From Flavobacterium nackdongense (GTDB lineage: Bacteria > Bacteroidota > Bacteroidia > Flavobacteriales > Flavobacteriaceae), in contig NZ_CP037933.1 of assembly GCF_004355225.1 (NCBI RefSeq), positions 4,153,228 to 4,217,227 on the forward strand: a stretch of 64,000 nucleotides of DNA, given 5' to 3'. The stretch's first letter is position 1. Each line of letters begins with the position of its first letter. The position numbers and the translations under genes are program-made. Shown one piece after another: positions 1-64,000 of the stretch. Under the pieces are notes generated by a model, which did not search any database, was not told where the DNA came from, and saw only the letters and a list, made by a program, of their open reading frames with translations.

Positions 1-660
1 CTTATTGTAGATGGTAATTTGGTTACTTGGGACAATCACAAAGATTATTTTGCACTAAATCTAGTTGGTACAAATGGTGTTAATTCCGACGACGCGAAAA
101 GATGTAGAAATATTACATTCAATAGCGAGGGTGTTGTTTATAACATTACTTATAATACAACAGGAAACGGAACCCTTAGACCCGTTGGTAAAAATAATAG
201 TATTCAAGCCATTGGCGGGCAAAGTCCTATGATTTCATTTAATCCCGCAACTGGTAACCGAATTCAATCCATTACAATAGACAATCAATTGATCTATGAA
301 TACGGAAACCCTTCTTATACCATGCGTGAACCAGCAATTGTATTTCAAAATATTAATACCAATCACACTGTTGATGTTGTTTTTGCTTCGGGAGCGGATA
401 CTTATGATTTACCAATTAATTTTGCGACGCTTAGTGTAAAAAAAAACGATAATGACCAAGAACCTTTTATAGTTTACCCAAATCCTGCAAAATCTAAGAT
501 TTATGCAGATTGCAAAAATGGTTATAAAATTTTATCTATTTCAGGACAAATACTATTGCAAAGTTCTTTGCCAACCTCTGAAATTGACATTTCTTCTTTG
601 AGTGATGGGATATACTTACTAAAAACAGAAACACAACTGTCAAAATTTACTAAAAAGTGA
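1..660 (+). CDS. C-terminal part of a T9SS-exported surface protein (5' end outside window)
   Basis: The frame is already open at base 1 (it reads LIVDGNLVTW before the first possible TTG start at 19), so this is the 3' end of a longer gene. The last 65 or so residues form a type A T9SS sorting domain: a YPNP motif near residue 158, short beta strands, a DISSLSDGIYLL segment and a basic end (KFTKK). The part before it is beta-rich without a motif I can assign. Such domains direct export across the outer membrane and attachment to the cell surface. It precedes the GH2 gene on the same strand, so a role in the same glycan system is likely, but its catalytic or binding function cannot be seen here. 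Confidence 0.8.
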   Translation, partial: LIVDGNLVTWDNHKDYFALNLVGTNGVNSDDAKRCRNITFNSEGVVYNITYNTTGNGTLRPVGKNNSIQAIGGQSPMISFNPATGNRIQSITIDNQLIYEYGNPSYTMREPAIVFQNINTNHTVDVVFASGADTYDLPINFATLSVKKNDNDQEPFIVYPNPAKSKIYADCKNGYKILSISGQILLQSSLPTSEIDISSLSDGIYLLKTETQLSKFTKK

Positions 661-785
661 AATCTAATAAAGTATTGAAGTCATTCATAAACTGTATTTG
701 GAATTACAATCATTAGAGCTAAAGTTTTTGTAGTAACAGTTAAATCATTGTTTTCAAAGGGTTAGCCCGATTCAATAATTTTTAT

Positions 786-2606
786 ATGTGTAAAAAAATA
801 ATTAAGATGAAAAACATAGTAGTACTATTATTTGTAGTTTGTTGTACTCTTCTAAAGGCACAAGACAGCAAAAAGGTTACAGGTACTCACGTAAAAGACA
901 AGCTTGCAATGCTAACGCCTTGGGCGAAGGATTTGGATATAAAAAATCCTTTACCTGAATATCCTAGACCCATAATGGTGAGAGAGAAATGGCAAAATCT
1001 AAATGGTGTTTGGGAGTTCGGAGAGGCTATTGAAGGAACAGGAATTCCTAAAAAGTTAAACGAAAAAATAGTAGTTCCTTTTCCCTGGGAATCGAATTTA
1101 TCGGGCATTCAACGTCAGTTGAAATCGCAACGGGCTTGGTACAAACGTTCCTTTACAGTACCTAATGACTGGAAATCAAATGATGTTTTGTTGCACTTTG
1201 GAGCAGTAGATTTTGAAGCAAAAGTCTATGTAAATGGCAAGTTTGTCGGTCTACACAAAGGCGGTTATGATGCTTTCTTTTTTAATATTACTTCCTATTT
1301 AATGCCAGCTAAAAATGAATTGGCCATTGAGGTATTCGATCCAGGTAGCGATGCCGCTATAGCTTGTGGCAAACAGTCAAATGATAAATTTGACAATCCT
1401 CAACGATATTCCTATACGCCTTCATCAGGTATTTGGCAAACTGTTTGGATGGAACCTGTTGCTAAACAGTATATTACTAATTTTACAATTACACCCAATA
1501 TTGATGAAGCATTGATTGATGTTCTGGTCAACGCAAAAGCAGTTGGAAATCAGAAAGTAGAGGTTTTAGTCAAAGATGGGAATACATTAGTTGGCAGTGC
1601 TGAAGGTATTTTGAATAATAATTTTAAAGTAAAAATTCCAAATCCTAAATTATGGTCTCCGGATAGCCCGTTTTTGTATGATGTAGTAGTGCGATTAAAA
1701 GACAGTTTGAAAACCTATGACGAGGTAAAATCCTATACGGGAATGCGAAAAATAGCGATAGAATCGGTTGGGAATTTGAAAAAGATTATGCTCAATAATA
1801 AATATTTATTCCAAATGGGGCCTTTAGATCAAGGGTATTGGCCAGATGGAATTTATACGGCACCCACTGATGCAGCATTAAAATGGGATATTGCCAATAT
1901 CAAAGACTGGGGTTTTAATATGATTCGAAAACATATTAAAATTGAGCCCCAACGCTGGTACTATTGGGCAGATAAATTAGGACTTTTGGTTTGGCAAGAT
2001 ATGCCAAGTACGTTCAAAAAACGTACAGAGGAAGAAAAAACACAGTTTGAAACTGAACTAACTACGATGGTTCGAAACAATGCCAATCATCCATCAATAA
2101 TTGTTTGGGTCGTTTTTAATGAGCATTGGGGATTGTATGATGTAGAGCGAATGACCAATTATACGATGGGATTGGATCCTTCTCGCTTAGTAATTGGGAA
2201 CAGTGGTATCGACGCTGGAAAACCGGATATTGACTATGAAGTAGGACATATAAAAGACAATCATTCTTATCGTCCACCTTCGGTGCCTTTTGCTTCCAAC
2301 AAAAGAGCAGTGGTCAATGGGGAATATGGTGCAATAGGATATAATGTGCCAGGGCATATTTGGGATTTAGACGGTCCTTGGGTACATTACAATTATGCTG
2401 GTAAGGAAGCCGCAACAGTAGAATATGAGCGCTTTATAAAAATGATTGTGAATGATTTTCAAAAAGAAGGGTTGAGCGCTTCGGTTTATACACAGTGGAC
2501 TGATGTAGAAAATGAAATGAACGGTTTGTTTACTTACGACCGAAAAGTAGAGAAATTAGATAAAGAAAGAGTCAAAAAGGCTAATGAATCGACCTATAAG
2601 GAATAA
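786..2606 (+). CDS. Glycoside hydrolase family 2 enzyme (beta-galactosidase/beta-glucuronidase type)
   Basis: GH2 enzymes cleave terminal beta-galactosides, beta-mannosides or beta-glucuronides. Order of parts: signal peptide (MKNIVVLLF to LLKAQ), sugar-binding jelly roll around residues 60-225 (WQNLNGVWEF, PFPWES), immunoglobulin-like domain around 230-330, and a TIM barrel. The acid/base is E446 in FNEHWG, after the typical HPSIIVW strand; E513 in NGEYG is the expected nucleophile. At about 600 residues it is a short GH2 without C-terminal additions. A second start at 807 (MKNIVVLL) fits a signal peptide better than 786. It probably acts in the periplasm on oligosaccharides released by the neighbouring enzymes. 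The exact sugar specificity cannot be told from sequence. Confidence 0.9.
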   Translation: MCKKIIKMKNIVVLLFVVCCTLLKAQDSKKVTGTHVKDKLAMLTPWAKDLDIKNPLPEYPRPIMVREKWQNLNGVWEFGEAIEGTGIPKKLNEKIVVPFPWESNLSGIQRQLKSQRAWYKRSFTVPNDWKSNDVLLHFGAVDFEAKVYVNGKFVGLHKGGYDAFFFNITSYLMPAKNELAIEVFDPGSDAAIACGKQSNDKFDNPQRYSYTPSSGIWQTVWMEPVAKQYITNFTITPNIDEALIDVLVNAKAVGNQKVEVLVKDGNTLVGSAEGILNNNFKVKIPNPKLWSPDSPFLYDVVVRLKDSLKTYDEVKSYTGMRKIAIESVGNLKKIMLNNKYLFQMGPLDQGYWPDGIYTAPTDAALKWDIANIKDWGFNMIRKHIKIEPQRWYYWADKLGLLVWQDMPSTFKKRTEEEKTQFETELTTMVRNNANHPSIIVWVVFNEHWGLYDVERMTNYTMGLDPSRLVIGNSGIDAGKPDIDYEVGHIKDNHSYRPPSVPFASNKRAVVNGEYGAIGYNVPGHIWDLDGPWVHYNYAGKEAATVEYERFIKMIVNDFQKEGLSASVYTQWTDVENEMNGLFTYDRKVEKLDKERVKKANESTYKE

Positions 2607-2945
2607 GGATTATTTGAAATTTTTAATATTCACGAGTGCCTCACTATTTTAAGCATTAATTTATTTACTCAAATTTCTAAGGTCACATAAAAAGGTAAAG
2701 TGAATGACTTTGTGTTAGTTTAAAAAGCTTAGAAAATAAGGTTTCTAATATGTGATAAAACTTGATTTGAGCCAGAAGAAGGAATTCAGTTAGATTTTCA
2801 ACTTAGTTGGTAAGTTATTTTTTGATCAGAAATCTGAAAATGAAATCAATAAGATTGCTATTGAAAAGACAGAATTATATCCATATTGGTAGTTATATCA
2901 GACAACAAAACCAATTGGGTAGCTAAACAATTTGTAAAATATTAA
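2607..2945. other. Gene-less spacer with a possible decayed coding remnant
   Basis: This 339-bp AT-rich gap between the GH2 and GH28 genes holds no complete ORF. A short phrase near 2818-2890 on the + strand reads FFDQKSENEINKIAIEK and ends at a stop after YPYW, which looks more like coding than random sequence. No start, family match or partner fragment is visible. No clear terminator or promoter was found. Confidence 0.25.
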
Positions 2946-4589
2946 ATGATGAAAAAAAAAATTCTAATAACGGTTTTATTAACATTTGTATTATTGAACC
3001 AAATTAATGCCCAAAGCACATTTTTTGAAGTCTATCCAGCTCCCAAAGGAGTTAAGACTAGCGATAGATACAAGGTTAAAGTAGCCGATGATAATAACAA
3101 AAGTGATTCGTTTGTGTATTATAGTACACCCTTAGACGACGACTCACCCAAGACCGAAAGCACTCGCAATGGTGTGATTAAAGGAATTAATGAAAATGAA
3201 GCCTTGAGAAATTTTTATTTTGGAGGAAAAACAGCCGATTTGAATACTGAACAATCAGTAGCTTGGACTTGTTTTTCCTTTAAAGGGAAAATACAAATTA
3301 CGGTCGAATATAGTTCAGAAATTAAAAGTTTTAAAATATTGCCTTCTAATTTAAACTTGAAAGGTACTATATCTAACAATCAACTTAGCTTTACGCTTGA
3401 CAATCCCCGTAAATTGGCAGTTGTAATTAATGGTGACTACCTTAATCCCTTATTTATTTTTGGCGATGCACCAGAGGTTGGTGTGCCATCAAAAACTGCT
3501 GTTGGTACTTTAGTTATTAAGGAAGGTACTAATTTTAAGAATATTCGCGAAAAAGTAAAAAAAGCATCGGTTATTTATTTTGAACCAGGAGTTCACCCCA
3601 TAGGTGTTGCTTTCGAAATATTCTCGAATCAAACGGTTTATCTTGCAGGCGGGGCTTATCTAATAGGCACAATACATGGCATGATGGCATCCAATGTTAC
3701 AATCAGAGGTCGTGGTGTTTTAGCAGGTGATAGTATCTCGCGGGCGGAAGTTCTTGCTATGAAAAGTGTTAATGATACTAAGATAAAAGTTGCCAAACGT
3801 ATGAGGTATCACGCTATAAATATGCTTTCTGCCGAAAACGAAACCAGTTGGAATTCTTTTGCCGACAGTCCAGGAAAAGGATGCGACAACCTTAATATTG
3901 AAGGGATTACAATAGCAAGTCCCCGTCAATTTTTTATTCGTGCCACCGGAGTTCCCATAACCATCCATAATGTAAAAATGCTTGGTTCATGGCCTTATAA
4001 TACTGATGGTGTTTCTACAATCGGGCAGGGACATACAACCGTTTTTAACTGTTTTTTTAATTGTAATGATGATGCAATATATGTCAGTCCTAATTATTGT
4101 AATATTCATCACTGTACTTTTTGGCAAGGTAACAATGGTTGTGTTTTTCAATTTCATTGGGGCAGTTCGCCAGTTGATGAGCAAGGAGGGTATATTCACG
4201 ATTGCGATATTATACACTCGGGACATGTAGCTGAAGCCAATAATCGAATGTTAATAGGTTCAAGGAAATCAGGGCCAGGAGATCTTAGCAATGTTTATTT
4301 TAGAAACATCCGTATCGAAGGGCCAGTTTGGAGTCTTTTTAGAATTGAAACGAACGAAAGTGGAAATGTAGGTTCTTTTAAGAATATTCATTTCGAAAAT
4401 ATATCAGTAGATGGATTTGTTTTAAATAAAAGCACTATTAAATCCAGCAAGAATAGAAAAGAAGGAGAAACATCTACTTCGTGGATTAAGGATATATACT
4501 TTAAAAATGTCACCATCAACGGGAAAAAAATCACTAAAGACGATTTCGATATTGGCACATTTCAAGTAGAAAATGTGGTAATAGAGTAA
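2946..4589 (+). CDS. GH28-type right-handed beta-helix glycan hydrolase
   Basis: Signal peptide MMKKKILITVLLTFVLLNQINAQ, then a beta-sandwich domain (about 25-190; TCFSFKGKIQITV) like the N-terminal domains of GH49 and some GH28 enzymes, then a right-handed beta-helix (about 200-540; VYLAGGAYLIGT, IRGRGVLAGDS). The GH28 acidic pattern is present: N352-T-D354 and D375-D376 in CNDDAIYV. GH28 inverting enzymes hydrolyse alpha-galacturonide and related linkages. Three other beta-helix proteins in the window share the sandwich-plus-helix plan. The substrate may be a pectin-like or other acidic glycan, but the sandwich domain also allows a GH49-like enzyme. There is no T9SS tail, so it is probably periplasmic. 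Confidence 0.85.
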   Translation: MMKKKILITVLLTFVLLNQINAQSTFFEVYPAPKGVKTSDRYKVKVADDNNKSDSFVYYSTPLDDDSPKTESTRNGVIKGINENEALRNFYFGGKTADLNTEQSVAWTCFSFKGKIQITVEYSSEIKSFKILPSNLNLKGTISNNQLSFTLDNPRKLAVVINGDYLNPLFIFGDAPEVGVPSKTAVGTLVIKEGTNFKNIREKVKKASVIYFEPGVHPIGVAFEIFSNQTVYLAGGAYLIGTIHGMMASNVTIRGRGVLAGDSISRAEVLAMKSVNDTKIKVAKRMRYHAINMLSAENETSWNSFADSPGKGCDNLNIEGITIASPRQFFIRATGVPITIHNVKMLGSWPYNTDGVSTIGQGHTTVFNCFFNCNDDAIYVSPNYCNIHHCTFWQGNNGCVFQFHWGSSPVDEQGGYIHDCDIIHSGHVAEANNRMLIGSRKSGPGDLSNVYFRNIRIEGPVWSLFRIETNESGNVGSFKNIHFENISVDGFVLNKSTIKSSKNRKEGETSTSWIKDIYFKNVTINGKKITKDDFDIGTFQVENVVIE

Positions 4590-4747
4590 GTTTTTTAATG
4601 GCATTGATAAAAAAATAAGCAATCAACAATTCAATTTATTTTAACGAATACTTTTTATAAGTATTTATTGTTGTTTGGGCAGGCAATAATTAAAAAAAAG
4701 GAAAAGAAAAAGACTAAAAAAGAAATAGTAATTAAATAAATATAAAT

Positions 4748-5602
4748 ATGAAAATTTTTTCAAAAGTACTAGTAGTTGTATCATCAATACTGATCGGGAG
4801 TTGTAGTTCTCAAAAAAACGGAAGCCAACTAACTGCTGTAGGAGCAATAGACAAGGAGGGTTATGTCAATCTTTACAATGGAAAAGATATGGATAACTGG
4901 AACATTATGTGTAGAAATTTTAATAGAGAGTTGGCACAAAAAGTTTTTACAGCCGGAGAAAATGGCGAAATGCATGTTTTCAAAGATTTTCCAGATGAAG
5001 GAACAACCAATGCAGGCAAATCGCTAACGCATTGTATGTTCTTTACCAAAGAAAAATACAGTAAGTATAGTTTTAAATTTGAATACAAATGGGGAACCAA
5101 AACCTACAACAATTTCAATCAATTTCAGTATGATGCAGGCTTGTATTACCACGTTTTTGATGTGGCAATTTGGCCTCAAGGAATAGAATATCAAGTGAGA
5201 TACAATCATTTAGAAAAACGAAATCATACCGGTGATATTTGGAATTCTGGGGCTAAATTTGATTGGGTTGCCGACGAAAAAGTTAGTGATCCTAAAATGA
5301 AAACCTATTTATCTTTAAAAGATGGAGGAGTTGTTCAAGAGCACAGGGGAGGAGAACATAGAGCTCACAAAAATGCTCCGTTTCACGCTTTAGACGGTCA
5401 ATGGAATCAGTGTGAAATCATTGTGATGGGAGATAAATACGCTATTCATAAATTAAATGGGGTTGTTGTAAATGTATTAACCAATTTAAGTTTGAAAGAG
5501 GGTGTCATAGGCTTGCAGTCAGAAACTGCTGAAGTTTTTTATAGAAATATTAAAATTAAAGAGTTTAAAGAAGATATTCCAATGGAGAAATTTTTAAAGT
5601 AA
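4748..5602 (+). CDS. DUF1080 (3-keto-disaccharide hydrolase-type) lipoprotein
   Basis: The N-terminus is a lipoprotein signal (ILIGSCSS, Cys19), so the protein is membrane-anchored. The rest is one concanavalin A-like sandwich of the DUF1080/3-keto-disaccharide hydrolase family (VNLYNGKDMDNW near residue 40, then FKFEYKWG and a C-terminal VIGLQSETAEVFYRNIKIKE). Members hydrolyse 3-keto-glycosides or bind glycans, and they are common in Bacteroidota polysaccharide loci. A gap of about 108 bp separates it from the following GH43 gene on the same strand. A glycan-related role is supported by family and context, but no catalytic residue can be named with certainty. Confidence 0.85.
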   Translation: MKIFSKVLVVVSSILIGSCSSQKNGSQLTAVGAIDKEGYVNLYNGKDMDNWNIMCRNFNRELAQKVFTAGENGEMHVFKDFPDEGTTNAGKSLTHCMFFTKEKYSKYSFKFEYKWGTKTYNNFNQFQYDAGLYYHVFDVAIWPQGIEYQVRYNHLEKRNHTGDIWNSGAKFDWVADEKVSDPKMKTYLSLKDGGVVQEHRGGEHRAHKNAPFHALDGQWNQCEIIVMGDKYAIHKLNGVVVNVLTNLSLKEGVIGLQSETAEVFYRNIKIKEFKEDIPMEKFLK

Positions 5603-5710
5603 TAGTATATTTTTTGAACTATTTAGTATCCAGTTTCCATTTTTAGTAGTTCTGCAATTTTGTAATCAACTAAATGGTAATAGTGACAAAAAACCGATAA
5701 ACTTTTTTTT

Positions 5711-7543
5711 ATGAATTTTAAAACAGTTATTATTTTACTAATTTCTTTTTCAATTTTTGCTCAAGAAACTGACAAAATTGGTGGTTATCTTTTCGCACAT
5801 ATGACCAACGATGATTACGGAACCTTGCATTATTCAATCAGTAAAGATGGTTTGCATTGGAACTCGTTACGCAATGGGAAAAGAATCTTGGAAGACTACA
5901 AAGGCCACCCCGATATAATTACAGGACATGACGGCAAGTTTTATTTAGTGGGAAATCCAAAAGACGGCGGGAATAAAATTAGAATTTGGACCTCAACCGA
6001 TTTGCTGAATTGGGCGTTTTTAACGGATTTAAAACCTGATATGAGTCGTTTGCCCGAATTCGATTCAAAAGATTATTGGCATGGGGCACCGAAAATGTTT
6101 TATGACATCGACACTAAAAAGTACATCATCACCTGGCATTTTGCTACTAAAAACAGAAACAAAGTGTCGGCAGATGAATATTGGGGAAGTATGCGTACTT
6201 TATTTGTGACCTCCACCAATTTGAAAGAGATATCAATGCCCAAACGCTTGTTTGATAAAGATTTCGCCACCATAGACGTGATTGTCAGAAAATTCAATAA
6301 TTCCTATTATGCCCTATTGAAAGATGAACGCGCTCCAAGTCAAGACTGGCCAACCGGAAAATCTATTCGAATTGCTAAAGCAACAAATTTAGAAGGACCA
6401 TATAGCGAACCAAGTCCATCAATTTCTCCCAATTTCAGGGAAGCTCCTACTTTGATACCACAAGGTAACGGAAAAGGATATTATTTGTATTTTGAGCAAT
6501 ATCCAGGTATTCAATACGAAATGGCAATAGCAACAAACATTGAAGGGCCTTGGTACGATGGGTATGCCAATAGTTTCAGCCTTCCTAAAGAAGCAAGACA
6601 CGGTTGTATGTTGCCGCTTACTGAAGAACAATTTGAAAAATTGAATTCAACTTTTGGGGATTCAAATGATTTTAAAAATCAATCAAAATGGCTGTATGTT
6701 GGGTTTAAAGATCCAGGAGACAGAGGTTTGTGGTTTTCTACAAGCGAAGACGGTTATGTTTGGAATGAATTGAATAATGGCAAGCCTTGGGTAAATCCAG
6801 CTATTGGTATGAACCGCATGCGAGACCCATTTATCACTAGAGATCCTAGACAAGGATTTCATTTGTTATGGACCATTGGGAACCAAAAAATGGGCTATGC
6901 TCATTCTGATGATTTAGTGCATTGGTCTACACCACGAACAATCCCTATACTGGCTGATAATCCGAATGTAAAAAACGTTTGGGCACCTGAAATGTTCTAC
7001 GATCAAGCTTCCAAAAAATGGTTTATTTATTGGTCATCCACCATCAAAGGTGAATTTCCTGAAACTGAAGGACAAGTGAAAAATGATAAAAACCATCGTA
7101 TTTATTATATGACTACCGATGATTTTAAGAATTTTAGCAAGCCAACTGTTTTTTACAATCCGGGAATTCCGGTCATTGATGCTACAATTCTAAAAGAAGG
7201 GGATACTTTTTATATGGTTGTCAAAGATGAGCGAGACACCCCTTTGAAAAAAAATCTTCGCATTACAACGTCTAAAAATATTCTTGGCCCTTGGACTGAA
7301 TTGAGTGAGCCCATCACTGCTACATGGACAGAAGGCCCTTCTGTTTTTAAAAAGGAGGACACCTATCTTTTGTATTTTGATCATTATAATGGAGGAAAAG
7401 GCATGCAAGCATTGGAAAGTAAAAATTTGAAAGATTGGAAAGATATTTCAACAAAAGTTCAATTCGCAGCAGAATCCAAACATGGGTCATTCATAAAAAT
7501 AACCTCAGATGAATTTAATGCTTTAAAACGAGCCGAATTTTAA
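5711..7543 (+). CDS. Tandem double GH43-type five-bladed beta-propeller protein
   Basis: A signal peptide ending at SIFAQ is followed by two complete GH43-like propellers, about 22-310 and 325-608. The halves are recognisably duplicated: GTLHYSISKDGLHWNSL matches GLWFSTSEDGYVWNEL, and both end in a similar strand (KEARHGCMLPLTEEQFEKL and AESKHGSFIKITSDEFNAL). Candidate catalytic-base aspartates are D68 (HPDII) in the first half and D372 (RDPFI) in the second. GH43 enzymes remove alpha-L-arabinofuranosyl or beta-xylosyl units. It is nearly twice the usual single-domain length. It lies 20 bp before the next GH43 gene, so the two are probably co-transcribed. Whether both halves are active is not known. 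Confidence 0.85.
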   Translation: MNFKTVIILLISFSIFAQETDKIGGYLFAHMTNDDYGTLHYSISKDGLHWNSLRNGKRILEDYKGHPDIITGHDGKFYLVGNPKDGGNKIRIWTSTDLLNWAFLTDLKPDMSRLPEFDSKDYWHGAPKMFYDIDTKKYIITWHFATKNRNKVSADEYWGSMRTLFVTSTNLKEISMPKRLFDKDFATIDVIVRKFNNSYYALLKDERAPSQDWPTGKSIRIAKATNLEGPYSEPSPSISPNFREAPTLIPQGNGKGYYLYFEQYPGIQYEMAIATNIEGPWYDGYANSFSLPKEARHGCMLPLTEEQFEKLNSTFGDSNDFKNQSKWLYVGFKDPGDRGLWFSTSEDGYVWNELNNGKPWVNPAIGMNRMRDPFITRDPRQGFHLLWTIGNQKMGYAHSDDLVHWSTPRTIPILADNPNVKNVWAPEMFYDQASKKWFIYWSSTIKGEFPETEGQVKNDKNHRIYYMTTDDFKNFSKPTVFYNPGIPVIDATILKEGDTFYMVVKDERDTPLKKNLRITTSKNILGPWTELSEPITATWTEGPSVFKKEDTYLLYFDHYNGGKGMQALESKNLKDWKDISTKVQFAAESKHGSFIKITSDEFNALKRAEF

Positions 7544-7562
7544 TTCCTAAATAAATTTTGAA

Positions 7563-9101
7563 ATGAAAACACTTTTACATACAGTACTACTTCTGGTTTC
7601 AATTGCTCTTTTTTCGCAAAAAGGAACAGTTGATAATGCAATAAATGAAGGTCAGATTATGGCAGATAGAGGCAATGGTTTTTACAAGAATCCAATATTT
7701 CCGGGTAATTACGGAGATCCTACATTGGTAAGAGTTAAAGATGATTACTATGTTGCCTTCAGTAGAACCAATGGTATTGTGATTTGGCATTCCAAAGATT
7801 TAGTCAATTGGAAACCAGTAGTTAGACATCGATTACCTGAAGGATACAATACGGTTTGGGCAATAGATTTGCAATATTTTGATGGTAAGTTTCACATTTA
7901 TATGCCTATTAAAGATTTTCCAAATAAGAAAGAAGAGGCATTTGGGAATTTTGTCATAATAGCTAAAAATCCCGAAGGACCATGGTCAGATCCGATCAAT
8001 TTAGAGATAGAAGCTCCAGGTTCGGATTATTCTGGGATTGATCCGGGATTTATTCAAACACCAAAAGGGGAGAAGTATTTGTATTTAAATCATGGTTGGG
8101 TGGTTAGTCTAAACAACGAAGGAACGAAAGCTGTATCAAAACCACAAAAGGTGTACGATGGTTGGAATTATCCTAATGATTGGGTTGTGGAGTGTAAATG
8201 TTTAGAAAGTCCAAAGTTATTTTACAAAGACGGATATTATTTTATGGTTTCTGCTCAAGGCGGTACAAATGGGCCTTCAACTGCTCATATGAGTATTGTA
8301 GCAAGAGCAAAACATCCTCTTGGACCTTGGGAAAATTCTCCTCACAATCCACTTACGCATACGTTTAGCCAAGAGGAAGCTTTCTGGCATCAGGGACACG
8401 GAACTGTTTTTGAAGGGGCTGATGGGAGTTGGTGGACAATTTTTCACGGAAGGAACAACAATTTTGTCGAAATGGGAAGACCTTGTTTGTTAATGCCTAT
8501 CGAATGGACAAACGACGGTTGGCCCATTCAGAAGATAGGTGTTAAATCGGATGATTTAATTCCAAAAATTAAAGGAGAAAATACAGGGCATGGCTTGGCA
8601 CTATCGGATAATTTTGATACAGAAACATTGGGAATGCAATGGTATTATGATAATGCAAAAAAGGAAAATTTCATTTCGGGCAATGGGAAATTGATTATGA
8701 AAGCCTCTGGCGAGAGCTTCCGATCGGCATCAGAGATTTATAATTTTGCTCCAAACGACAGTTATGAGATTATAGTGAAAATCCAAAGTGCTTCTAAAAA
8801 AACTTTGGCTGGCTTAAGAATGGGGTACGAAGGAATTGTAACCGACGGCGAAACAGTATCAATAGCAGAAGGGCCTGATTGGAGGCTTAGACAATCGGTT
8901 TATAAACTTAAAAATAAGAAAGCGGTATGGCTAAAAATCAAAAATAGCCGAAAAGACGTGAGTATGTTTTACAGTGAGGACGGGGCTAATTGGACAAAAT
9001 TTGATTGTTCCGTGCGTTCTCATGAAAGTTACAAGTATTCGTTGTTTAGCTATGGAACAGGCGAAGCAGTCTTCGAAACTTTTAAGTATAAAGGGTTATA
9101 A
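7563..9101 (+). CDS. GH43 enzyme with C-terminal concanavalin A-like domain
   Basis: Signal peptide (SIALFSQ), GH43 propeller about 38-340, and a beta-sandwich about 350-512 (LSDNFDTETLGMQW) of the kind appended to beta-xylosidases and arabinofuranosidases. The expected catalytic triad is visible: D52 (YGDPTL), D160 (SGIDPGF) and E215 (CLESPKLF). Likely reaction: removal of terminal arabinofuranose or xylose from oligosaccharides in the periplasm. It follows the double-GH43 gene by 20 bp and precedes the GH-A-like gene by about 33 bp, so it sits inside one transcription unit. The precise subfamily is not assigned. Confidence 0.88.
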   Translation: MKTLLHTVLLLVSIALFSQKGTVDNAINEGQIMADRGNGFYKNPIFPGNYGDPTLVRVKDDYYVAFSRTNGIVIWHSKDLVNWKPVVRHRLPEGYNTVWAIDLQYFDGKFHIYMPIKDFPNKKEEAFGNFVIIAKNPEGPWSDPINLEIEAPGSDYSGIDPGFIQTPKGEKYLYLNHGWVVSLNNEGTKAVSKPQKVYDGWNYPNDWVVECKCLESPKLFYKDGYYFMVSAQGGTNGPSTAHMSIVARAKHPLGPWENSPHNPLTHTFSQEEAFWHQGHGTVFEGADGSWWTIFHGRNNNFVEMGRPCLLMPIEWTNDGWPIQKIGVKSDDLIPKIKGENTGHGLALSDNFDTETLGMQWYYDNAKKENFISGNGKLIMKASGESFRSASEIYNFAPNDSYEIIVKIQSASKKTLAGLRMGYEGIVTDGETVSIAEGPDWRLRQSVYKLKNKKAVWLKIKNSRKDVSMFYSEDGANWTKFDCSVRSHESYKYSLFSYGTGEAVFETFKYKGL

Positions 9102-9134
9102 AGCAAAATATAAAAACGAAAAAAAATTAAAACA

Positions 9135-10229
9135 ATGAAAGCAAAACTTTTTTTAGTCGGAGCATTATTGCTAGTAGGCTATAGCTCTATCCGAGCGCAA
9201 ACTGTTGTAGAAATTAAAGAAAATCAATTTTTTATCAACGGAAAGCCCACTTATGAAGGACGTTATTGGAAAGGAAATAAAATTGAAGGTTTATTGATAA
9301 ATTCACGAATGGTTCAGGGGATTTTCGACGATTTGAATTCTGAAAATGTAGGTGAATTTGCTTATCCAGACACCAAAAAATGGGATGCTGAAAGGAATAA
9401 TAATGAATTTATTGCTGCGATTCCGCTTTGGTATGAAAAAGGCATGAATGCTTTTACCATCAATATGCAAGGAGGAAGCCCATACGGATATGGAAACAAG
9501 AAATGTTTAAATCCCGGATTCAAACCAGACGGTTCGCTTATAAAACCGTACATGAATCGATTGGATAAGATTCTTAAGAAAGCTGATGAATTGCAGATGG
9601 TGGTTATTTTGGGAATTTTTTATTTTGGTCAGGATCAAAACATAAAGGATGAAGCAGGAATAATCAACGCTACCGATAATCTAATCAATTGGCTTTTTAA
9701 GAAAGGATATAAAAATGTAATCATCGAGATTGCCAATGAATGTGATTTAGGAAAAGAGTATGACCATAACATAATAGCACCTGAGCGTATAGTTGAATTA
9801 ATTGATCGAGTGAAAAACAAAAAACAAAAAGGTTATCGCTATTTGGTAAGCACTAGTTTTAGTGGCAAAGTTGTTCCTACTGATGCCGTTGTCAAAGCCT
9901 CTGATTTTATTTTAATACACGGAAATGGAGCTGAAACTACAGCAGTTATTCAGGAATTGATAGATAAAACAAAGCAATTACCAAGTTTTAGACCAATGCC
10001 AATAGTGATCAATGAAGACGATCATTTTAATTTTGATAAAGAAACTAATAATTTCGTAGTAGCCATCCAAAACTACGTTTCTTGGGGGTATTTTGATTTT
10101 AGAAAAAAAGGAGAAACTGATTTTCATGAGGGGTATCAGAGTATGCCTGTAGATTGGGGTATTAATTCCGAAAGGAAAAAAGGATTTTTCAAATTAGTAA
10201 ACGAAATTACGGGAGGTTTGAAAAAATAA
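9135..10229 (+). CDS. Putative clan GH-A (GH5-like) glycoside hydrolase
   Basis: A 364-residue secreted protein (signal peptide ends near SSIRAQ) with a TIM-barrel pattern. The strand MVVILGIFYFG is followed by VIIEIANECD, where N201-E202 fits the clan GH-A acid/base, and by MPIVINEDDH, where E294 is a good candidate nucleophile. The spacing of about 92 residues is usual for the clan. The N-terminus (ENQFFINGKPTYEGRYW) resembles enzymes that open with a substrate-contact strand. I do not recognise an established family. Its position between two GH43 genes supports an endo-acting or debranching role on the same glycan. Assignment to the clan is inference from the motifs. Confidence 0.6.
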   Translation: MKAKLFLVGALLLVGYSSIRAQTVVEIKENQFFINGKPTYEGRYWKGNKIEGLLINSRMVQGIFDDLNSENVGEFAYPDTKKWDAERNNNEFIAAIPLWYEKGMNAFTINMQGGSPYGYGNKKCLNPGFKPDGSLIKPYMNRLDKILKKADELQMVVILGIFYFGQDQNIKDEAGIINATDNLINWLFKKGYKNVIIEIANECDLGKEYDHNIIAPERIVELIDRVKNKKQKGYRYLVSTSFSGKVVPTDAVVKASDFILIHGNGAETTAVIQELIDKTKQLPSFRPMPIVINEDDHFNFDKETNNFVVAIQNYVSWGYFDFRKKGETDFHEGYQSMPVDWGINSERKKGFFKLVNEITGGLKK

Positions 10230-10300
10230 TCGAACCACTGTAGAATTGGCAAGATGTCTGTATATCTAATTCAGAAGGGTGTAGTAAGGTAAATTCAAAA

Positions 10301-11941
10301 ATGAAAATGAAAAAAGCAATAGTAAAAATTATTTTTAGTTTCTTAGTAAGTCTTGTATTGCAGGCGCAAGAAAATCCTAAATTTTTTCAAAATCCTATTA
10401 TACCGGGGTTTCATCCTGATCCATCAGTAACTAGAGTAGGTGAGGACTATTACTTGGTCAATTCTTCTTTTAATATGTTTCCGGGAGTTCCCATTTTTCA
10501 TAGCAAAGATTTAGTAAACTGGGAGCAAATAGGCAATGTATTGGATAGACCTGAACAATTGATGATGAAAACTCCTGGAAATGGAGGTGGTATTTGGGCA
10601 CCTACCATTCGTCAGCACGATGGTTTGTTTTATGTTATTGTTACCTGTAAACAATGCATCAACCAATGTGGTTGTGGCGACAACTTTTATGTAACGGCTA
10701 CTAATCCAGCTGGCCCTTGGTCTAACCCAATATGGGTGGATAAATCCTATGGTATCGATCCCACAATTTTTTGGGATGATGATGGCAAGTCTTATTATAT
10801 TGGGTCAACTCACGATATCGGGGGACCACAAGAATGGAATTCGCAAGACCGAATTTACATTAGCGAAATTGATTTGAAATCGGGTAAAATTATTTCAACA
10901 CCCAAGATACTTACTACCGGTCATGCTAAAAATGCCAAGTTTGCCGAAGGACCACATATTTATAAAATTAAGAATAAATATGTACTGATGATTTCAGAAG
11001 GCGGTACTTGGAATAATCACGCCATTACAGCTTTTGAAGCCGATAAAATTACAGGACCCTATGTTCCGTTACAAGTAAACCCAGTGCTCACACATAGGCA
11101 TTTAGGGAGTAATTATCCGATAACCACAGTAGGTCATGCTGATTTGGTTCAGACTCAAAACGGAGATTGGTGGTCGGTTATGTTAGCTTGTCGCCCCATC
11201 GAAGGAAAGTATTATTTAGGAAGAGAAACATTTTTAACGCCCGTAAAATTTGAGGGAACTACTCCAATTTTTAACGAAGGTATTGGTCAGGTTTTACTTC
11301 AAGACAAACGTCCTGACCTTCCTTGGACTCCTTTTAAGAGAAAATTCAAAGATGATTTCGAGGAAAACCAATTGGGTTTTGATTGGAATTTTATCCGAAC
11401 ACCACTGAGTAGATGGTATACTTTACATCAAGGAAAGCTAGAAATTTCACTTCGGCCTGAAAAAATTACGGAAACTAAAAACAACCCTTCGTTTATAGGA
11501 AGACGATTAGAATATTTAAAAAGCGTAGCCACGACTAAAATGACTTTTAAAACTTCAAAAGAAAATGAAGTAGCGGGTTTGGTGTCACTTCAGAATGAAA
11601 ATTATCAGTATCAACTAGTAAAAACTAAAAACTCAATCGAATTAATCCAAGTTTTTAATCAGGATAAAAAAATGCAATCCATTCAAAAAATAATCAGTGT
11701 TCCCTATAATGAAAAAGAGGTGCTTTTAAGAATAGAAAATGAAGGTATGAAGCTTCGTTTTTATTTTGGATCTAATGAAAATAATATGATTCAAATTGGA
11801 CCCGACCAAGACGCAAGTGTATTGACATCAAATGTTGCAGGTGGTTTTATAGGTGCTTATGTTGGAATGTATGCTAGTTCAAACGGTAAATTAAGTAAAA
11901 ACAAAGCAGAATTTGATTGGTTTGAATATAGAAACAGGTAA
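10301..11941 (+). CDS. GH43 beta-xylosidase/arabinofuranosidase with C-terminal sandwich domain
   Basis: The architecture is classical for GH43 beta-xylosidases: signal peptide, NPIIPGFHPDPS opening, five-bladed propeller about 30-340, and a beta-sandwich about 350-546 (FKDDFEENQLGFDWNF) that closes over the active site. Catalytic candidates are D40 (HPDPS), D153 (GIDPTI) and E216 (AEGPHIY). A cysteine-rich loop at CKQCINQCGCGD (116-126) is unusual for a periplasmic enzyme and could bind metal or form disulfides. It is the last gene of the first rightward block, 223 bp before a convergent T9SS gene and followed by a hairpin terminator near 12,120. Confidence 0.9.
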   Translation: MKMKKAIVKIIFSFLVSLVLQAQENPKFFQNPIIPGFHPDPSVTRVGEDYYLVNSSFNMFPGVPIFHSKDLVNWEQIGNVLDRPEQLMMKTPGNGGGIWAPTIRQHDGLFYVIVTCKQCINQCGCGDNFYVTATNPAGPWSNPIWVDKSYGIDPTIFWDDDGKSYYIGSTHDIGGPQEWNSQDRIYISEIDLKSGKIISTPKILTTGHAKNAKFAEGPHIYKIKNKYVLMISEGGTWNNHAITAFEADKITGPYVPLQVNPVLTHRHLGSNYPITTVGHADLVQTQNGDWWSVMLACRPIEGKYYLGRETFLTPVKFEGTTPIFNEGIGQVLLQDKRPDLPWTPFKRKFKDDFEENQLGFDWNFIRTPLSRWYTLHQGKLEISLRPEKITETKNNPSFIGRRLEYLKSVATTKMTFKTSKENEVAGLVSLQNENYQYQLVKTKNSIELIQVFNQDKKMQSIQKIISVPYNEKEVLLRIENEGMKLRFYFGSNENNMIQIGPDQDASVLTSNVAGGFIGAYVGMYASSNGKLSKNKAEFDWFEYRNR

Positions 11942-12117
11942 ATATAATCCGTTTGGAGTTTTAAGTTTTTGATAATGATTTTTCAAGTTTGGTCATCTTT
12001 ATGGTTTAAAAGTCTGATTTTCAGACCAAAATCACCGGTAAATTGGCAGATTCTCCTCAAAAATTAATGACATTCAACGGATTAAGTTAGGTAATTAATA
12101 TTTTGGGTAATGAGTGT

Positions 12118-12152
12118 TAAAAAAAGCATTGCAGTTATGCAATGCTTTTTTA
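12118..12152. terminator. Bidirectional hairpin terminator between convergent genes
   Basis: A perfect 12-bp stem, AAAAAGCATTGC (12121-12132) pairing with GCAATGCTTTTT (12139-12150), has a 6-base loop and A and T runs on its two sides. It can therefore end both the rightward GH43 transcript and the leftward T9SS gene. Confidence 0.85.
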
Positions 12153-12164
12153 AAGGAAAGTATA

Positions 12165-15100
12165 TTAATTTTTTAGAATTTTAACTGTTTTTCTTAGGTT
12201 GTTATTGTCGCTTATTTCTAAGAGATAGGTTCCTTTATTTAATTTACTAACATCAATTCCACCCGAAGTTTGATGGTTTCCTTTGATAATATTTTTGCCT
12301 GTTAAATCAAAAATTTTAAAAGAAAAATCACCCTCGATGTTAGTAATGAATACCTCATTTTCAACTGGATTTGGGTATACGATAATTTGGTCTTTCGTAA
12401 AAGCATCATTACCTAAACTACTGGTTGTGAATTCCATCCAGTTAAAATTCCACCCACTTGCTTTAGCATAAACACGAATCGTTTGCTGGCCTGCTGTTAA
12501 ATCAATTGTCGTTTTTAAAGTACTCCATACTTGGAAGCCTCCTGTATTTATACCAGTAACTGTCTTCAAAAGGTTGTTATTGGATAGTATATCAAAGGAC
12601 CAGGTTGCATTTGTACCTGCAATTCTAAAATCAAGATTGTAAGTGCCGGTTTGCGGAACAAATACTTCATAATCCATCCAGTCGCCTGCACCTATGAATC
12701 CTACATTTAATCCGCCACCTGAGTCCGTGGTTGTTTGTGTTTGAACACCAAACATTGCACTGAAATTTTCAGCTTGGATTAATGAAGGGATTACTGTATT
12801 AAAATCCACCTTTATAGTATGATCGGTGGTTACATTAGTAAAGGTATAGGAATTCATTTTGCCTATCGATACATTATCTACAATTACATTATTTACTGTA
12901 GATCCAGCCCCTGGAGTAAAAGTAAATGTTTGGTCTGTTCCATCTATTACACTGACGGTATTATTGGGAGAAATCGTGCCACTTCCGCTGGCGCTAGCCG
13001 TAATAGTTCTTAAAATAATATTGCTATTGGACGAGAATGTTTCTGCTTCTCCTATGCTATTGCTGGCAGCATAAAGAGGTAGATTGGGACCTGAATTACT
13101 TTCAGTTCGTACATAAAGGCCCATCGTTTTTGAGTACAGTGCAAATTGATCAGTTGCTACATTTACCCAAATAAATTTGGCAGAATCCGTAATTGCCTGC
13201 GTGTCAACATCCCCTCTTACTAAATCTGGCAAGCTATGTATATAGCCATATCTATTGGCATCTGCTTTTAAGTAATATCCATTTGATGCTTGTAAAGCAA
13301 CGTATCCATTACCTGCATCTACGATAGTAAATTGACTAGCATTTGAAGACGAATTAGCACAGGCTGGACTCAAACTCACAGGCAGTGATTCGTCAATTTT
13401 TACGAACTTTTTATGTTTTATATTAAACATAGAAATTGCCTGACCGTTTGGTGAAATACCTGCTGTCGGGCTTATTACTTGATTTGGTAAACTGAAAAAA
13501 GTAAAAGTATGCAACAATGTTTGAGCATTGTAGGTAAAATGATTGCCATCATCAATATTGTTGATGCGTTTTCCTGCTATTACTAAATTATCAAAGTGAA
13601 AAAACTTGAGATATCCTACTTGATTTAAGGAGGAATTTATGTTTCCTTGAAGTAGATTTTTTGATCTCGAAGGAAATTCAACTGTCACATTTTTCCAAGT
13701 TTTGTCTTGTATTATTGGAGTAGTGGTAAATCCCGTAGTAGCATTGTTAAGTATTTTTATAGACCAAACAATATTTTGTTCTCCCCAAATAGTTACATCT
13801 TCCCAATATCCACCAGTATGTAAAGTAAAGGTGTTTAATCCTAAGCCAGCAGCATTCCAAACACCGTGGTTATTTCCGGTGCCTGCTTTTCTGTCAGATT
13901 CAAAAACAGTATGGTTTTTTACGGTGGCAAGAGCGTTAAAATAGCTTGTTGAAGACCATCCCAATTGAAAAGTGGGGCCATTAACTAGATTGTAAGTTGT
14001 ACAATGGTCAAAAAGATAATCGGGATGGGTATAGGTAACGTCATCTTCATTGTGCAAAAGACAACCTTTATAAATTGCTCCAGCAATACCATTGCCTCGT
14101 TGATAGGTACTTCCTGTATAGCCTACATCTTTATGGTTAATCATAGATGCTCTACCGTTTTCCATAACAGGTCCCATTCTACCCCCAATGTTGGTAAAAC
14201 CTTCAAATAGGGTTTGATTGGCATAAGTACTAGAAAAAGCTACTCGTGCCTCCCAAGGTGGTGTTATGTTCCAAACATTGCCTTGGGTACAAGTCATTTT
14301 TGACCAAGGAGTTCGTCCGGGGCTGGAATACTCGTATCCAGTTGCAGTCTCGATATCAAAAACATTAAAGAATTCATCACTATATATAGCCCTTCCGTGT
14401 GCTTTCATTTGGTAAGTATCCTCATTAAAAACAAAACCTCCGTGCAAGTAAGCATCTCCAGGAGCATATAATTCTCTTGCAACACTGTTTTCACCGCTAC
14501 CAAAAAATCGCCATCTATTATTGGGTAAATGAATTCCTGCTCCCATAACGATCAATGCTCCTCCATTAAATTCCTTGAATTCATTTTCAGGAGCCGAAGC
14601 GGGAGCTATACTGATTGGATTCATAAAGATAAATAAGGGGGCTTCTGCTGTGTTAGGGTCTCTACCGGAAGCTGTAGTCCAAGCTTGTCTATTGAAAGCA
14701 ATTCTATAATGCAAGGCATAATCGGATGTGGCACCTGCTAAAGTTACATCAACAGTAGTGTCATCAACCAAATTTACATTTAGGGGAGTTGGCATTATTT
14801 GCAAATCATTTATATTGATGTTGCTAGAATGTGCACTCAATCGAGTGGGTAATAATTTGATTCGTACAACAATGTTTTCAGCACCATCTATATTGGTCCA
14901 ATGCCTACTGTGCATTACTCTACTAGGACTGTTAGAGGATGGTCCGTAATTACCCCAAGCATAAGGTCTGTGACCACCGGTGTGTTGCGGGTCGTTTTGT
15001 GCAATATAATTTCTGATCTGTGAGCGTGTTTCATAGACAGGCGTATTCAGTAGCGTTGATTCAGATGCTTTGCGAACTTCAACGCTAAAGTAAGTTGAAA

Positions 15101-15578
15101 TTCTCGTCGCTTTCCCTTTTGAAGGATCAGCTGGGCATTGGTCTTGAATTTCTGAGAATGTTACCCCACTAATGGTATGTGATTTTGGATTTCTAATGCC
15201 CGGAATTTCAGGAGATACTTCAAGTGTAGAACTGGTTCCCACCACCCTTATGCTATTCGAAACTGGGGAGGTTTCAGAACCATTAAAAGCAATCACTCTA
15301 AATTCTCTACTTTCTGTACGACTGTAATTTGGTCTATTGTAAGAAGTTACATTGGCACTATTTATTGTTTCCCAAGTTTCCCAATTGCCACCGTCAAGTT
15401 TGGATTCAATAACAAAACCAGATTCGTTATTACTGTTATCTTGCCAAAAAAGGTTTAAATTAGTAAAAGGACTTTCACATAAGAAGTAGACTTTTGAAGG
15501 AGCACTAATTTGCGAATATACACTAGTAGAAATTACGCTAGATAGCATAAAAAATAAAAGTAGTTTGATTTTTTTCAT
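12165..15578 (-). CDS. Large multidomain T9SS-exported beta-helix glycan enzyme with CBM6
   Basis: I place the start at 15578 (MKKIKLLLFFML), 30 codons inside the longest ORF, because it begins a clear signal peptide (SVYSQ). Order of parts for 1137 residues: fibronectin-III-like domain (about 25-110), a GH49/GH28-like sandwich and beta-helix (about 140-680; NEDDVTY near 511), a beta-trefoil/fascin-like domain (about 714-848), a GTISPNNTV bacterial repeat (about 855-920), CBM6 (about 933-1048; IQAENFSAM, GDWMDYEV) and a T9SS sorting domain (YPNP near 1063, end KILKN). It is probably a surface-attached enzyme acting on the intact polysaccharide. The catalytic assignment is weaker than for the three shorter beta-helix proteins. 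Confidence 0.75.
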   Translation of the reverse strand: MKKIKLLLFFMLSSVISTSVYSQISAPSKVYFLCESPFTNLNLFWQDNSNNESGFVIESKLDGGNWETWETINSANVTSYNRPNYSRTESREFRVIAFNGSETSPVSNSIRVVGTSSTLEVSPEIPGIRNPKSHTISGVTFSEIQDQCPADPSKGKATRISTYFSVEVRKASESTLLNTPVYETRSQIRNYIAQNDPQHTGGHRPYAWGNYGPSSNSPSRVMHSRHWTNIDGAENIVVRIKLLPTRLSAHSSNININDLQIMPTPLNVNLVDDTTVDVTLAGATSDYALHYRIAFNRQAWTTASGRDPNTAEAPLFIFMNPISIAPASAPENEFKEFNGGALIVMGAGIHLPNNRWRFFGSGENSVARELYAPGDAYLHGGFVFNEDTYQMKAHGRAIYSDEFFNVFDIETATGYEYSSPGRTPWSKMTCTQGNVWNITPPWEARVAFSSTYANQTLFEGFTNIGGRMGPVMENGRASMINHKDVGYTGSTYQRGNGIAGAIYKGCLLHNEDDVTYTHPDYLFDHCTTYNLVNGPTFQLGWSSTSYFNALATVKNHTVFESDRKAGTGNNHGVWNAAGLGLNTFTLHTGGYWEDVTIWGEQNIVWSIKILNNATTGFTTTPIIQDKTWKNVTVEFPSRSKNLLQGNINSSLNQVGYLKFFHFDNLVIAGKRINNIDDGNHFTYNAQTLLHTFTFFSLPNQVISPTAGISPNGQAISMFNIKHKKFVKIDESLPVSLSPACANSSSNASQFTIVDAGNGYVALQASNGYYLKADANRYGYIHSLPDLVRGDVDTQAITDSAKFIWVNVATDQFALYSKTMGLYVRTESNSGPNLPLYAASNSIGEAETFSSNSNIILRTITASASGSGTISPNNTVSVIDGTDQTFTFTPGAGSTVNNVIVDNVSIGKMNSYTFTNVTTDHTIKVDFNTVIPSLIQAENFSAMFGVQTQTTTDSGGGLNVGFIGAGDWMDYEVFVPQTGTYNLDFRIAGTNATWSFDILSNNNLLKTVTGINTGGFQVWSTLKTTIDLTAGQQTIRVYAKASGWNFNWMEFTTSSLGNDAFTKDQIIVYPNPVENEVFITNIEGDFSFKIFDLTGKNIIKGNHQTSGGIDVSKLNKGTYLLEISDNNNLRKTVKILKN

Positions 15579-15670
15579 TGTTATTGAATTTACTTTTAAA
15601 AAGGGGCGAATTGTTATCCTTTTTAACTTAATGGAATTTCTAGCACAATATTTTTTTAATATATACATTA

Positions 15671-15701
15671 AAGGCTGTCCAAAAAAGTATTGAACAGCCT
15701 T
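15671..15701 (-). terminator. Hairpin downstream of the 285-residue T9SS gene
   Basis: An 8-bp inverted repeat, AAGGCTGT (15671-15678) with ACAGCCTT (15694-15701), lies 22 bp beyond the stop codon of the leftward gene. Only a short T run follows on the minus strand, so it would be a weak intrinsic terminator. Confidence 0.5.
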
Positions 15702-15723
15702 CGCTTGAATTTAACTTTAGTAC

Positions 15724-16581
15724 TTATTTTTTGATAAGTTTAGTTGTTTGTTTAATGTTGTCACTATTTGTGATTTCCATAAAATATACTCCTGCATTCA
15801 AGTCACTAATGTTTATGGTATTGGATGCTTGTTTAGTGCTTGATTTAGCAATTTTACCTGAAACATCAACAATTTTATATGAAAAATCTCCCTGAATATT
15901 TGAAATAGTCACATCATTGTTTGCTGGATTTGGGTATACAGTAAATTGTGATTTTTCTACTTCATTTATTGAAAGTGCTCCTGTATCTGTTAGGTTTACC
16001 GTATTGAGTTGTAAATTTGAAACTGCACCTTTTGAACCGACACTAATGTAAACAAAAGTAGCATCAGCTGGTGTTGCAAAAGTAAAAGTGCGGGTATAGT
16101 TGGCAGGATCAGCAACTAAATTGGCATTGTCTAGAGATCCAAATTCTGTCCAAACACCACCATTTGTGGTACAAAATGATTTCAGCGACGAAGACCCATT
16201 AAGAATTGTAGTAACATCAGGTGGAGTTAATGGTGTTGTTGTTTCCATAGCATATCCGTAACCAGAGGTTTGTCTTGTAGTAATAAATCTAAAAACCAAA
16301 GTACATGAATAATTATGTGAAGGCAAAACAGCTACTTTTTGATACAAACACCCATTTTCGCCCCTTAGTGAGGCATAAAAATCTCCTGTTCCATCATTTA
16401 TAGCAGCAGTTCCATGTGTTGCTGCTATTGTTGCAGGCGGAATGATATACGTTCCTTGGGTGGTAAATGTCCATGAATTTAGACTTCCTCCGCCAGCTTG
16501 AAAGTCTGGATTTACGATTAGGTTTTGTGATGTTACAATTGTAGTAACTAAACAAAATAAGGCTAAAGTAATTTTTTTCAT
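15724..16581 (-). CDS. T9SS-exported carbohydrate-binding-like protein
   Basis: The signal peptide MKKITLALFCLVTTIVTSQ is followed by one beta-sandwich beginning NLIVNPDFQAGGGSLNSWTF, which is typical of CBM4/9/22-like and galactose-binding-like modules. The C-terminus is a T9SS sorting domain (YPNP near 220, end TTKLIKK). No catalytic domain is present in the 285 residues, so a surface glycan-binding role is the best guess. It has its own downstream hairpin and a spacing of about 145 bp to the large beta-helix gene, so it may be a separate transcript. The sorting domain closely resembles that of the neighbouring 1137-residue protein. Confidence 0.7.
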   Translation of the reverse strand: MKKITLALFCLVTTIVTSQNLIVNPDFQAGGGSLNSWTFTTQGTYIIPPATIAATHGTAAINDGTGDFYASLRGENGCLYQKVAVLPSHNYSCTLVFRFITTRQTSGYGYAMETTTPLTPPDVTTILNGSSSLKSFCTTNGGVWTEFGSLDNANLVADPANYTRTFTFATPADATFVYISVGSKGAVSNLQLNTVNLTDTGALSINEVEKSQFTVYPNPANNDVTISNIQGDFSYKIVDVSGKIAKSSTKQASNTINISDLNAGVYFMEITNSDNIKQTTKLIKK

Positions 16582-16725
16582 AATCTTATATTTTAATGGT
16601 TAATAAATTTAGTATAGTAAAATTAATTCTTTGGATCTTGTTAGATTGTCGATAATAATCATAATTATTGCCCATTTGTTCATTATTGAAAATAAAAGGA
16701 TGAATTTTAGATAAAGCTTCCTAAT

Positions 16726-16763
16726 AAAAAAAAACAAGCCTTGTTCCAGAGGGACAAGGCTTG
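16726..16763 (-). terminator. Strong intrinsic terminator of the adhesin/PID-CTERM operon
   Basis: Read on the minus strand, CAAGCCTTGTCCC pairs with GGAACAAGGCTTG (one wobble) around a 3-base loop and is followed at once by a run of nine T (16726-16734 is A on the + strand). It lies 28 bp past the stop of the 66-residue gene. Confidence 0.9.
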
Positions 16764-16790
16764 GTTAAAACAAAATGCTTTCTTTTTATT

Positions 16791-16991
16791 CTATTGCGCT
16801 ATCTTTTGTCTGTAGATTGCTCTAAACTTGAAGATAGCAAAAGCGATGGCTACAAGCACCAAAATCCAAACATAGTCGTCGATTGGAGCTGCTGGTGCAT
16901 CAGGATCGTCTCCTGGATCAGCTTGTGCCAAAATTGGGTTAGTATATAAGAAAATTAATAGACTCGCTAGTATATAAATTGATTTTTTCAT
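16791..16991 (-). CDS. Small PID-CTERM-like sorting-signal protein
   Basis: The 66 residues consist almost only of targeting parts: a signal peptide (MKKSIYILASLLIFLYTNPILAQ), a short acidic, proline-rich linker (ADPGDDPDAPAA), the motif PIDDY, one transmembrane helix (VWILVLVAIAFAIF) and a basic tail (KFRAIYRQK). That motif-helix-basic tail order is that of the Bacteroidota PID-CTERM group, which resembles PEP-CTERM tails recognised by exosortases. It starts 3 bp after the 926-residue T9SS protein, and a strong terminator follows, so the two form a bicistronic unit. The mature part would be only about 12 residues. The family name is recalled from knowledge, not from a search, and no function is established. 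Confidence 0.65.
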   Translation of the reverse strand: MKKSIYILASLLIFLYTNPILAQADPGDDPDAPAAPIDDYVWILVLVAIAFAIFKFRAIYRQKIAQ

Positions 16992-16994
16992 GGC

Positions 16995-19775
16995 TTATTG
17001 AATGATTAGTTTTTTAGTCGTTTCAGTTCCGTTGTTAGCTGCTTTTAGAATATAAACTCCTGTAGCCCAAGATTTCGTTTGAATCGTAGTGGTTCCTGAA
17101 TTCAATTTTTGCATGTGTATTCTTTGACCGTTTAGACTACTGATTTCAATAGTAGCGCCATCTTGTAAGGTATTGGTAATATTGAATTGTCCACGAGATG
17201 GATTAGGATAAACTTGGATATTAGCATCCAATGCATTGGCTACAACACCCAAAGTTCCAGTTGTTTTCAAATTAATCGCAAAACGAGTATCTCCTTGGCT
17301 GGCTGGATTGCTATCGATAGCAAAAACGTAATCAGTGCCTGGAGCCAAAACCGTATTTTTGTTCAAATAGGTATCAACTAAAACTGCTTCGAAACCCGCA
17401 GGAATTGTATTCTCTGCAACTCTGAACGAATAGCTCTTTTGAATGGTAGATGTAATTCCTAAAGGAATCATTTGCTCCTTCAATTCTAATTCTGAAACCG
17501 CCATTTTGTTGCTTCCTGCAATGCTATAAGCATCCAAAACGGTGTTCGGTAATTTACCAAAATCGATATTACTGCTTGCATCTCCTGCGGCTTTAAATCG
17601 CATTGATACCGTATCGTAATAGGTATTATCAGCTGTTACCTCAAGTTTCAAGGCATTGGTTGCCGCAATTTTTGTTTGAGCTGATTTGTGAGTATAATTT
17701 CCAGATGGAGGAGTTGGAGTTCCAGTAAAAATCACTGTTTTAGGTACATTGATAGTTCCATCCGCAGTTGCTTGCACAAAAAAGGCTCCCATAGGAGGAA
17801 TTATAACATCGGTCGTGCTACCTGCAACGCCAGAAACAGTCGGGGTAGTGTAGCCACCATATTTTAGGATTAAATCAGCATTGCTGCCACTAGAACCGAC
17901 TGTAGGGTTGTAATAAGAAACAGTTGTACTTAAACCCGTACTTGCGGTTAAGATACTTGAAACACTCACTGGAGCTGTATAAGGATTAGCTACTAAATAA
18001 TATTGACCAGATATAGTGTTAATTGTAGCTGGTGCGGTATTTGAAGCTGCACCAGTAACCGAAACAGTCACATTAGAAGGAGGATTAACGCTGTAGGAAG
18101 TACCAGTAACCTCGCTTGTTCTTCCCCTTACAAATAATGATACTGCGGTTTTACTACCCCAAGTTTGAGTGTCGTCTGTGTTTGAAACCGTCCAAGTATT
18201 GGTCGCAGAATCGTATGTTTTTGCAGTGCCATTCCCAAGCGTAAGTGGGGTAGTGCTTGCCGTAGCTACTGAACCATAAGTAACATCTGTAAGCGGATTA
18301 CTCAATAATCTCCAGCCACGTTGGTTACTGCTCAAATAACGGTCTTGTGTAACATTATCAACAGAGGTAGTACTTGATAAATAACCAATACCTACTTTTT
18401 CAACAGCGGTATACGCGATACTCGCATCACCTGAGCCTGTCACTTTTGTTAAAGTTCCAGATAATGCAACGGGGGTCGAAGACGAAGCTATAGCTAATAA
18501 TTTTACAGTTGCAGTTGAATTTACAAGTCTACTATAAACAACAGTAAAAGTTGCTCCTCCGCTAGTATAGGTATCACCAGCTGTTATTGCGAGAAGGGTA
18601 GTAGAAGATAACGTAAACAAGTAGGCCGCGGTAGCTTCAGATTTTAAAATTAATTTTCCAGAAGAAATGTTATTTATAGTGCCAGTATTCGTAATGAGCC
18701 CCGAACTTATTATTGTTCCTGAATTATTTATTGTTCCTGCAATAGTAGTAGGAACAGCATTAACAGAGGTTAATGTAACACCAGAATCTATTGTTACTGT
18801 ACTACCTGCAGCAGTTTTAAATAAAGGAACCGATGCAGGAGCCGTTAGCCCAGAACCTTGTATTTGTACTTTTGAATTTGTAGCAATATTGAATAGAATA
18901 GCAGGATTTGCGCCTGTTTGGCTTGGACTTAAAGCAGTAAAAGTAGATCCTGAATTAATTACGATTTTTGGTGTAGAAGCAAGAGTATGATTGATACTAA
19001 TGTGTGACCCTGTAAACATATTATTATTAACTAAAGAAGTGTTACTAAAAGTTAGAATTCCTGAGCCAATAATTCCCCAATCGCCGCTTGGTGCAGCTAA
19101 TGGAGTATCGAATCGAACGCAATTTCCGTTGAAAATTGTCGCGGTAGATTTGAGCTCTCCGTTATTTTCTACTAATCCCCCTCTCACAATAAACAATGGT
19201 GTCGAACCCGCTCCAGCATTAGATAAAGCTAATGTAATACCGCTATTTATGATTAATTTTCCTTGTGATGAAGTATTCTCAACGAGCAGAGACTTTATTG
19301 GATTCGCGGGATTGGCTGTTATTGTACAAGTTCCTGAAAAAATAAGTGCACCGTGATTTGCAGCGGATCCCGGAAATGATACTCCCGTAGCTCCAGGTTT
19401 ATAAAAAACAAAGGCACCAGCTGCATTTGTTACGTTCGCAGGATAATCTATAGTTACAGCAGTTCCTGCAACCGCAGTGACACGTGTTCCATAACTAATA
19501 GTTGTAGTCGGACCTGAAACATAATCTCCGACCGCAATAGCAGCATTTGCAGCGCTTAGAGTTAAAGTGGTGCTACCGCTAGTCGAAGCAGCTGTTTGCG
19601 AAGTGGTGGTTACTACATTCCAATTATTCGCATCGTTCCAATCACCATTGCCTCCACTCCAAATATGAGTGGGAACCTGAGCCTGTAAACTGCCAGTAAA
19701 CAGCCCGAATACCAGCATGATTTGGACAAAAAGAAAAGTCCGTGGTTTTTTAAATAAGTAAATTTTGTTTTTCAT
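16995..19775 (-). CDS. Large T9SS-exported beta-strand-repeat surface protein (adhesin-like)
   Basis: A 926-residue protein very rich in Thr, Ser, Ala and Gly. It opens with a signal peptide (FGLFTGSLQAQ) and HIWSGGNGDWNDANNWN, an opening common in Bacteroidota surface proteins with long beta-strand repeats. The middle (about 130-420) has many short INSGSTFT or GTINNSGTI repeats that fit a beta-helix. The end is a T9SS sorting domain (QVYPNPSRGQF, tail KKLIIQ). No catalytic motif is seen. It is probably a filamentous surface or adhesion protein that holds the cell on its substrate. It is the first gene of a two-gene unit with the PID-CTERM-like protein. Confidence 0.75.
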   Translation of the reverse strand: MKNKIYLFKKPRTFLFVQIMLVFGLFTGSLQAQVPTHIWSGGNGDWNDANNWNVVTTTSQTAASTSGSTTLTLSAANAAIAVGDYVSGPTTTISYGTRVTAVAGTAVTIDYPANVTNAAGAFVFYKPGATGVSFPGSAANHGALIFSGTCTITANPANPIKSLLVENTSSQGKLIINSGITLALSNAGAGSTPLFIVRGGLVENNGELKSTATIFNGNCVRFDTPLAAPSGDWGIIGSGILTFSNTSLVNNNMFTGSHISINHTLASTPKIVINSGSTFTALSPSQTGANPAILFNIATNSKVQIQGSGLTAPASVPLFKTAAGSTVTIDSGVTLTSVNAVPTTIAGTINNSGTIISSGLITNTGTINNISSGKLILKSEATAAYLFTLSSTTLLAITAGDTYTSGGATFTVVYSRLVNSTATVKLLAIASSSTPVALSGTLTKVTGSGDASIAYTAVEKVGIGYLSSTTSVDNVTQDRYLSSNQRGWRLLSNPLTDVTYGSVATASTTPLTLGNGTAKTYDSATNTWTVSNTDDTQTWGSKTAVSLFVRGRTSEVTGTSYSVNPPSNVTVSVTGAASNTAPATINTISGQYYLVANPYTAPVSVSSILTASTGLSTTVSYYNPTVGSSGSNADLILKYGGYTTPTVSGVAGSTTDVIIPPMGAFFVQATADGTINVPKTVIFTGTPTPPSGNYTHKSAQTKIAATNALKLEVTADNTYYDTVSMRFKAAGDASSNIDFGKLPNTVLDAYSIAGSNKMAVSELELKEQMIPLGITSTIQKSYSFRVAENTIPAGFEAVLVDTYLNKNTVLAPGTDYVFAIDSNPASQGDTRFAINLKTTGTLGVVANALDANIQVYPNPSRGQFNITNTLQDGATIEISSLNGQRIHMQKLNSGTTTIQTKSWATGVYILKAANNGTETTKKLIIQ

Positions 19776-19884
19776 AATCTTGGTTTTTATTAATTAGTAA
19801 ATAAATTATTTCTGTAAAACTATTTTTTTGAAGGGTACTTTTTTGTTCAATTTGTACATATAATTAGCTGATTTGTTCTAAGTT

Positions 19885-19916
19885 GCAAAAAAAAGCACTG
19901 CTTTTGGCAGTGCTTT
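19885..19916 (-). terminator. Intrinsic terminator after the 832-residue beta-helix gene
   Basis: AAAGCACTGC (19892-19901) pairs with GCAGTGCTTT (19907-19916) around a 5-base loop. On the minus strand a run of eight T follows. It lies 17 bp beyond the stop codon at 19934. Confidence 0.9.
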
Positions 19917-19933
19917 GTTATTGGAGATGTATT

Positions 19934-22432
19934 TTATTTTTTTATAAATTTCAAGGTTTCTTGGTTGTTTGCATTGTTGCTTATCGAAATAAGATAAGTG
20001 CCTCTGCTTAATTCAGAAATATCAATTGCTTTTGAAGTTTGTTTGCTAGCTGATTTGTGTTTTTTGCCAAGCAAATCGAAAATAGAGTAGGAGTATTCGC
20101 CCTCTAGGTTGGTGATATTTAGATTATTTTCAACCGGATTCGGGAAAATGACTAAACTACTTTTTTGAAATGTAGCTGTTGATAAGGTTTTGTTAGTAGG
20201 GACTTTAATATTGTCAATCCCAAACAGACCAATAGGGCTAGCTTGCACCGTACCAAAGCCACCTGCAAAAACAATCACAATGTATTCGTATTGTGTAGCA
20301 TCAATAGTGTAGTCAATTTTTTTCCAACTGTCACTTGTGCCTAAAGCATTGTTCCCTGCGATTGCAGTAGCGTCAGTACCATTTACATAACTAGATGCAG
20401 AATTATCTCCAAATGCACCAGAACCTCCGGTAAGTTGAAAATAACCATCTATACCATTGTTTTCGTCGTCATTAACACCATAAACTCTATAAGATATTCG
20501 GTCAGCTGTGAGTGGGCTTTTCCATAAATAATCAAAAGACATATTTAATATGCCAAAAGCATCTTTATTTCTGTTATTGAATACATAAGCAATTCCTCTA
20601 GCAAACTCGGATGAAGAAACTCTTGATACATATTGATCTAGATTACCGCCTGTGCTTTGAACGGAAAATTCTCCAGTAGGGAGATTGTAATCGGCTGCAA
20701 ACCATTGCCCTGTGCCCGCAGTAAGTCCTGCAATATCGGCATTGGTTATTCCCATCGTAGTGCCCGTAACAGGGGTGCTAAGTTTAGTTATTGGAACATT
20801 AGATGCGAAATCTACGGTTTCTAAGGTTGAACTTGAGGATCCCGTTCCTATATCAAAAACAATATTTTGAGTAGTACTGGCTTCAATATCAAAATAAACA
20901 GGAGCACTGATGGTATTGATTTGAGTACCGCCTATGGTACTATTGGTTATGGTTACGTTTTTCGTAAAGAATGTATTTGTTCCCGTAGTAGTGGCATTGG
21001 CTTGCCCTCTAATAAGCCCTTTAGCAAATTGTTTTTCAACAGTGATGTTGTCTAAAAGTAAGTCTCCTAAATAACCCAAATTGGCTACAGGAACTTGAAT
21101 AGCATCGGGATTAGATCTTGGTTTTAAGTTCAATATACCCGGAATACTACCTTCGATTCTAATGTTTTTAACTGTAGTTAAAGTGGAGGCTGTTCCATAA
21201 GCAAAAGGTTTGTAATCTAAACCTATTTGTGCGGCTACTATACCGTTATTATTCCCTAAACTTGACCATTCTGGATTAATAATATCTATATTATCTAATG
21301 TAGAAGCTCCGGAATTATAGGTTAATCCTCCTGGGTCTCCACCCCATCCATAAGTCAAGATAGCTCCATTATGTCCTGCCCATAAAACACAATCATGGAC
21401 ATAATTATTAAAATTGTAGAAGAAATCATCGACAGCTCTGATGAAAGAATTTTTTATTTCACTTCTTTGGCCCACACGAATCGCATCGTTATTGGCGTGC
21501 CAACCCAAAAATTTTAAATTGTTTATCATAAAATTATTGACACCCACAATACCATGATTTGGAGAATCCATTAGCATTACACCTTCGATGGATGCGTTTT
21601 GCCCTAATTCGACCAATTCGCCATAAGGTTTGTTGCCGCTTGCATCTTGCCAAATGTATTGTTTACCAGTTAAAATGCCGCGTCCGTATATTTTTTGATT
21701 GGTATCATAATAATCAAATCTTTGAACAATTCCTTCAACAACTGCACCTCCTGCCAAATACATTTTTCTACCCGATTTCAACGTAAGAATTCCGTCTGTA
21801 GTAAGAATTGAACTGCTAAATTGATACTGTCTTAAATTATGATATCCCGGAGGGAAATAGATTGTTGTAGCATTATCTAATGCAGTAGGAGATAATGAAG
21901 AAGAGTAGGTTACAACTCCAGGATCTGTAGGGTTTGGAGCTCCTGTTTCGGCAGGATCGATAAAAATGGTTAACATATGTTTGATCCATTTTTTGGTACT
22001 AGTTTCGTTTGCAGTATCTTCAAAATTAACCGAAACGTATTTACTGTTGCCATTAATTGTGAATGACACTTCGTTAGTTCCAACCGTGGGAGTAATGTTG
22101 TAGCTTTTGGGAGCGATTTTTACTTTTGTCGATGAACTTCCATACTTTTTAACAATTCTAAATGTTATCCCAGTACTTACTGTATTGTCATAGGAGATAG
22201 AAGCAAAGGAAAAACTTCTTCCTGCGAGTTCAGATCCTTGACTATCGTATTGAATATCATTTGGGTCAGGAAGAGACATTAAAACATCTAATTTTATTTC
22301 AGGATCGGTACCTTTTTTCACATATACCTCGTATTTATCCGAAAAAAAAGCCGTTGGCCACGAATAATGGGTAATTTGCCCAAAAACTGATGTTGCGAAA
22401 AGAATCATCAAAAAGGATAAAATGGTTTTCAT
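19934..22432 (-). CDS. T9SS-exported GH28/GH49-type beta-helix glycan hydrolase
   Basis: Signal peptide to FATSVFGQ, N-terminal beta-sandwich (about 20-165), right-handed beta-helix (about 185-560; GRKMYLAGGAVVEG, IYGRGILTGK), a galactose-binding-like sandwich (about 585-745) and a T9SS sorting domain (FPNPVENNL near 762, tail LKFIKK). Candidate catalytic acids are D316 in HANNDAIRV and D335-D336 in AVDDFFY, followed by WAGHNGA. This layout is shared by clan GH-N families GH28 and GH49. The T9SS tail places it outside the cell, so it probably makes the first cuts in the polysaccharide. It is monocistronic, with its own terminator and a leader of about 200 bp. Confidence 0.8.
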   Translation of the reverse strand: MKTILSFLMILFATSVFGQITHYSWPTAFFSDKYEVYVKKGTDPEIKLDVLMSLPDPNDIQYDSQGSELAGRSFSFASISYDNTVSTGITFRIVKKYGSSSTKVKIAPKSYNITPTVGTNEVSFTINGNSKYVSVNFEDTANETSTKKWIKHMLTIFIDPAETGAPNPTDPGVVTYSSSLSPTALDNATTIYFPPGYHNLRQYQFSSSILTTDGILTLKSGRKMYLAGGAVVEGIVQRFDYYDTNQKIYGRGILTGKQYIWQDASGNKPYGELVELGQNASIEGVMLMDSPNHGIVGVNNFMINNLKFLGWHANNDAIRVGQRSEIKNSFIRAVDDFFYNFNNYVHDCVLWAGHNGAILTYGWGGDPGGLTYNSGASTLDNIDIINPEWSSLGNNNGIVAAQIGLDYKPFAYGTASTLTTVKNIRIEGSIPGILNLKPRSNPDAIQVPVANLGYLGDLLLDNITVEKQFAKGLIRGQANATTTGTNTFFTKNVTITNSTIGGTQINTISAPVYFDIEASTTQNIVFDIGTGSSSSTLETVDFASNVPITKLSTPVTGTTMGITNADIAGLTAGTGQWFAADYNLPTGEFSVQSTGGNLDQYVSRVSSSEFARGIAYVFNNRNKDAFGILNMSFDYLWKSPLTADRISYRVYGVNDDENNGIDGYFQLTGGSGAFGDNSASSYVNGTDATAIAGNNALGTSDSWKKIDYTIDATQYEYIVIVFAGGFGTVQASPIGLFGIDNIKVPTNKTLSTATFQKSSLVIFPNPVENNLNITNLEGEYSYSIFDLLGKKHKSASKQTSKAIDISELSRGTYLISISNNANNQETLKFIKK

Positions 22433-22568
22433 ACTTATAAAATAGTTTAATTCAGGGATTAGTCAATTTATGGTAAAATTATATCGATTTAGCTTCAAAG
22501 ATTAATGCAAAAAAACTTCTTTTTTGTCCAATTGTTCATAATAGTTGTTTTTATAAGATTTGGTCTAG

Positions 22569-22615
22569 AAAAAAGTGCACCATCTTTTATTGTTGCCAAT
22601 AAATGCTGGTGCACT
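22569..22615 (-). terminator. Long hairpin terminator of the sulfatase-DUF4380-GH43-GH43 operon
   Basis: On the minus strand an outer AGTGCACCA/TGGTGCACT stem continues into a second stem, ATTTATTG with CAATAAAA, capped by GCAA. Six T residues follow. It lies 20 bp after the last GH43 stop. Confidence 0.9.
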
Positions 22616-22634
22616 GAGAAAAATTAAAAAATAA

Positions 22635-24104
22635 TTACTTGGGAGATCCTGCAAATATTTTTGCTGATACTATTTTACTATTGGCATCAAATTGATTTTC
22701 AAAAACAAAAAACACAGTATGTGTCCTATTGGCATTTCTTAATAAAGTTTCGCTAATTCCGTCTTTTTTAATGATAAATGTACCTATGAGTTCACCATCC
22801 GGTCTGTCTAAATGGATGGCACATTTTGTCGGGGTTTTAATCCCTTTTAAATTCATTCCAGCATAATAGTATCCAGAACCTAAGTTGATATCTTTAAACT
22901 CAAGGATGTTGTTTTTGATTAGATTGGATTTTATATCCAAATTTATTTCAAAGGGTTGATTGATAACTACCGCTGGAACCCCAGTTAAGGTTTGTTGTAC
23001 GGGACGAATTTGCCCCGATTCATCATAAACAATTTTGTCAATACAAACCGAGCGTTGTGTCCAAGTGCCGGCATTTTTAAACTCATCTTGTCTCCAAGAC
23101 GATAGAGCAGAAGTATGATAAAACAAGTACTCCTGACCGTGGTATTCTACGATTCCCCCATGATTGGATTGATACAAACGCCAAGGCACATAATTTTTGC
23201 CAGGATATTTTGGTCCTTCACTTACATTTACACCCAATTCGTAATTCAAAATACCTTTATATTCGAATGGACCTAGAGGGTTGTCACTAACACCATAATC
23301 TAATCTTGATTTTTTTCTAAATAAATCATCGGGTTTTTCTGGATCTATAGGCTTGTCATATTCTGTATGATACGAAAGGTAATATTTTCCTGCTTTTTTG
23401 TTCATCCAAATAGCTTCCATAAAACGGTCATCGTCGACGTCTAATTTAATTGGTTTTCCATCCAATTCCGTCATGTTATCTTTAAGTTTGGCAGCCATAT
23501 GGCTTCCATAATACAAATATTTCTGACCGTCATCATCGATGAAAATGGCAGGATCAATGCCTGTTGTTCCCTCAATTTTTGGATTGATTACTTTGAATCT
23601 TTTATCTGGCGAATCGCTAACAGCTACGGCAGTATAGGCAATTGTTTTTCGGTTTTTTTCATCGTATCCTCCTTCCTTGAATAATATACGCACAGGAAAG
23701 TATAGGTAATATTTTCCTTCATAGTAAACCATATCTGGTGCCCAAAGTGCCCAATCTTCTCCTTTGGGTTCTTCTGTCTTTCCAATAGCATCATAAATAT
23801 TTAAAACTTCTCCATGATCGGTCCAGTTGACCATATCTTTTGATGAAAAAGTGTGATAGCAATGCATGGTCGAATAGCCTCCACCGTCTTCATGATCTAC
23901 AGAGGTGACCATCCACACACGGCCATCAGGCATAACGTGAGGCGAGGCATCAGCGGTGTACATATGCTTAATTACGGGGTTGCCATAAGGATAGGGCTTA
24001 GTATTTAAATTTTTCTTTTGTGCAAAGCTTGCCATCGAAATTAAAAGACAAATGCTTACAGTTTTAAATTTTAGTAGCGTTTTTGTTCTTGGTAGGTGTA
24101 TCAT
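22635..24104 (-). CDS. GH43 enzyme with C-terminal CBM6 module (paralogue A)
   Basis: The protein has a signal peptide after a charged N-terminus, a GH43 propeller (about 38-340) and a CBM6 sandwich (about 355-489; ILEFKDINLGSGYYYAG). Catalytic candidates are D52 (TADASPH), D184 (GIDPAIF) and E230 (FMEAIW). The enzyme probably removes arabinofuranosyl or similar side units, with CBM6 holding it on the polymer. It is the last gene of a four-gene operon and lies 13 bp after a closely related GH43-CBM6 gene. The two share long stretches (QEYLFYHTSALSSWRQDEF), so they arose by tandem duplication. An alternative start a few codons inside would still keep the signal peptide. Confidence 0.9.
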   Translation of the reverse strand: MIHLPRTKTLLKFKTVSICLLISMASFAQKKNLNTKPYPYGNPVIKHMYTADASPHVMPDGRVWMVTSVDHEDGGGYSTMHCYHTFSSKDMVNWTDHGEVLNIYDAIGKTEEPKGEDWALWAPDMVYYEGKYYLYFPVRILFKEGGYDEKNRKTIAYTAVAVSDSPDKRFKVINPKIEGTTGIDPAIFIDDDGQKYLYYGSHMAAKLKDNMTELDGKPIKLDVDDDRFMEAIWMNKKAGKYYLSYHTEYDKPIDPEKPDDLFRKKSRLDYGVSDNPLGPFEYKGILNYELGVNVSEGPKYPGKNYVPWRLYQSNHGGIVEYHGQEYLFYHTSALSSWRQDEFKNAGTWTQRSVCIDKIVYDESGQIRPVQQTLTGVPAVVINQPFEINLDIKSNLIKNNILEFKDINLGSGYYYAGMNLKGIKTPTKCAIHLDRPDGELIGTFIIKKDGISETLLRNANRTHTVFFVFENQFDANSKIVSAKIFAGSPK

Positions 24105-24117
24105 TTATGATTTGAGT

Positions 24118-25602
24118 TTAGTTTATTTTTTTTGGAGAACCTGCAAAAAAGTTGGGTTCAGTAATTTTTATAGTTTCATTATTATCCGATTTAAATACTA
24201 AAACGATGGTATGCACTCCATTGGCTTCTCTTAAAAAAGTTTCTGCGATTCCATTATTCGTTTTTAGACTATTTTCATTTAAAAGGATTGTTCCCAAGAG
24301 TGTTCCGTTGCTACCGTCTTTTCGTATTTCAATTTTACCTTTTGTAACTGATTGTAGCACTTTCACTCCAAAATAATAATATCCTGTTCCTAAATTTATG
24401 TTTTTAAATGAAATCGAACTACTGTTTTGTGCCGTAATTGTATTGTTTTTAATTTTAATTTCTTGCAGCTCGAATGCTTTTTTAGGGTTTAATGCGATAC
24501 TAAAATCTTGATTGATAGTTACTTTTTTTACCCCTTCGATCGTTTGACGTACAGGAATAATTGAACCCTCATGTGTATAATTCAAAGAATCAACACAAAC
24601 AGATCGTTGTGTCCAGGTTCCTGGACCTTTAAATTCGTCTTGACGCCAGGAGGACAGCGCCGAAGTATGATAAAATAAGTACTCCTGACCGTGGTATTCT
24701 ACGATTCCCCCGTGATTGGATTGCATTAAACGCCATGGAACATAGTTTTTGTCTTCCAATAATGGTGCGTTTTTAACATTAATTCCAAGCTCATAATTCA
24801 TAGTTCCTTGATAGGTTAGGGGGCCTTTTGGAGAAATTCCTACGCTATAATCAAGGTTTGATTTTTCGCGATTTGGATCCTCTGGATTGTCTTTGGATAC
24901 TTTATTATTGTATTTGGTATGGTAATTAAAATAGTATTTTCCATTGCGTTTGTGCATCCAAGCAGCTTCCATAAAGTTTTTGGCACCAATATCAAGTTTA
25001 AATGAATTGCCCTCTAATTCGCGCATATTTTCTTTCAGAATTCCCATATTCAATTGGTTCCAATACAAATAGGCGACGCCATCATCATCTACAAAAACCG
25101 ATGGGTCAAGTGCACTATTTGCTCCTTCGATTCGAGGATTTGTGACTTTAAAACGCTTCTGCATACTATTGCTTTCGGCAACTACACAATAACGATCTAT
25201 TTCTCCATTGGCTTTTAGATTTCGCATCGGGAAATATAGATAATAAGTTCCGTTTCGATACGTAAAATCAGGAGCCCAAATCGCCCAGTCTTCTCCGGGA
25301 GTTTCATTGAGATCTTTTAAACCGATGATCTCTCCGTGATCAACCCAAGTAACCATATCTGCTGTAGAAAAAGCGTGAACCGAATGCATGGTGGCATAAC
25401 CTCCACCATCTTCTGCATCTACTGAAGTGACCATCCAAACACGCCCATCAGGCATAAGATGAGGTGAAGCATCAGCAGTATACATATTTTTAATTACTGG
25501 ATTTCCATAAGGATATGGAGCTGTATTTGAGTTTTTTTTAATTTGGGAATACGATATGCTCGTGCTTATGGAAAATAGTGAGATTAAAATTAGAAGTCTC
25601 AT
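24118..25602 (-). CDS. GH43 enzyme with C-terminal CBM6 module (paralogue B)
   Basis: Same plan as its downstream neighbour: signal peptide (SISTSISYSQ), GH43 propeller about 30-335 and CBM6 about 355-494 (ISFKNINLGTGYYYFG). The base is D44 in TADASPH, followed by LDPSVF and FMEAAW, which carry the other two acids. It differs from paralogue A most strongly in the loops before FMEA and in the CBM6 part, so the pair may have split specificity. It starts 6 bp after the DUF4380 gene and ends 13 bp before paralogue A, which supports strict co-transcription. Expected location is the periplasm. The exact sugar is not known. Confidence 0.9.
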   Translation of the reverse strand: MRLLILISLFSISTSISYSQIKKNSNTAPYPYGNPVIKNMYTADASPHLMPDGRVWMVTSVDAEDGGGYATMHSVHAFSTADMVTWVDHGEIIGLKDLNETPGEDWAIWAPDFTYRNGTYYLYFPMRNLKANGEIDRYCVVAESNSMQKRFKVTNPRIEGANSALDPSVFVDDDGVAYLYWNQLNMGILKENMRELEGNSFKLDIGAKNFMEAAWMHKRNGKYYFNYHTKYNNKVSKDNPEDPNREKSNLDYSVGISPKGPLTYQGTMNYELGINVKNAPLLEDKNYVPWRLMQSNHGGIVEYHGQEYLFYHTSALSSWRQDEFKGPGTWTQRSVCVDSLNYTHEGSIIPVRQTIEGVKKVTINQDFSIALNPKKAFELQEIKIKNNTITAQNSSSISFKNINLGTGYYYFGVKVLQSVTKGKIEIRKDGSNGTLLGTILLNENSLKTNNGIAETFLREANGVHTIVLVFKSDNNETIKITEPNFFAGSPKKIN

Positions 25603-25608
25603 AAGGTA

Positions 25609-26589
25609 TTAGAGGGAATTAATAATTGTTGTTATTTCATTTAAATTTATAGTCTTATCTGTTGGGTATTTATAATCCATAAGCCACCAGTCTTCGGTGA
25701 AACTTACTGTTTTTCCAGGCTGAATCGATTCTAAAGGGCCAATGGGTTCTATTTCACATTTCTCCTCTTTGAAATACCAAATAGATACTTGATTGCTTAA
25801 TACATCTCCATAGGTGTTAGGTTCATTTGCTTTGAATTTTTTTATAAATAACAAATCATCTTTTGAGTTGTAAGCCAACCAGCCAGCATTACTATCCATT
25901 ACAAATTTGGGTTGACTAGGCGTACCTAACATTTCTAAAATACCATCACGTACTCTTAAGTTCTCTTCTTGCGGCGGATTATAATCAATTAAAGTAGTAT
26001 TGCGTTGATACATTGCGTATCCTTTTGGTAAACGACTTTTAGGGTTTAATGGTACCAGACAAATTCCACCTCCTTTAGCAAATGTTCTGCTCCAATGCGC
26101 ATAATTTTGAACCTTGTTTGAAATGTTTTTAATATGTTGAATGCATTTTAAATGGGATGAATTGTCCGAAAGTATAAAATCTCTCATCAATTGCACTCCA
26201 GTTAGGCTGTCTTTTTGACTTGTAAGTCTAGCTGAATTTCTACCTGTAATTTCACCTATCCAAGAATTATGAAAACTTTCTCTGTATGGAGCTGTTTTTT
26301 CTGGTCCAATATCAAATCGACCACCGCTGACTTCAAATTTAGGCATTCCTTTTTCCCATATTTTTCCATTCAAATCAGGGTTTTCAAATAGGATGTTTTT
26401 TCCGTTACGTTGGAATGCTAAAATTCTGCCACCAACATTGGGATCTAAAATAACAGTGACTTCATTGTTTTTTAATTCTATACAGTTGTCATAGCCAAAA
26501 GCATTGACTTTTTTAATACTAACTTGTGAAAAGCTCATATTAAAAAATAATGAAGTGAAGATAATAGAAAAAAGCCCTCTTTTTATCAT
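25609..26589 (-). CDS. DUF4380-type secreted protein with aldose-epimerase-like fold
   Basis: A signal peptide (FFNMSFSQ) is followed by a single domain of about 300 residues. The VILDPNVGGRILAF strand and GGRFDIGPE turn are characteristic of DUF4380, whose beta-sandwich is related to galactose mutarotases. Family members are found in glycan loci, but their reaction is not established. An epimerase-like or sugar-binding role is inferred. The start codon directly abuts the stop of the sulfatase gene (26589/26590), and the next GH43 follows by 6 bp, so this gene is tightly coupled to desulfation and debranching steps. Confidence 0.75.
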   Translation of the reverse strand: MIKRGLFSIIFTSLFFNMSFSQVSIKKVNAFGYDNCIELKNNEVTVILDPNVGGRILAFQRNGKNILFENPDLNGKIWEKGMPKFEVSGGRFDIGPEKTAPYRESFHNSWIGEITGRNSARLTSQKDSLTGVQLMRDFILSDNSSHLKCIQHIKNISNKVQNYAHWSRTFAKGGGICLVPLNPKSRLPKGYAMYQRNTTLIDYNPPQEENLRVRDGILEMLGTPSQPKFVMDSNAGWLAYNSKDDLLFIKKFKANEPNTYGDVLSNQVSIWYFKEEKCEIEPIGPLESIQPGKTVSFTEDWWLMDYKYPTDKTINLNEITTIINSL

Positions 26590-28095
26590 CTAATTTTTTA
26601 TACTGATTTGAGGTTTGTTTTTCACTTTCATATTCTTTATGACATCGTATTCTTCATTGACACAGCGTTCTCCCCATCTTTCATACATAAATTTTAGTGA
26701 ATAAATATTTTGAGGTTCTTCGCCTTTGTCCCCATACGTTTGGGACCAATTACTCAAAAGAGCTCTATGTCGTTCTAATTGTTTGCCGAATTTAGGATTA
26801 CTGGCTAAATTGTTAATTTCGAATGGATCGTTTTCTAAATCGTATAATTCTTCTTCGGGTTTCGTTGGTAACCAATATTTGGCTTGTACTTCATTTAATT
26901 TTCCTGCTTCAAACATTTTTTTGGTATCAACATATTCAATTCTTCTATCTCTATAAGTAGGTTGTGTATAAGACCGATTGGGCATGTAATTTTTGATATA
27001 TTTAAATTTGTCTGTACGTATGGCTCGTATTCTATCTATAGTAAAATCGCAACGGTCTCGAGTTGCCACAATATGATCTCTTTTGAAATTGGGAGCAAAA
27101 ACGTTTTTCCCTTCCATATAGCTTGGAATAGGAATGCCAGCCAACGCTAAGGACGTAGTTCCAATGTCGATTCCGCTAACTAAATCATTGCGTTTGCTAT
27201 GTTTTTTTATTTGTGAATCAGTACCAAAATATCCAATGATTAATGGGATGTGAAGTCCGCCATCATATAAAAATTGTTTGTGTCTATAGCCATCATAGCC
27301 GTGGTCTGCAAAGAAAAACACATAGGTATTGTTCAATAGTCCTTTTTCTTTGAGTTTTTCTAATATTTCCTTGACTTCCACATCTGTGGCTCGTGCTGCA
27401 TCATATTGGCGTGAAAAATCTTCGTGTAAAGTGGGTACATTGGGATAGTAAGGAGGAAGTACCACTAAATTTCGATCAATTGGAGTAATTTTTTCTTTCG
27501 TTTTGGGATAGACTTGTACTAATCCTAATTTGCCACCTTCTAATTGAATTTGTCCAAAAAATGGTTGGTTGTTCGATAATGGAGAAAGCCAATCTCCGGT
27601 GCCTGTTAAAGTGTAATAAAAGTCTATACCCATTTCATCATTGTATAATTTTTTGCGATTATAGATAAAGTTATAATCGTCTTTCCCGTGGCTGAAAGTG
27701 TAATACCCATTTTCTTTGAATACTTCGGGTATCGTTTTTACTCCATCTGGCAAAAAAATGGCATCTTCCACAGTTCTTGAAGAATGATGGTTGTGTATGC
27801 CAAATGTAGTTGGCATTGTACCTGTAATATTTGCCGATCTCGAAGCAGAACAAACGGGAGCTGCAGCAAAAGCTTTACTAAAAAGAACGCCGTTTTCTGC
27901 TAAATTGTCAAGTGCTGGAGTTGGATTTATTTTTTCTCCATAACAACTAAAAATAGGATTCAAATCTTCAACATAGATCCAAATGATATTCGGTCTTTTG
28001 TTCGTGTGGTTTGTATTTTTTATTATTTCTTGCTGTGAAAAACACAAACTGTTAGTAGATAAAAAAAGAAGTAGAATTATAGATAACCGTTTCAT
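26590..28095 (-). CDS. Secreted S1-family sulfatase (formylglycine type)
   Basis: S1 sulfatases remove sulfate esters from glycans. The signal peptide (SLCFSQ) is followed by RPNIIWIYVEDLNP, the metal-binding opening strand. The formylglycine motif is C82-S-A-S-R86, which fits the C/S-x-P/A-x-R rule with Ala in the third place. FFADHGYDGYRH carries further metal and sulfate ligands. At 501 residues it has the usual length. It is the first gene of the leftward operon with DUF4380 and two GH43-CBM6 enzymes, and it diverges from the GH43 gene at 28298. A 202-bp intergenic region would hold both promoters. It needs a maturation enzyme encoded elsewhere. Confidence 0.92.
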   Translation of the reverse strand: MKRLSIILLLFLSTNSLCFSQQEIIKNTNHTNKRPNIIWIYVEDLNPIFSCYGEKINPTPALDNLAENGVLFSKAFAAAPVCSASRSANITGTMPTTFGIHNHHSSRTVEDAIFLPDGVKTIPEVFKENGYYTFSHGKDDYNFIYNRKKLYNDEMGIDFYYTLTGTGDWLSPLSNNQPFFGQIQLEGGKLGLVQVYPKTKEKITPIDRNLVVLPPYYPNVPTLHEDFSRQYDAARATDVEVKEILEKLKEKGLLNNTYVFFFADHGYDGYRHKQFLYDGGLHIPLIIGYFGTDSQIKKHSKRNDLVSGIDIGTTSLALAGIPIPSYMEGKNVFAPNFKRDHIVATRDRCDFTIDRIRAIRTDKFKYIKNYMPNRSYTQPTYRDRRIEYVDTKKMFEAGKLNEVQAKYWLPTKPEEELYDLENDPFEINNLASNPKFGKQLERHRALLSNWSQTYGDKGEEPQNIYSLKFMYERWGERCVNEEYDVIKNMKVKNKPQISIKN

Positions 28096-28297
28096 AAAAA
28101 GATAGCATTAGTGTTTCAAAATTAGAGTTATTTCAGTCTATTGAATTGCTCAATTGTGCATTGCTTTAGTTTTTCTGTAAATTTTATCAGCAGAATTGCT
28201 TAAATCAGTAGAAATATGTTCATTTAAGCTAAGAGTATGCTTTAAAAAGCAAATCATCTTAATTAGCATATATTTAATTTGTCAATAGTAAACCAAT

Positions 28298-29353
28298 ATG
28301 AATATGAAGTTGTTTTTGTCAATTCTTTCAGTACTTGTTTTTTGCCTATTTTTGGCTTGTGGAACAAAGCAAAAAATAGTGTTTGACCAAAGTTGGGATA
28401 ATCCCATTCGAGCTGGCATCAACCCATATGGGATGAAAGATTTTTTTGTTTTTTATGAGCAGGATAAGTATTACTTATTAGGTACTGAATACTCCAATCC
28501 GTTTAAAGGCTATTTGGGACCAAATTTGTATGAATCGAAAGGTTTTACCAATTGGAAAATCACAAAAAAGCTTATCGATACACAATCGATTCCAATTAAT
28601 GCCTGGTATAAAGATGGATGGTTTGCTCCTGAAATCATCAAAATAAAAAACAAATACTATTTTACATTTAATAATCGAAACAATGCCGTCAATCCTTATC
28701 AAAAATTAGGGTTTGGAATTGCAGTTGCCAATAATTTAAAGGAAGATTTTAAGGTAATCACTATAGAAAAACCTATCGTATTGGGCAATTATGGCAGCTT
28801 GGTGATAGGAAAAAATGAGGAAGAAATTTATGTGGTTTACGATAAAGATGCTCGTATTTATATAGCCGAAATTGATATCGAAAAAGGAGAATTGAAATCA
28901 GAGCCAAAAGAATTGCTTGGCCCTGAAACTTTAGGTACACACTATAAATATTTAGATGCACCACAAATTACAAAAATTGGTTCCGATCATCATATGCTGT
29001 TTTCACAATTTTATGGTGGATATGAAGTGAAGATTTTTCATATGACTGCAAAGCATCCCTTAGGACCTTGGATTTGGGATGGAGCTAATCCAATGTATAC
29101 ATTTTTGGAGGAAGAAGCGGATGAGGTTGTCAAAAACAAGTATCCAACAGTTCACGGGTATGCACCTCCAACACAAGTCGTATTTAGCAATCAATTGTTT
29201 TTAGGAAAGAACAAACGGTATTTTAATACTTATCATAGCTCCGAAAAATATTCAGAACCTTATTTGTGTATCGAACCTATTCAAATCGATGGGGATAGAT
29301 TATTTATACCTACAGCTAAAAACAAACATCAAAAAGTGAGCGAAAATGATTAG
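28298..29353 (+). CDS. GH43-type lipoprotein
   Basis: The N-terminus is a lipoprotein signal with LFLAC (Cys21), unlike the free secreted GH43 enzymes of the window. The remaining 330 residues are a single GH43-like propeller: D48 (GMKDFF) is the likely base, and DGWFAPEIIKIKNKYYFTF is a typical blade. PQITKIGSDHHMLFSQF holds the position where the acid would be expected, but no clear EGP-type motif is seen, so activity is less certain. The gene opens the second rightward operon and overlaps the following GH28 gene by 8 bp, which implies translational coupling. Confidence 0.82.
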   Translation: MNMKLFLSILSVLVFCLFLACGTKQKIVFDQSWDNPIRAGINPYGMKDFFVFYEQDKYYLLGTEYSNPFKGYLGPNLYESKGFTNWKITKKLIDTQSIPINAWYKDGWFAPEIIKIKNKYYFTFNNRNNAVNPYQKLGFGIAVANNLKEDFKVITIEKPIVLGNYGSLVIGKNEEEIYVVYDKDARIYIAEIDIEKGELKSEPKELLGPETLGTHYKYLDAPQITKIGSDHHMLFSQFYGGYEVKIFHMTAKHPLGPWIWDGANPMYTFLEEEADEVVKNKYPTVHGYAPPTQVVFSNQLFLGKNKRYFNTYHSSEKYSEPYLCIEPIQIDGDRLFIPTAKNKHQKVSEND

Positions 29354-30728
29354 GAATATCTTTTATAGCATCGTTTTACTTTACTGTTTACTTGCAAAGG
29401 CACAAATTGTAACTTATGAAATGCCATCCAATGTAAAGGGGAATAACGAATATATTTTTTCATCGCCATACTATAAGGTAGAGTTGATTCAGGAAAACAA
29501 AGTCGTTCCATCCAATGTGTTTGCGATGAATGCGATGCACGTTACCAATAATTCTAAATCCACCTCCTGGACTAATTTTTCATTTCAAGGAACGATTAAA
29601 GTTAGAGTTATTTTATTGAAGTCTAAAGTTAATTTTGTTCAAGTTCTTCCTAGAATATCTAACATAAAGGTTCAAATAATAAATGACACTACCATTGAAT
29701 TTGAACTGGCAAAAGCAGGGCACTATTCGGTTGAATTCGAAAAAGGAATTTTTATTGAACATCCATTATTGCTTTTTGCCAATCCTTTAGAAGAGAATAT
29801 CCCAAATAGGAATGAGAAAAATGTGATCTATTTTGAACCTGGATTTCATGAACTTGGGGATAAATTTATAATTCCTTCAAATACTACGGTTTATATCGCT
29901 GGCGGAGCCTATGTTAAAGGTCAATTTTATGCTGAAGGTGGCAAAAAAATTAGCATCAAAGGTCGTGGTATTTTGTCTGGAGAAGATTATAAAGCACGAA
30001 CACACAATCATATGATTACGATTAAAAATAGTGAAGACATTTCAATCGAAGGAATTACAATACTTCATGCTCCTCGATATATGATTTCGTTGAGCGGATT
30101 CAATCATCATATTGATAATGTCAAAATGATGGGTTGGTGGTTTAGTACCGACGGAATTTCGGCAGGTGAAAATACGCTTATTGAGAATTGTTTTTTCAAG
30201 GTAAATGATGATGCTGTCAAACTCTATAATAGCCATACTACGGTAAAAAATTGTGTTATATGGCAATTAGAAAACGGTGCTCCATTTATGATAAGTTGGA
30301 ACGGAGGTAAAGATTTTGGGAATATTAAAGTTCAGGATATTGATGTCATTAGAGTAGAGCATCATTGGGATAACGAAAATTTGGCTGTTTTTTGTGCAGT
30401 GCACGGATCAAAAGCTACTATTAGTAATTTCCACATTCAAGATATTCGAATCGATAATTCTATGTGGCGTATTTTCCATATTGTAACCCGTCCTAATAGA
30501 TGGGGGAATTGGAATCCTACACAAGGATCACTTTCTAACTTTATTTTTAAGGATATAGAATTTTATGGTAAACAAAAAATTCCGAGTTTACTTATGGGGC
30601 ACGACAGTAATCATCCGATCTCTAATTTTACTTTTGATAATTTAAAAATTAATGGAAAAAAAATGAATACTGCCTCCGACTTTATAATTATTGATAAAAC
30701 AACAACTCGGGAAGTAATTGTGCAATAG
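29346..30728 (+). CDS. GH28-type beta-helix glycan hydrolase
   Basis: Signal peptide (YCLLAKAQ), short beta-sandwich (about 20-150) and right-handed beta-helix (about 155-450; VYIAGGAYVKGQ, IKGRGILSGED). The GH28-like acids are D269 in STDGIS and D288-D289 in VNDDAVK. At 460 residues it is the most compact of the four beta-helix proteins here and has no T9SS tail, so a periplasmic exo-type role on oligosaccharides is likely. The start overlaps the GH43 lipoprotein gene by 8 bp (ATG inside its last codons). The linkage cut is not predictable beyond GH28/GH49. Confidence 0.85.
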   Translation: MIRNIFYSIVLLYCLLAKAQIVTYEMPSNVKGNNEYIFSSPYYKVELIQENKVVPSNVFAMNAMHVTNNSKSTSWTNFSFQGTIKVRVILLKSKVNFVQVLPRISNIKVQIINDTTIEFELAKAGHYSVEFEKGIFIEHPLLLFANPLEENIPNRNEKNVIYFEPGFHELGDKFIIPSNTTVYIAGGAYVKGQFYAEGGKKISIKGRGILSGEDYKARTHNHMITIKNSEDISIEGITILHAPRYMISLSGFNHHIDNVKMMGWWFSTDGISAGENTLIENCFFKVNDDAVKLYNSHTTVKNCVIWQLENGAPFMISWNGGKDFGNIKVQDIDVIRVEHHWDNENLAVFCAVHGSKATISNFHIQDIRIDNSMWRIFHIVTRPNRWGNWNPTQGSLSNFIFKDIEFYGKQKIPSLLMGHDSNHPISNFTFDNLKINGKKMNTASDFIIIDKTTTREVIVQ

Positions 30729-30842
30729 AAAAGATTCATAAATTATGTTTCCGATAAAAAAAGCAAGAATAATGAACAATAGAGCTGCTCAATAAAGCAT
30801 GTATCTTCTACTTTTGGATAGAAATTTTAGTATTGTTAAAAA

Positions 30843-32330
30843 ATGAAAAAAGAGTATTTAATTAGGCAGGCATTAGTTCTTGTATTTTTTATTGTGGTAG
30901 GAAGAGGTTTTTCTCAAACGAACCAAGGAGGAAAGTTAAATGAAAATGAAAAACCCAACATTGTTTTTATTTATGTTGATGATTTAGGTTACGGTGATTT
31001 AAGTTGTTTTGGACAAAAGACGCTGAAAACTCCAAACATTGATAAGCTTGCCTCCAAGGGAATGATTTTTACTCAGCATTATGCCGGTTCTTCGGTTTGT
31101 GCACCATCAAGAGCCGCAATGCTTACCGGAAAACATACAGGACATACCTCAGTTAGAGGAAATAGTCCAGAGGGGCAATTACTCGAAACTAATGAAACCA
31201 CAGTGGCGGATGTATTAAAAAGTAAAGGTTATGTAACAGGAGTGGTAGGAAAATGGGGCGTTGGTAATGATCCATTACCAGATGATCCTGCAAGAAATGG
31301 TTTTGACCATGCTTATGGCTATGTAAATATGTGGCATGCACATAATTTTTTTCCTGAGTTTTTGTATCGAAATGGGAAAAAAGAAGTTCAAGCCGGAAAT
31401 AAAACCGATTGGTCATACGCCTATGAGAAAGGAATGAAAGAAGGGGCAGGAGTGGCTAAAATTAAAGAAACCTATGCAATTGATAAGTTGAGAGCAGATG
31501 CATTACAATTTATTGAAGATAATAAAAAGAAACCCTTCTTCCTTTATTACTGTTTGAATATACCACATACAAATAACGAAGCGGGCTATTTTACAGGAGA
31601 CGGAATGGAAGTTCCTAATTATGGTGAGTTTGCCAATAAAGAATGGCCAAATCCAGAAAAAGGTTTTGCAACTACTATTTCAATTATAGATAGCTGTGTC
31701 GCAGAAATAGATGAAAAACTTGCAAAGTTGGGTATTGCCGATAACACGATTGTTGTTTTTGTTAGCGATAATGGGCCACATAATGAAGGAGGACATACGT
31801 CTAAGTTTTTCGATAGTAATGGTATTTATCGAGGTGATAAACGAGATTTGTACGAAGGAGGAATTAGAGTACCATTAATTGTGAAATGGCCAGCAAAAAT
31901 TAAACCAGCTTCAGTGTCAAATACTCCAGTAGCGACTTGGGATTTTTTGTCAACATTTGCTGATGCTGTAGGAGCTAAAGCCCCTAAAAATGTTGATGGG
32001 ATATCTTTCTTACCCACTTTAGTAGGTAAGGATAGCCAACAAAAGGCGCATAAATATTTGTACTGGGAATTTTATGAATTAGGCGGTAGGCAAGCGATTA
32101 GAGTGGGTGATTGGAAATACATTAAGTTTAATGTAAGAGATAAATCTAAAGCCATTGTTGAAGAACTTTATAATATTGTGGAAGATCCCTCTGAAACTAA
32201 AAATGTTTTTTCTGCCAATCCTAAAAAGGCAAAAGAGTTGAGTAATTTGATGAAAACTGCCCATACGGAACATCATTTGATTTCATTATTTACTCCCGAT
32301 GAAAAAGAAGTTGAAACTAGATTTAAATAA
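30843..32330 (+). CDS. Secreted S1-family arylsulfatase-type sulfatase
   Basis: Signal peptide ending at GRGFSQ, then PNIVFIYVDDLGYGDLSCFG, which supplies the paired metal-binding aspartates. The formylglycine motif is canonical: C86-A-P-S-R, followed by LTGKHTGH. VFVSDNGPHNEGGH carries the second set of ligands, and the C-terminal subdomain (LYNIVEDPSETKN) is complete. It differs clearly from the CSASR sulfatase at 26,590 and belongs to the arylsulfatase A-like branch, so the two probably remove different sulfate esters. It lies in the second rightward operon, 114 bp after the GH28 gene and 22 bp before the GH27 gene. Confidence 0.93.
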   Translation: MKKEYLIRQALVLVFFIVVGRGFSQTNQGGKLNENEKPNIVFIYVDDLGYGDLSCFGQKTLKTPNIDKLASKGMIFTQHYAGSSVCAPSRAAMLTGKHTGHTSVRGNSPEGQLLETNETTVADVLKSKGYVTGVVGKWGVGNDPLPDDPARNGFDHAYGYVNMWHAHNFFPEFLYRNGKKEVQAGNKTDWSYAYEKGMKEGAGVAKIKETYAIDKLRADALQFIEDNKKKPFFLYYCLNIPHTNNEAGYFTGDGMEVPNYGEFANKEWPNPEKGFATTISIIDSCVAEIDEKLAKLGIADNTIVVFVSDNGPHNEGGHTSKFFDSNGIYRGDKRDLYEGGIRVPLIVKWPAKIKPASVSNTPVATWDFLSTFADAVGAKAPKNVDGISFLPTLVGKDSQQKAHKYLYWEFYELGGRQAIRVGDWKYIKFNVRDKSKAIVEELYNIVEDPSETKNVFSANPKKAKELSNLMKTAHTEHHLISLFTPDEKEVETRFK

Positions 32331-32352
32331 GAAAATTGAAAATAATTGAATT

Positions 32353-33792
32353 ATGAAGTATATTAAAAGAATAGTTTTGGCTTTGATTTTTGGAATTTCA
32401 GCATTTTCGCAGGTTCAGGACAAAAATAAAAGTGTTGAAAGCAAAAGCGAAGTTGCTAAGAATAAATCAAATTTGGCTGTAACCCCACCTATGGGTTGGA
32501 ATAGTTTTGATGCCTATGATTGTAGAATAAATGAAAAAGAATTTAAGGCTACGGTTGATTATATGGCTGAAAACCTTTTGCAATACGGATGGAATTATGC
32601 TGTAATTGATTATATCTGGTGGAATCCAGAACCAGGAAATTGGAATACACCAAAACGAAAGGGACATCCGGACATCCAGTTTAATGCTGACGGGAGTCTT
32701 AAATTCCCTAAAGATGTTACTATGGATCAATACGGAAGACTGCTGCCCTCGGTAGAGCGTTTTCCTTCTGCAGCCAATGGAAAAGGATTCAAGCCAATTG
32801 CCGATTATGTTCACGGAAAAGGAATGAAATTTGGAATACACATTATGCGTGGGATCCATAGAGCAGCAGCTTTCAATGGTACGCCAATAATGGGAAGTAA
32901 AGCAACTGCAAAAGATATTGCCGAACCATTCGATACCTGTAATTGGTGTAACAACATGTTTGGTGTTGACGCATCCAAAGCTGGGGCACAAGAATATTAC
33001 AATTCAATTTTCAATTTATATGCCCAATGGGGAGTAGATTTTATTAAAGCGGATGACACCATGTTTCCTCCTTATCATAAAGAGGAAATCGAAATGATGC
33101 ACAAAGCTATTGCCCAATGTGGTAGACCGATGGTCCTAAGTTTGTCGTGTGGTGAAGCACCCGTTTCTAGAGCCTCACATTTAATAGAAAATGCCAATAT
33201 GTGGAGAATTTCTGGTGATTTTTGGGATAATTGGGAATCATTAGAGCATAACTTCGATTTATTAAATGCCTGGTCTCCTTTTATTGGTGAGGGACATTGG
33301 CCGGATGGCGATATGTTACCAATAGGGCGTTTGTCACTAGATGACCGTCCTCATGGGAAAGAAAGAATGTCAAATTTTACAGTGCCTGAGCATTATACGT
33401 TAATGAGTTTATGGTCTATGGCAAAATCTCCTTTAATAATGGGTGGCGATTTATTGACAACAGCAGAAAGTACTATGAAATTTTTGAAAAATAGTGAAAT
33501 TCTTTATGTTAATCAACATTCTACAGATAATAGACAAGTCATAAAAAATGATGGACAAGCGGTGTGGATAGCAACTGACCCAAAAAACGGAGATCGATTT
33601 ATAGCGTTGTTTAATTTATCAGAAAAAGAAAAGGAAGTTAAATTTACTTTAGAAAATGAAGGTATTCGAGGGGATTATAGTGTCCGTGATTTATGGGAGA
33701 AAAAAGATATAGGAATAATAAATACACAAATTAGAGCTAAGATTGATAGTCACGGAGCGAAAGTATTTAGATTAACTAAAGTAGTTAAATAG
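32353..33792 (+). CDS. GH27 alpha-galactosidase-type enzyme
   Basis: GH27 enzymes cleave terminal alpha-galactose (or alpha-N-acetylgalactosamine and beta-arabinopyranose) with retention. The hallmark TPPMGWNSFDAYDC opens the barrel near residue 44. D234 in FIKADD is the nucleophile and D289 in WRISGDFWDNW the acid/base. A C-terminal beta-sandwich follows (about 390-479). The long linker NKSVESKSEVAKNKS sits between the signal peptide and the barrel. The loop around PEPGNWNTPKRKGHPD is longer than in typical plant and fungal GH27, which is common in Bacteroidota versions. It starts 22 bp after the sulfatase, consistent with sequential desulfation and galactose removal. Confidence 0.9.
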   Translation: MKYIKRIVLALIFGISAFSQVQDKNKSVESKSEVAKNKSNLAVTPPMGWNSFDAYDCRINEKEFKATVDYMAENLLQYGWNYAVIDYIWWNPEPGNWNTPKRKGHPDIQFNADGSLKFPKDVTMDQYGRLLPSVERFPSAANGKGFKPIADYVHGKGMKFGIHIMRGIHRAAAFNGTPIMGSKATAKDIAEPFDTCNWCNNMFGVDASKAGAQEYYNSIFNLYAQWGVDFIKADDTMFPPYHKEEIEMMHKAIAQCGRPMVLSLSCGEAPVSRASHLIENANMWRISGDFWDNWESLEHNFDLLNAWSPFIGEGHWPDGDMLPIGRLSLDDRPHGKERMSNFTVPEHYTLMSLWSMAKSPLIMGGDLLTTAESTMKFLKNSEILYVNQHSTDNRQVIKNDGQAVWIATDPKNGDRFIALFNLSEKEKEVKFTLENEGIRGDYSVRDLWEKKDIGIINTQIRAKIDSHGAKVFRLTKVVK

Positions 33793-33819
33793 GAGGTTTT
33801 GGTTAGTTTGGTTTTTGAA

Positions 33820-33856
33820 GACTCGTTATGCGGTACTTTACATAACGGGTTTTTGA
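33820..33856 (+). terminator. Hairpin after the GH27 gene
   Basis: CTCGTTATG (33822-33830) pairs with CATAACGGG (33841-33849) with one G-T, then five T follow. It lies in the 100-bp gap before the next GH43 gene on the same strand, so it may reduce read-through rather than end the operon. Confidence 0.6.
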
Positions 33857-33892
33857 AAACCTATATTTTATTTAATTTAAATTACGAATGCA

Positions 33893-34867
33893 ATGAGGAT
33901 TTATATTCGAATTTCTTTTTTATTGCTTAGTCTAACAGGTTTTTCACAATTAAAAACATTAGCAGACATTCGAGTTAGGGATCCTTTTATTTACACAGAT
34001 AGTATTTCTAAAACCTATTATTTATATGCACAAACGGGGAATCGTTTACTTGATAACGATACCATAAAAGGTGTTGAAGTGTATAAAAGTACTAATTTGA
34101 AGGATTGGTCAGGACCTGATACTGTTTTTTCAGCTCCGAGCGACCATTGGGGCAAAAGAATGGTTTGGGCACCTGAAATGCATTATTATAAAGGTAAATA
34201 TTTTTTATTTGTAACCTTTACGGGTGATGAAATGGCTTTAAAACCGAAGGAACAGCCAGAGCAATATCGTAGAGGAACTCAAATATTAGTGGCAGACAAA
34301 CCGACAGGTCCATTTAAAGCTTTTACCAATAAACCTACGACTCCAAAAGAATGGATGAGTTTAGATGGTACGTTATGGGTTGAAAATCATGTGCCTTATA
34401 TGGTTTTTTGTCACGAATGGGCACAGATTGGAGATGGTACGATGGAATTGATTCAATTAAAAGACGATTTATCCGGCACTGTTGGAGTTCCGCGAACCTT
34501 GTTCAAGGCTACAGAGGCTAAATGGGTAAGAAGTTTGTCTACTACTGGCTTCAAATATCATGGTTATGTTACCGATGGTTGTTTTCTTTATAAAACAAAA
34601 ACTGGAAAGTTGTTGATGATTTGGTCAAGTTTTGGAGATAAAGGATACGGTTTGGGACAATTAATTTCAGAGTCTGGGTCTATAAAAGGCCCTTGGAAGC
34701 AAATTGATAAAATGATTTTTGAAGAAGGCGGAGGACATGGGATGATATTCAAAACATTTGAAGGGAAATCAATGCTTTGTTTGCATCAGCCCAATAAGGG
34801 AGACAAAGAAAGAACCCAAATTTATGAATTGATAGATAGTGGTGATTATCTAGATATTTTGAAATAA
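33893..34867 (+). CDS. Compact GH43-type enzyme with Asp at the usual acid position
   Basis: A 324-residue secreted single-propeller protein (signal peptide ends at LTGFSQ). The base is D30 in VRDPFI, WAPEMHYYKGKYFLF is a typical blade, and D159 in SLDGTL is the modulator. At the place of the general acid, where most GH43 enzymes have an EGP-type motif, it reads VTDGCFLY with D229. Either this is a subfamily that uses another residue or the enzyme is altered. It lies 108 bp before the symporter gene and after a hairpin, so it may have its own promoter as well. The likely substrate is an arabinose- or galactose-type oligosaccharide. Confidence 0.82.
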   Translation: MRIYIRISFLLLSLTGFSQLKTLADIRVRDPFIYTDSISKTYYLYAQTGNRLLDNDTIKGVEVYKSTNLKDWSGPDTVFSAPSDHWGKRMVWAPEMHYYKGKYFLFVTFTGDEMALKPKEQPEQYRRGTQILVADKPTGPFKAFTNKPTTPKEWMSLDGTLWVENHVPYMVFCHEWAQIGDGTMELIQLKDDLSGTVGVPRTLFKATEAKWVRSLSTTGFKYHGYVTDGCFLYKTKTGKLLMIWSSFGDKGYGLGQLISESGSIKGPWKQIDKMIFEEGGGHGMIFKTFEGKSMLCLHQPNKGDKERTQIYELIDSGDYLDILK

Positions 34868-34975
34868 TAATTATAAAGAATTGGAGGAATTGAATCACTT
34901 TTTTTATCCAAAAAAAACAATTTCTTTCAAAATTGAAAGCAGTAGTTAAAGTAATTTTTTTAAAACAATAAACAA

Positions 34976-36661
34976 ATGAGTAAGAATCTTGTCTTCGCTG
35001 ATTATGCGGTATTTATTATCTATTTTATAATTGTATCCGTTTATGGATATGTTATCTATCGTAAACGTGAAAAAAACGAACACGATGCTAAAGCGTATTT
35101 TTTAGCGGAAGGAACCTTAACTTGGTGGGCCATCGGAGCTTCTTTAATTGCTTCTAATATCTCTGCGGAGCAATTTATTGGGATGAGTGGCGAAGGATTC
35201 TTTTTAGGAATAGCTGTTGCCGCCTACGAGTGGATTGCTGCTATATCATTGATTATAATAGCTATTTGGTTCATTCCAGTGTATTTGAAAAATAAGATTT
35301 ATACCATGCCGCAGTTTTTAAAAACGAGATATAACGAATCGACTGCTTTGATTATGGCTGTGTTTTGGTTGTTTTTGTATGTTTTTGTAAATTTGACATC
35401 TATTTTATATTTAGGAGCAGTGGCCATAAACGGATTAGCCGGAGGAGAATACCTTCATACCATTATGATTGGTCTTGCTGTTTTTGCCTTGTTAATTTCA
35501 CTAGGTGGAATGAAAGTGGTGGCGTATACGGATGTAATTCAGGTGGCTGTTTTAATAATTGGTGGGTTAGTGACTACTTATATAGCTTTAACAACCGTTG
35601 GACAATTTTTTGGAGTAGGTCAAGATGCAATTGCCGGATTTAACGTCTTAATGGAAAAAGCACCAGAACATTTCAAAATGATTATTCCAAGACCTACTGA
35701 AACGTCTTCTCAATTAGAAATAAATAAATACCTTACTTTTCCAGGAATGATGTCTTATTTGGCTGGGATTTGGATCATTAATCTGAATTATTGGGGGTGC
35801 AATCAATACATTACTCAAAGGGCTTTAGGAGCCGATTTGCAAACAGCACGAACAGGTATTTTGTTTGCAGGATTCTTAAAATTATTAATGCCAGTTATCG
35901 TAATGTTGCCTGGAATTGCAGCTTTTGTTTTATACGAAAATGGGCATTTACCTCAATTGGTTGGTGGAAAAGACGGAGCTTATTCAGCAGTATTGACTTT
36001 CTTGCCAACAGGTTTAAAGGGGTTGTCGGTTGCTGCATTGACAGCCGCAATTGTAGCTTCATTGGCTGGTAAAGTAAATAGTATTTCTACTATTTATACC
36101 TTGGACGTTCATAAAAAATACATTCAAAAAAATGCTTCAGACCGAAGTCAGGTTAATATTGGAAGATATGCTGTTTTTGCCGCGATGCTCCTGGCAGTTA
36201 TGTTTACTTGGAATGATGTTCTTGGAATAGGTGGAGTTGGAGGATTTACGTATATCCAAAAATATACTGGTTTTATTAGTCCTGGGGTATTTGCTATGTT
36301 TATTTTGGGGATGTTCTGGAAAAGAACTACAGGAACTGCTGCTATCGTTGGTGTAATTGCCGGTTTTGTATTATCCGTTTTATTCAATGAATTTGCCCCA
36401 GCTTTATTTGGAAATGAAACCTTGTTATATACAGCTTGGCCTAATGGCAAAGGCGGTTTCGAAATACCATTTCATATTTGTATGGGATTGTCATTTATGT
36501 TTACGATGATATTGATGATTGCCGTGAGTTTCGCTGGACCAAAAATTAACCCAAAAGCATTCGATTTAGATACTGAAATGTTCAAGATAAAGCCTCAAAC
36601 TACAGTGATGATTGTAATCACATTGTTAATAATATTTGCTTTGTACGCCAAATTTTGGTAA
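34976..36661 (+). CDS. Sodium/solute symporter (SSS family), probable sugar transporter
   Basis: An integral inner-membrane protein of 561 residues with about 14 hydrophobic helices, beginning VFADYAVFIIYFIIV. SLIASNISAEQFIGMSG is the unwound first core helix that binds sodium and substrate in SglT-like carriers, and WIINLNYWGCNQYITQRALGA is the typical motif of sugar-type SSS members. It is the last gene of the glycan operon and is followed by a strong terminator, so it most likely imports the released monosaccharide, such as galactose or arabinose. The substrate is inferred from context only. Confidence 0.92.
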   Translation: MSKNLVFADYAVFIIYFIIVSVYGYVIYRKREKNEHDAKAYFLAEGTLTWWAIGASLIASNISAEQFIGMSGEGFFLGIAVAAYEWIAAISLIIIAIWFIPVYLKNKIYTMPQFLKTRYNESTALIMAVFWLFLYVFVNLTSILYLGAVAINGLAGGEYLHTIMIGLAVFALLISLGGMKVVAYTDVIQVAVLIIGGLVTTYIALTTVGQFFGVGQDAIAGFNVLMEKAPEHFKMIIPRPTETSSQLEINKYLTFPGMMSYLAGIWIINLNYWGCNQYITQRALGADLQTARTGILFAGFLKLLMPVIVMLPGIAAFVLYENGHLPQLVGGKDGAYSAVLTFLPTGLKGLSVAALTAAIVASLAGKVNSISTIYTLDVHKKYIQKNASDRSQVNIGRYAVFAAMLLAVMFTWNDVLGIGGVGGFTYIQKYTGFISPGVFAMFILGMFWKRTTGTAAIVGVIAGFVLSVLFNEFAPALFGNETLLYTAWPNGKGGFEIPFHICMGLSFMFTMILMIAVSFAGPKINPKAFDLDTEMFKIKPQTTVMIVITLLIIFALYAKFW

Positions 36662-36708
36662 AGATTCTGTCTGATTTTAAGTAGTATTTAATTTTTTGTT
36701 TTAGTAGT

Positions 36709-36750
36709 AAAAGAGTCTGTCGTTTTAAAAAAGCAGACTCTTTTTTTTGT
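36709..36750 (+). terminator. Strong intrinsic terminator of the glycan operon
   Basis: A perfect 11-bp stem, AAAAGAGTCTG (36709-36719) with CAGACTCTTTT (36734-36744), is followed by a T run. It lies 48 bp after the symporter stop. Confidence 0.93.
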
Positions 36751-36782
36751 TATTTTTTAAAGCTAAAATTTGAAGGCGACCT

Positions 36783-37020
36783 CTAACAATAAAATAGTCT
36801 TAATCTATTGTATGCGCTATTAGTTTTCAATTCTTCTACTTCTTTGGTTAGTCCAATACGAGAAATAAAATTTGAAAGTCGTTGCGATAATTTCATCAAG
36901 TAAGTCTAGTATTGACTAGATGGAGCTATTGCTATTAGTAATTCCACAATCTCTTGAAGAACCTGGGTCGGTGTTATAAAGACTCGAATTAATTGGTTAT
37001 GCGTCAATAGCAATAATTAT
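36783..37020 (-). pseudogene. Possible decayed coding remnant in the 382-bp spacer before hsdS
   Basis: The gap 36662-37043 has no full gene. On the minus strand a stop-interrupted stretch reads RVFITPTQVLQEIVELL, then SSQY and a stop, then an intact 37-codon ORF (36896 to 36783) starting MKLSQRLSNFISRIGLTKEV. The amino-acid composition is protein-like and both parts lie on one strand, so they may be pieces of a gene damaged when the restriction locus was acquired. No family is recognised. Confidence 0.3.
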
Positions 37021-37043
37021 TATTCAAATGGCGTTAGAGTATC

Positions 37044-38582
37044 TTAGCCTTTTTCTTGGATAACATAAACAGCATCTTTCCCCTGCAACGCCTCTCGCAA
37101 AACCTGTTGCAACAACATTTCGTTATAGGCTTGACTTTCCTTGATGCTTTGCTCTAAACTATCACAAAACGACATTAACTCTCCTAACTTGTTTACGATT
37201 TGTTCTTGTTCGTGAAGTGGTGGAAGGGGAAAGTCAATTTCATTTAGTATTTTAAGGCTTAAAAATGGTTGTAGTCCTCCTTTTGTCAGATTTATATAAA
37301 ACTCATCTTTTCTTAGAATGAAATAATAGAACAGGTATTTATTGTAAATCAAATCTTGATTGAACTTTAATATTGCAGTGTTTTTAAAACTAAATTCAAA
37401 ATCAACATCAATTATTGAAGGTGTTCCACATCCAGCACCAATATTTACTACCAATATTTCCCCTTTTTTTGGAGTAGTCTTATTATACAATTCTCTATGG
37501 AATTTTTCTTCAACATAATTACAATTATCCCAATCAATTTTGTCTGATTTAACTTGAGTTGCTGCTATATATGGAAATCCGGAACTTACTTTAGGAGGGG
37601 TATTATGAAAACCATCCGTAACTTTATTACAAATCTCTCCCAATCTACACCAAGCCCAATGTTTCGGGATTTCAAACGGAATTTCCTCATCCGTAATTGG
37701 CGGTAATTCTTTTTCTTTTTTCAGTTTTCCTGCCTTGCCGGCAGGCAGGTTCTCGGCAATGAGTTTTGCTTTTTCGGCTTTTATTTTTGCAAGGAGTTGT
37801 TGTCCATCCTCTCCCCCCGCCCTCTCCAAAGGAGAGGGAGCTAACAACTTTCCTTGCATCGCTTCCCGCAAAAATGCCTGACGCAGTTGCTTGATGAGGT
37901 CGAGTTGGTGGGTGAGTTCATTTACAATTTCTTTTGAATTTAGAAACAAACTTTCTACCTCGTTAATCTTATCGAATAATGAATGCAAGTTTTTTGCTTT
38001 TTCAATATTCTTAAAAGAGGTTACAAACTCATTTTGTTCTTTTGAACTTATTTTAGGAATTCGAAGCGTTTTTAATTTTTCAGCATTTACATTTGGCATA
38101 GATGAACCCGATTTCATTTCCACTATTTGACTCCAAAATGCATAGGAGTTTAAATATAGATTAATAAATTCTAAATTCACTTCTTTTTTGAGTCTTAATC
38201 GAATCAAGTAGCTTGCAAAAATCGCATTCTTTGGTGCCGAATTAACTATAAAACTTTTTCCGGTTGTACCTCCAGTTCGAGCCACTAAAATATCATCATC
38301 ATTTAAAAGGTATTTATCTTCGGCATCACAATCACAAAAAGGAACGGTATTCCAATTAACTTTTCCGCTATTTATATCCGTAATTCTTACTAATTGATGT
38401 GTTCCTGAAGGTGATGAAGGTGCATTATATCCATATTGAGTGCTTTCTAAATAGTGATTCAATGAAGTTTCCTCAAATGTTTGGTATAAATGAGAAAATA
38501 AAACTGTGTTCTTAATTTGTTTTAAAATTTCTTCTTCTGTATTAATAAAAGAAAGTGGTATATATTTTATTTCAATGCTCAT
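37044..38582 (-). CDS. hsdS: Type I restriction-modification specificity subunit HsdS
   Basis: HsdS selects the DNA target for the methylase and nuclease. The protein has two target-recognition domains (about 1-180 and 305-450), each followed by a helical spacer. The spacers share an internal repeat (LREAMQGKL near 243 and LREALQGKD near 500), which is typical of HsdS and permits domain exchange. TRD2 opens with PKHWAWCRLGEICNKVTDG, a usual start. The linker between the halves (SPLERAGGEDG, NLPAGKAGK) is encoded by two GC-rich palindromic repeats. The start codon overlaps the stop of the DUF1016 gene by one base. It is the last gene of the operon. Confidence 0.92.
   Translation of the reverse strand: MSIEIKYIPLSFINTEEEILKQIKNTVLFSHLYQTFEETSLNHYLESTQYGYNAPSSPSGTHQLVRITDINSGKVNWNTVPFCDCDAEDKYLLNDDDILVARTGGTTGKSFIVNSAPKNAIFASYLIRLRLKKEVNLEFINLYLNSYAFWSQIVEMKSGSSMPNVNAEKLKTLRIPKISSKEQNEFVTSFKNIEKAKNLHSLFDKINEVESLFLNSKEIVNELTHQLDLIKQLRQAFLREAMQGKLLAPSPLERAGGEDGQQLLAKIKAEKAKLIAENLPAGKAGKLKKEKELPPITDEEIPFEIPKHWAWCRLGEICNKVTDGFHNTPPKVSSGFPYIAATQVKSDKIDWDNCNYVEEKFHRELYNKTTPKKGEILVVNIGAGCGTPSIIDVDFEFSFKNTAILKFNQDLIYNKYLFYYFILRKDEFYINLTKGGLQPFLSLKILNEIDFPLPPLHEQEQIVNKLGELMSFCDSLEQSIKESQAYNEMLLQQVLREALQGKDAVYVIQEKG
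37729..37749. repeat. Intragenic palindromic repeat in hsdS (PAGKAG type)
   Basis: A GC-rich palindromic segment with arms CCTGC/GCAGG and a TGCCGGCA centre lies in frame inside hsdS and encodes NLPAGKAGK. The composition contrasts with the AT-rich surroundings. The same peptide and DNA type is known as a dispersed element in Bacteroidota genomes. Confidence 0.75.
37820..37838. repeat. Second intragenic palindrome in hsdS (PLERAGGE type)
   Basis: CCCTCTCC and GGAGAGGG form a perfect 8-bp stem around AAA, in frame with hsdS and encoding SPLERAGGEDG. It is about 70 bp from the other palindrome, and both lie in the linker between the two recognition halves. Confidence 0.75.
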
Positions 38583-39604
38583 TATTCCCTTTCGTTATTT
38601 AATTCCACTTCACTTTTCTTTCTACTTTCAAACAACTCGTATATTTCGTGCAGTTTATCTTGCAGCAGTTTTTTATTGGGTAGCGCAATGGTATATTCGG
38701 TTATCCTGGTGGGCGATAGGTTTCGGCTCAAAGCATATTCTACTACCTCATCGTCTTTGCCTTTGCATAGCAAAATGCCAATACTTGGGTTTTCGTGTGG
38801 TTTTTTTACATCGCGATCCAAGGCCTCGAGGTAAAAATTGAGTTTGCCCAAATGCTCAGGTTCAAAATCGGTTGTTTTAAGTTCAAACGCTACCAAACAT
38901 TGTAGGTTGCGGTGGTAAAATAAAAGATCGGTTCGGTAGTCTTTGTTGCCTACTTGCAAACGGTATTCTTCGCCCACGAACAAAAAATCTTTGCCCAATT
39001 CGAGCAAAAAATGTTTCATTTGCTCGATGAGTTGTTGCTGTAAATCTTTCTCGGAATGGTCTTCGGATAAATTCAAAAATTCTAGTACATAGCTATCCTT
39101 GAAGATGTTTTCAAATTCGTTTGGCAAAACTCTCGGCACTGCCGAGAGTTTTTGATTACTCAACATAGTACGTTCAAAATAGGAGCTGTTGACTTGACGT
39201 TCCAGCTCTCTTGTTGTGTAATTTTCTTTTTTACAAAGGCGCAAATAAAATTCTCTTTCCTCTGCTGTTTTGGTTTTGCTAAAAACTATAACATTATTCG
39301 TCCAACTCAATTCTCTCAGCAGTGGTGAGAGTTTTGGAAAATGGCAATAGGCTTCGTAAAACTGCTTCATTCGCCACAAGTTTTTATCCGAAAATCCTTT
39401 TAAATCTGGTTCTTGCGATTGGATAACTTGTGCTAGTTGTTGTACAGTGGCTTTGCCCCAACCTTCGCTTTGGGTTCGGGTGGTTATGTATTTTCCTATT
39501 TCCCAATACAAATTAATAAGCTCCGTATTTACAGCCTTAAACGCATTGTATCTCGCCTTTTTTATTAACGATATTACCTCCGAGAATTGTGGTGCTACAC
39601 TCAT
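38582..39604 (-). CDS. DUF1016 (YhcG-type) PD-(D/E)XK nuclease-domain protein
   Basis: The N-terminal half (about 10-160) is the helical DUF1016_N region (ELINLYWEIGKYITTR, GFSDKNLWRMKQFYEAY, LSWTNNVIVFSK). The C-terminal half (about 170-330) is a PD-(D/E)XK nuclease fold: DFLFVGEEYRLQV, then YRTDLLFYHR and VAFELKT, with D217-like, E and K positions in the expected order. Such proteins are often encoded inside type I restriction operons, but their exact role is unsettled. The gene overlaps hsdM by 4 bp and hsdS by 1 bp, so it is translated with them. Two copies of a hairpin repeat lie within the coding sequence. Confidence 0.88.
   Translation of the reverse strand: MSVAPQFSEVISLIKKARYNAFKAVNTELINLYWEIGKYITTRTQSEGWGKATVQQLAQVIQSQEPDLKGFSDKNLWRMKQFYEAYCHFPKLSPLLRELSWTNNVIVFSKTKTAEEREFYLRLCKKENYTTRELERQVNSSYFERTMLSNQKLSAVPRVLPNEFENIFKDSYVLEFLNLSEDHSEKDLQQQLIEQMKHFLLELGKDFLFVGEEYRLQVGNKDYRTDLLFYHRNLQCLVAFELKTTDFEPEHLGKLNFYLEALDRDVKKPHENPSIGILLCKGKDDEVVEYALSRNLSPTRITEYTIALPNKKLLQDKLHEIYELFESRKKSEVELNNERE
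39126..39152. repeat. Intragenic hairpin repeat in the DUF1016 gene, copy 1
   Basis: A perfect 12-bp stem, AAAACTCTCGGC (39126-39137) with GCCGAGAGTTTT (39141-39152), surrounds a 3-base loop and is in frame, encoding part of QKLSAVPRVLP. Inside a coding sequence it is unlikely to act as a terminator. Confidence 0.8.
39308..39336. repeat. Intragenic hairpin repeat in the DUF1016 gene, copy 2 (diverged)
   Basis: CTCTCAGCAGTGGTGAGAG (39313-39331) with flanking AAT and TTTT has the same layout as copy 1, CTCTCGGCACTGCCGAGAG, and differs at a few positions. It encodes part of SPLLREL. Two related elements lie 180 bp apart in one gene. Confidence 0.65.
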
Positions 39605-41058
39605 TTCACCGCTTTTTTTAATTGGTTCAACAAAGCGTTGCTTTTATCAAAAGAAGTATGCAACAAATCCATCAATTCCAAACTATTGTATTCGTGGGTT
39701 TCTTCCTGTTTGGTTGGGTTTTTTATGTCCAAGTCGTAATTACGGTCAATGATGGTTTTGATATCCACCTTCCAGGCAATCTCACTTTCCTTGCGGTCAT
39801 TCCACCAGGTTTTAATTGGGTTGAATTCCTTGGCTTGAATGGGTTTGGTTTTGTTGTAGGCTTTTTGTCCTTCGGGTAATTTGTGTTCGTAATACCAAAC
39901 TTCTTTAGTAGGTGTGCCTTTGGTAAAAAACAATAAATTGGTGGCTACCGTGGCATAGGGTTGGAACACAGAGTTGGGCAAACGAATAATGGTATGCAGG
40001 TTGCAATCTTCCAACAGTTTTTGTCGTACTCTTTGTTTTACACCGTCGCCTGTCAAGGAACCATCAGGTAACACAATTCCGGCACGACCGCCTTGTTTCA
40101 ATAAGTGTATCATTAAAATCAGGAACAAATCGGCACTTTCTTTGGTTCTAAAGTTTTGCGGGAAGTTGGTTTCGTTATTGTTCGCCACAATACCGCCAAA
40201 AGGAGGGTTGGCCAAGATAGCGTTTACGCGGTTTTTCTCGGTAAAACTGCTTAAGGGTTTGTCCAAAGCATCACCAAAACGAATGTTGGGCACTTCCATA
40301 TCGTGGAGAATCAGGTTGGTTGTCGCCAGCAAATAGGGTAGTGGTTTGTATTCCCAACCTTCAATGTTTTCGGCTATGCTTTGGCGATCTTCGACGCTGT
40401 TGGCTTGTTTTTTCAAATGCTCGATGGCGCAGGTTAGATAACCACCCGTTCCGCAAGCAGGGTCTAATATTTTTTCACCCAATTGTGGGTTGATCATTTC
40501 GGTAATAAAGGAAGTGATGGCACGAGGAGTATAGAACTCGCCACTTTTACCCGCACTTTGTAATCCTTTGAGGATGCTTTCGTATAGTTCCCCAAAAGCG
40601 TGACGGTCTTTGGCAATGTTAAAGTCCATTTCGTTGAGCTTGTTCAACACCTTGCGGATGTTAATGCCGCTTTTCATATAGTTGTTGTTGCCTTCGAAGA
40701 CTTCGCGGACAATCAATGCTCGTCGGTTTCCTGTACTAACATCAATATTTCGCAAGGCAGGAAACAATTGGCGGTCTACAAATTCCAATAGTTCGTCGCC
40801 TGTCATTCCTTCGTCATCGCCCGCCCAATTGCCTTTTTCTTTCACCCAATGGAATAGGTCGGGAATTGGAGAGGTATAATTGTCGTTGAGCAGTTCGAGT
40901 TCTTTGTCTTTGTCCGAGAATATTTTTAGAAAGAGCATCCAACCGAGTTGCTCGATGCGTTGGGCATCACCGTTGAGTCCGGTGTCTTGCCACATTATGT
41001 TTTGAATTGATTTTAAGATGGAGGATATGTTGGACATTATTATGTTGTTAAAAGTCAA
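39601..41058 (-). CDS. hsdM: Type I restriction-modification methyltransferase subunit HsdM
   Basis: HsdM adds a methyl group to adenine (N6) at the sequence chosen by HsdS. The helical N-terminal domain (about 10-145) is followed by the Rossmann methylase: FYTPRAITSF, then motif I D199-P-A-C-G-T-G-G for S-adenosylmethionine and catalytic motif IV N284-P-P-F. The start at 41058 overlaps the upstream FRG gene by 11 bp. A start at 41037 (MSNISSILK) avoids the overlap and matches the usual N-terminus, so I consider it equally likely. The 3' end overlaps the DUF1016 start (ATGA). The length of 478-485 residues is normal for the family. Confidence 0.95.
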   Translation of the reverse strand: MTFNNIIMSNISSILKSIQNIMWQDTGLNGDAQRIEQLGWMLFLKIFSDKDKELELLNDNYTSPIPDLFHWVKEKGNWAGDDEGMTGDELLEFVDRQLFPALRNIDVSTGNRRALIVREVFEGNNNYMKSGINIRKVLNKLNEMDFNIAKDRHAFGELYESILKGLQSAGKSGEFYTPRAITSFITEMINPQLGEKILDPACGTGGYLTCAIEHLKKQANSVEDRQSIAENIEGWEYKPLPYLLATTNLILHDMEVPNIRFGDALDKPLSSFTEKNRVNAILANPPFGGIVANNNETNFPQNFRTKESADLFLILMIHLLKQGGRAGIVLPDGSLTGDGVKQRVRQKLLEDCNLHTIIRLPNSVFQPYATVATNLLFFTKGTPTKEVWYYEHKLPEGQKAYNKTKPIQAKEFNPIKTWWNDRKESEIAWKVDIKTIIDRNYDLDIKNPTKQEETHEYNSLELMDLLHTSFDKSNALLNQLKKAVK

Positions 41059-42049
41059 AATTTAAAAAATGTTGAAATGATTTATTGGCAATCATTTCTT
41101 CTTGAGGATAAATGAAATCTTTATTAATTGGAAATCTTTTTCCTTTGGTTAATTTAAGTTTAATGTATTCATATAATGATTTATGGATATTTAAACATAT
41201 AATTTTGGGTAAGTAATAAGGACTGCCTTCAACTTTAGTCTTATCTCCTTTAAAAAAAAATTCTAAAGGTTTATTTTCACTTGAATTAAAAACAAAAAGT
41301 CCTTTTTGATTAATAATATTTAGATTTTGCTGGTTCCAAACCAAATTGAATGAGGGTCTATTACGCAAACTAAATGCAAATCCATTCCTTTTATAACCTG
41401 GAATTTGAGCAATTTTTATTTGGTGTAAAGTATTATAGTTAAAATTTTGTAAATTTTCGATAACATTATCAGAATTAACTTTTGGATGTTTATCTAATAT
41501 TTTATCAATTTGATCTAAGCCTGATTGAACATATACAAGATAGTTTGTAAGTTCTTGCCATTTAGTATTTATAATATAAATTGAGCAATAATTATCAATG
41601 TCATTATCCGAGTCAGCAGATTTTAGGCCATCTGTTGCAAAAAACAGAGCATTTTCAAAACTATAGGTCCAATCTAACAATGGGGTAGGAGCACCATAGT
41701 GTTGAAGGAAACTAAGTATCGAAATGTCAAATGGAGGTTGACCGAAAGCATTAAAAAACTTTTCTAATAACCCATTTTGCCAATTCTTTGCATTATTTAT
41801 TTCTATTTCAATAAATTCATCATATGTTCTTCCCAATTTATGAAGTTCTATGTTTAACCATTTCCTTTGTGATGAGTTATATAATTTATACTTTGAGTCT
41901 GGACAGCCTCTAAAAACTAGACCATATTTTGATTGTTCTTTTTTATATTTTTCAATATAAATGTCTAATTGCTCTTTTGAATCAATATTTATTTGTTCAA
42001 ATGCTTCATCTTTATCTTTTAGAGTATTGTAAGTTTCTAATTTTGCCAT
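41048..42049 (-). CDS. FRG-domain protein inside the restriction operon
   Basis: The FRG domain is named for its F-R-G signature, seen here as GLVFRGCPD (R47, G48). The second half of the signature, FLQHYGAPTPLLDWT (about 114-128) and ALFFA, follows as expected. The rest, about 150-333, is helical without a motif I know. FRG proteins are frequent in defence loci of bacteria and have no agreed activity. The gene is placed between hsdR and hsdM, overlapping the hsdR stop by one base and hsdM by up to 11, so it belongs to the same polycistron. It could be an added effector or a regulator of the restriction complex; this is inference. Confidence 0.85.
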   Translation of the reverse strand: MAKLETYNTLKDKDEAFEQINIDSKEQLDIYIEKYKKEQSKYGLVFRGCPDSKYKLYNSSQRKWLNIELHKLGRTYDEFIEIEINNAKNWQNGLLEKFFNAFGQPPFDISILSFLQHYGAPTPLLDWTYSFENALFFATDGLKSADSDNDIDNYCSIYIINTKWQELTNYLVYVQSGLDQIDKILDKHPKVNSDNVIENLQNFNYNTLHQIKIAQIPGYKRNGFAFSLRNRPSFNLVWNQQNLNIINQKGLFVFNSSENKPLEFFFKGDKTKVEGSPYYLPKIICLNIHKSLYEYIKLKLTKGKRFPINKDFIYPQEEMIANKSFQHFLNFDF

Positions 42050-44496
42050 TATGCTTTTCGATATAATTCGTTCTCCAGTTCTCTAACTGCCTCTAAATAA
42101 TGTTGTTTGTCACCAAAGTGTTGGATAATTTCAATAGGTGAACCAAAATCATCAAAGGGTTTTACGCGCAATACATCAATGTTTTCGATGTTTTCTACTC
42201 CTTCATCTGCATATTTGTCTAATAAGGTTTCCAATACTTTACGGGCCTGTTCTCCATATTTCGTGAAGTAGTTTCGTTTTTTGACGTTGTTGGCACGTTC
42301 CTGTCGGGTTAGTGGCGGCTGATCATAAGCCACGTGGCAAATCAGGTCAAATAAATCTACTTGTTTATCTACTGCATCATATAAAGCTTCGACCATTATG
42401 CCCTGTTGCTGCAATTCTTTGATAATGGCTTCTTTTTTGTCGGCCTGATTCCAGGTCAAAAGGAAGTCTTCCAAGGAAGCATATTTACCTTGGATAATCT
42501 CTTTGGTATGGTCTTTTAAACTGATGGTGATTGGTTTCCCATTAGAATCAAAAAATAATTCACGACTGACCAAAACCGAAACATCGACACCATTGATGTA
42601 TTGTTTGGGTCTGTATTGGTATTCTGGGCGGGGTTCGCTAATAGGATTTTTAATCTTTGGAGGCACTATAATAATTTCGTCGCCAGATACATCATCAATT
42701 ATAGTAGTATCGTCTTCTTCTTCCTCGTCGATTATAGTAGTCAAATCGGTTTCTTCCGTAATGGGTTTAACTCGCAACGGTTCACCATCAAAAGCAGGAT
42801 CCGCAAAATTATCAGTAGCATTTCTGAAATCCAAAATGGTAAAATAGAGTTTGTCGTATTCTTCGTTGATACGAGTGCCGCGACCTACAATTTGCTTGAA
42901 TTTGGTCATCGAATTGATGTTGGCATCCAATACAATTACCTTGCAGGTTTGTGCATCGACACCGGTAGTCATCAATTCTGAAGTAGTGGCAATAACCGGG
43001 TATTTTTCTTCAGGATTAATGAAATTGTCCAATTCCCGTTTGCCTTCTTCATTGTCACCCGTGATTTGCATCACGTATTTGTGATTCACAGCAACTAAAT
43101 CGGCATTGTGTTTGGCAATGGCATTGCGCATTCTTTCGGCGTGGTCAATGTCCACACAAAAAATAATGGTTTTGGCAAAACGGTCTAATCCTTTGAGGTA
43201 TTCGGTTACTTTTTGGGCAATACTATCGGTACGTTCGTCAATGACCAGTTTCCTGTCGAAATCTTTACGGTTGTAAATGCGGTCTTCTATAGGAACGCCT
43301 TCTTTATCAGTTTTGCCCTGTTGAGGTCGGTAGCCTTCTGAATCCACATTTAGCGCTACTCGAATTACTTTATAGGGTGCTAAGAACCCATCATCAATTC
43401 CTTGTTTTAGAGAGTAAGTATAGACCGGTTCCCCAAAGTATTCGGTGTTACTGGTTTCTTTGGTTTCTCTGGGTGTAGCGGTTAAACCAATGTGAGTGGC
43501 CTTGCTGAAATAAGTTAAAATTTCCCTCCAGGCACTATCTTCATTGGCGCTGCCTCGATGACACTCATCAATAATAATCAGGTCGAAAAAGTCAGGAGAA
43601 AAATCTTTGTAAGCATCTTCAATGCCCGGTTCATTATTGGTTAATCCTTGGTACAGTCCCAAGAAAACCTCAAAGGCTTTATCGGAAGTGTCGATACCTC
43701 TTTTTTTGTTGCTCACCAATTCGTCCTTCCCATTTCCGTTTGTGATGACTTTCTTTTTAATGATCGTCATTTTATCCTTGAAGTGCTTGAAATCTCCTTT
43801 TCGGGTTTGATCTACAAGAGCGGTTCGGTCGGCAAGAAATAGAATTCTTTTTTTGGTTCTGGCTTTCCACAACCGATAAATGATTTGGAAAGCGGTGTAA
43901 GTTTTTCCGGTTCCGGTGGCCATCACCAATATGATTCGGTTTTGGCCATTGGCAATGGCTTCGACAGCGCGGTTCACGGCAATTTGCTGGTAGTATCTTG
44001 GTTTGCGTCCCGAACCATCGGAGAAGTATTTTTGCAAGGCTAATTGTTCCCCTTCAGGATTGACAATACCTTTGTATTTTTTGTATTTATCCCATAGCAT
44101 TGCAGGGGTAGGGAAGTCGTCAATAGACAATTCCGTTTCAATAGAAGCATCGGTTGCTGTTCGGTCGTGAAATAGAAATCCATCGCCATTGCTGCTGAAA
44201 ACACAAGGAATGTCTAAGGTTACCGCATAGCCCAAGGCTTGTTGAATGCCCGCTCTAATGGAATGTTTGTTGTCTTTAGCTTCAATTACGGCTACGGGAT
44301 TATCCTGATAGTACAGGATATAATCGGCACGTTTTCGTTCGCCTCTTGCGGTTAATTTGCCTCTGACATAGATTTTGCCGTCTGTAAAAAAAACTTCTTC
44401 TAAAATTTGTTTGTGTAGATCCCATCCTGCTTTTTGGAGAGCTGGAGTAATAAATTTTGAACAAATATCTCTTTCCGATAAATCTTTCTTGTTCAT
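42049..44496 (-). CDS. hsdR: Type I restriction endonuclease subunit HsdR
   Basis: HsdR is the ATP-driven translocase and nuclease. Order of parts: N-terminal nuclease domain (about 1-120) with D58 and E72-A-K74 of the PD-(D/E)XK site in ADYILYY to IEAKD; helicase core with Walker A A193-T-G-T-G-K198-T and DECH box D310-E-C-H313; [13 protein letters not shown] of motif VI; and an EcoEI-like C-terminal domain with an acidic stretch [12 protein letters not shown] near residue 595. The length of 815 residues fits the EcoEI/EcoKI-like class. It is the first gene of the leftward operon and has a small palindrome about 55 bp upstream. Confidence 0.95.
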
Positions 44497-44549
44497 TTGG
44501 TTTCCTAAAGAATTATTTCTGCTAAGGTATTGAAAATAATTTACTACAG

Positions 44550-44567
44550 TTTACGAGAAACCGTAAA
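44550..44567. promoter_or_regulatory. Short palindrome upstream of hsdR, possible operator
   Basis: TTTACG (44550-44555) and CGTAAA (44562-44567) flank AGAAAC. It lies 54 bp upstream of the hsdR start, next to TACCTTAG on the minus strand (44522-44529), which is near the Bacteroidota -7 pattern TAnnTTTG. No candidate regulator is encoded next to it. Confidence 0.3.
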
Positions 44568-44618
44568 AGGGCTAATTTTTTACTATTTTTTTTCAACTAG
44601 ACTTTTACTGCTTTATAA

Positions 44619-44957
44619 CTACACTATTCTCGTTTTCCTTCTGGAGTTGATTTGATAGAGATATTCAATAAAATCGGGGAGTTCTATCAGAGGTAAAAGG
44701 CCGACGGGTTCCAAGGGCATAGGATGTAAAAGGATTTGTCGTATGTGTTTGCGGAAGGCTATTTCGCCAATAATTTGTATGACAATCCAATCGATATTGG
44801 CTTCGAGGTCCTCGAATTGTTGGAGCTCGTTGTAATCGGGGAGGTACATATCGATTTTGAGTTGCTTGGTTGGGATGTTGTAATCAGCTAAAGCGATTTG
44901 TATGTCACTGATTTTGATCCGAAGTGTGGGGATAATGTGGGCTATATACAAAAACAA
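44619..44957 (-). pseudogene. Probably 5'-truncated hypothetical gene
   Basis: The 112-residue frame can start only at TTG (44957) or far inside at MYLPDYNEL. Directly upstream lies a strong terminator-like hairpin, so a proper 5' end is missing. The protein part (DIQIALADYNIPTKQLKIDMYLPDY, WIVIQIIGEIAFRKHIRQILLHP) is well formed and looks like the end of a larger soluble protein. I do not recognise the family. It may have been cut by an insertion at the junction near 44,958-45,015. Alternatively it is a short real gene that uses TTG. Confidence 0.4.
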
Positions 44958-45015
44958 AAAACCCTAACTAATTGATTTTCAATCGTTAGGGTTTTAATTT
45001 AGCGGAGAAAGAGGG
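44955..45015. other. Terminator-like hairpin beside a tRNA 3'-end-like fragment
   Basis: AAAACCCTAAC (44958-44968) pairs with GTTAGGGTTTT (44985-44995), and the inner ATTGA/TCAAT extends the stem. Just right of it, AGCGGAGAAAGAGGG (45001-45015) resembles the complement of a tRNA acceptor and T-arm end, but the match stops there and no tRNA body follows. The rest of 45016-45255 shows no gene. This could be an old attachment site, but the evidence is weak. Confidence 0.3.
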
Positions 45016-45255
45016 TCTAATTTCCTGCTTCTAATGCGTTGTATTTCAGTATTATATAATTGAATTTAAAATTGGGTAACCGAATTTACCCCCTTTTTAT
45101 CGTTTAGAATTCCATTAATTTGTGAAGTGTAAAAGTACACAATTAACTAGATAAATCATAATTTAAAGGGTAAAGAATACTAAAAAATGAACTAGTTGTT
45201 TAACTATGTGTTTTTCTACAATGGTTTAAAATGAGACAGGGTCTTTATCCACATT

Positions 45256-45459
45256 TTATCCAAAAATCAAGTGAGCTACTTGTTCATATTTTATTCCTGT
45301 GTACAAACAGAACTCATCTATCGTTAAGAACTCATTTTCGAGCTTGTTGAGGTCGGTTTTGACCTTTTGCATTAATCTGGTACTTTGGCGGTAACTTTTG
45401 CCTGTTATACGCTGTATGTCCTTCGGATAAATGCAAACCCTCTGTTTTTCGTTTTTCAT
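45256..45459 (-). CDS. Small HTH-like DNA-binding protein
   Basis: A 67-residue basic protein without signal or membrane segment. IYPKDIQRITGKSYRQSTRLMQKVK has the spacing of a helix-turn-helix, and LTIDEFCLYTGIKYEQVAHLI could be a second one. It resembles small excisionase- or regulator-type proteins found beside Bacteroidota mobile elements, but I cannot name a family. It is transcribed away from the phage-like cassette beginning at 45770, with a 310-bp gap between them, so it could control that cassette. The function is inferred from composition and context only. Confidence 0.6.
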   Translation of the reverse strand: MKNEKQRVCIYPKDIQRITGKSYRQSTRLMQKVKTDLNKLENEFLTIDEFCLYTGIKYEQVAHLIFG

Positions 45460-45769
45460 ACACTATCTATACCTTTGACTAGGCTTTGACTAGCTTCAAA
45501 GTGCTAGGTGACAAGTCAAAAATTTTGACAAAATTAAGATATTCTAAGATACTATTATTTGCTGCAAGTTACACCCCTCTCGGGTGTTTTTTTATGTGCA
45601 TTTGTGTCGATTTAAGCCATTTGTGTCATTTTTGGACATATGGAACTGTGCTTGCTTTTATTTTCTGTTAAATAGGCTAAAATTTGTTCTCGAAATCAAT
45701 TGAAAGATGTTGCAACGGATGATGATTGAGGGAGTTTTAAATGATTTAATAATCTAAATTTTAGGAATT
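45460..45769. other. Divergent 310-bp spacer with one hairpin
   Basis: No gene is seen. ACACCC (45571-45576) and GGGTGT (45582-45587) form a small GC-rich stem followed by a T run on the + strand, like an intrinsic terminator or attenuator ahead of the 252-residue gene. Direct TTTGTGTC repeats occur near 45,604-45,630. Confidence 0.45.
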
Positions 45770-46528
45770 ATGGCAAGGCAAAAAGGCATAATTAAGTTGA
45801 AAGGTACTATCGGAGATATTACCTTTTACAAAACCCAGGACGGGCATTTGGCCCGCGAAAAAGGGGGCATCGACGCCAGCAGAATCAAAAGTGATCCTGC
45901 GTTTCAGAGAACGCGTGAGAACGGTTCTGAATTTGGAAGAGCCGGGACAGCCGGTAAGATTTTGAGAACGGCTTTGAGAGCTTTGCACTTGAATTCTGCT
46001 GATGGCAGAATGGTGAGCCGATTGACTCAGCAAATGGTTAAGGTAATCCAAGCTGATGTTATCAGCGTAAGAGGATTGCGAAATGTGATTGATGGTGAGG
46101 CGGAATTGCTTACTGGCTTCGAATTCAACATCAGAGGAAAACTGGGCACCAGTTTATTTGCACCTTTTGTGGGCGCAATTGATCGTGTATCTGGAGACAT
46201 CACTGTTGATTTGGATTCGTTTATTCCGGCGAATATGCTTGCAGCACCAAGTGGAACCACTCACTTTAAAATCATTTCTGCAGGAGCAGAAATTGATTTT
46301 GAGAATGAAACTTTCGTAGAAGCTCATTCAGAGAGTGCCATTCTACCTTGGGATGGAACTGCTACAGCAGCCATCAACCAAGTGAACACTGTCACTCCAG
46401 CAAGCACAAAACCGTTGTTTTTGGCTTTGGGAATTGAATTTTACCAAGAAGTGAATGGACAAATGTACCCATTGAAAAATGGTGCTTACAACCCATTGGC
46501 GTTGGTGAAAGTTGATGGTGGAGTCTAA
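45770..46528 (+). CDS. Conserved flavobacterial protein of phage-like cassette (unknown function)
   Basis: A 252-residue soluble protein with a very basic, repeat-free N-terminus (MARQKGIIKLKGTIGDITFYK, then RIKSDPAFQRTRENGSEFGRAG) and a beta-rich C-terminal half (about 95-250). I have no family name for it. The opening resembles small proteins encoded next to phage-like lysis genes in Bacteroidota, and it is followed by DUF5675 and two small membrane proteins on the same strand. It could be a structural or DNA-binding protein of a reduced phage-derived unit. No signal peptide, membrane helix or catalytic motif is visible. Confidence 0.6.
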   Translation: MARQKGIIKLKGTIGDITFYKTQDGHLAREKGGIDASRIKSDPAFQRTRENGSEFGRAGTAGKILRTALRALHLNSADGRMVSRLTQQMVKVIQADVISVRGLRNVIDGEAELLTGFEFNIRGKLGTSLFAPFVGAIDRVSGDITVDLDSFIPANMLAAPSGTTHFKIISAGAEIDFENETFVEAHSESAILPWDGTATAAINQVNTVTPASTKPLFLALGIEFYQEVNGQMYPLKNGAYNPLALVKVDGGV

Positions 46529-46563
46529 GATAGTGGTCAGTGATCAGTTTTTAGTGTTCAGTA

Positions 46564-46980
46564 ATGATACTATTTTTAACTAGAACTTATTTCCCTGAAG
46601 GATGCAATGGTAAACTCGAATGCGAGGGCAAATTAATCTGCCATACTATTGAATTGCCTTGGAAGAATAACGAAACGAAGGTTTCCTGCATTCCGGAGGG
46701 GAAATATTTTATTAAAAAGCGGTACAGCAAGAAGTTTCAATGGCATTTGGAAATAGTAGATGTAAAAAACAGAAGTTTAATTCTGTTTCACCCAGCCAAT
46801 AATGCCTTAAGAGAATTGAATGGTTGTATTGCTCCCGTAACTAAACTTTCTGGGCCCGGATTGGGTCTGATGTCTCGAACAGCTTTTGTCAAGTTGAAAG
46901 ATTTGGTTTATCAAGCTTTGGATCACAAAGAAAGTATTGAGTTGATTGTTCAATCTGGATTCCTGACTGTGGAAGGATGA
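46564..46980 (+). CDS. DUF5675-family protein
   Basis: A 138-residue protein with the full DUF5675 pattern: LTRTYFPEGCNGKL at the start, ICHTIELPWKNN, SCIPEGKY, and LFHPANNALRELNGCIAP near 78-95. The family occurs in phages and phage-derived gene clusters and is suspected to act on the cell envelope, but its activity is not proven. The conserved His, Cys and Asn residues suggest a catalytic or metal site. The last residues (SGFLTVEG) run into a GGATTCCTGAC-like repeat that continues after the stop (CAGTTCCTGCATTCGCGGGA), so the C-terminus has been altered by a repeat. Confidence 0.75.
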   Translation: MILFLTRTYFPEGCNGKLECEGKLICHTIELPWKNNETKVSCIPEGKYFIKKRYSKKFQWHLEIVDVKNRSLILFHPANNALRELNGCIAPVTKLSGPGLGLMSRTAFVKLKDLVYQALDHKESIELIVQSGFLTVEG

Positions 46981-47003
46981 CAGTTCCTGCATTCGCGGGA
47001 ATG
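46952..47003. repeat. Dispersed intergenic repeat overlapping the DUF5675 stop
   Basis: GGATTCCTGAC, GGATGACAGTTCCTGCATTC and GCGGGAATGAC form an element with the paired TTCCTGC/GCGGGAA arms known from many Bacteroidota and other genomes. It covers the end of the DUF5675 gene and the spacer to the next gene. Confidence 0.55.
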
Positions 47004-47020
47004 ACAAAAAAAGAGAAAAG

Positions 47021-47257
47021 ATGAATATTATAAAACGAGTGAAAGCTCCAACGCCTAAATTTTTTAAAGTGCTTCGAAATATTGGATTGGCTTTGGCTGC
47101 CATTGGCGGAACGATCCTGGCTGCTCCAGTGGCTTTGCCAGTTGTTTTGACTACTGTTGGTGGTTATTTGGCTGTTGCAGGTGGAGTTGTCTCGGCGGTA
47201 AGCCAGCTGACCACAGGGGAAGCGGTTTTGGCGCCAAGCAAAGATGACCAACAGTAA
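47021..47257 (+). CDS. Small membrane protein, holin-like
   Basis: A 78-residue protein with a basic N-terminus (MNIIKRVKAPTPKFFKVLRN), two hydrophobic segments (IGLALAAIGGTILAAPVALPVVL and GGYLAVAGGVVSAVSQL) and a polar tail. The size, charge pattern and neighbours are like those of phage holins, which open the inner membrane. It follows DUF5675 by 40 bp and overlaps the next small gene by 14 bp. No sequence family is recognised, so the holin role is inference. Confidence 0.6.
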   Translation: MNIIKRVKAPTPKFFKVLRNIGLALAAIGGTILAAPVALPVVLTTVGGYLAVAGGVVSAVSQLTTGEAVLAPSKDDQQ

Positions 47258-47420
47258 CCATACCCTGATGGGGACAGCCGGAGGTACATTTTTGAGTGTT
47301 TTGCCGAATTTACATTCGGAAGATGTTATAAAAACGATTCTATTAGCAGCTCTTGGAGCGATTGTCAGTTTTGTAATATCAATGCTACTCAAATACCTCA
47401 TCAAGAAGCACAAAAAATAG
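47244..47420 (+). CDS. 58-residue single-helix membrane protein
   Basis: The ATG at 47244 lies within the last codons of the previous gene (14-bp overlap) and the frame ends at TAG 47418-47420. The protein starts MTNSNHTLMGTAGG, has one strong transmembrane helix (TILLAALGAIVSFVISMLL) and a basic end (KYLIKKHKK). It is below usual length cut-offs, but the overlap, the coding-like composition and a terminator directly after it support a real gene. With the 78-residue protein it could form a two-part membrane-lesion unit as in phage lysis cassettes. Confidence 0.6.
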   Translation: MTNSNHTLMGTAGGTFLSVLPNLHSEDVIKTILLAALGAIVSFVISMLLKYLIKKHKK

Positions 47421-47457
47421 TCTAGTTCTAGTTGTGGTGACCTTTGGATTAGATTTT

Positions 47458-47497
47458 AAAAATGCCCTTTCCTACTTTGGATTGGGCATTTTTTTTT
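47458..47497. terminator. Bidirectional terminator after the phage-like cassette
   Basis: AAAAATGCCC (47458-47467) pairs with GGGCATTTTT (47484-47493), and a T run follows. It separates the rightward cassette from the leftward 59-residue gene. Confidence 0.85.
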
Positions 47498-47675
47498 AGA
47501 TTTCTTCGAAAATATTTAGGGTTACTTCCTCAATTACCACTTTTGCATTTCTGCCATATAATCCATTGTATTTGGCACAATCCAGGGCTTTAATCCGGCT
47601 GTCGAATATTCCGTAAAAGACTCTGGAGATTTTGGTTTTCCAAATGTCGGTTTGGTAAAGGATAAATAGTTTCAT
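47496..47675 (-). CDS. 59-residue conserved-looking small protein
   Basis: The frame from ATG 47675 to TAA 47496 reads MKLFILYQTDIWKTKISRVF then YGIFDSRIKALDCAK and ends EEVTLNIFEEI. It has a beta-alpha-beta look, normal codon use and no membrane helix. The stop overlaps the terminator. It lies 30 bp after the start of the leftward 140-residue gene's downstream end, so the two may be co-transcribed. Function is unknown; a small adaptor or antitoxin-like protein is possible, but nothing in the sequence proves it. Confidence 0.55.
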   Translation of the reverse strand: MKLFILYQTDIWKTKISRVFYGIFDSRIKALDCAKYNGLYGRNAKVVIEEVTLNIFEEI

Positions 47676-47704
47676 AGCTTAAATATATTAGGTTAAAACA
47701 CAGT

Positions 47705-48127
47705 TTATTTCTTGCAATAGCGGTACAAAATGGCTTTGCGGATGTCATTTATCAGGAGAATATCCTCTTTGTATTGCTTTTCTTTTTTTTCCAGAAGTTT
47801 GAGGGCCTCCACATTCTTTAAATGCTGCTCGTGTTCGACCATCATTAGGCTTGCTTGTGGATTAAATTCCTTTTGGAAGTCTGGAAGTCGTAAAAAGGGA
47901 ATCACGGAACCGATTAAAAATGGGTGCCAGAATTTTGTCTGCCACAAACTATAGGCAATGAAAAAAATGTTTTCGCAATCTTTTTCTTTCTCAAAAATGA
48001 CTACGAAACTGTTTGTGAAGGGCTCTTTTTGGGGTTTTCCGCTGTTCATCCCCTTGTTAAGTATGAATAAGTGGGGTTTTGTGTACAGGGTATCTTTTCG
48101 GTGGGTTTTGATGATAAAATTGGTCAT
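47705..48127 (-). CDS. Conserved flavobacterial protein (DUF6943-like)
   Basis: A 140-residue soluble protein: THRKDTLYTKPHLFILNKGMNSGKP at the start, FVVIFEKEKDCENIFFIAYSLW in the middle, then LIGSVIPFLRLPDF and a helical, lysine-rich end (LKNVEALKLLEKKEKQYKEDI). I recall this as the DUF6943 group of Flavobacteriia, which has no known function, but I cannot confirm it. It is followed by the 59-residue gene on the same strand. Its upstream side opens directly into the gene-less hairpin region, so its promoter should lie there. Confidence 0.65.
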   Translation of the reverse strand: MTNFIIKTHRKDTLYTKPHLFILNKGMNSGKPQKEPFTNSFVVIFEKEKDCENIFFIAYSLWQTKFWHPFLIGSVIPFLRLPDFQKEFNPQASLMMVEHEQHLKNVEALKLLEKKEKQYKEDILLINDIRKAILYRYCKK

Positions 48128-48270
48128 AGGACTGGATTTAAAAACGGGTTAACTTTCCAATTTTTCGCAGGGTTTCGGCTGAAAGACTCATGTGCCTCGC
48201 TGCGCTCGCCACACATAAAATTTTTCAAAAGACAAAAAAAGGAAAAAAAAGAAAGTCGTTTTATTAGTGG

Positions 48271-48426
48271 AGGTTTCAAGAAAGTCAAGTTTTTTTATAA
48301 AAAAATACTACCCGACGCGTCCTTAGAAACGGAGGCGTGAATCTTTAAGCAAAAGTTGTTGTGAAATGATGAGGGTGGAGATTTTTTTATAAAAACCGGA
48401 GGCCTGAACTTTACTTTCTTGAAACT
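48271..48426. repeat. Long inverted repeat left of the hairpin array
   Basis: AGGTTTCAAGAAAGTCAAGT (48271-48290) is nearly complementary to ACTTTACTTTCTTGAAACT (48408-48426), with T-runs and ATAAAAA segments inside. It is the first long dyad of the 48,128-50,890 gene-less region, followed by a stretch of almost pure T and A near 48,440-48,475. Confidence 0.65.
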
Positions 48427-48509
48427 GGAGCTTACCTTTACTTTCTTTTTTTTTATTTTTTTTTATTTTTCAATCAACGCCGTAGTGTCCTTAATTAACT
48501 AATCCCAAA

Positions 48510-50262
48510 ATGTTCTTTTATAGTCGGATGGTTGTGGAAAGGGTATGGATTTTTAAAACAGAAAACACTAAAACTACCATTCCAATTTTTTTTCTGTATT
48601 AAAAATCCATACTCTTTCTTCCCGTTTGATTTTGTGGGTGCAGATCATTGCTTTATTGGAGTCGTATTTTTAAGGAATCAACTTTGTTAGCGATGGTCTG
48701 CACTCACAAAAACAATGCAAATACTTCCTATCTTTTACCTATTAGAGAATGTTCTGTTATAGTCGGATGGTTGTGGAAAGGGTATGGATTTTTAAAACAG
48801 AAAAACACAATAACTTCCATTCCAATTTTTTTCTGTTTTGAAAATCCATACTCTTTCCTGGAATTGATTTTGTGGGTGCTGGTCATTGCTTTATTGAAAT
48901 ATTTAATTTACCAATCGACGTTGTGAGCGATGGGCTGCACTCACAAAAACAATGCATAATAATTCCTAGTGTTGGTGGCAGTAGCTCGAAGCAAGTGTAT
49001 TGTTTTTTTATTTGCTTACGGGGTGTTTCTGATTGCGTTTGTGGAAAAGTGGATGCCATAGACTTTAATCAAAGATGATACTTGATACTAATCAAAGTGG
49101 TGTTATGGACCTGCATGGCATCCGCTTTTTCGCAAATGCAATTACTGGGGATTTTGTGGCAAATGAAAAAACGATACTCTTGCTGGCACTTTTGATTTTG
49201 TGGGTGCAAGCCATTGCTTAATTGGAATCTTTAATTTAGCAAATGGTGTTGTAAGTGATGGTCTGCACTCACAAAAGCAATGCATTATCATTTCTAATGT
49301 TGGTGGCAGTAGCTCGAAGCAAGTGTATTTTTTTTTATTTGCTTACGGGGTGCTTCTGATTGCGTTTGTGGAAAAGTGGATGCCATAGACTTTAATCAAA
49401 GATGATACTTGAAACTAATCAAAGTGGTGTTATGGACCTGCATGGCATCCGCTTTTTCGCAAATGCAATTACTGGGGATTTTATTGCAAATGAAAAAACG
49501 ATACTCTTGCTGGTTTTTTTGATTTTGTGGGTGCAGACCATTGCTTTATTGGAATCTTGAATTTACCAATCGACGTTGTAAGTGATGGTCTGTACTCACA
49601 AAAACAATGCATTATCATTCCTAGTGTTGGTGGCGGTAGCTCGAAGCAAGTGTATTGTTTTTTTATTTGCTTACGGGGTGTTTCTGATTGCGTTCGTGGA
49701 AAAGTGGATGCCATAGACTTTAATCAAAGATGATACTTTAAACTAATCAAAGTGGTGTTATGAACCTGCATGGCATCCGCTTTTTCGCAAATGCAATTAC
49801 TGGGGATTTTATGGCAAATGAAAAAATGATACTCTTGCTGGCCCTTTTGATTTTGTGGGTGCAGACCATTGCTTTATTGGAATCTTGAATGGTAGTAGGC
49901 AACGTTGTAAGTGATGGTCTGCACTCACAAAAACAATGCATTATAATTCCTAGTGAGGCGGGGCAGTAGCGCGGGCAAGGGTATTGTTTTTTTTTTATGC
50001 AGATTGAGGAGTTAAAGATTGTTTTTGTGGAAAAGCTGGTGCCTGATTTACTATTAAGCGTACAGAAGGAAAAATAGATTTTTATTTTAGCACGTTATGG
50101 CAACTGCTTTTCCGGAAAAACAATTGCTCCTAAATAAATGGCAAAAAAAAAAAACAATACTCTTGCTGGCCTTTTGATTTTGTGGGTAGAAAAAATGGCT
50201 TTTACCCTAGGCAAATCAACTACACATCAAAGCCATTTTTTCTACTCACAAAATCAATGCAA
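48510..50262 (+). repeat. Tandem array of long covarying hairpins (non-coding)
   Basis: Three hairpin types follow each other. Type A (48537-48618 and 48777-48858) contains GGGTATGGATTTTTAA and repeats every 239 bp. Type B starts GATTTTGTGGGTGCAG and ends with TGCACTCACAAAA (48628-48711, 48866-48948, 49194-49276, 49521-49603, 49849-49932 and, with a changed stem, 50176-50255). Type C starts TGCGTTTGTGGAAAAG and ends GCTTTTTCGCAAATGC (49034-49140, 49361-49467, 49689-49795, and a diverged one 50019-50129). From about 48,950 on, B and C alternate in units of about 328 bp. No convincing gene is found in this stretch. The asymmetry of stem mismatches suggests that a + strand RNA folds. Confidence 0.85.
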
Positions 50263-50364
50263 AGACTTCCGATTTCACTACTAAGTTGCTAAAGACCATT
50301 ATTATTTATCAGCGATACGGAATCGTTTTGTTAAGGATATAGTTTCTACGTGAGGAATATTTGT

Positions 50365-50461
50365 GGTTTGTGAAGGGCGGCAGTTTGAGCAGCTCGTAAC
50401 GGATGTTTTAATAGTAGGATAGATTTTCTGAGCTGCTCAAACTGCTGTCCTGGAGCAAACC
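50365..50461. repeat. Large perfect-arm hairpin (type D)
   Basis: CAGTTTGAGCAGCTC (50381-50395) is perfectly complementary to GAGCTGCTCAAACTG (50430-50444), and GGTTTG/CAAACC pair further out. It follows the array but has a different sequence, and TTGAGCAGCT recurs in the dispersed repeat at 60,097. Confidence 0.75.
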
Positions 50462-50587
50462 ACCGGAGCGTTGGCAGAGCGGCTGTTTTACATAAATGAT
50501 ATTATAGCTTCATTGCAAAAACCAAAAAAACAATATAAAAGCTTTGTAATGAACTATAATACTCAATTATGTAACACAGCTTGGGGG

Positions 50588-50656
50588 AAAAAATTACTGG
50601 CGCGAGTCACGCAGTGTACGTGTTTTTGTCTCAAAAACCGTGACAGTAATTTTTTT
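50588..50656. repeat. Hairpin E with A/T-rich arms
   Basis: AAAAAATTACTG (50588-50599) pairs with CAGTAATTTTTT (50644-50655). Between the arms, CACGCAGTGTACGTG can form a smaller stem. An ORF crosses this hairpin, but its composition is not protein-like. Confidence 0.65.
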
Positions 50657-50770
50657 AGGAGCGTTGGCCAGGAGTGCCAATCGAAGTGTAAAACGTCCTA
50701 TTCACCGCGAACGAAAAAAACGTTATCACCACCACCTACGTAATTAGAGAAATTAAGCCAATTAAAACTT

Positions 50771-50825
50771 GAGTTTAGGAATACTTGGACTAAACGAAAG
50801 TTTTGTGCAGCTGAATGAGATAATG
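50771..50825. repeat. 55-bp dispersed repeat, copy 1 (left of metal operon)
   Basis: This segment (core AGGAATACTTGGACTAAACG, ending GCAGCTGAATGAGATAATG) is identical over 55 bp to 59268-59322, in the same orientation. A diverged copy lies at 60097-60145. It ends 66 bp before the stop of the P-type ATPase gene. Confidence 0.92.
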
Positions 50826-50836
50826 ATTAAGAAAAC

Positions 50837-50871
50837 AAAAAGACATCTGCCTTTTAAAACAAACGTCTTTT
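50837..50871 (-). terminator. Probable terminator of the metal-efflux operon
   Basis: On the minus strand AAAAGAC pairs with GTCTTTTT across a 20-base loop, with T residues after it. It lies 20 bp past the ATPase stop codon. The stem is short for its loop, so the call is tentative. Confidence 0.5.
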
Positions 50872-50890
50872 CTAAAATATATAATTAACT

Positions 50891-52915
50891 TTAAAACTTC
50901 ATTCGTTGTATTCTAACTGCATTTAATATTGCTAATAATGCTACCCCAACATCGGCAAAAACGGCTTCCCACATTGTGGCTAATCCTCCTGCTCCGAGTA
51001 TCAAAACAATAGCTTTTACTGCAAACGCCAAACCAATGTTTTGATAGACAATTTGTTTGGTTTTTTTACCGATGTTTATTGCTGTGAAAATTTTATAAGG
51101 CTGGTCGTTTTGAATTACAATATCTGCCGTTTCAATAGTGGCATCACTGCCTAAACCACCCATTGCAATTCCTGCATCGGCAAGGGCAACTACTGGTGCA
51201 TCGTTTACACCATCGCCAACAAAAGCAATTTTTAAGTTTTCAGATTTGAGTTCTTCTACTTTCTCTACCTTATTTTCAGGCAATAAATCGCCATAGGCTT
51301 GATCGATATTTAACTCTTTGGCAACAGCATCAACAACGGCTTGTTTGTCTCCCGAAAGCATTACTGTTTTTACATTTATTCTATGTAAACTTTCGATAGC
51401 TTGTTTGGCATCTTCTTTTATTTCGTCTGCAATTAGAAAATAGCCAGAATATTTTTGATTGATGGCAATAACGATAATCGTGAAAGGTGTATTGTCGATT
51501 TCGGCATCATAACTGATATTGAATTTCTTCATCAGTTTTACATTTCCTGCCAAGATTTCGTTTCCATCTACTTTGCCTTTTAATCCGTGTCCTGCAATTT
51601 CTTCGACGTCGGTAACGGTTGTGTTTTTCTCTGTTCCTTTTGCATATTCAATAATAGCTGTTCCAACGGGGTGAGTCGATTTGGTTTCTAATGCAGCCGT
51701 AAATTTTACTAAATCAGCTTCGGAAATATCCACAGCAACCACTTTTTGAACTTTGAAAACGCCCTTGGTCAGCGTTCCTGTTTTATCCATAACGACCACT
51801 TGAATGGTTGCCATTATATCCAGAAAATTAGATCCTTTGACCAGAATTCCATTTTTACTTGCTGCTCCAATTCCTCCAAAATATCCTAACGGAATGGAGA
51901 TTACTAACGCACAAGGACAGGAAATAACCAAGAAAATTAATGCTCTGTACAGCCAATCGCTGAAGACATAATTGTCGACAAAAAGCATTGGTAACACGCA
52001 AATTGCAATGGCTAAAAATACCACTATTGGTGTGTATATTTTGGCAAATTTCCGAATGAATAATTCAGTTGGTGCTTTTTTTGCGGTGGCATCTTGCACC
52101 ATTTCCAAGATTTTTGAGAGCTTACTATCTGAATAAGCTGTTGTTACTTCGACCAAAACAACTGTATTCAGGTTTATCATTCCGGCAAGAACGGTTTCGT
52201 CTTTTTGTTTTGTGTCGGGCTTGCTTTCTCCTGTTAGAGCTGCCGTGTTGAACGAAGCGGTGTCAGAAATTAACTTTCCGTCCAGTGCCAGTTTTTCTCC
52301 AGGTTTTAATTGAATGATTTCTCCAATGGATATTTCGGAAGCTTTTTTTACAGTCGCCTTTTCTCCATTCATTACTGTTGCTTCATCCGGTCTTTGATCC
52401 AATAATAATTTGATGTTCTTTTTTGCCCTTTGAACTGCCAATGTTTGAAATACTTCGCCAACTGCATAAAACAGCATCACGGCAACACCTTCTGGATATT
52501 CACCAATGGCAAATGCTCCAATAGTTGCGATACTCATTAATAGAAATTCTGAAAATATTTCGCCATTGCGAATGCTTTCAAAAGCCTCTTTTAGCACAGG
52601 AAAACCAACAGGTAAGTAGGCAACCGCATACCAAGCAATACGTACCCAAGCTGTAAACCAAGTTTGTGGAAAATAGTTATCAAAACCAATGGCAATAAGT
52701 AATAATGTAAAACTTATGATTGCCGGAACGAACATTCTAAGGGTGCTTTCGCTTTTTTGGGAATGGTCGTGATCGTGTCCGTCATCATCAGAATGTTCCG
52801 ATTTAGAGTCAACAGCACAACAACTGATGTCAATATCAGTTTCTTGATTTATTTTTTCTTCGAGTGTGCAACAAAGCTGTTTGCCGTTTGCATCGTATTT
52901 ATGTTTGTGCTTCAT
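50891..52915 (-). CDS. Heavy-metal P1B-type ATPase (Zn/Cd/Co exporter type)
   Basis: It pumps metal cations out of the cytoplasm using ATP. The 674-residue protein has the P1B hallmarks: C333-P-C335 in the metal-binding helix, D377-K-T-G-T as phosphorylation site, and GDGVNDAPV near the end. Instead of a folded N-terminal metal-binding (HMA) domain there is a short His- and Cys-rich tail (HKHKYD, LCCTLEE, ISCCAVD, HDHDHS), which could deliver metal. CPC with this tail fits Zn/Cd/Co rather than Cu substrates, but this is inferred. It is the last gene of the czc-like operon, 10 bp after czcB. Confidence 0.93.
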   Translation of the reverse strand: MKHKHKYDANGKQLCCTLEEKINQETDIDISCCAVDSKSEHSDDDGHDHDHSQKSESTLRMFVPAIISFTLLLIAIGFDNYFPQTWFTAWVRIAWYAVAYLPVGFPVLKEAFESIRNGEIFSEFLLMSIATIGAFAIGEYPEGVAVMLFYAVGEVFQTLAVQRAKKNIKLLLDQRPDEATVMNGEKATVKKASEISIGEIIQLKPGEKLALDGKLISDTASFNTAALTGESKPDTKQKDETVLAGMINLNTVVLVEVTTAYSDSKLSKILEMVQDATAKKAPTELFIRKFAKIYTPIVVFLAIAICVLPMLFVDNYVFSDWLYRALIFLVISCPCALVISIPLGYFGGIGAASKNGILVKGSNFLDIMATIQVVVMDKTGTLTKGVFKVQKVVAVDISEADLVKFTAALETKSTHPVGTAIIEYAKGTEKNTTVTDVEEIAGHGLKGKVDGNEILAGNVKLMKKFNISYDAEIDNTPFTIIVIAINQKYSGYFLIADEIKEDAKQAIESLHRINVKTVMLSGDKQAVVDAVAKELNIDQAYGDLLPENKVEKVEELKSENLKIAFVGDGVNDAPVVALADAGIAMGGLGSDATIETADIVIQNDQPYKIFTAINIGKKTKQIVYQNIGLAFAVKAIVLILGAGGLATMWEAVFADVGVALLAILNAVRIQRMKF

Positions 52916-52925
52916 TTTTCAATTA

Positions 52926-54191
52926 TTAATGTTCGTGTTCTCCACCACCTTTCATAGCAGAAAGTAAATAAAATGCCCCATTAATTACAATTTTTGCATC
53001 AGTAGGAATTGCTTCAACAAATTTCACTTCGGTATAACCTAAATCAGTTGTTCCTGGTATAACTTCTATTGCTTTGAAATGAACTTCATTGTGTCCTTCT
53101 TCCTCGCCAACAGCTTCTTCGGAATGTGCTTCGCCTTCTTTGTGTTCGTGTGCTTCTGCTTTTTTAGCTGTGGTTTTTTCTTCGTGTTCTTCCTGAATAT
53201 ACACAAAGTATTTATCCCCATTTTTAACTACAGCATCTTTGGGTACGGCAGGAACGGTTGTGTTTTTGATATTGATATTGGCAGAAACATACATCCCAGA
53301 AATTAAATCTTTGGAATCAGCTGGATTAATTTTGGCGTGAACCGCCACAGTTTTACTTTCGTTTGAAAATGATTTATTGATACCAAATATTGTTCCTTTA
53401 ATGGATTTGTTTCCTTGGTTTGTTAAAATAAAGTCAATTGTTTGCCCCACAGAAATTGACCCTAAATCTTTTTCATACACATTCAAATCCAAGTGCATCT
53501 GACTGTTATCCACCACTTCAAAAAGGGTTGTTCCCGTTTCGGCAAATGCCCCTTTAGCAATACTGATTTTTCCAACATAACCCGATATTGGTGCAACAAT
53601 TGGCACTAAACTAGAACCGCTTGTACTCATATTCAAGGCTTGTAATTTGTTTTTTGCTGCTTTTGCTCTTGCTCTTTCAACAGCTAGTTTTGCTTTTACT
53701 TCCTGAAGTACTTTTCTAGGATTTACATCTTGATCGCTTAATGTTTTTTGGCGATTGTATTCTAATTGCAAGTATTCAATATTGGCAATAGCCGAATTAT
53801 AATCTTCCTGCATTTCAACAACTTCCAAATTTTGAATGGTTGCCAATACTTTTCCTTTGTTTACAAACGTGCCTTCAAGAACCAAAATGTCTTTAACCGT
53901 TCCGCCAATCAAGGTAGAAATATTTGCCCTGTTTTGTGGTGGAACTGTTGTATATCCATTGGCTTTTATTACTAAATTGAGATTCCTGTTTTCTACAGAA
54001 CCCGTTTCAATACCAACTGTTTTGAATTGTACAGCGGTTAATGCTACTTCGTTTTCTGATTTTTCTTCTTCGTGGGCTTCTTCTGATTTTTTGTCGGCAC
54101 AAGAATTTAGAGTAAAGAGAATAGAAAACAGCATACAGAGGTTGAAGAAATAACCAAGTTTATTATTTTGTTTTAAAAATATATTTTTCAT
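52926..54191 (-). CDS. czcB: CzcB-type periplasmic adaptor (membrane fusion protein), lipoprotein
   Basis: This is the adaptor that links the RND pump to the outer-membrane channel. The N-terminus is a lipoprotein signal with LNSC, so it is anchored in the inner membrane. Then come the beta-barrel and lipoyl halves (VKDILVLEGTFVNKGKVLAT; VAPISGYVGKISIAKGA) and a helical hairpin (about 140-205). Between residues about 325 and 375 there is a His/Glu-rich stretch (EEHEEKTT, AHEHKEGEAHSEE), and the end is GGGEHEH, both suited to metal binding. It lies 11 bp after the czcA-fusion gene. The metal specificity is not proven. Confidence 0.92.
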   Translation of the reverse strand: MKNIFLKQNNKLGYFFNLCMLFSILFTLNSCADKKSEEAHEEEKSENEVALTAVQFKTVGIETGSVENRNLNLVIKANGYTTVPPQNRANISTLIGGTVKDILVLEGTFVNKGKVLATIQNLEVVEMQEDYNSAIANIEYLQLEYNRQKTLSDQDVNPRKVLQEVKAKLAVERARAKAAKNKLQALNMSTSGSSLVPIVAPISGYVGKISIAKGAFAETGTTLFEVVDNSQMHLDLNVYEKDLGSISVGQTIDFILTNQGNKSIKGTIFGINKSFSNESKTVAVHAKINPADSKDLISGMYVSANINIKNTTVPAVPKDAVVKNGDKYFVYIQEEHEEKTTAKKAEAHEHKEGEAHSEEAVGEEEGHNEVHFKAIEVIPGTTDLGYTEVKFVEAIPTDAKIVINGAFYLLSAMKGGGEHEH

Positions 54192-54202
54192 TTTAAGAAA
54201 TT

Positions 54203-57200
54203 TTAGTTGTTAGAAATGGATGGGAATTGCAATTGAATAGCACTTTGATTATAAGCATTAGTAGCTTCGGCATTTTGTTTTTTGATGTCGATGGCTTGGT
54301 TTAAAAAACTGATGTACGACCAATAACTCATATCGCCGTTTGCATAACTTTTTTGAGCCGTAGTAATAATCTGTTCTGCATACTGCAAACCTTCCTTTTG
54401 ATAATAGTCTAATGCTTTTTGTTGTTTATCGAAATTATTTTTCAATTCCTGCATTTGCAATTTCAAAGCCAATTTATTTTTGTCTAATTCTAATTGAGAT
54501 TGTGAAATGCTTATGGCAGATGCTTTGGCTTTGGCCGTATTGACACCACCAAATAAAGGGATTTGCAAGCCCGCAGTAAATCCTTGAAAATAAGATTTGG
54601 TATCTATGGTTTGTCCAAAATAACCCAATCCTAATTTTGGAGTTCGCAATGCTTTAAAGGTGTTAGCTTCTTTTTCATACACTGAAATTTGTTGTGTATA
54701 ATAATCCGTTACCAACGTTTCTACTTTTGATTGGGTCACATTTGATTGCATCGAAAACTGCATTGGCGTTGTACTATCGGGCACAATATTTTCTTCGGTT
54801 TGAATAAAAAACTGCAATTGCTTTTGATAAATAGCCAAATCAAATTCGAGTTGAGCTTGCTGTGTTTCTATTTCTTTTGACTTTGCTTTGGCACTGATTA
54901 CTTCAATTTTTCCGCTTTCGCCAGTTTCAAAACGAAGCTCCGCATTTTTTAGGAATTTAGAATAAATGGCCAACAAGTCCGTATTCAGTTTTTGGATAGA
55001 AACACCATACAAATATTGATAGTAGGCGATAGTTACCGCTTTTTCAATTTCATATTCGGATAAGGCTTTTCGTTTTTCGGCTAGCTTTATCAACTCTTCC
55101 TGTAATTGACGGTTGGCTTTTGTAATTTTTCCAATGGGGAAATACTGTTCCAGCGAAACATTGTGGTCATAAGCTACACTATTGAATTGTCCGCCTTGGT
55201 ATTGCACTTGCAAGGGATCGGCTTGAAATGCCGTCTTTTTCAGAACTGTTTGTTTTTCAATTTCCTTATCAGCAATTTTCAAATCGATGTTGTTGGTTTT
55301 TGCCATTTCTATTGCTTTTTGTAGTGAAATAGGCTGGCTATTTTGAGCCAAAGAAACACTACTAATCAATAAAATAATTATTGTGGCTATGGGTGTTGTC
55401 ATTTTTTTTCTTCTTTTAATCCCTTTTTCAAATATTAAATACAGAATTGGCAAAACGATTAATGTTAGCAATGTGGCTGATAATAATCCGCCAATAACAA
55501 CAGTCGCTAATGGTTTTTGCACTTCGGCACCACCGCTGGTAGATAATGCCATCGGTAAAAACCCAAATGAGGCTACAGCAGCTGTCATTAAAACGGGGCG
55601 AAGTCTCACTTTTGTTCCTTGTATCACCCGTTGTAATGGGTCTAAAACACCTTCCGCTTTGAGTTGGTTGAAATAGGAAATCAATACAATTCCGTTCAAT
55701 ACTGCAATTCCGAATAAGGCTATAAATCCGATTCCTGCCGAAATACTAAACGGCATTCCTCGCATCCAGAGCGCAAAAACACCACCAATGGCAGATAGTG
55801 GAATGGCTGTAAATATTAATCCTGCTTGTTTGATGCTACTGAAAGTAAAAAATAACAAGATCACTATTAATCCTAATGCTATGGGTAAGGCTACCGAAAG
55901 TCTTTTTGTAGCTTCAATCAAGTTTTCAAATTGACCGCCATAGGTCACATAATAGCCTGCCGGAAGTTTTAAATCTTTGTCTAATTTTTGTTGAATTTCT
56001 TCTACAACACTTTTGATGTCTCTACCACGAACGTTTAATCCAACGGTAATTCTACGTTTGCCATCTTCACGAGAAACCTGCACAGGGCCTTGTTCAAATG
56101 TTACGCTTGCCACTTGTGACAGTGGTACTTGTTGCCCGTTTGGTAACGGGATAAATAAATTACTTACATCGGTAATGTCTGCTCTATTGGCAGCGTCCAT
56201 TCGAACGACAACATCAAATCGTTTGCTATCTTCATAGATTTTTCCTGCACTTTCTCCTGCAAATGAGGAACGGATGATTTGGTTGATGTCCGTAATATTC
56301 AACCCATACAAGGCAATTTTATTGTAATCGTATTTTACCGTAATTTGCGGTAACCCCGTTACTTTATCGGCTTTTAAATCGCCAATACCCTCGATGTTTT
56401 TTACTTTCGAAATTAATTCGTTTGCTTTGGCATCCAAAATTTCTAAATCATCCCCGAATATTTTTATAGCGATATCGCTTCGGCTACCTGTCATTAATTC
56501 GTTGAAACGCATTTGAATGGGCTGCGAGACTTCAATATTAGCCCCCGGAATGGCTTCCATTTCTTCTTTCATTGCATTGGCTAAATCTTCCCAATTGTCG
56601 TAATCACCTGTCCATTCGCTTTTATCTTTCAGCACAATAATCATATCGCCACTTTCAATAGGCATAGGGTCGGTTGGAATTTCACCACTTCCAATTTTGG
56701 TTACAATAGTTTTTATTTCAGGGAATTTTGCCTTTAGAATTTTTTCGTATTCTGTGGTTGTTTTTATCATTTGCGAAAGCGAACTTCCTGTCATAATAGT
56801 AGCATTAATGGCTATATCTCCTTCTTCGATAGTGGGGATGAATTCTCCGCCCATATTTTGGAAAACAACAAGTGCCAATACAAATATACCCACAGCGATA
56901 CCTAAAACTGTTTTTTTGAATTGCAACGCTTTATTTAACAAACGAGAATATTTGGAATAAATAAACGACATCATTTTATCACTAATATTTTCTTTGTGCT
57001 GTGTTTTTTTCGACAGAAATAAGGTACTCATTACTGGCACATAAGTCAATGAGAGAAAAAAAGCACCAACGATAGCAAAGCCTACAGTCATTGCCATCGG
57101 TTTGAACATTTTTCCTTCTGTTCCCACCAAAGCAAGGATTGGAAGATACACTATAAGAATAATTATAGTTCCAAAAGCCGCACTACTCATAATTTTTGAA

Positions 57201-58519
57201 GCTGATTTTTGAACTTCAACATCCATTTCGTGCTGTGATATTTTATCTTTTTTGAGTTTTTGTAAATGGTGCATTGTGGCTTCGACAATAATTACAGCAC
57301 CATCGACAATAATTCCAAAATCGATTGCCCCTAAACTCATTAGATTTCCGCTTACTCCAAAATAATTCATTAGAATTACGGCAAAAAGCATCGACAGCGG
57401 AATCACGGACGCAACAATTAATCCCGCACGTAGATTTCCCAGAAATAGAATCAATACAAAAATTACGATTAATGCTCCTTCGAGCAAGTTTTTGGTTACT
57501 GTTCCAATGGCATTATTCACTAATTTACCTCTATCAATAAAGGCTTCAGCGACAACACCTTCGGGCAAGCTTTTGTTGATTTGAATCATTTTTTCTTTTA
57601 CCCTTTCCGTTACGGCATTTGAATTTTCGCCTTTGAGCATCAGTGCCATTCCGCAAACTATTTCGCCTTTACCATCTTTGGTGGAAGCACCATAGCGCAA
57701 GGATACACCCTCTCGTACTTCGGCTACATTTCGAACTAAAATGGGTGAACCGCTTTTGGTACTAACCACCACATTTTCTAAATCTTTGACACCCGTTGCC
57801 ATACCAACGCCGCGAATGAAATAGGAATATTGGTCTTTTTCAATATAAGCACCACCGGTATTTTGATTGTTTTTTTCAAGCGCCTCAAAAATATCAGTAA
57901 TGGTAACTCCTAAACTATTCAGCTTGTTAGGATTAATAGCCACTTCGTATTGTTTTAATTTTCCACCCCAGGTACTTACTTCGGCAACACCTTCAACACC
58001 TTGTAATTGCGGAATGATAATCCAATCTTGAATGGTTCGTAATTTTACTGCATCGTATTTGTCTTCATAGCCTTTTTTGGCATATACATCGTATTGATAA
58101 ATTTCGCCAAGACCTGTAGAAATGGGCCCTAACTCTGGTGAACCTGCATAAGCCGGGATATTTTCTTTGGCTTGGTCAAGGCGTTGAAATATTTGCTCCC
58201 TCGCCCAATAAATATCTACATCGTCTTGAAAAACAACCGTAACTACCGAAAGCCCGAAACGAGAGATACTTCTCAATTCGATTACTTTTGGAATAGTTTT
58301 TACAGCTTGTTCGAGTGGATAGGTAATTAATTGTTCTACTTCCTGACTTGCCAATGTTGGAGCAGTAGTAATAATTTGTACTTGATTGTTGGTAATATCT
58401 GGCAAGGCATCCAGTGGTAAATTTTTAATGGAATAGCTTCCCCAAGCTATAAGCACAAGGGTAAATAAGAGTATAACGAATTTGTTCTTTATACTAAATT
58501 GTATGATTTTGTCTAACAT
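54203..58519 (-). CDS. czcA: CzcA/CusA RND metal pump fused to a TolC-type outer-membrane factor
   Basis: Residues 1-1035 are a complete HME-type RND pump (MLDKIIQFSIKNK start, LPDALPDITNNQVQ, a DFGIIVDGAVIIVEA core helix with the proton-relay Asp, LLTLIVLPILY end). After KRRKK comes M1040 (MTTPIATIIILLISSVSLAQ), which is a full signal peptide with a likely cleavage site. Residues about 1065-1438 are an outer-membrane efflux protein (SLQKAIEMAKTNNIDLKIA, EKRKALSEYEIEKAV). So both pump and channel come from one frame; a cleavage after export is plausible. Similar long versions are known in Bacteroidota. The gene is central in the czc-like operon. Confidence 0.93.
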   Translation of the reverse strand: MLDKIIQFSIKNKFVILLFTLVLIAWGSYSIKNLPLDALPDITNNQVQIITTAPTLASQEVEQLITYPLEQAVKTIPKVIELRSISRFGLSVVTVVFQDDVDIYWAREQIFQRLDQAKENIPAYAGSPELGPISTGLGEIYQYDVYAKKGYEDKYDAVKLRTIQDWIIIPQLQGVEGVAEVSTWGGKLKQYEVAINPNKLNSLGVTITDIFEALEKNNQNTGGAYIEKDQYSYFIRGVGMATGVKDLENVVVSTKSGSPILVRNVAEVREGVSLRYGASTKDGKGEIVCGMALMLKGENSNAVTERVKEKMIQINKSLPEGVVAEAFIDRGKLVNNAIGTVTKNLLEGALIVIFVLILFLGNLRAGLIVASVIPLSMLFAVILMNYFGVSGNLMSLGAIDFGIIVDGAVIIVEATMHHLQKLKKDKISQHEMDVEVQKSASKIMSSAAFGTIIILIVYLPILALVGTEGKMFKPMAMTVGFAIVGAFFLSLTYVPVMSTLFLSKKTQHKENISDKMMSFIYSKYSRLLNKALQFKKTVLGIAVGIFVLALVVFQNMGGEFIPTIEEGDIAINATIMTGSSLSQMIKTTTEYEKILKAKFPEIKTIVTKIGSGEIPTDPMPIESGDMIIVLKDKSEWTGDYDNWEDLANAMKEEMEAIPGANIEVSQPIQMRFNELMTGSRSDIAIKIFGDDLEILDAKANELISKVKNIEGIGDLKADKVTGLPQITVKYDYNKIALYGLNITDINQIIRSSFAGESAGKIYEDSKRFDVVVRMDAANRADITDVSNLFIPLPNGQQVPLSQVASVTFEQGPVQVSREDGKRRITVGLNVRGRDIKSVVEEIQQKLDKDLKLPAGYYVTYGGQFENLIEATKRLSVALPIALGLIVILLFFTFSSIKQAGLIFTAIPLSAIGGVFALWMRGMPFSISAGIGFIALFGIAVLNGIVLISYFNQLKAEGVLDPLQRVIQGTKVRLRPVLMTAAVASFGFLPMALSTSGGAEVQKPLATVVIGGLLSATLLTLIVLPILYLIFEKGIKRRKKMTTPIATIIILLISSVSLAQNSQPISLQKAIEMAKTNNIDLKIADKEIEKQTVLKKTAFQADPLQVQYQGGQFNSVAYDHNVSLEQYFPIGKITKANRQLQEELIKLAEKRKALSEYEIEKAVTIAYYQYLYGVSIQKLNTDLLAIYSKFLKNAELRFETGESGKIEVISAKAKSKEIETQQAQLEFDLAIYQKQLQFFIQTEENIVPDSTTPMQFSMQSNVTQSKVETLVTDYYTQQISVYEKEANTFKALRTPKLGLGYFGQTIDTKSYFQGFTAGLQIPLFGGVNTAKAKASAISISQSQLELDKNKLALKLQMQELKNNFDKQQKALDYYQKEGLQYAEQIITTAQKSYANGDMSYWSYISFLNQAIDIKKQNAEATNAYNQSAIQLQFPSISNN

Positions 58520-58595
58520 TGAAAATATTATAATGAATTAGAAATTAGCAAATAGAATACTTGCCATTATTTGTGATACGATCACAACTTTCTAA

Positions 58596-58623
58596 CCCGA
58601 ATCCTGATGGTTATCAGGACGGG
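58596..58623. repeat. Small palindromic element between czcA and the DUF6660-like gene
   Basis: CCCGAATCCTGAT (58596-58608) and ATCAGGACGGG (58613-58623) form a stem with a GGTT loop and one bulge. It is of a type found between genes in Bacteroidota. Inside the operon it might tune expression of czcA relative to the first gene. Confidence 0.55.
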
Positions 58624-58628
58624 CATCA

Positions 58629-58943
58629 TTATGCTATTTGAGGTGGTTGCCAAATACTTCCGAAGAAATTAGAAGCAAGAATTGATTTGTATTCTGGTAC
58701 TTTTTTGTCAATTATGATTTTGACAGAAACGAAATTATAATGGTAAATGGCATTGTAAACGAAACTTTGGCAACCACAACAGTTGCAGATGCACAAAGGA
58801 GAACAAGAATCATTGTCGTGGGTATGATTGGATTCATTGCTAATTGTCACTTTATTATATGAAGTATCGTGCTCCATATCTGCACAAGGCAAACAAGAAA
58901 GCAGCAGAAAAATAATTGACAATATGAAGTTTGTAAATTTCAC
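58629..58943 (-). CDS. DUF6660-like small metal-operon protein
   Basis: A 104-residue protein with a hydrophobic start (FILSIIFLLLSCLPCADMEHD) that may be a signal or lipoprotein signal, a His-rich part (NHTHDNDS), a cysteine cluster CSPLCICNCCGCQSF near 47-61 and the ending SIWQPPQIA. This pattern matches the DUF6660 group, which I recall from Bacteroidota metal-efflux operons. It may act as periplasmic metal sensor or buffer, but no function is proven. It is first in the operon, 109 bp before czcA. Confidence 0.7.
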   Translation of the reverse strand: MKFTNFILSIIFLLLSCLPCADMEHDTSYNKVTISNESNHTHDNDSCSPLCICNCCGCQSFVYNAIYHYNFVSVKIIIDKKVPEYKSILASNFFGSIWQPPQIA

Positions 58944-59379
58944 AGCTGTAAAAGTAGGTATTTTATTTAATAGCCAATATATAATACTTCATTAATTTGC
59001 GGGTTAATGCTTTAGGATGAAATACTATTATTGAAAGAGTATTCTATTTTTATAGGGATTAACCCATTCGATAAACTCAGGGCAGGCTGTGAAGCAAACA
59101 AAAACTTCGCCCTTCGACTGTGCTACCATTGACGTTTTTTTTGAGTAGGGCTTCGTCCTTCGTCTACGCTCAGGATGACAGCTCAGCCTGACAAAATAGA
59201 TGTCATTTTATATTGCTTTTTTAGAATAAAAATTATACCTCAGGATGACGCTGCTCAGGGTGACAGTGAGTTTAGGAATACTTGGACTAAACGAAAGTTT
59301 TGTGCAGCTGAATGAGATAATGGGTTAGAATTACTGATTCTCTCCTTATTTAGAGTAAGTACCTTCTTTTCGCAGGATT
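58944..59379. other. Gene-less spacer made of dispersed repeats
   Basis: No ORF fits. Between 59,060 and 59,267 occur phrases such as TTCGATAAACTCAGGGCAGG, CTTCGACTGTGCTACC, CTACGCTCAGGATGACAG and CTCAGGGTGACAG, variants of the CTCAGGATGAC intergenic repeats common in Bacteroidota. The 55-bp dispersed repeat follows at 59268-59322. The promoter of the metal operon should lie near 58,950-59,010. Confidence 0.55.
59268..59322. repeat. 55-bp dispersed repeat, copy 2 (right of metal operon)
   Basis: Identical to 50771-50825 over all 55 bp and in the same direction, so the two copies bracket 8.4 kb that contain the complete metal-efflux operon. No transposase or integrase is encoded between them. 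Confidence 0.92.
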
Positions 59380-59817
59380 TTATTTGTTTGAGTTTTGGAT
59401 TGCTCTTCCGAGGACAGTGGTTTCGGATATATTGATAGCTTCAAAGTATATAAGTAGATGGTCTGCTTTCATCCAAATTCTGTTTTGTAAAATCAATTGG
59501 AAATTATTCACCATTAATTCTTTTAAAACTTGGCCAACTGCTGTTTTTGGTTTTAAGCAAGAACATAGTATGATATCATTAGGAATTAGTTTGTTTAAAA
59601 AATCATCATCAAAGGTTAGATGTTGGTTTATAATATCTGGTAAATAGTCATTTTGGCAAATATTTTTAATGAAGCTCATTTCTTTTGCATTTTTTAAACG
59701 GAACTCTTCAGATAATTTTGATCTCGAATTTTTCTTCATCAATCCTAAAATTGAATCATCAAAAAATTCTCCTTTGCATGAAGCACTAACCCCATCAATA
59801 TATATTTCTATTTCCAT
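59380..59817 (-). CDS. Orphan 145-residue protein of unknown family
   Basis: I do not recognise a family. The protein begins with a beta strand (MEIEIYIDGVSASCKGEF), contains a charged helical part (KKNSRSKLSEEFRLKNAKEM) and a CSCLKP motif near 83-88. The second half (TAVGQVLKELMVNNFQLILQ, ADHLLIYFEAINISE) alternates helices and strands. It has no signal or membrane segment. Codon use and AT content are like the surroundings. It stands alone, bordered by repeat-rich spacers on both sides, which suggests an accessory gene. Confidence 0.55.
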   Translation of the reverse strand: MEIEIYIDGVSASCKGEFFDDSILGLMKKNSRSKLSEEFRLKNAKEMSFIKNICQNDYLPDIINQHLTFDDDFLNKLIPNDIILCSCLKPKTAVGQVLKELMVNNFQLILQNRIWMKADHLLIYFEAINISETTVLGRAIQNSNK

Positions 59818-60283
59818 TTGTTGCTGCCTTTGAATTTGTAATCATTTAAGGACAGAAATTTAAGATACTTTTTTGGAATATGAATACAAATGGTGTTTTT
59901 AATTTTTAATTTTTTTTTAGGTTTTTGTTTTTGTATTCGATATTACCTGAAACCACAAGTAGATTAGGGAATATTTTGCTGCATAGGACCAGGATCATTA
60001 ATTGAAGTGTAAAAATTCTTTTTACCAGTAACGGAAAAAATTTTTTCGTTAAGAATAAAGGTATTTAGTGAAATGAAGCAAGCAAAAATTGATGCTAGGA
60101 ATACTTGGACTAGGAGCGATTTTTGAGCAGCTGAATGAGCTAATTGGGAATCATTACTGAAGCTATTTTTTTAATCATTTAATTATCTCAAAACTTAGCT
60201 TGTAAATTAATAATGTTTTCTTTTTACTCTGTCATAAATTGGCAGAGCAATTAATTATCTTTGAAAAATAAATCAAAAAGAGT
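59818..60283. other. Repeat-containing spacer with promoter of the WYL gene
   Basis: No gene is seen in 466 bp. The segment 59,985-60,145 resembles the layout at 50,670-50,825: a TTGAAGTGTAAAA block, a hairpin with AACGGAAAAAATTTTTTCGTT (60,030-60,050), then the dispersed repeat. TATCTTTG at 60256-60263 matches the Bacteroidota -7 box TAnnTTTG, 20 bp before the WYL start; the -33 box is weak. Confidence 0.5.
60097..60145. repeat. Diverged third copy of the dispersed repeat
   Basis: It shares AGGAATACTTGGACTA and GCAGCTGAATGAG with the two 55-bp copies. The middle is replaced: GGAGCGATTTTTGA stands in place of AACGAAAGTTTTGT. It has the same orientation as the others. Confidence 0.8.
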
Positions 60284-61183
60284 ATGTCAAAATTAATTTA
60301 TTTTAAAAGGTATTTGTACGTTATAGACCGCTTGAGAAGCCGACCGAGTACTTTCAATGAACTGCAAGACTATGTATTGCGACAGCTAGAAAAGGACGAT
60401 ATTGATACGAGTTTCGAGTATGCCATTCGCACTTTTGAGCGGGACAAAAAGGACATTGCGACTCTTTTTGGAATCGATGTTCAATACGACCGAAAAGATA
60501 AGACTTATGCTATTGATGAAGCAGAAATAGTAGACCAGTCTGTTACTCGGATGATGGATGCTTTTTCGATTTATCATGCTTTGCAAGAGGGTAGCAAAAT
60601 ATCAACTAGTGTATTTTTGGAAAAGAGAAAATCCTTAGGAGCGGAGCATATTTATGGCATTATTCACGCAATTCAAAATAGGTATATTCTGCAATTTACC
60701 CATCAAAAGCATTGGGATGATGATATCACACAACGTGTAGTTTATCCTATTGCAGTTAAGGAATCTCAACAACGCTGGTATTTGGTTGCTTTGGAACTAG
60801 GCAGCACTACAGTAAAAACTTTTGGAATGGATCGAATATCTCATTTAAAAGTTACTGAGACCAAATTTAAACCCATTGCTTATAACGTAGAAAAGGAATT
60901 CAAACACGCTTTTGGAGTTGAAACTTATGAACCTGCCGAAAAAGTGGTTTTGGAATTTTCCAAAATACAAGGGAATTACATTAAAACATTTCCTCTACAC
61001 GAATCTCAACGCATTTTGGAGGAAACGAAAGATACTGTTTTATTAGAAATTTTTATTCACACCACCAATGATATCCAAATGGAGCTCTTAAAGTATGGTT
61101 CGAATGTAAAAGTACTTTCTCCTATTTCTCTTCAAAATGCAATTAAAAAAAGTATCGCGGAAATGTCAAATTTGTATCAATAA
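60284..61183 (+). CDS. WYL-domain transcriptional regulator
   Basis: The N-terminal part (about 5-75; LYVIDRLRSRPSTFNELQDYV, then YAIRTFERDKKDIATLFGI) is a winged HTH. Residues about 120-205 form the WYL domain with W165-Y166-L167 in QQRWYLVALEL, and about 225-299 the C-terminal extension. WYL proteins bind nucleic-acid ligands and regulate DNA-damage and defence genes. The start is preceded by a TATCTTTG box. The stop is directly followed by the exonuclease gene (61183/61184), so both are translated from one mRNA. Confidence 0.92.
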   Translation: MSKLIYFKRYLYVIDRLRSRPSTFNELQDYVLRQLEKDDIDTSFEYAIRTFERDKKDIATLFGIDVQYDRKDKTYAIDEAEIVDQSVTRMMDAFSIYHALQEGSKISTSVFLEKRKSLGAEHIYGIIHAIQNRYILQFTHQKHWDDDITQRVVYPIAVKESQQRWYLVALELGSTTVKTFGMDRISHLKVTETKFKPIAYNVEKEFKHAFGVETYEPAEKVVLEFSKIQGNYIKTFPLHESQRILEETKDTVLLEIFIHTTNDIQMELLKYGSNVKVLSPISLQNAIKKSIAEMSNLYQ

Positions 61184-61660
61184 ATGAAAAATTTTACTGC
61201 AATAGATTTTGAAACAGCAAGCGGATATAGAAACAGTATTTGTCAAGTTGGATTGGTTAGAGTTGAAAACGGAATCATTACCAAAGAAGTGAATCTATTA
61301 GTACAACCTCCTAATAATTATTACTGGAATCACTTTACAGACATTCACGGAATTGCTGCAAAAGACACTATAAATGCGCCCACTTTCTACCAAGTTTGGC
61401 AACAGATTGTGCCTTATATCGAAAACCAAAATGTTATTGCCCACAATGGTTTTGGCTTTGATTTTCCAGTTTTGGATAAGACACTACTTCATTATGGATT
61501 GCTTATTCCTGACTACAATAAGTTTTGTACCTACAAGATCTATAGATACAATTTAGCTGATTTGTGCCAAGAACATCATATTCCATTGAATCATCACGAT
61601 GCTTTGAGTGATGCTCGGGCTTGTGCGGAGTTGTATTTAAAATATTTATCTAAATTGTAA
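61184..61660 (+). CDS. DEDDh 3'-5' exonuclease (DnaQ-like)
   Basis: A compact 158-residue exonuclease domain of the DnaQ/RNase T superfamily. Catalytic residues are visible: D8 and E10 in AIDFETAS, D93 in HNGFGFDFPVL, and H138 with D143 in HHDALSDAR, the DEDDh order. DIHGIAAKD is the usual second loop. It has no polymerase or BRCT part, so it is a stand-alone nuclease that could trim DNA or RNA ends. It abuts the WYL regulator without a gap, and the next gene starts 61 bp later. Confidence 0.92.
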   Translation: MKNFTAIDFETASGYRNSICQVGLVRVENGIITKEVNLLVQPPNNYYWNHFTDIHGIAAKDTINAPTFYQVWQQIVPYIENQNVIAHNGFGFDFPVLDKTLLHYGLLIPDYNKFCTYKIYRYNLADLCQEHHIPLNHHDALSDARACAELYLKYLSKL

Positions 61661-61721
61661 GATAAGTTAGAAAATAATAAATTAAATTTACGAGACAATA
61701 AATAACATTTTAATAGGAAAT

Positions 61722-62681
61722 ATGACAGAAAAGAAAACACCCCACTCAGAAGCAAACCTTATAAAAATATTTAAAGAAAAAGGGCTAAACGAAAAACATT
61801 TTCCGAAGTTATATGCTTATTACAAACATTGTTTTGAGGAACTTTATGAATATGAATATAAAAATTGGACTGAAGATGACTATGAAGAAACTGGGGATTC
61901 GGCTCATAAAGGTGCTTTGGAAGTAATAGATATTTTTATCGAAGCCTTTTTGAAAGAAAAAGCTAAAGGGCAAGGAGATGAATGGGCTTTCGCTGTAGCC
62001 AGTTGTGTCGAAGAAGGTGAAGTTGTATATCATATTACTTATCACGATATAAAAAAAACTAATCCCGAATTAGCAAAGCAAGAATTGCTAATTCATAGCG
62101 GAACATTTGGTGGTGATGAAAATTTCATCAAACACTTTATATACCTTTTTGAAATTGAGGTGGTATTTAAAGATCTAGAAAAGCGCGCAAAAAAATATTC
62201 AGAAATTTATAAAACCCAATTTGTAGTAGGGAAATCTAAGATTTATACACACGAATATGCTCGTTTATTATCCAGCGGAGAATACAACCCTATCTATTGT
62301 GAAGAATATGCATATGCATATGATAAAGCTATAAAGGAAGGTAAAAGTGAAGAGTACGCATTGGAATTTGCAGAAGTTTATGGAGAAGAATTAGTAGATA
62401 TAAAATCAAGGTATGGGATTTCAGAAGATGAGGATCAAATAAATTATGCCATAGAAAAGGTAGATGTCTATATGACTGTTTGGGAGTATAACCAAAAGCA
62501 TAATCTGAAAAATTTTAAACTATTTGCCGATATATATGAAAATATCCATTTTAACACATATTACCCAAACGAGCTAGGCTTACAAGGAATAAAGGAGGAA
62601 ATTAATGTGGTAATTCTAGAAAATGCTTTAAAACAGTACAATAATATAATATCAAAAAAGCATACAGATTTTAATAAATGA
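61722..62681 (+). CDS. Acidic helical protein of unknown family
   Basis: I do not recognise a family for these 319 residues. The protein is acidic and almost wholly helical, with repeats rich in Tyr, Ala and Glu: HEYARLLSSGEYNP, then CEEYAYAYDKAIKEGKSEEY and ALEFAEVYGEEL (about 180-225), like a short TPR/Sel1-type solenoid. No signal peptide or enzyme motif is found. It begins 61 bp after the exonuclease and ends 10 bp before the DUF262 gene, so it is probably translated with the latter. A scaffold or regulatory partner of the DUF262 protein is a reasonable guess. Confidence 0.6.
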   Translation: MTEKKTPHSEANLIKIFKEKGLNEKHFPKLYAYYKHCFEELYEYEYKNWTEDDYEETGDSAHKGALEVIDIFIEAFLKEKAKGQGDEWAFAVASCVEEGEVVYHITYHDIKKTNPELAKQELLIHSGTFGGDENFIKHFIYLFEIEVVFKDLEKRAKKYSEIYKTQFVVGKSKIYTHEYARLLSSGEYNPIYCEEYAYAYDKAIKEGKSEEYALEFAEVYGEELVDIKSRYGISEDEDQINYAIEKVDVYMTVWEYNQKHNLKNFKLFADIYENIHFNTYYPNELGLQGIKEEINVVILENALKQYNNIISKKHTDFNK

Positions 62682-62691
62682 AAATAAAACT

Positions 62692-64000
62692 ATGGAACAA
62701 CAAAAAACATTTCACGAATTTATAACAAAATATTCTTTCGTTATCCCTAACTATCAACGTGCTTATTCCTGGGGAGAAAAACAGTTAAATCCATTTATCA
62801 ATGATATTTTAGAACATTGCGATAACAACGATGATTCATCTGATGATACAACCTATTATCTTGGTCATTATATTTTAGAAAACTCAAACAATAGTGATAA
62901 ATTTGAAATAGTTGATGGACAACAACGTATAAGTACCATTTACTTATTCTTATTAGTTTGCGGATATTTAAAAGAAAAAAATTACATCAATGGAATTGAT
63001 TTCTACCCTGTATCTTATGATAAATTAGGGTTAGAAGAAATCAAGGCTATTTTAAATACAAGAAAAAATGTTGATACTGAACTTGAAAAACTTCTAGAAA
63101 ATTCAAAAACATCTTCACTGAAGAGAATGATTGAAGCGGTTAGATTATTTAAAGCAGCTTTTTCTACTTCTAAAAAAAATGACTCCGTATTAAATGTTGA
63201 TGAAATTGATGATTATATCCAAATTATAAACAAAGCATATTGCTCGGTTGCAATTTTTAATGACAAATCTGTTGCTTCACAAATATTTGAATTACACAAT
63301 ACAAGAGGAGTAAAACTTACCGAAACTGAGAAAGTAAAAGCACTTTTGATGAAGAATATTTATATTCATTCATCAACACCAATAGAAGCAGAAAAAAATA
63401 TTCAAGAAATTCAAGAAAATTTTGCGAGAATTTTTGAATTAGAAGAGAAAGCAAGTGAAGTTTGGTTGCGCGGAGATATGCCTTTAGATACAATCTTAAT
63501 GCACCATTTACGAGCTGTAGAAGATGGTAACAAAATTGAAAATTTTGGTTCTCCACAATGGTTTGAGGGAGATAGAGGTTCTTTTGAATATGTAAAAGAA
63601 TCATTATCTATAAAAAACAAAGAAGAAATTGTAGTCTATGCAAAAAGAATAGCAGAAGAATTTGCTAGATCAATGGAAATTATAACTGTTGATATTCCAA
63701 ATGCCGACAAGAAAGATAATAATCATTTAATAGGAGACGTTTTGCTTTTAGATAAAAACAAAAGTCTTATTTTCTTACTTCGAGCATTCAGATCCGATAA
63801 TTCTATTAATTACAATCTTATTAAACGATGGGAAAATTTTGTCTTATGCTATGACATAATCTATTGGAACGGTTTTTTTTACCGTGCACAATATCGAGAT
63901 AGTTTTGGTGCTATTTATGCAAGTTTAAAACCAAATTCAGGTTTTAATGATTGTAATGACTTGTTGTTAGAATTTTATAAGGGTAAATGGTTTGGTTCAG
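62692..64000 (+). CDS. DUF262 (GmrS/ParB-like) protein, 3' end outside window
   Basis: The frame opens at ATG 62692 and stays open to the window end (436 codons). The N-terminal domain is DUF262: FVIPNYQRAYSWGEKQL, LGHYILEN and the hallmark D75-G-Q-Q-R79 (IVDGQQRIST), a ParB-related nucleotide-hydrolysing site. FELHNTRGVKLTETEKVKALLM follows near 203-224, as in GmrSD-type enzymes that cut modified DNA. In those proteins a DUF1524 HNH nuclease (GmrD) comes later; that part would lie beyond 64,000. It is 10 bp after the acidic helical protein gene, so the two form an operon. Confidence 0.88.
   Translation, partial: MEQQKTFHEFITKYSFVIPNYQRAYSWGEKQLNPFINDILEHCDNNDDSSDDTTYYLGHYILENSNNSDKFEIVDGQQRISTIYLFLLVCGYLKEKNYINGIDFYPVSYDKLGLEEIKAILNTRKNVDTELEKLLENSKTSSLKRMIEAVRLFKAAFSTSKKNDSVLNVDEIDDYIQIINKAYCSVAIFNDKSVASQIFELHNTRGVKLTETEKVKALLMKNIYIHSSTPIEAEKNIQEIQENFARIFELEEKASEVWLRGDMPLDTILMHHLRAVEDGNKIENFGSPQWFEGDRGSFEYVKESLSIKNKEEIVVYAKRIAEEFARSMEIITVDIPNADKKDNNHLIGDVLLLDKNKSLIFLLRAFRSDNSINYNLIKRWENFVLCYDIIYWNGFFYRAQYRDSFGAIYASLKPNSGFNDCNDLLLEFYKGKWFGS

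Follow-up and report, generated by a model that had tools for sequence, protein, structure and literature searches.

GOLLD and ROOL are large, ornate RNAs of phages and prophages, and in the passages of the literature cited here their function is given as unknown (PMC12286853, PMC7567579). The phage satellites PLE and the phage ICP1 are described, in a section of one of these sources, as mobile elements with abundant transcripts that lack open reading frames (PMC7567579). An excerpt on Salmonella Genomic Island 1 reports that its sgm-sRNA is essential for mobilisation (PMC9299015), and STAXI is presented, in part of another source, as tandem structured units near genes for DNA handling (PMC2864571).

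We analyzed a stretch of 64,000 nucleotides of the Flavobacterium nackdongense genome (contig NZ_CP037933.1, positions 4,153,228 to 4,217,227; hereafter the window), in which an initial annotation had proposed an array of long hairpins at 48510..50262. The hairpins were indeed found at this place, and profile matches reproduced the proposed order, A-B-A-B-C-B-C-B-C-B-C-B, across 48535-50275. The unit lengths near 239 and 328 bp agreed with the spacing of direct repeats (237-239 and 327-329 bp, 321 bp once). The arms, given as about 19-27 nt, turned out to be longer, with 27-31 nt in hairpins A and B; hairpin C is a composite of an inner arm of 27-30 nt and an outer arm of ~26 nt. The interval itself had been drawn too small: the conserved structure also takes in a head and a tail, and the structured stretch of head, array and tail covers 48197-50690 (~2.5 kb). 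The first four hairpins listed below were delimited by repeat, arm and profile analysis, the C hairpins by arms, alignment and profile, and the later B hairpins by arms and profile.

48197..48470, + strand: RNA head domain (nhmmer E 6e-64; consensus fold of 81 heads)
48535..48628, + strand: hairpin A, copy 1
48630..48731, + strand: hairpin B, copy 1
48774..48865, + strand: hairpin A, copy 2
48868..48956, + strand: hairpin B, copy 2
48968..49208, + strand: composite hairpin C, copy 1 (outer and inner helix)
49196..49284, + strand: hairpin B, copy 3
49302..49535, + strand: composite hairpin C, copy 2
49523..49611, + strand: hairpin B, copy 4
49623..49863, + strand: composite hairpin C, copy 3
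49851..49940, + strand: hairpin B, copy 5
49950..50188, + strand: composite hairpin C, copy 4 (C')
50178..50275, + strand: hairpin B, copy 6 (B')
50366..50687, + strand: RNA tail domain, three covarying hairpins (35 sequences)

In 48128-50829, 13 strong hairpins were counted, compared to 0 in each of 40 dinucleotide shuffles, by a symmetric score that weights G.U and A.C equally. Stretches of 300 nt among the tandem copies are 93-94% identical, and some copies are recent. The absence of a convincing gene was confirmed, the longest stop-to-stop frame in 48197-50690 being 98 aa on the + strand and 115 aa on the - strand; most unit spacings are not divisible by three. The array is no CRISPR, as its units of ~239 and ~328 bp hold no unique spacers between short identical repeats, and repeat analysis and Rfam scans likewise bore out that it is no rRNA or tRNA cluster.

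The structured stretch belongs to a conserved block (~44925-50829) with sharp ends on both sides in many relatives. This module consists of a gene for a 67-aa protein, P252, a DUF5675 gene, a gene for a small hydrophobic protein, variable cargo, DUF6943 and the RNA. Its further features are as follows.

44925..44941, + strand: TGTGGGG-type direct repeats, then a terminator-like hairpin; left border kept in several relatives
45002..45015, + strand: attachment core, a 14-nt copy of the tRNA-Ser 3' end (complement); left end of module and island
45256..45459, - strand: 67-aa protein, within the conserved block
45770..46528, + strand: P252, 252 aa (homology search, AlphaFold model)
46564..46980, + strand: DUF5675 protein (PF18925 E 5e-32; phrog_1501)
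47021..47257, + strand: TM78, small hydrophobic protein, conserved in position
47705..48127, - strand: DUF6943 protein, divergent from the RNA (PF22105 E 7.5e-55)
50691..50829, + strand: right border ('end' motif) of the module; similarity stops at ~50825-50829 in many relatives

The 67-aa protein matched neither Pfam nor PADLOC, and TM78, judged from its hydrophobic sequence, is probably a membrane protein. Of 8000 candidates scored against P252, 7110 were homologues at E 0.001 or better. The protein fell into no Pfam, NCBIfam or PHROG family, and none of 120 homologues among the matches listed carried a Pfam domain. In the AlphaFold model (mean pLDDT 80.4; below 50 for the first 17 residues) P252 is predicted to have a helical N-terminal half and a C-terminal half that forms a beta-sandwich. 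The gap between TM78 and DUF6943 measures several kb in part of the loci, which suggests that other sequence was inserted there. The right-border motif was seen again at window positions 59267-59321 and 60013-60144 (+), and L015, L023 and L080 have second copies as well. These direct repeats flank cargo and possibly represent cassette borders or an insertion hot spot.

Folded as a whole, the + strand of 48197-50690 reached -942 kcal/mol (mean of 20 shuffles -635, z -21.5) and the - strand -718 kcal/mol (z -15.7). The - strand also folds strongly because inverted repeats fold on both strands. The head is a long A-rich/U-rich helix around the motifs GUGGAG and UACUACCC, and its strand preference is weak (-96 vs -93; G.U 271 and A.C 61 in 81 sequences). 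The last tail hairpin was considered as a terminator; this assignment was dropped because variants without a U-run occur. The pattern TT[TG]-spacer-TAnnTTTG is the Bacteroidetes promoter consensus. It faces the array in 42 of 87 regions upstream of DUF6943 and faces DUF6943 in 0 of 87, a count of little weight given that these regions are homologous to one another, are rich in T and in many cases have the motif within the head. A promoter-like TAnnTTTG motif was observed in the 3' part of 42 of 81 heads, or 65 of 81 if A is allowed as last base. The array RNA may start within or after the head, from a promoter-like motif of its own.

The covariation check suggested by the initial annotation showed strong covariation. 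In the tail 29 of 62 pairs, and in hairpin C 22 of 58, change on both sides and stay paired. Paired cells made up 96.7% in the tail and 95.1% in hairpin C; in 0 of 500 shuffles was the paired share or the double-change count of the tail reached, and 0 of 500 shuffles did so for hairpin C. Structures slid along the alignments were at most 49% paired in both cases, a lenient control because the structures were derived from the same alignments. The tail alignment comprised 35 of 42 full-length matches, leaving out L020, L029, L040, L042, L056, L078 and L089 (~100 nt longer), and the hairpin C alignment 43 of 50 matches, leaving out L020, L025, L037, L069, L081 and the minus-strand copies in L042 and L043.

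Further support for selection on pairing is provided by the mismatches in paired arms. In 33 array stretches (31 relatives, the window and L009), 320 G.U stood against 24 A.C when read on the + strand (binomial p 3e-67, with cells that are not independent), compared to 11 G.U and 19 A.C in 456 kb of flanking sequence. The window alone had 57 G.U and 2 A.C. The density of hairpins was 2.40 per kb in the arrays and 0.03 per kb outside. Folding 18 of the 31 measured stretches to a consensus gave -482 kcal/mol on the + strand vs -397 on the - strand; 122 of the 350 consensus pairs showed at least two Watson-Crick types and 458 of 6185 cells were unpaired. Judged from these substitutions, the folding of the array RNA is clearly selected for, and the + strand is the strand whose folding is kept. 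The G.U share of ~8% of standard pairs (320/3964) is what RNA shows; the pairing results by themselves would fit RNA and single-stranded DNA alike.

The search for homologues, likewise suggested at the outset, revealed related arrays in many genomes. Two more copies lie in the same genome. In addition, two solo, degraded pieces of tail and right border were noticed in intergenic positions of this genome (L099:4314-4591 and L100:5276-5683), with neither P252 nor DUF6943 seen among the surrounding ORFs. The search with P252, whose gene lies ~2 kb upstream of the array, yielded at least 80 further loci, mostly Flavobacterium, among the matches listed, and 566 relatives were found. At least one strong hairpin follows P252 within 7 kb in 61 of the 81 loci L011-L091; the other 20 have none, some owing to a contig end. 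Of 87 sequences searched with profiles built from 18 relatives, 68 matched the head, 50 hairpin C and 50 the tail. The common orders were head-A-C-B-tail-end (14 loci) and head-A-B-C-B-tail-end (11 loci); 21 loci had the head alone and nine had extra A or C units. Domain order is kept in most loci while repeat number varies. Between DUF6943 and the right border lie 1.0-1.7 kb in 23 of 31 relatives measured, and the array of the window is the longest among the profiled loci. Relatives mostly have a shorter version, and this array is an expanded form of a shorter RNA.

The module is widespread in the genus: P252 was found in 62 of 121 genomes and the tail model in 34 of 121. P252 is present in 29 of these 34 and absent from five; conversely, 33 of the 62 P252 genomes are without the tail model. 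No match to P252 or DUF6943 was obtained in 50,697 phage records; 72,556 plasmid records contained one match to P252 and none to DUF6943, and IMG/VR contigs one and six, respectively. The sole IMG/VR contig found with P252 (L091) was observed to carry a Mu-type portal gene (PF06074 E 2e-66) ~6 kb from P252 (871-2139 and 8001-8807), by which a prophage link is possible for a second P252 subfamily. In this subfamily a staphylococcal-nuclease-like gene (PF00565) is divergent from P252 (L010:11326-11850, L091:7415-7906, L042:6652-7134).

DUF6943 was also sought independently in 196 genomes of the order; 28 loci passed the cut-off, and this genome accounts for three. In 25 of the 28 the RNA head lies directly upstream of DUF6943 and divergent from it. 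Two of the three loci without head lack upstream sequence (L117, L125) and L122 is a true miss. Some of the loci that combine DUF6943 and head belong to other families of the same order; in four of these (L107, L108, L110, L118) the head is present and strong hairpins are absent. L042, L048, L055 and L082 were left out of the DUF6943 alignment. A Marivirga plasmid carries the head together with P252, DUF5675 and the small protein and has no detectable DUF6943, and the head is therefore not simply a DUF6943 leader.

The left border of the module is a copy of the tRNA-Ser 3' end in inverted sense, which predicts an intact tRNA-Ser gene at the far end of an island. The genome has three cores when one mismatch is allowed: window position 45002, a copy at 4020683, and 31923. 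As predicted, a tRNA-Ser(TGA) gene ends with the core at 31923, and a tyrosine integrase with an Arm-DNA-bind_5 domain (PF00589 E 1e-14) begins 270 bp from it. With an integrase beside the tRNA gene and, opposite, a repeat of the tRNA 3' end, this element qualifies as a tRNA-targeting integrative island, and the module sits at its attachment-site end. If the single contig is assumed to be circular, the island would span ~50.9 kb and lie in tandem behind another. The TGTGGGG-type repeat motif occurs once in the window; these repeats probably serve the integrase of the preceding island as arm-type sites.

In 49 of the 81 loci L011-L091, P252 has a core with no more than one mismatch on its left. 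As a cross-check, 12 of 19 exact cores found in seven other single-contig genomes were examined. The tRNA-Ser(TGA) gene is one core in six of the seven genomes; it is the only core in G073 and G112 and is accompanied by further isolated cores in G010, G045, G119 and G166, the four genomes in which the island model held again. In G051 neither of the two cores examined (of five) is the tRNA gene. Among six isolated cores examined, three have P252 ~0.7 kb away (L138, L140, L142) and three (L131, L132, L141) have no P252 in reach; coordinates add one core-P252 pair each in G010 and G119. In G045 P252 adjoins the tRNA gene itself, in the opposite orientation. The largest ORF group to the left of the core comprised 15 ORFs, including two pieces from L048, and its three scanned members (L014, L015, L023) are integrases.

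Among the cargo genes of this island are those for type I restriction, GmrSD, an AAA protein and DUF4238, along with a cation-ATPase/efflux cluster. Mobilisation proteins were not recognised among the proteins scanned, and no relaxase was seen by inspection of the island ORFs, part of whose proteins were also scanned. Just left of the attachment core, adjoining a type I restriction R subunit, we observed an FRG-domain protein at window 41048-44496 (-), which matches the PADLOC candidate PDC-S15 (E 3e-129). A DUF6266 gene was noticed left of the core in L016 (6449-7099, +; PF19781 E 2e-96), with relatives in L032, L035 and L066; by eye, its N-terminus resembles that of P252.

Several known families were compared with the array. 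When window 44-52 kb was scanned with cmscan (E up to 1), 24 microRNA-family matches and one VrrA match came out, all below gathering, and five related loci (84 kb) gave nothing at gathering. The array RNA was not found in Rfam 15, with no covariance-model match to GOLLD, ROOL or OLE, and no record of it was found in open-licence PMC papers. The F. psychrophilum sRNA Rfp18 was discarded as a candidate, the passages of PMC9723704 that describe it giving no sign that it is the array RNA. An integron attC array was rejected on account of two observations: there is no gene-length frame between the hairpins, and the integrase is of the arm-binding phage type beside tRNA-Ser. By inspection, no reverse transcriptase was seen among the ORFs of window 41-64 kb (at least 60 aa) and of L096-L097 (at least 100 aa), and the module proteins matched no such family in Pfam, NCBIfam or PHROG.

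Three options had been offered for the array: a non-coding RNA array, a recombination substrate, or an msr-like structure. The first is best supported, by homologous arrays, strong covariation and + strand bias; a recombination substrate found no support as far as the hairpins are concerned, nor did an msr-like structure among the ORFs inspected. The module and its borders, the head-array-tail layout, the pairing selection, the island ends and the neighbourhood of head and DUF6943 are properties of the sequence itself. Going further, we propose with middling confidence that the array is the expanded middle of a large structured non-coding RNA, encoded by a conserved module at one end of tRNA-Ser islands. 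The + strand would be transcribed away from DUF6943. The RNA might then work as a multivalent scaffold, on which each long hairpin could bind one copy of a protein, with DUF6943 or P252 as candidates, and such an RNA-protein particle might serve upkeep or transfer of the island. With one protein copy per hairpin, repeat number could grow while function is kept. A scaffold is suggested by arms that change with pairing kept, by the varying unit number and by DUF6943 as near-constant neighbour. That these RNAs form a new class, giant modular island RNAs with expandable docking hairpins that build a particle with P252/DUF6943 in island mobility or packaging, is a tentative extension that we consider doubtful.

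Alternatively, the hairpins could act as single-stranded DNA during replication or transfer of the island, as a single-strand origin, a leading-region promoter or a loading signal. G.T is a mild mismatch in DNA too. The place of the module at the attachment end of an integrative element fits this explanation, as do the tandem structured motifs near DNA-handling genes described, in the part of the source cited, for STAXI (PMC2864571). Yet the RNA-like G.U share combined with few A.C mismatches, the elaborate head and tail with conserved unpaired motifs, and the lack of a relaxase among the inspected island ORFs all speak against it, and we regard it as unlikely. The near-perfect helices of 27-31 bp would allow another use of an RNA, such helices being good substrates of RNase III. 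The array RNA might be a precursor of many small RNAs, cut at the hairpins by RNase III or a similar enzyme and regulating by pairing, and the variable repeat number would suit such a precursor. However, arm sequences change while pairing is kept, which is unexpected if the arms pair with fixed targets; this role appears quite unlikely.

The defence-type cargo of the islands (type I restriction, GmrSD, FRG/PDC-S15) brings to mind a decoy, in which an array of double-stranded RNA titrates an RNA-binding defence or counter-defence protein of host or phage, and expansion of the array would raise its capacity. But head and tail are conserved beyond what a decoy needs, and we know of no such titrated target, so that a decoy seems very unlikely. 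Finally, the array could be functionless, selfish DNA made of inverted repeats, similar to REP or MITE sequences, whose copies multiplied within the module. Although some tandem copies are recent and two solo fragments exist elsewhere in the genome, these fragments are degraded tail and end pieces and contain none of the array; compensatory changes across species, the fixed place behind DUF6943 and the strand bias make a selfish origin highly improbable.

If transcribed, the array RNA would presumably be among the largest structured bacterial RNAs. The puzzle of GOLLD and ROOL would then gain a culturable host genus and natural repeat-number variants, together with DUF6943 as a near-constant neighbour and a defined island in which excision and transfer are measurable.

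Among the described systems, sgm-sRNA shares with the array RNA that it is encoded by an integrative island; it is small, however, and adjoins oriT and mpsAB. The passages on SGI1 show that mobilisation can depend on an RNA encoded by an island (PMC9299015). In STAXI, too, structured units stand in tandem close to DNA-handling genes, but the units are pseudoknots, with ssb, topoisomerase, antirestriction and integrase genes nearby, whereas the window has plain long hairpins with a head and a tail. The orf-less transcripts of PLE and ICP1 are alike by description and belong to Vibrio and its phage. GOLLD and ROOL are characterised by RNA-only multimers or cages. They are encoded by phages and prophages, often near tRNA islands; here tRNA-Ser is the integration site and not a tRNA island, and a phage neighbour was recognised only in L091 among the few flanks scanned. 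The array RNA would share with GOLLD and ROOL the character of a large, elaborately folded non-coding RNA on mobile elements. It is larger, is built round a repeatable array of long hairpins, and is carried by tRNA-Ser integrative islands of Flavobacteriales; it is no member of either family and resembles both in kind.
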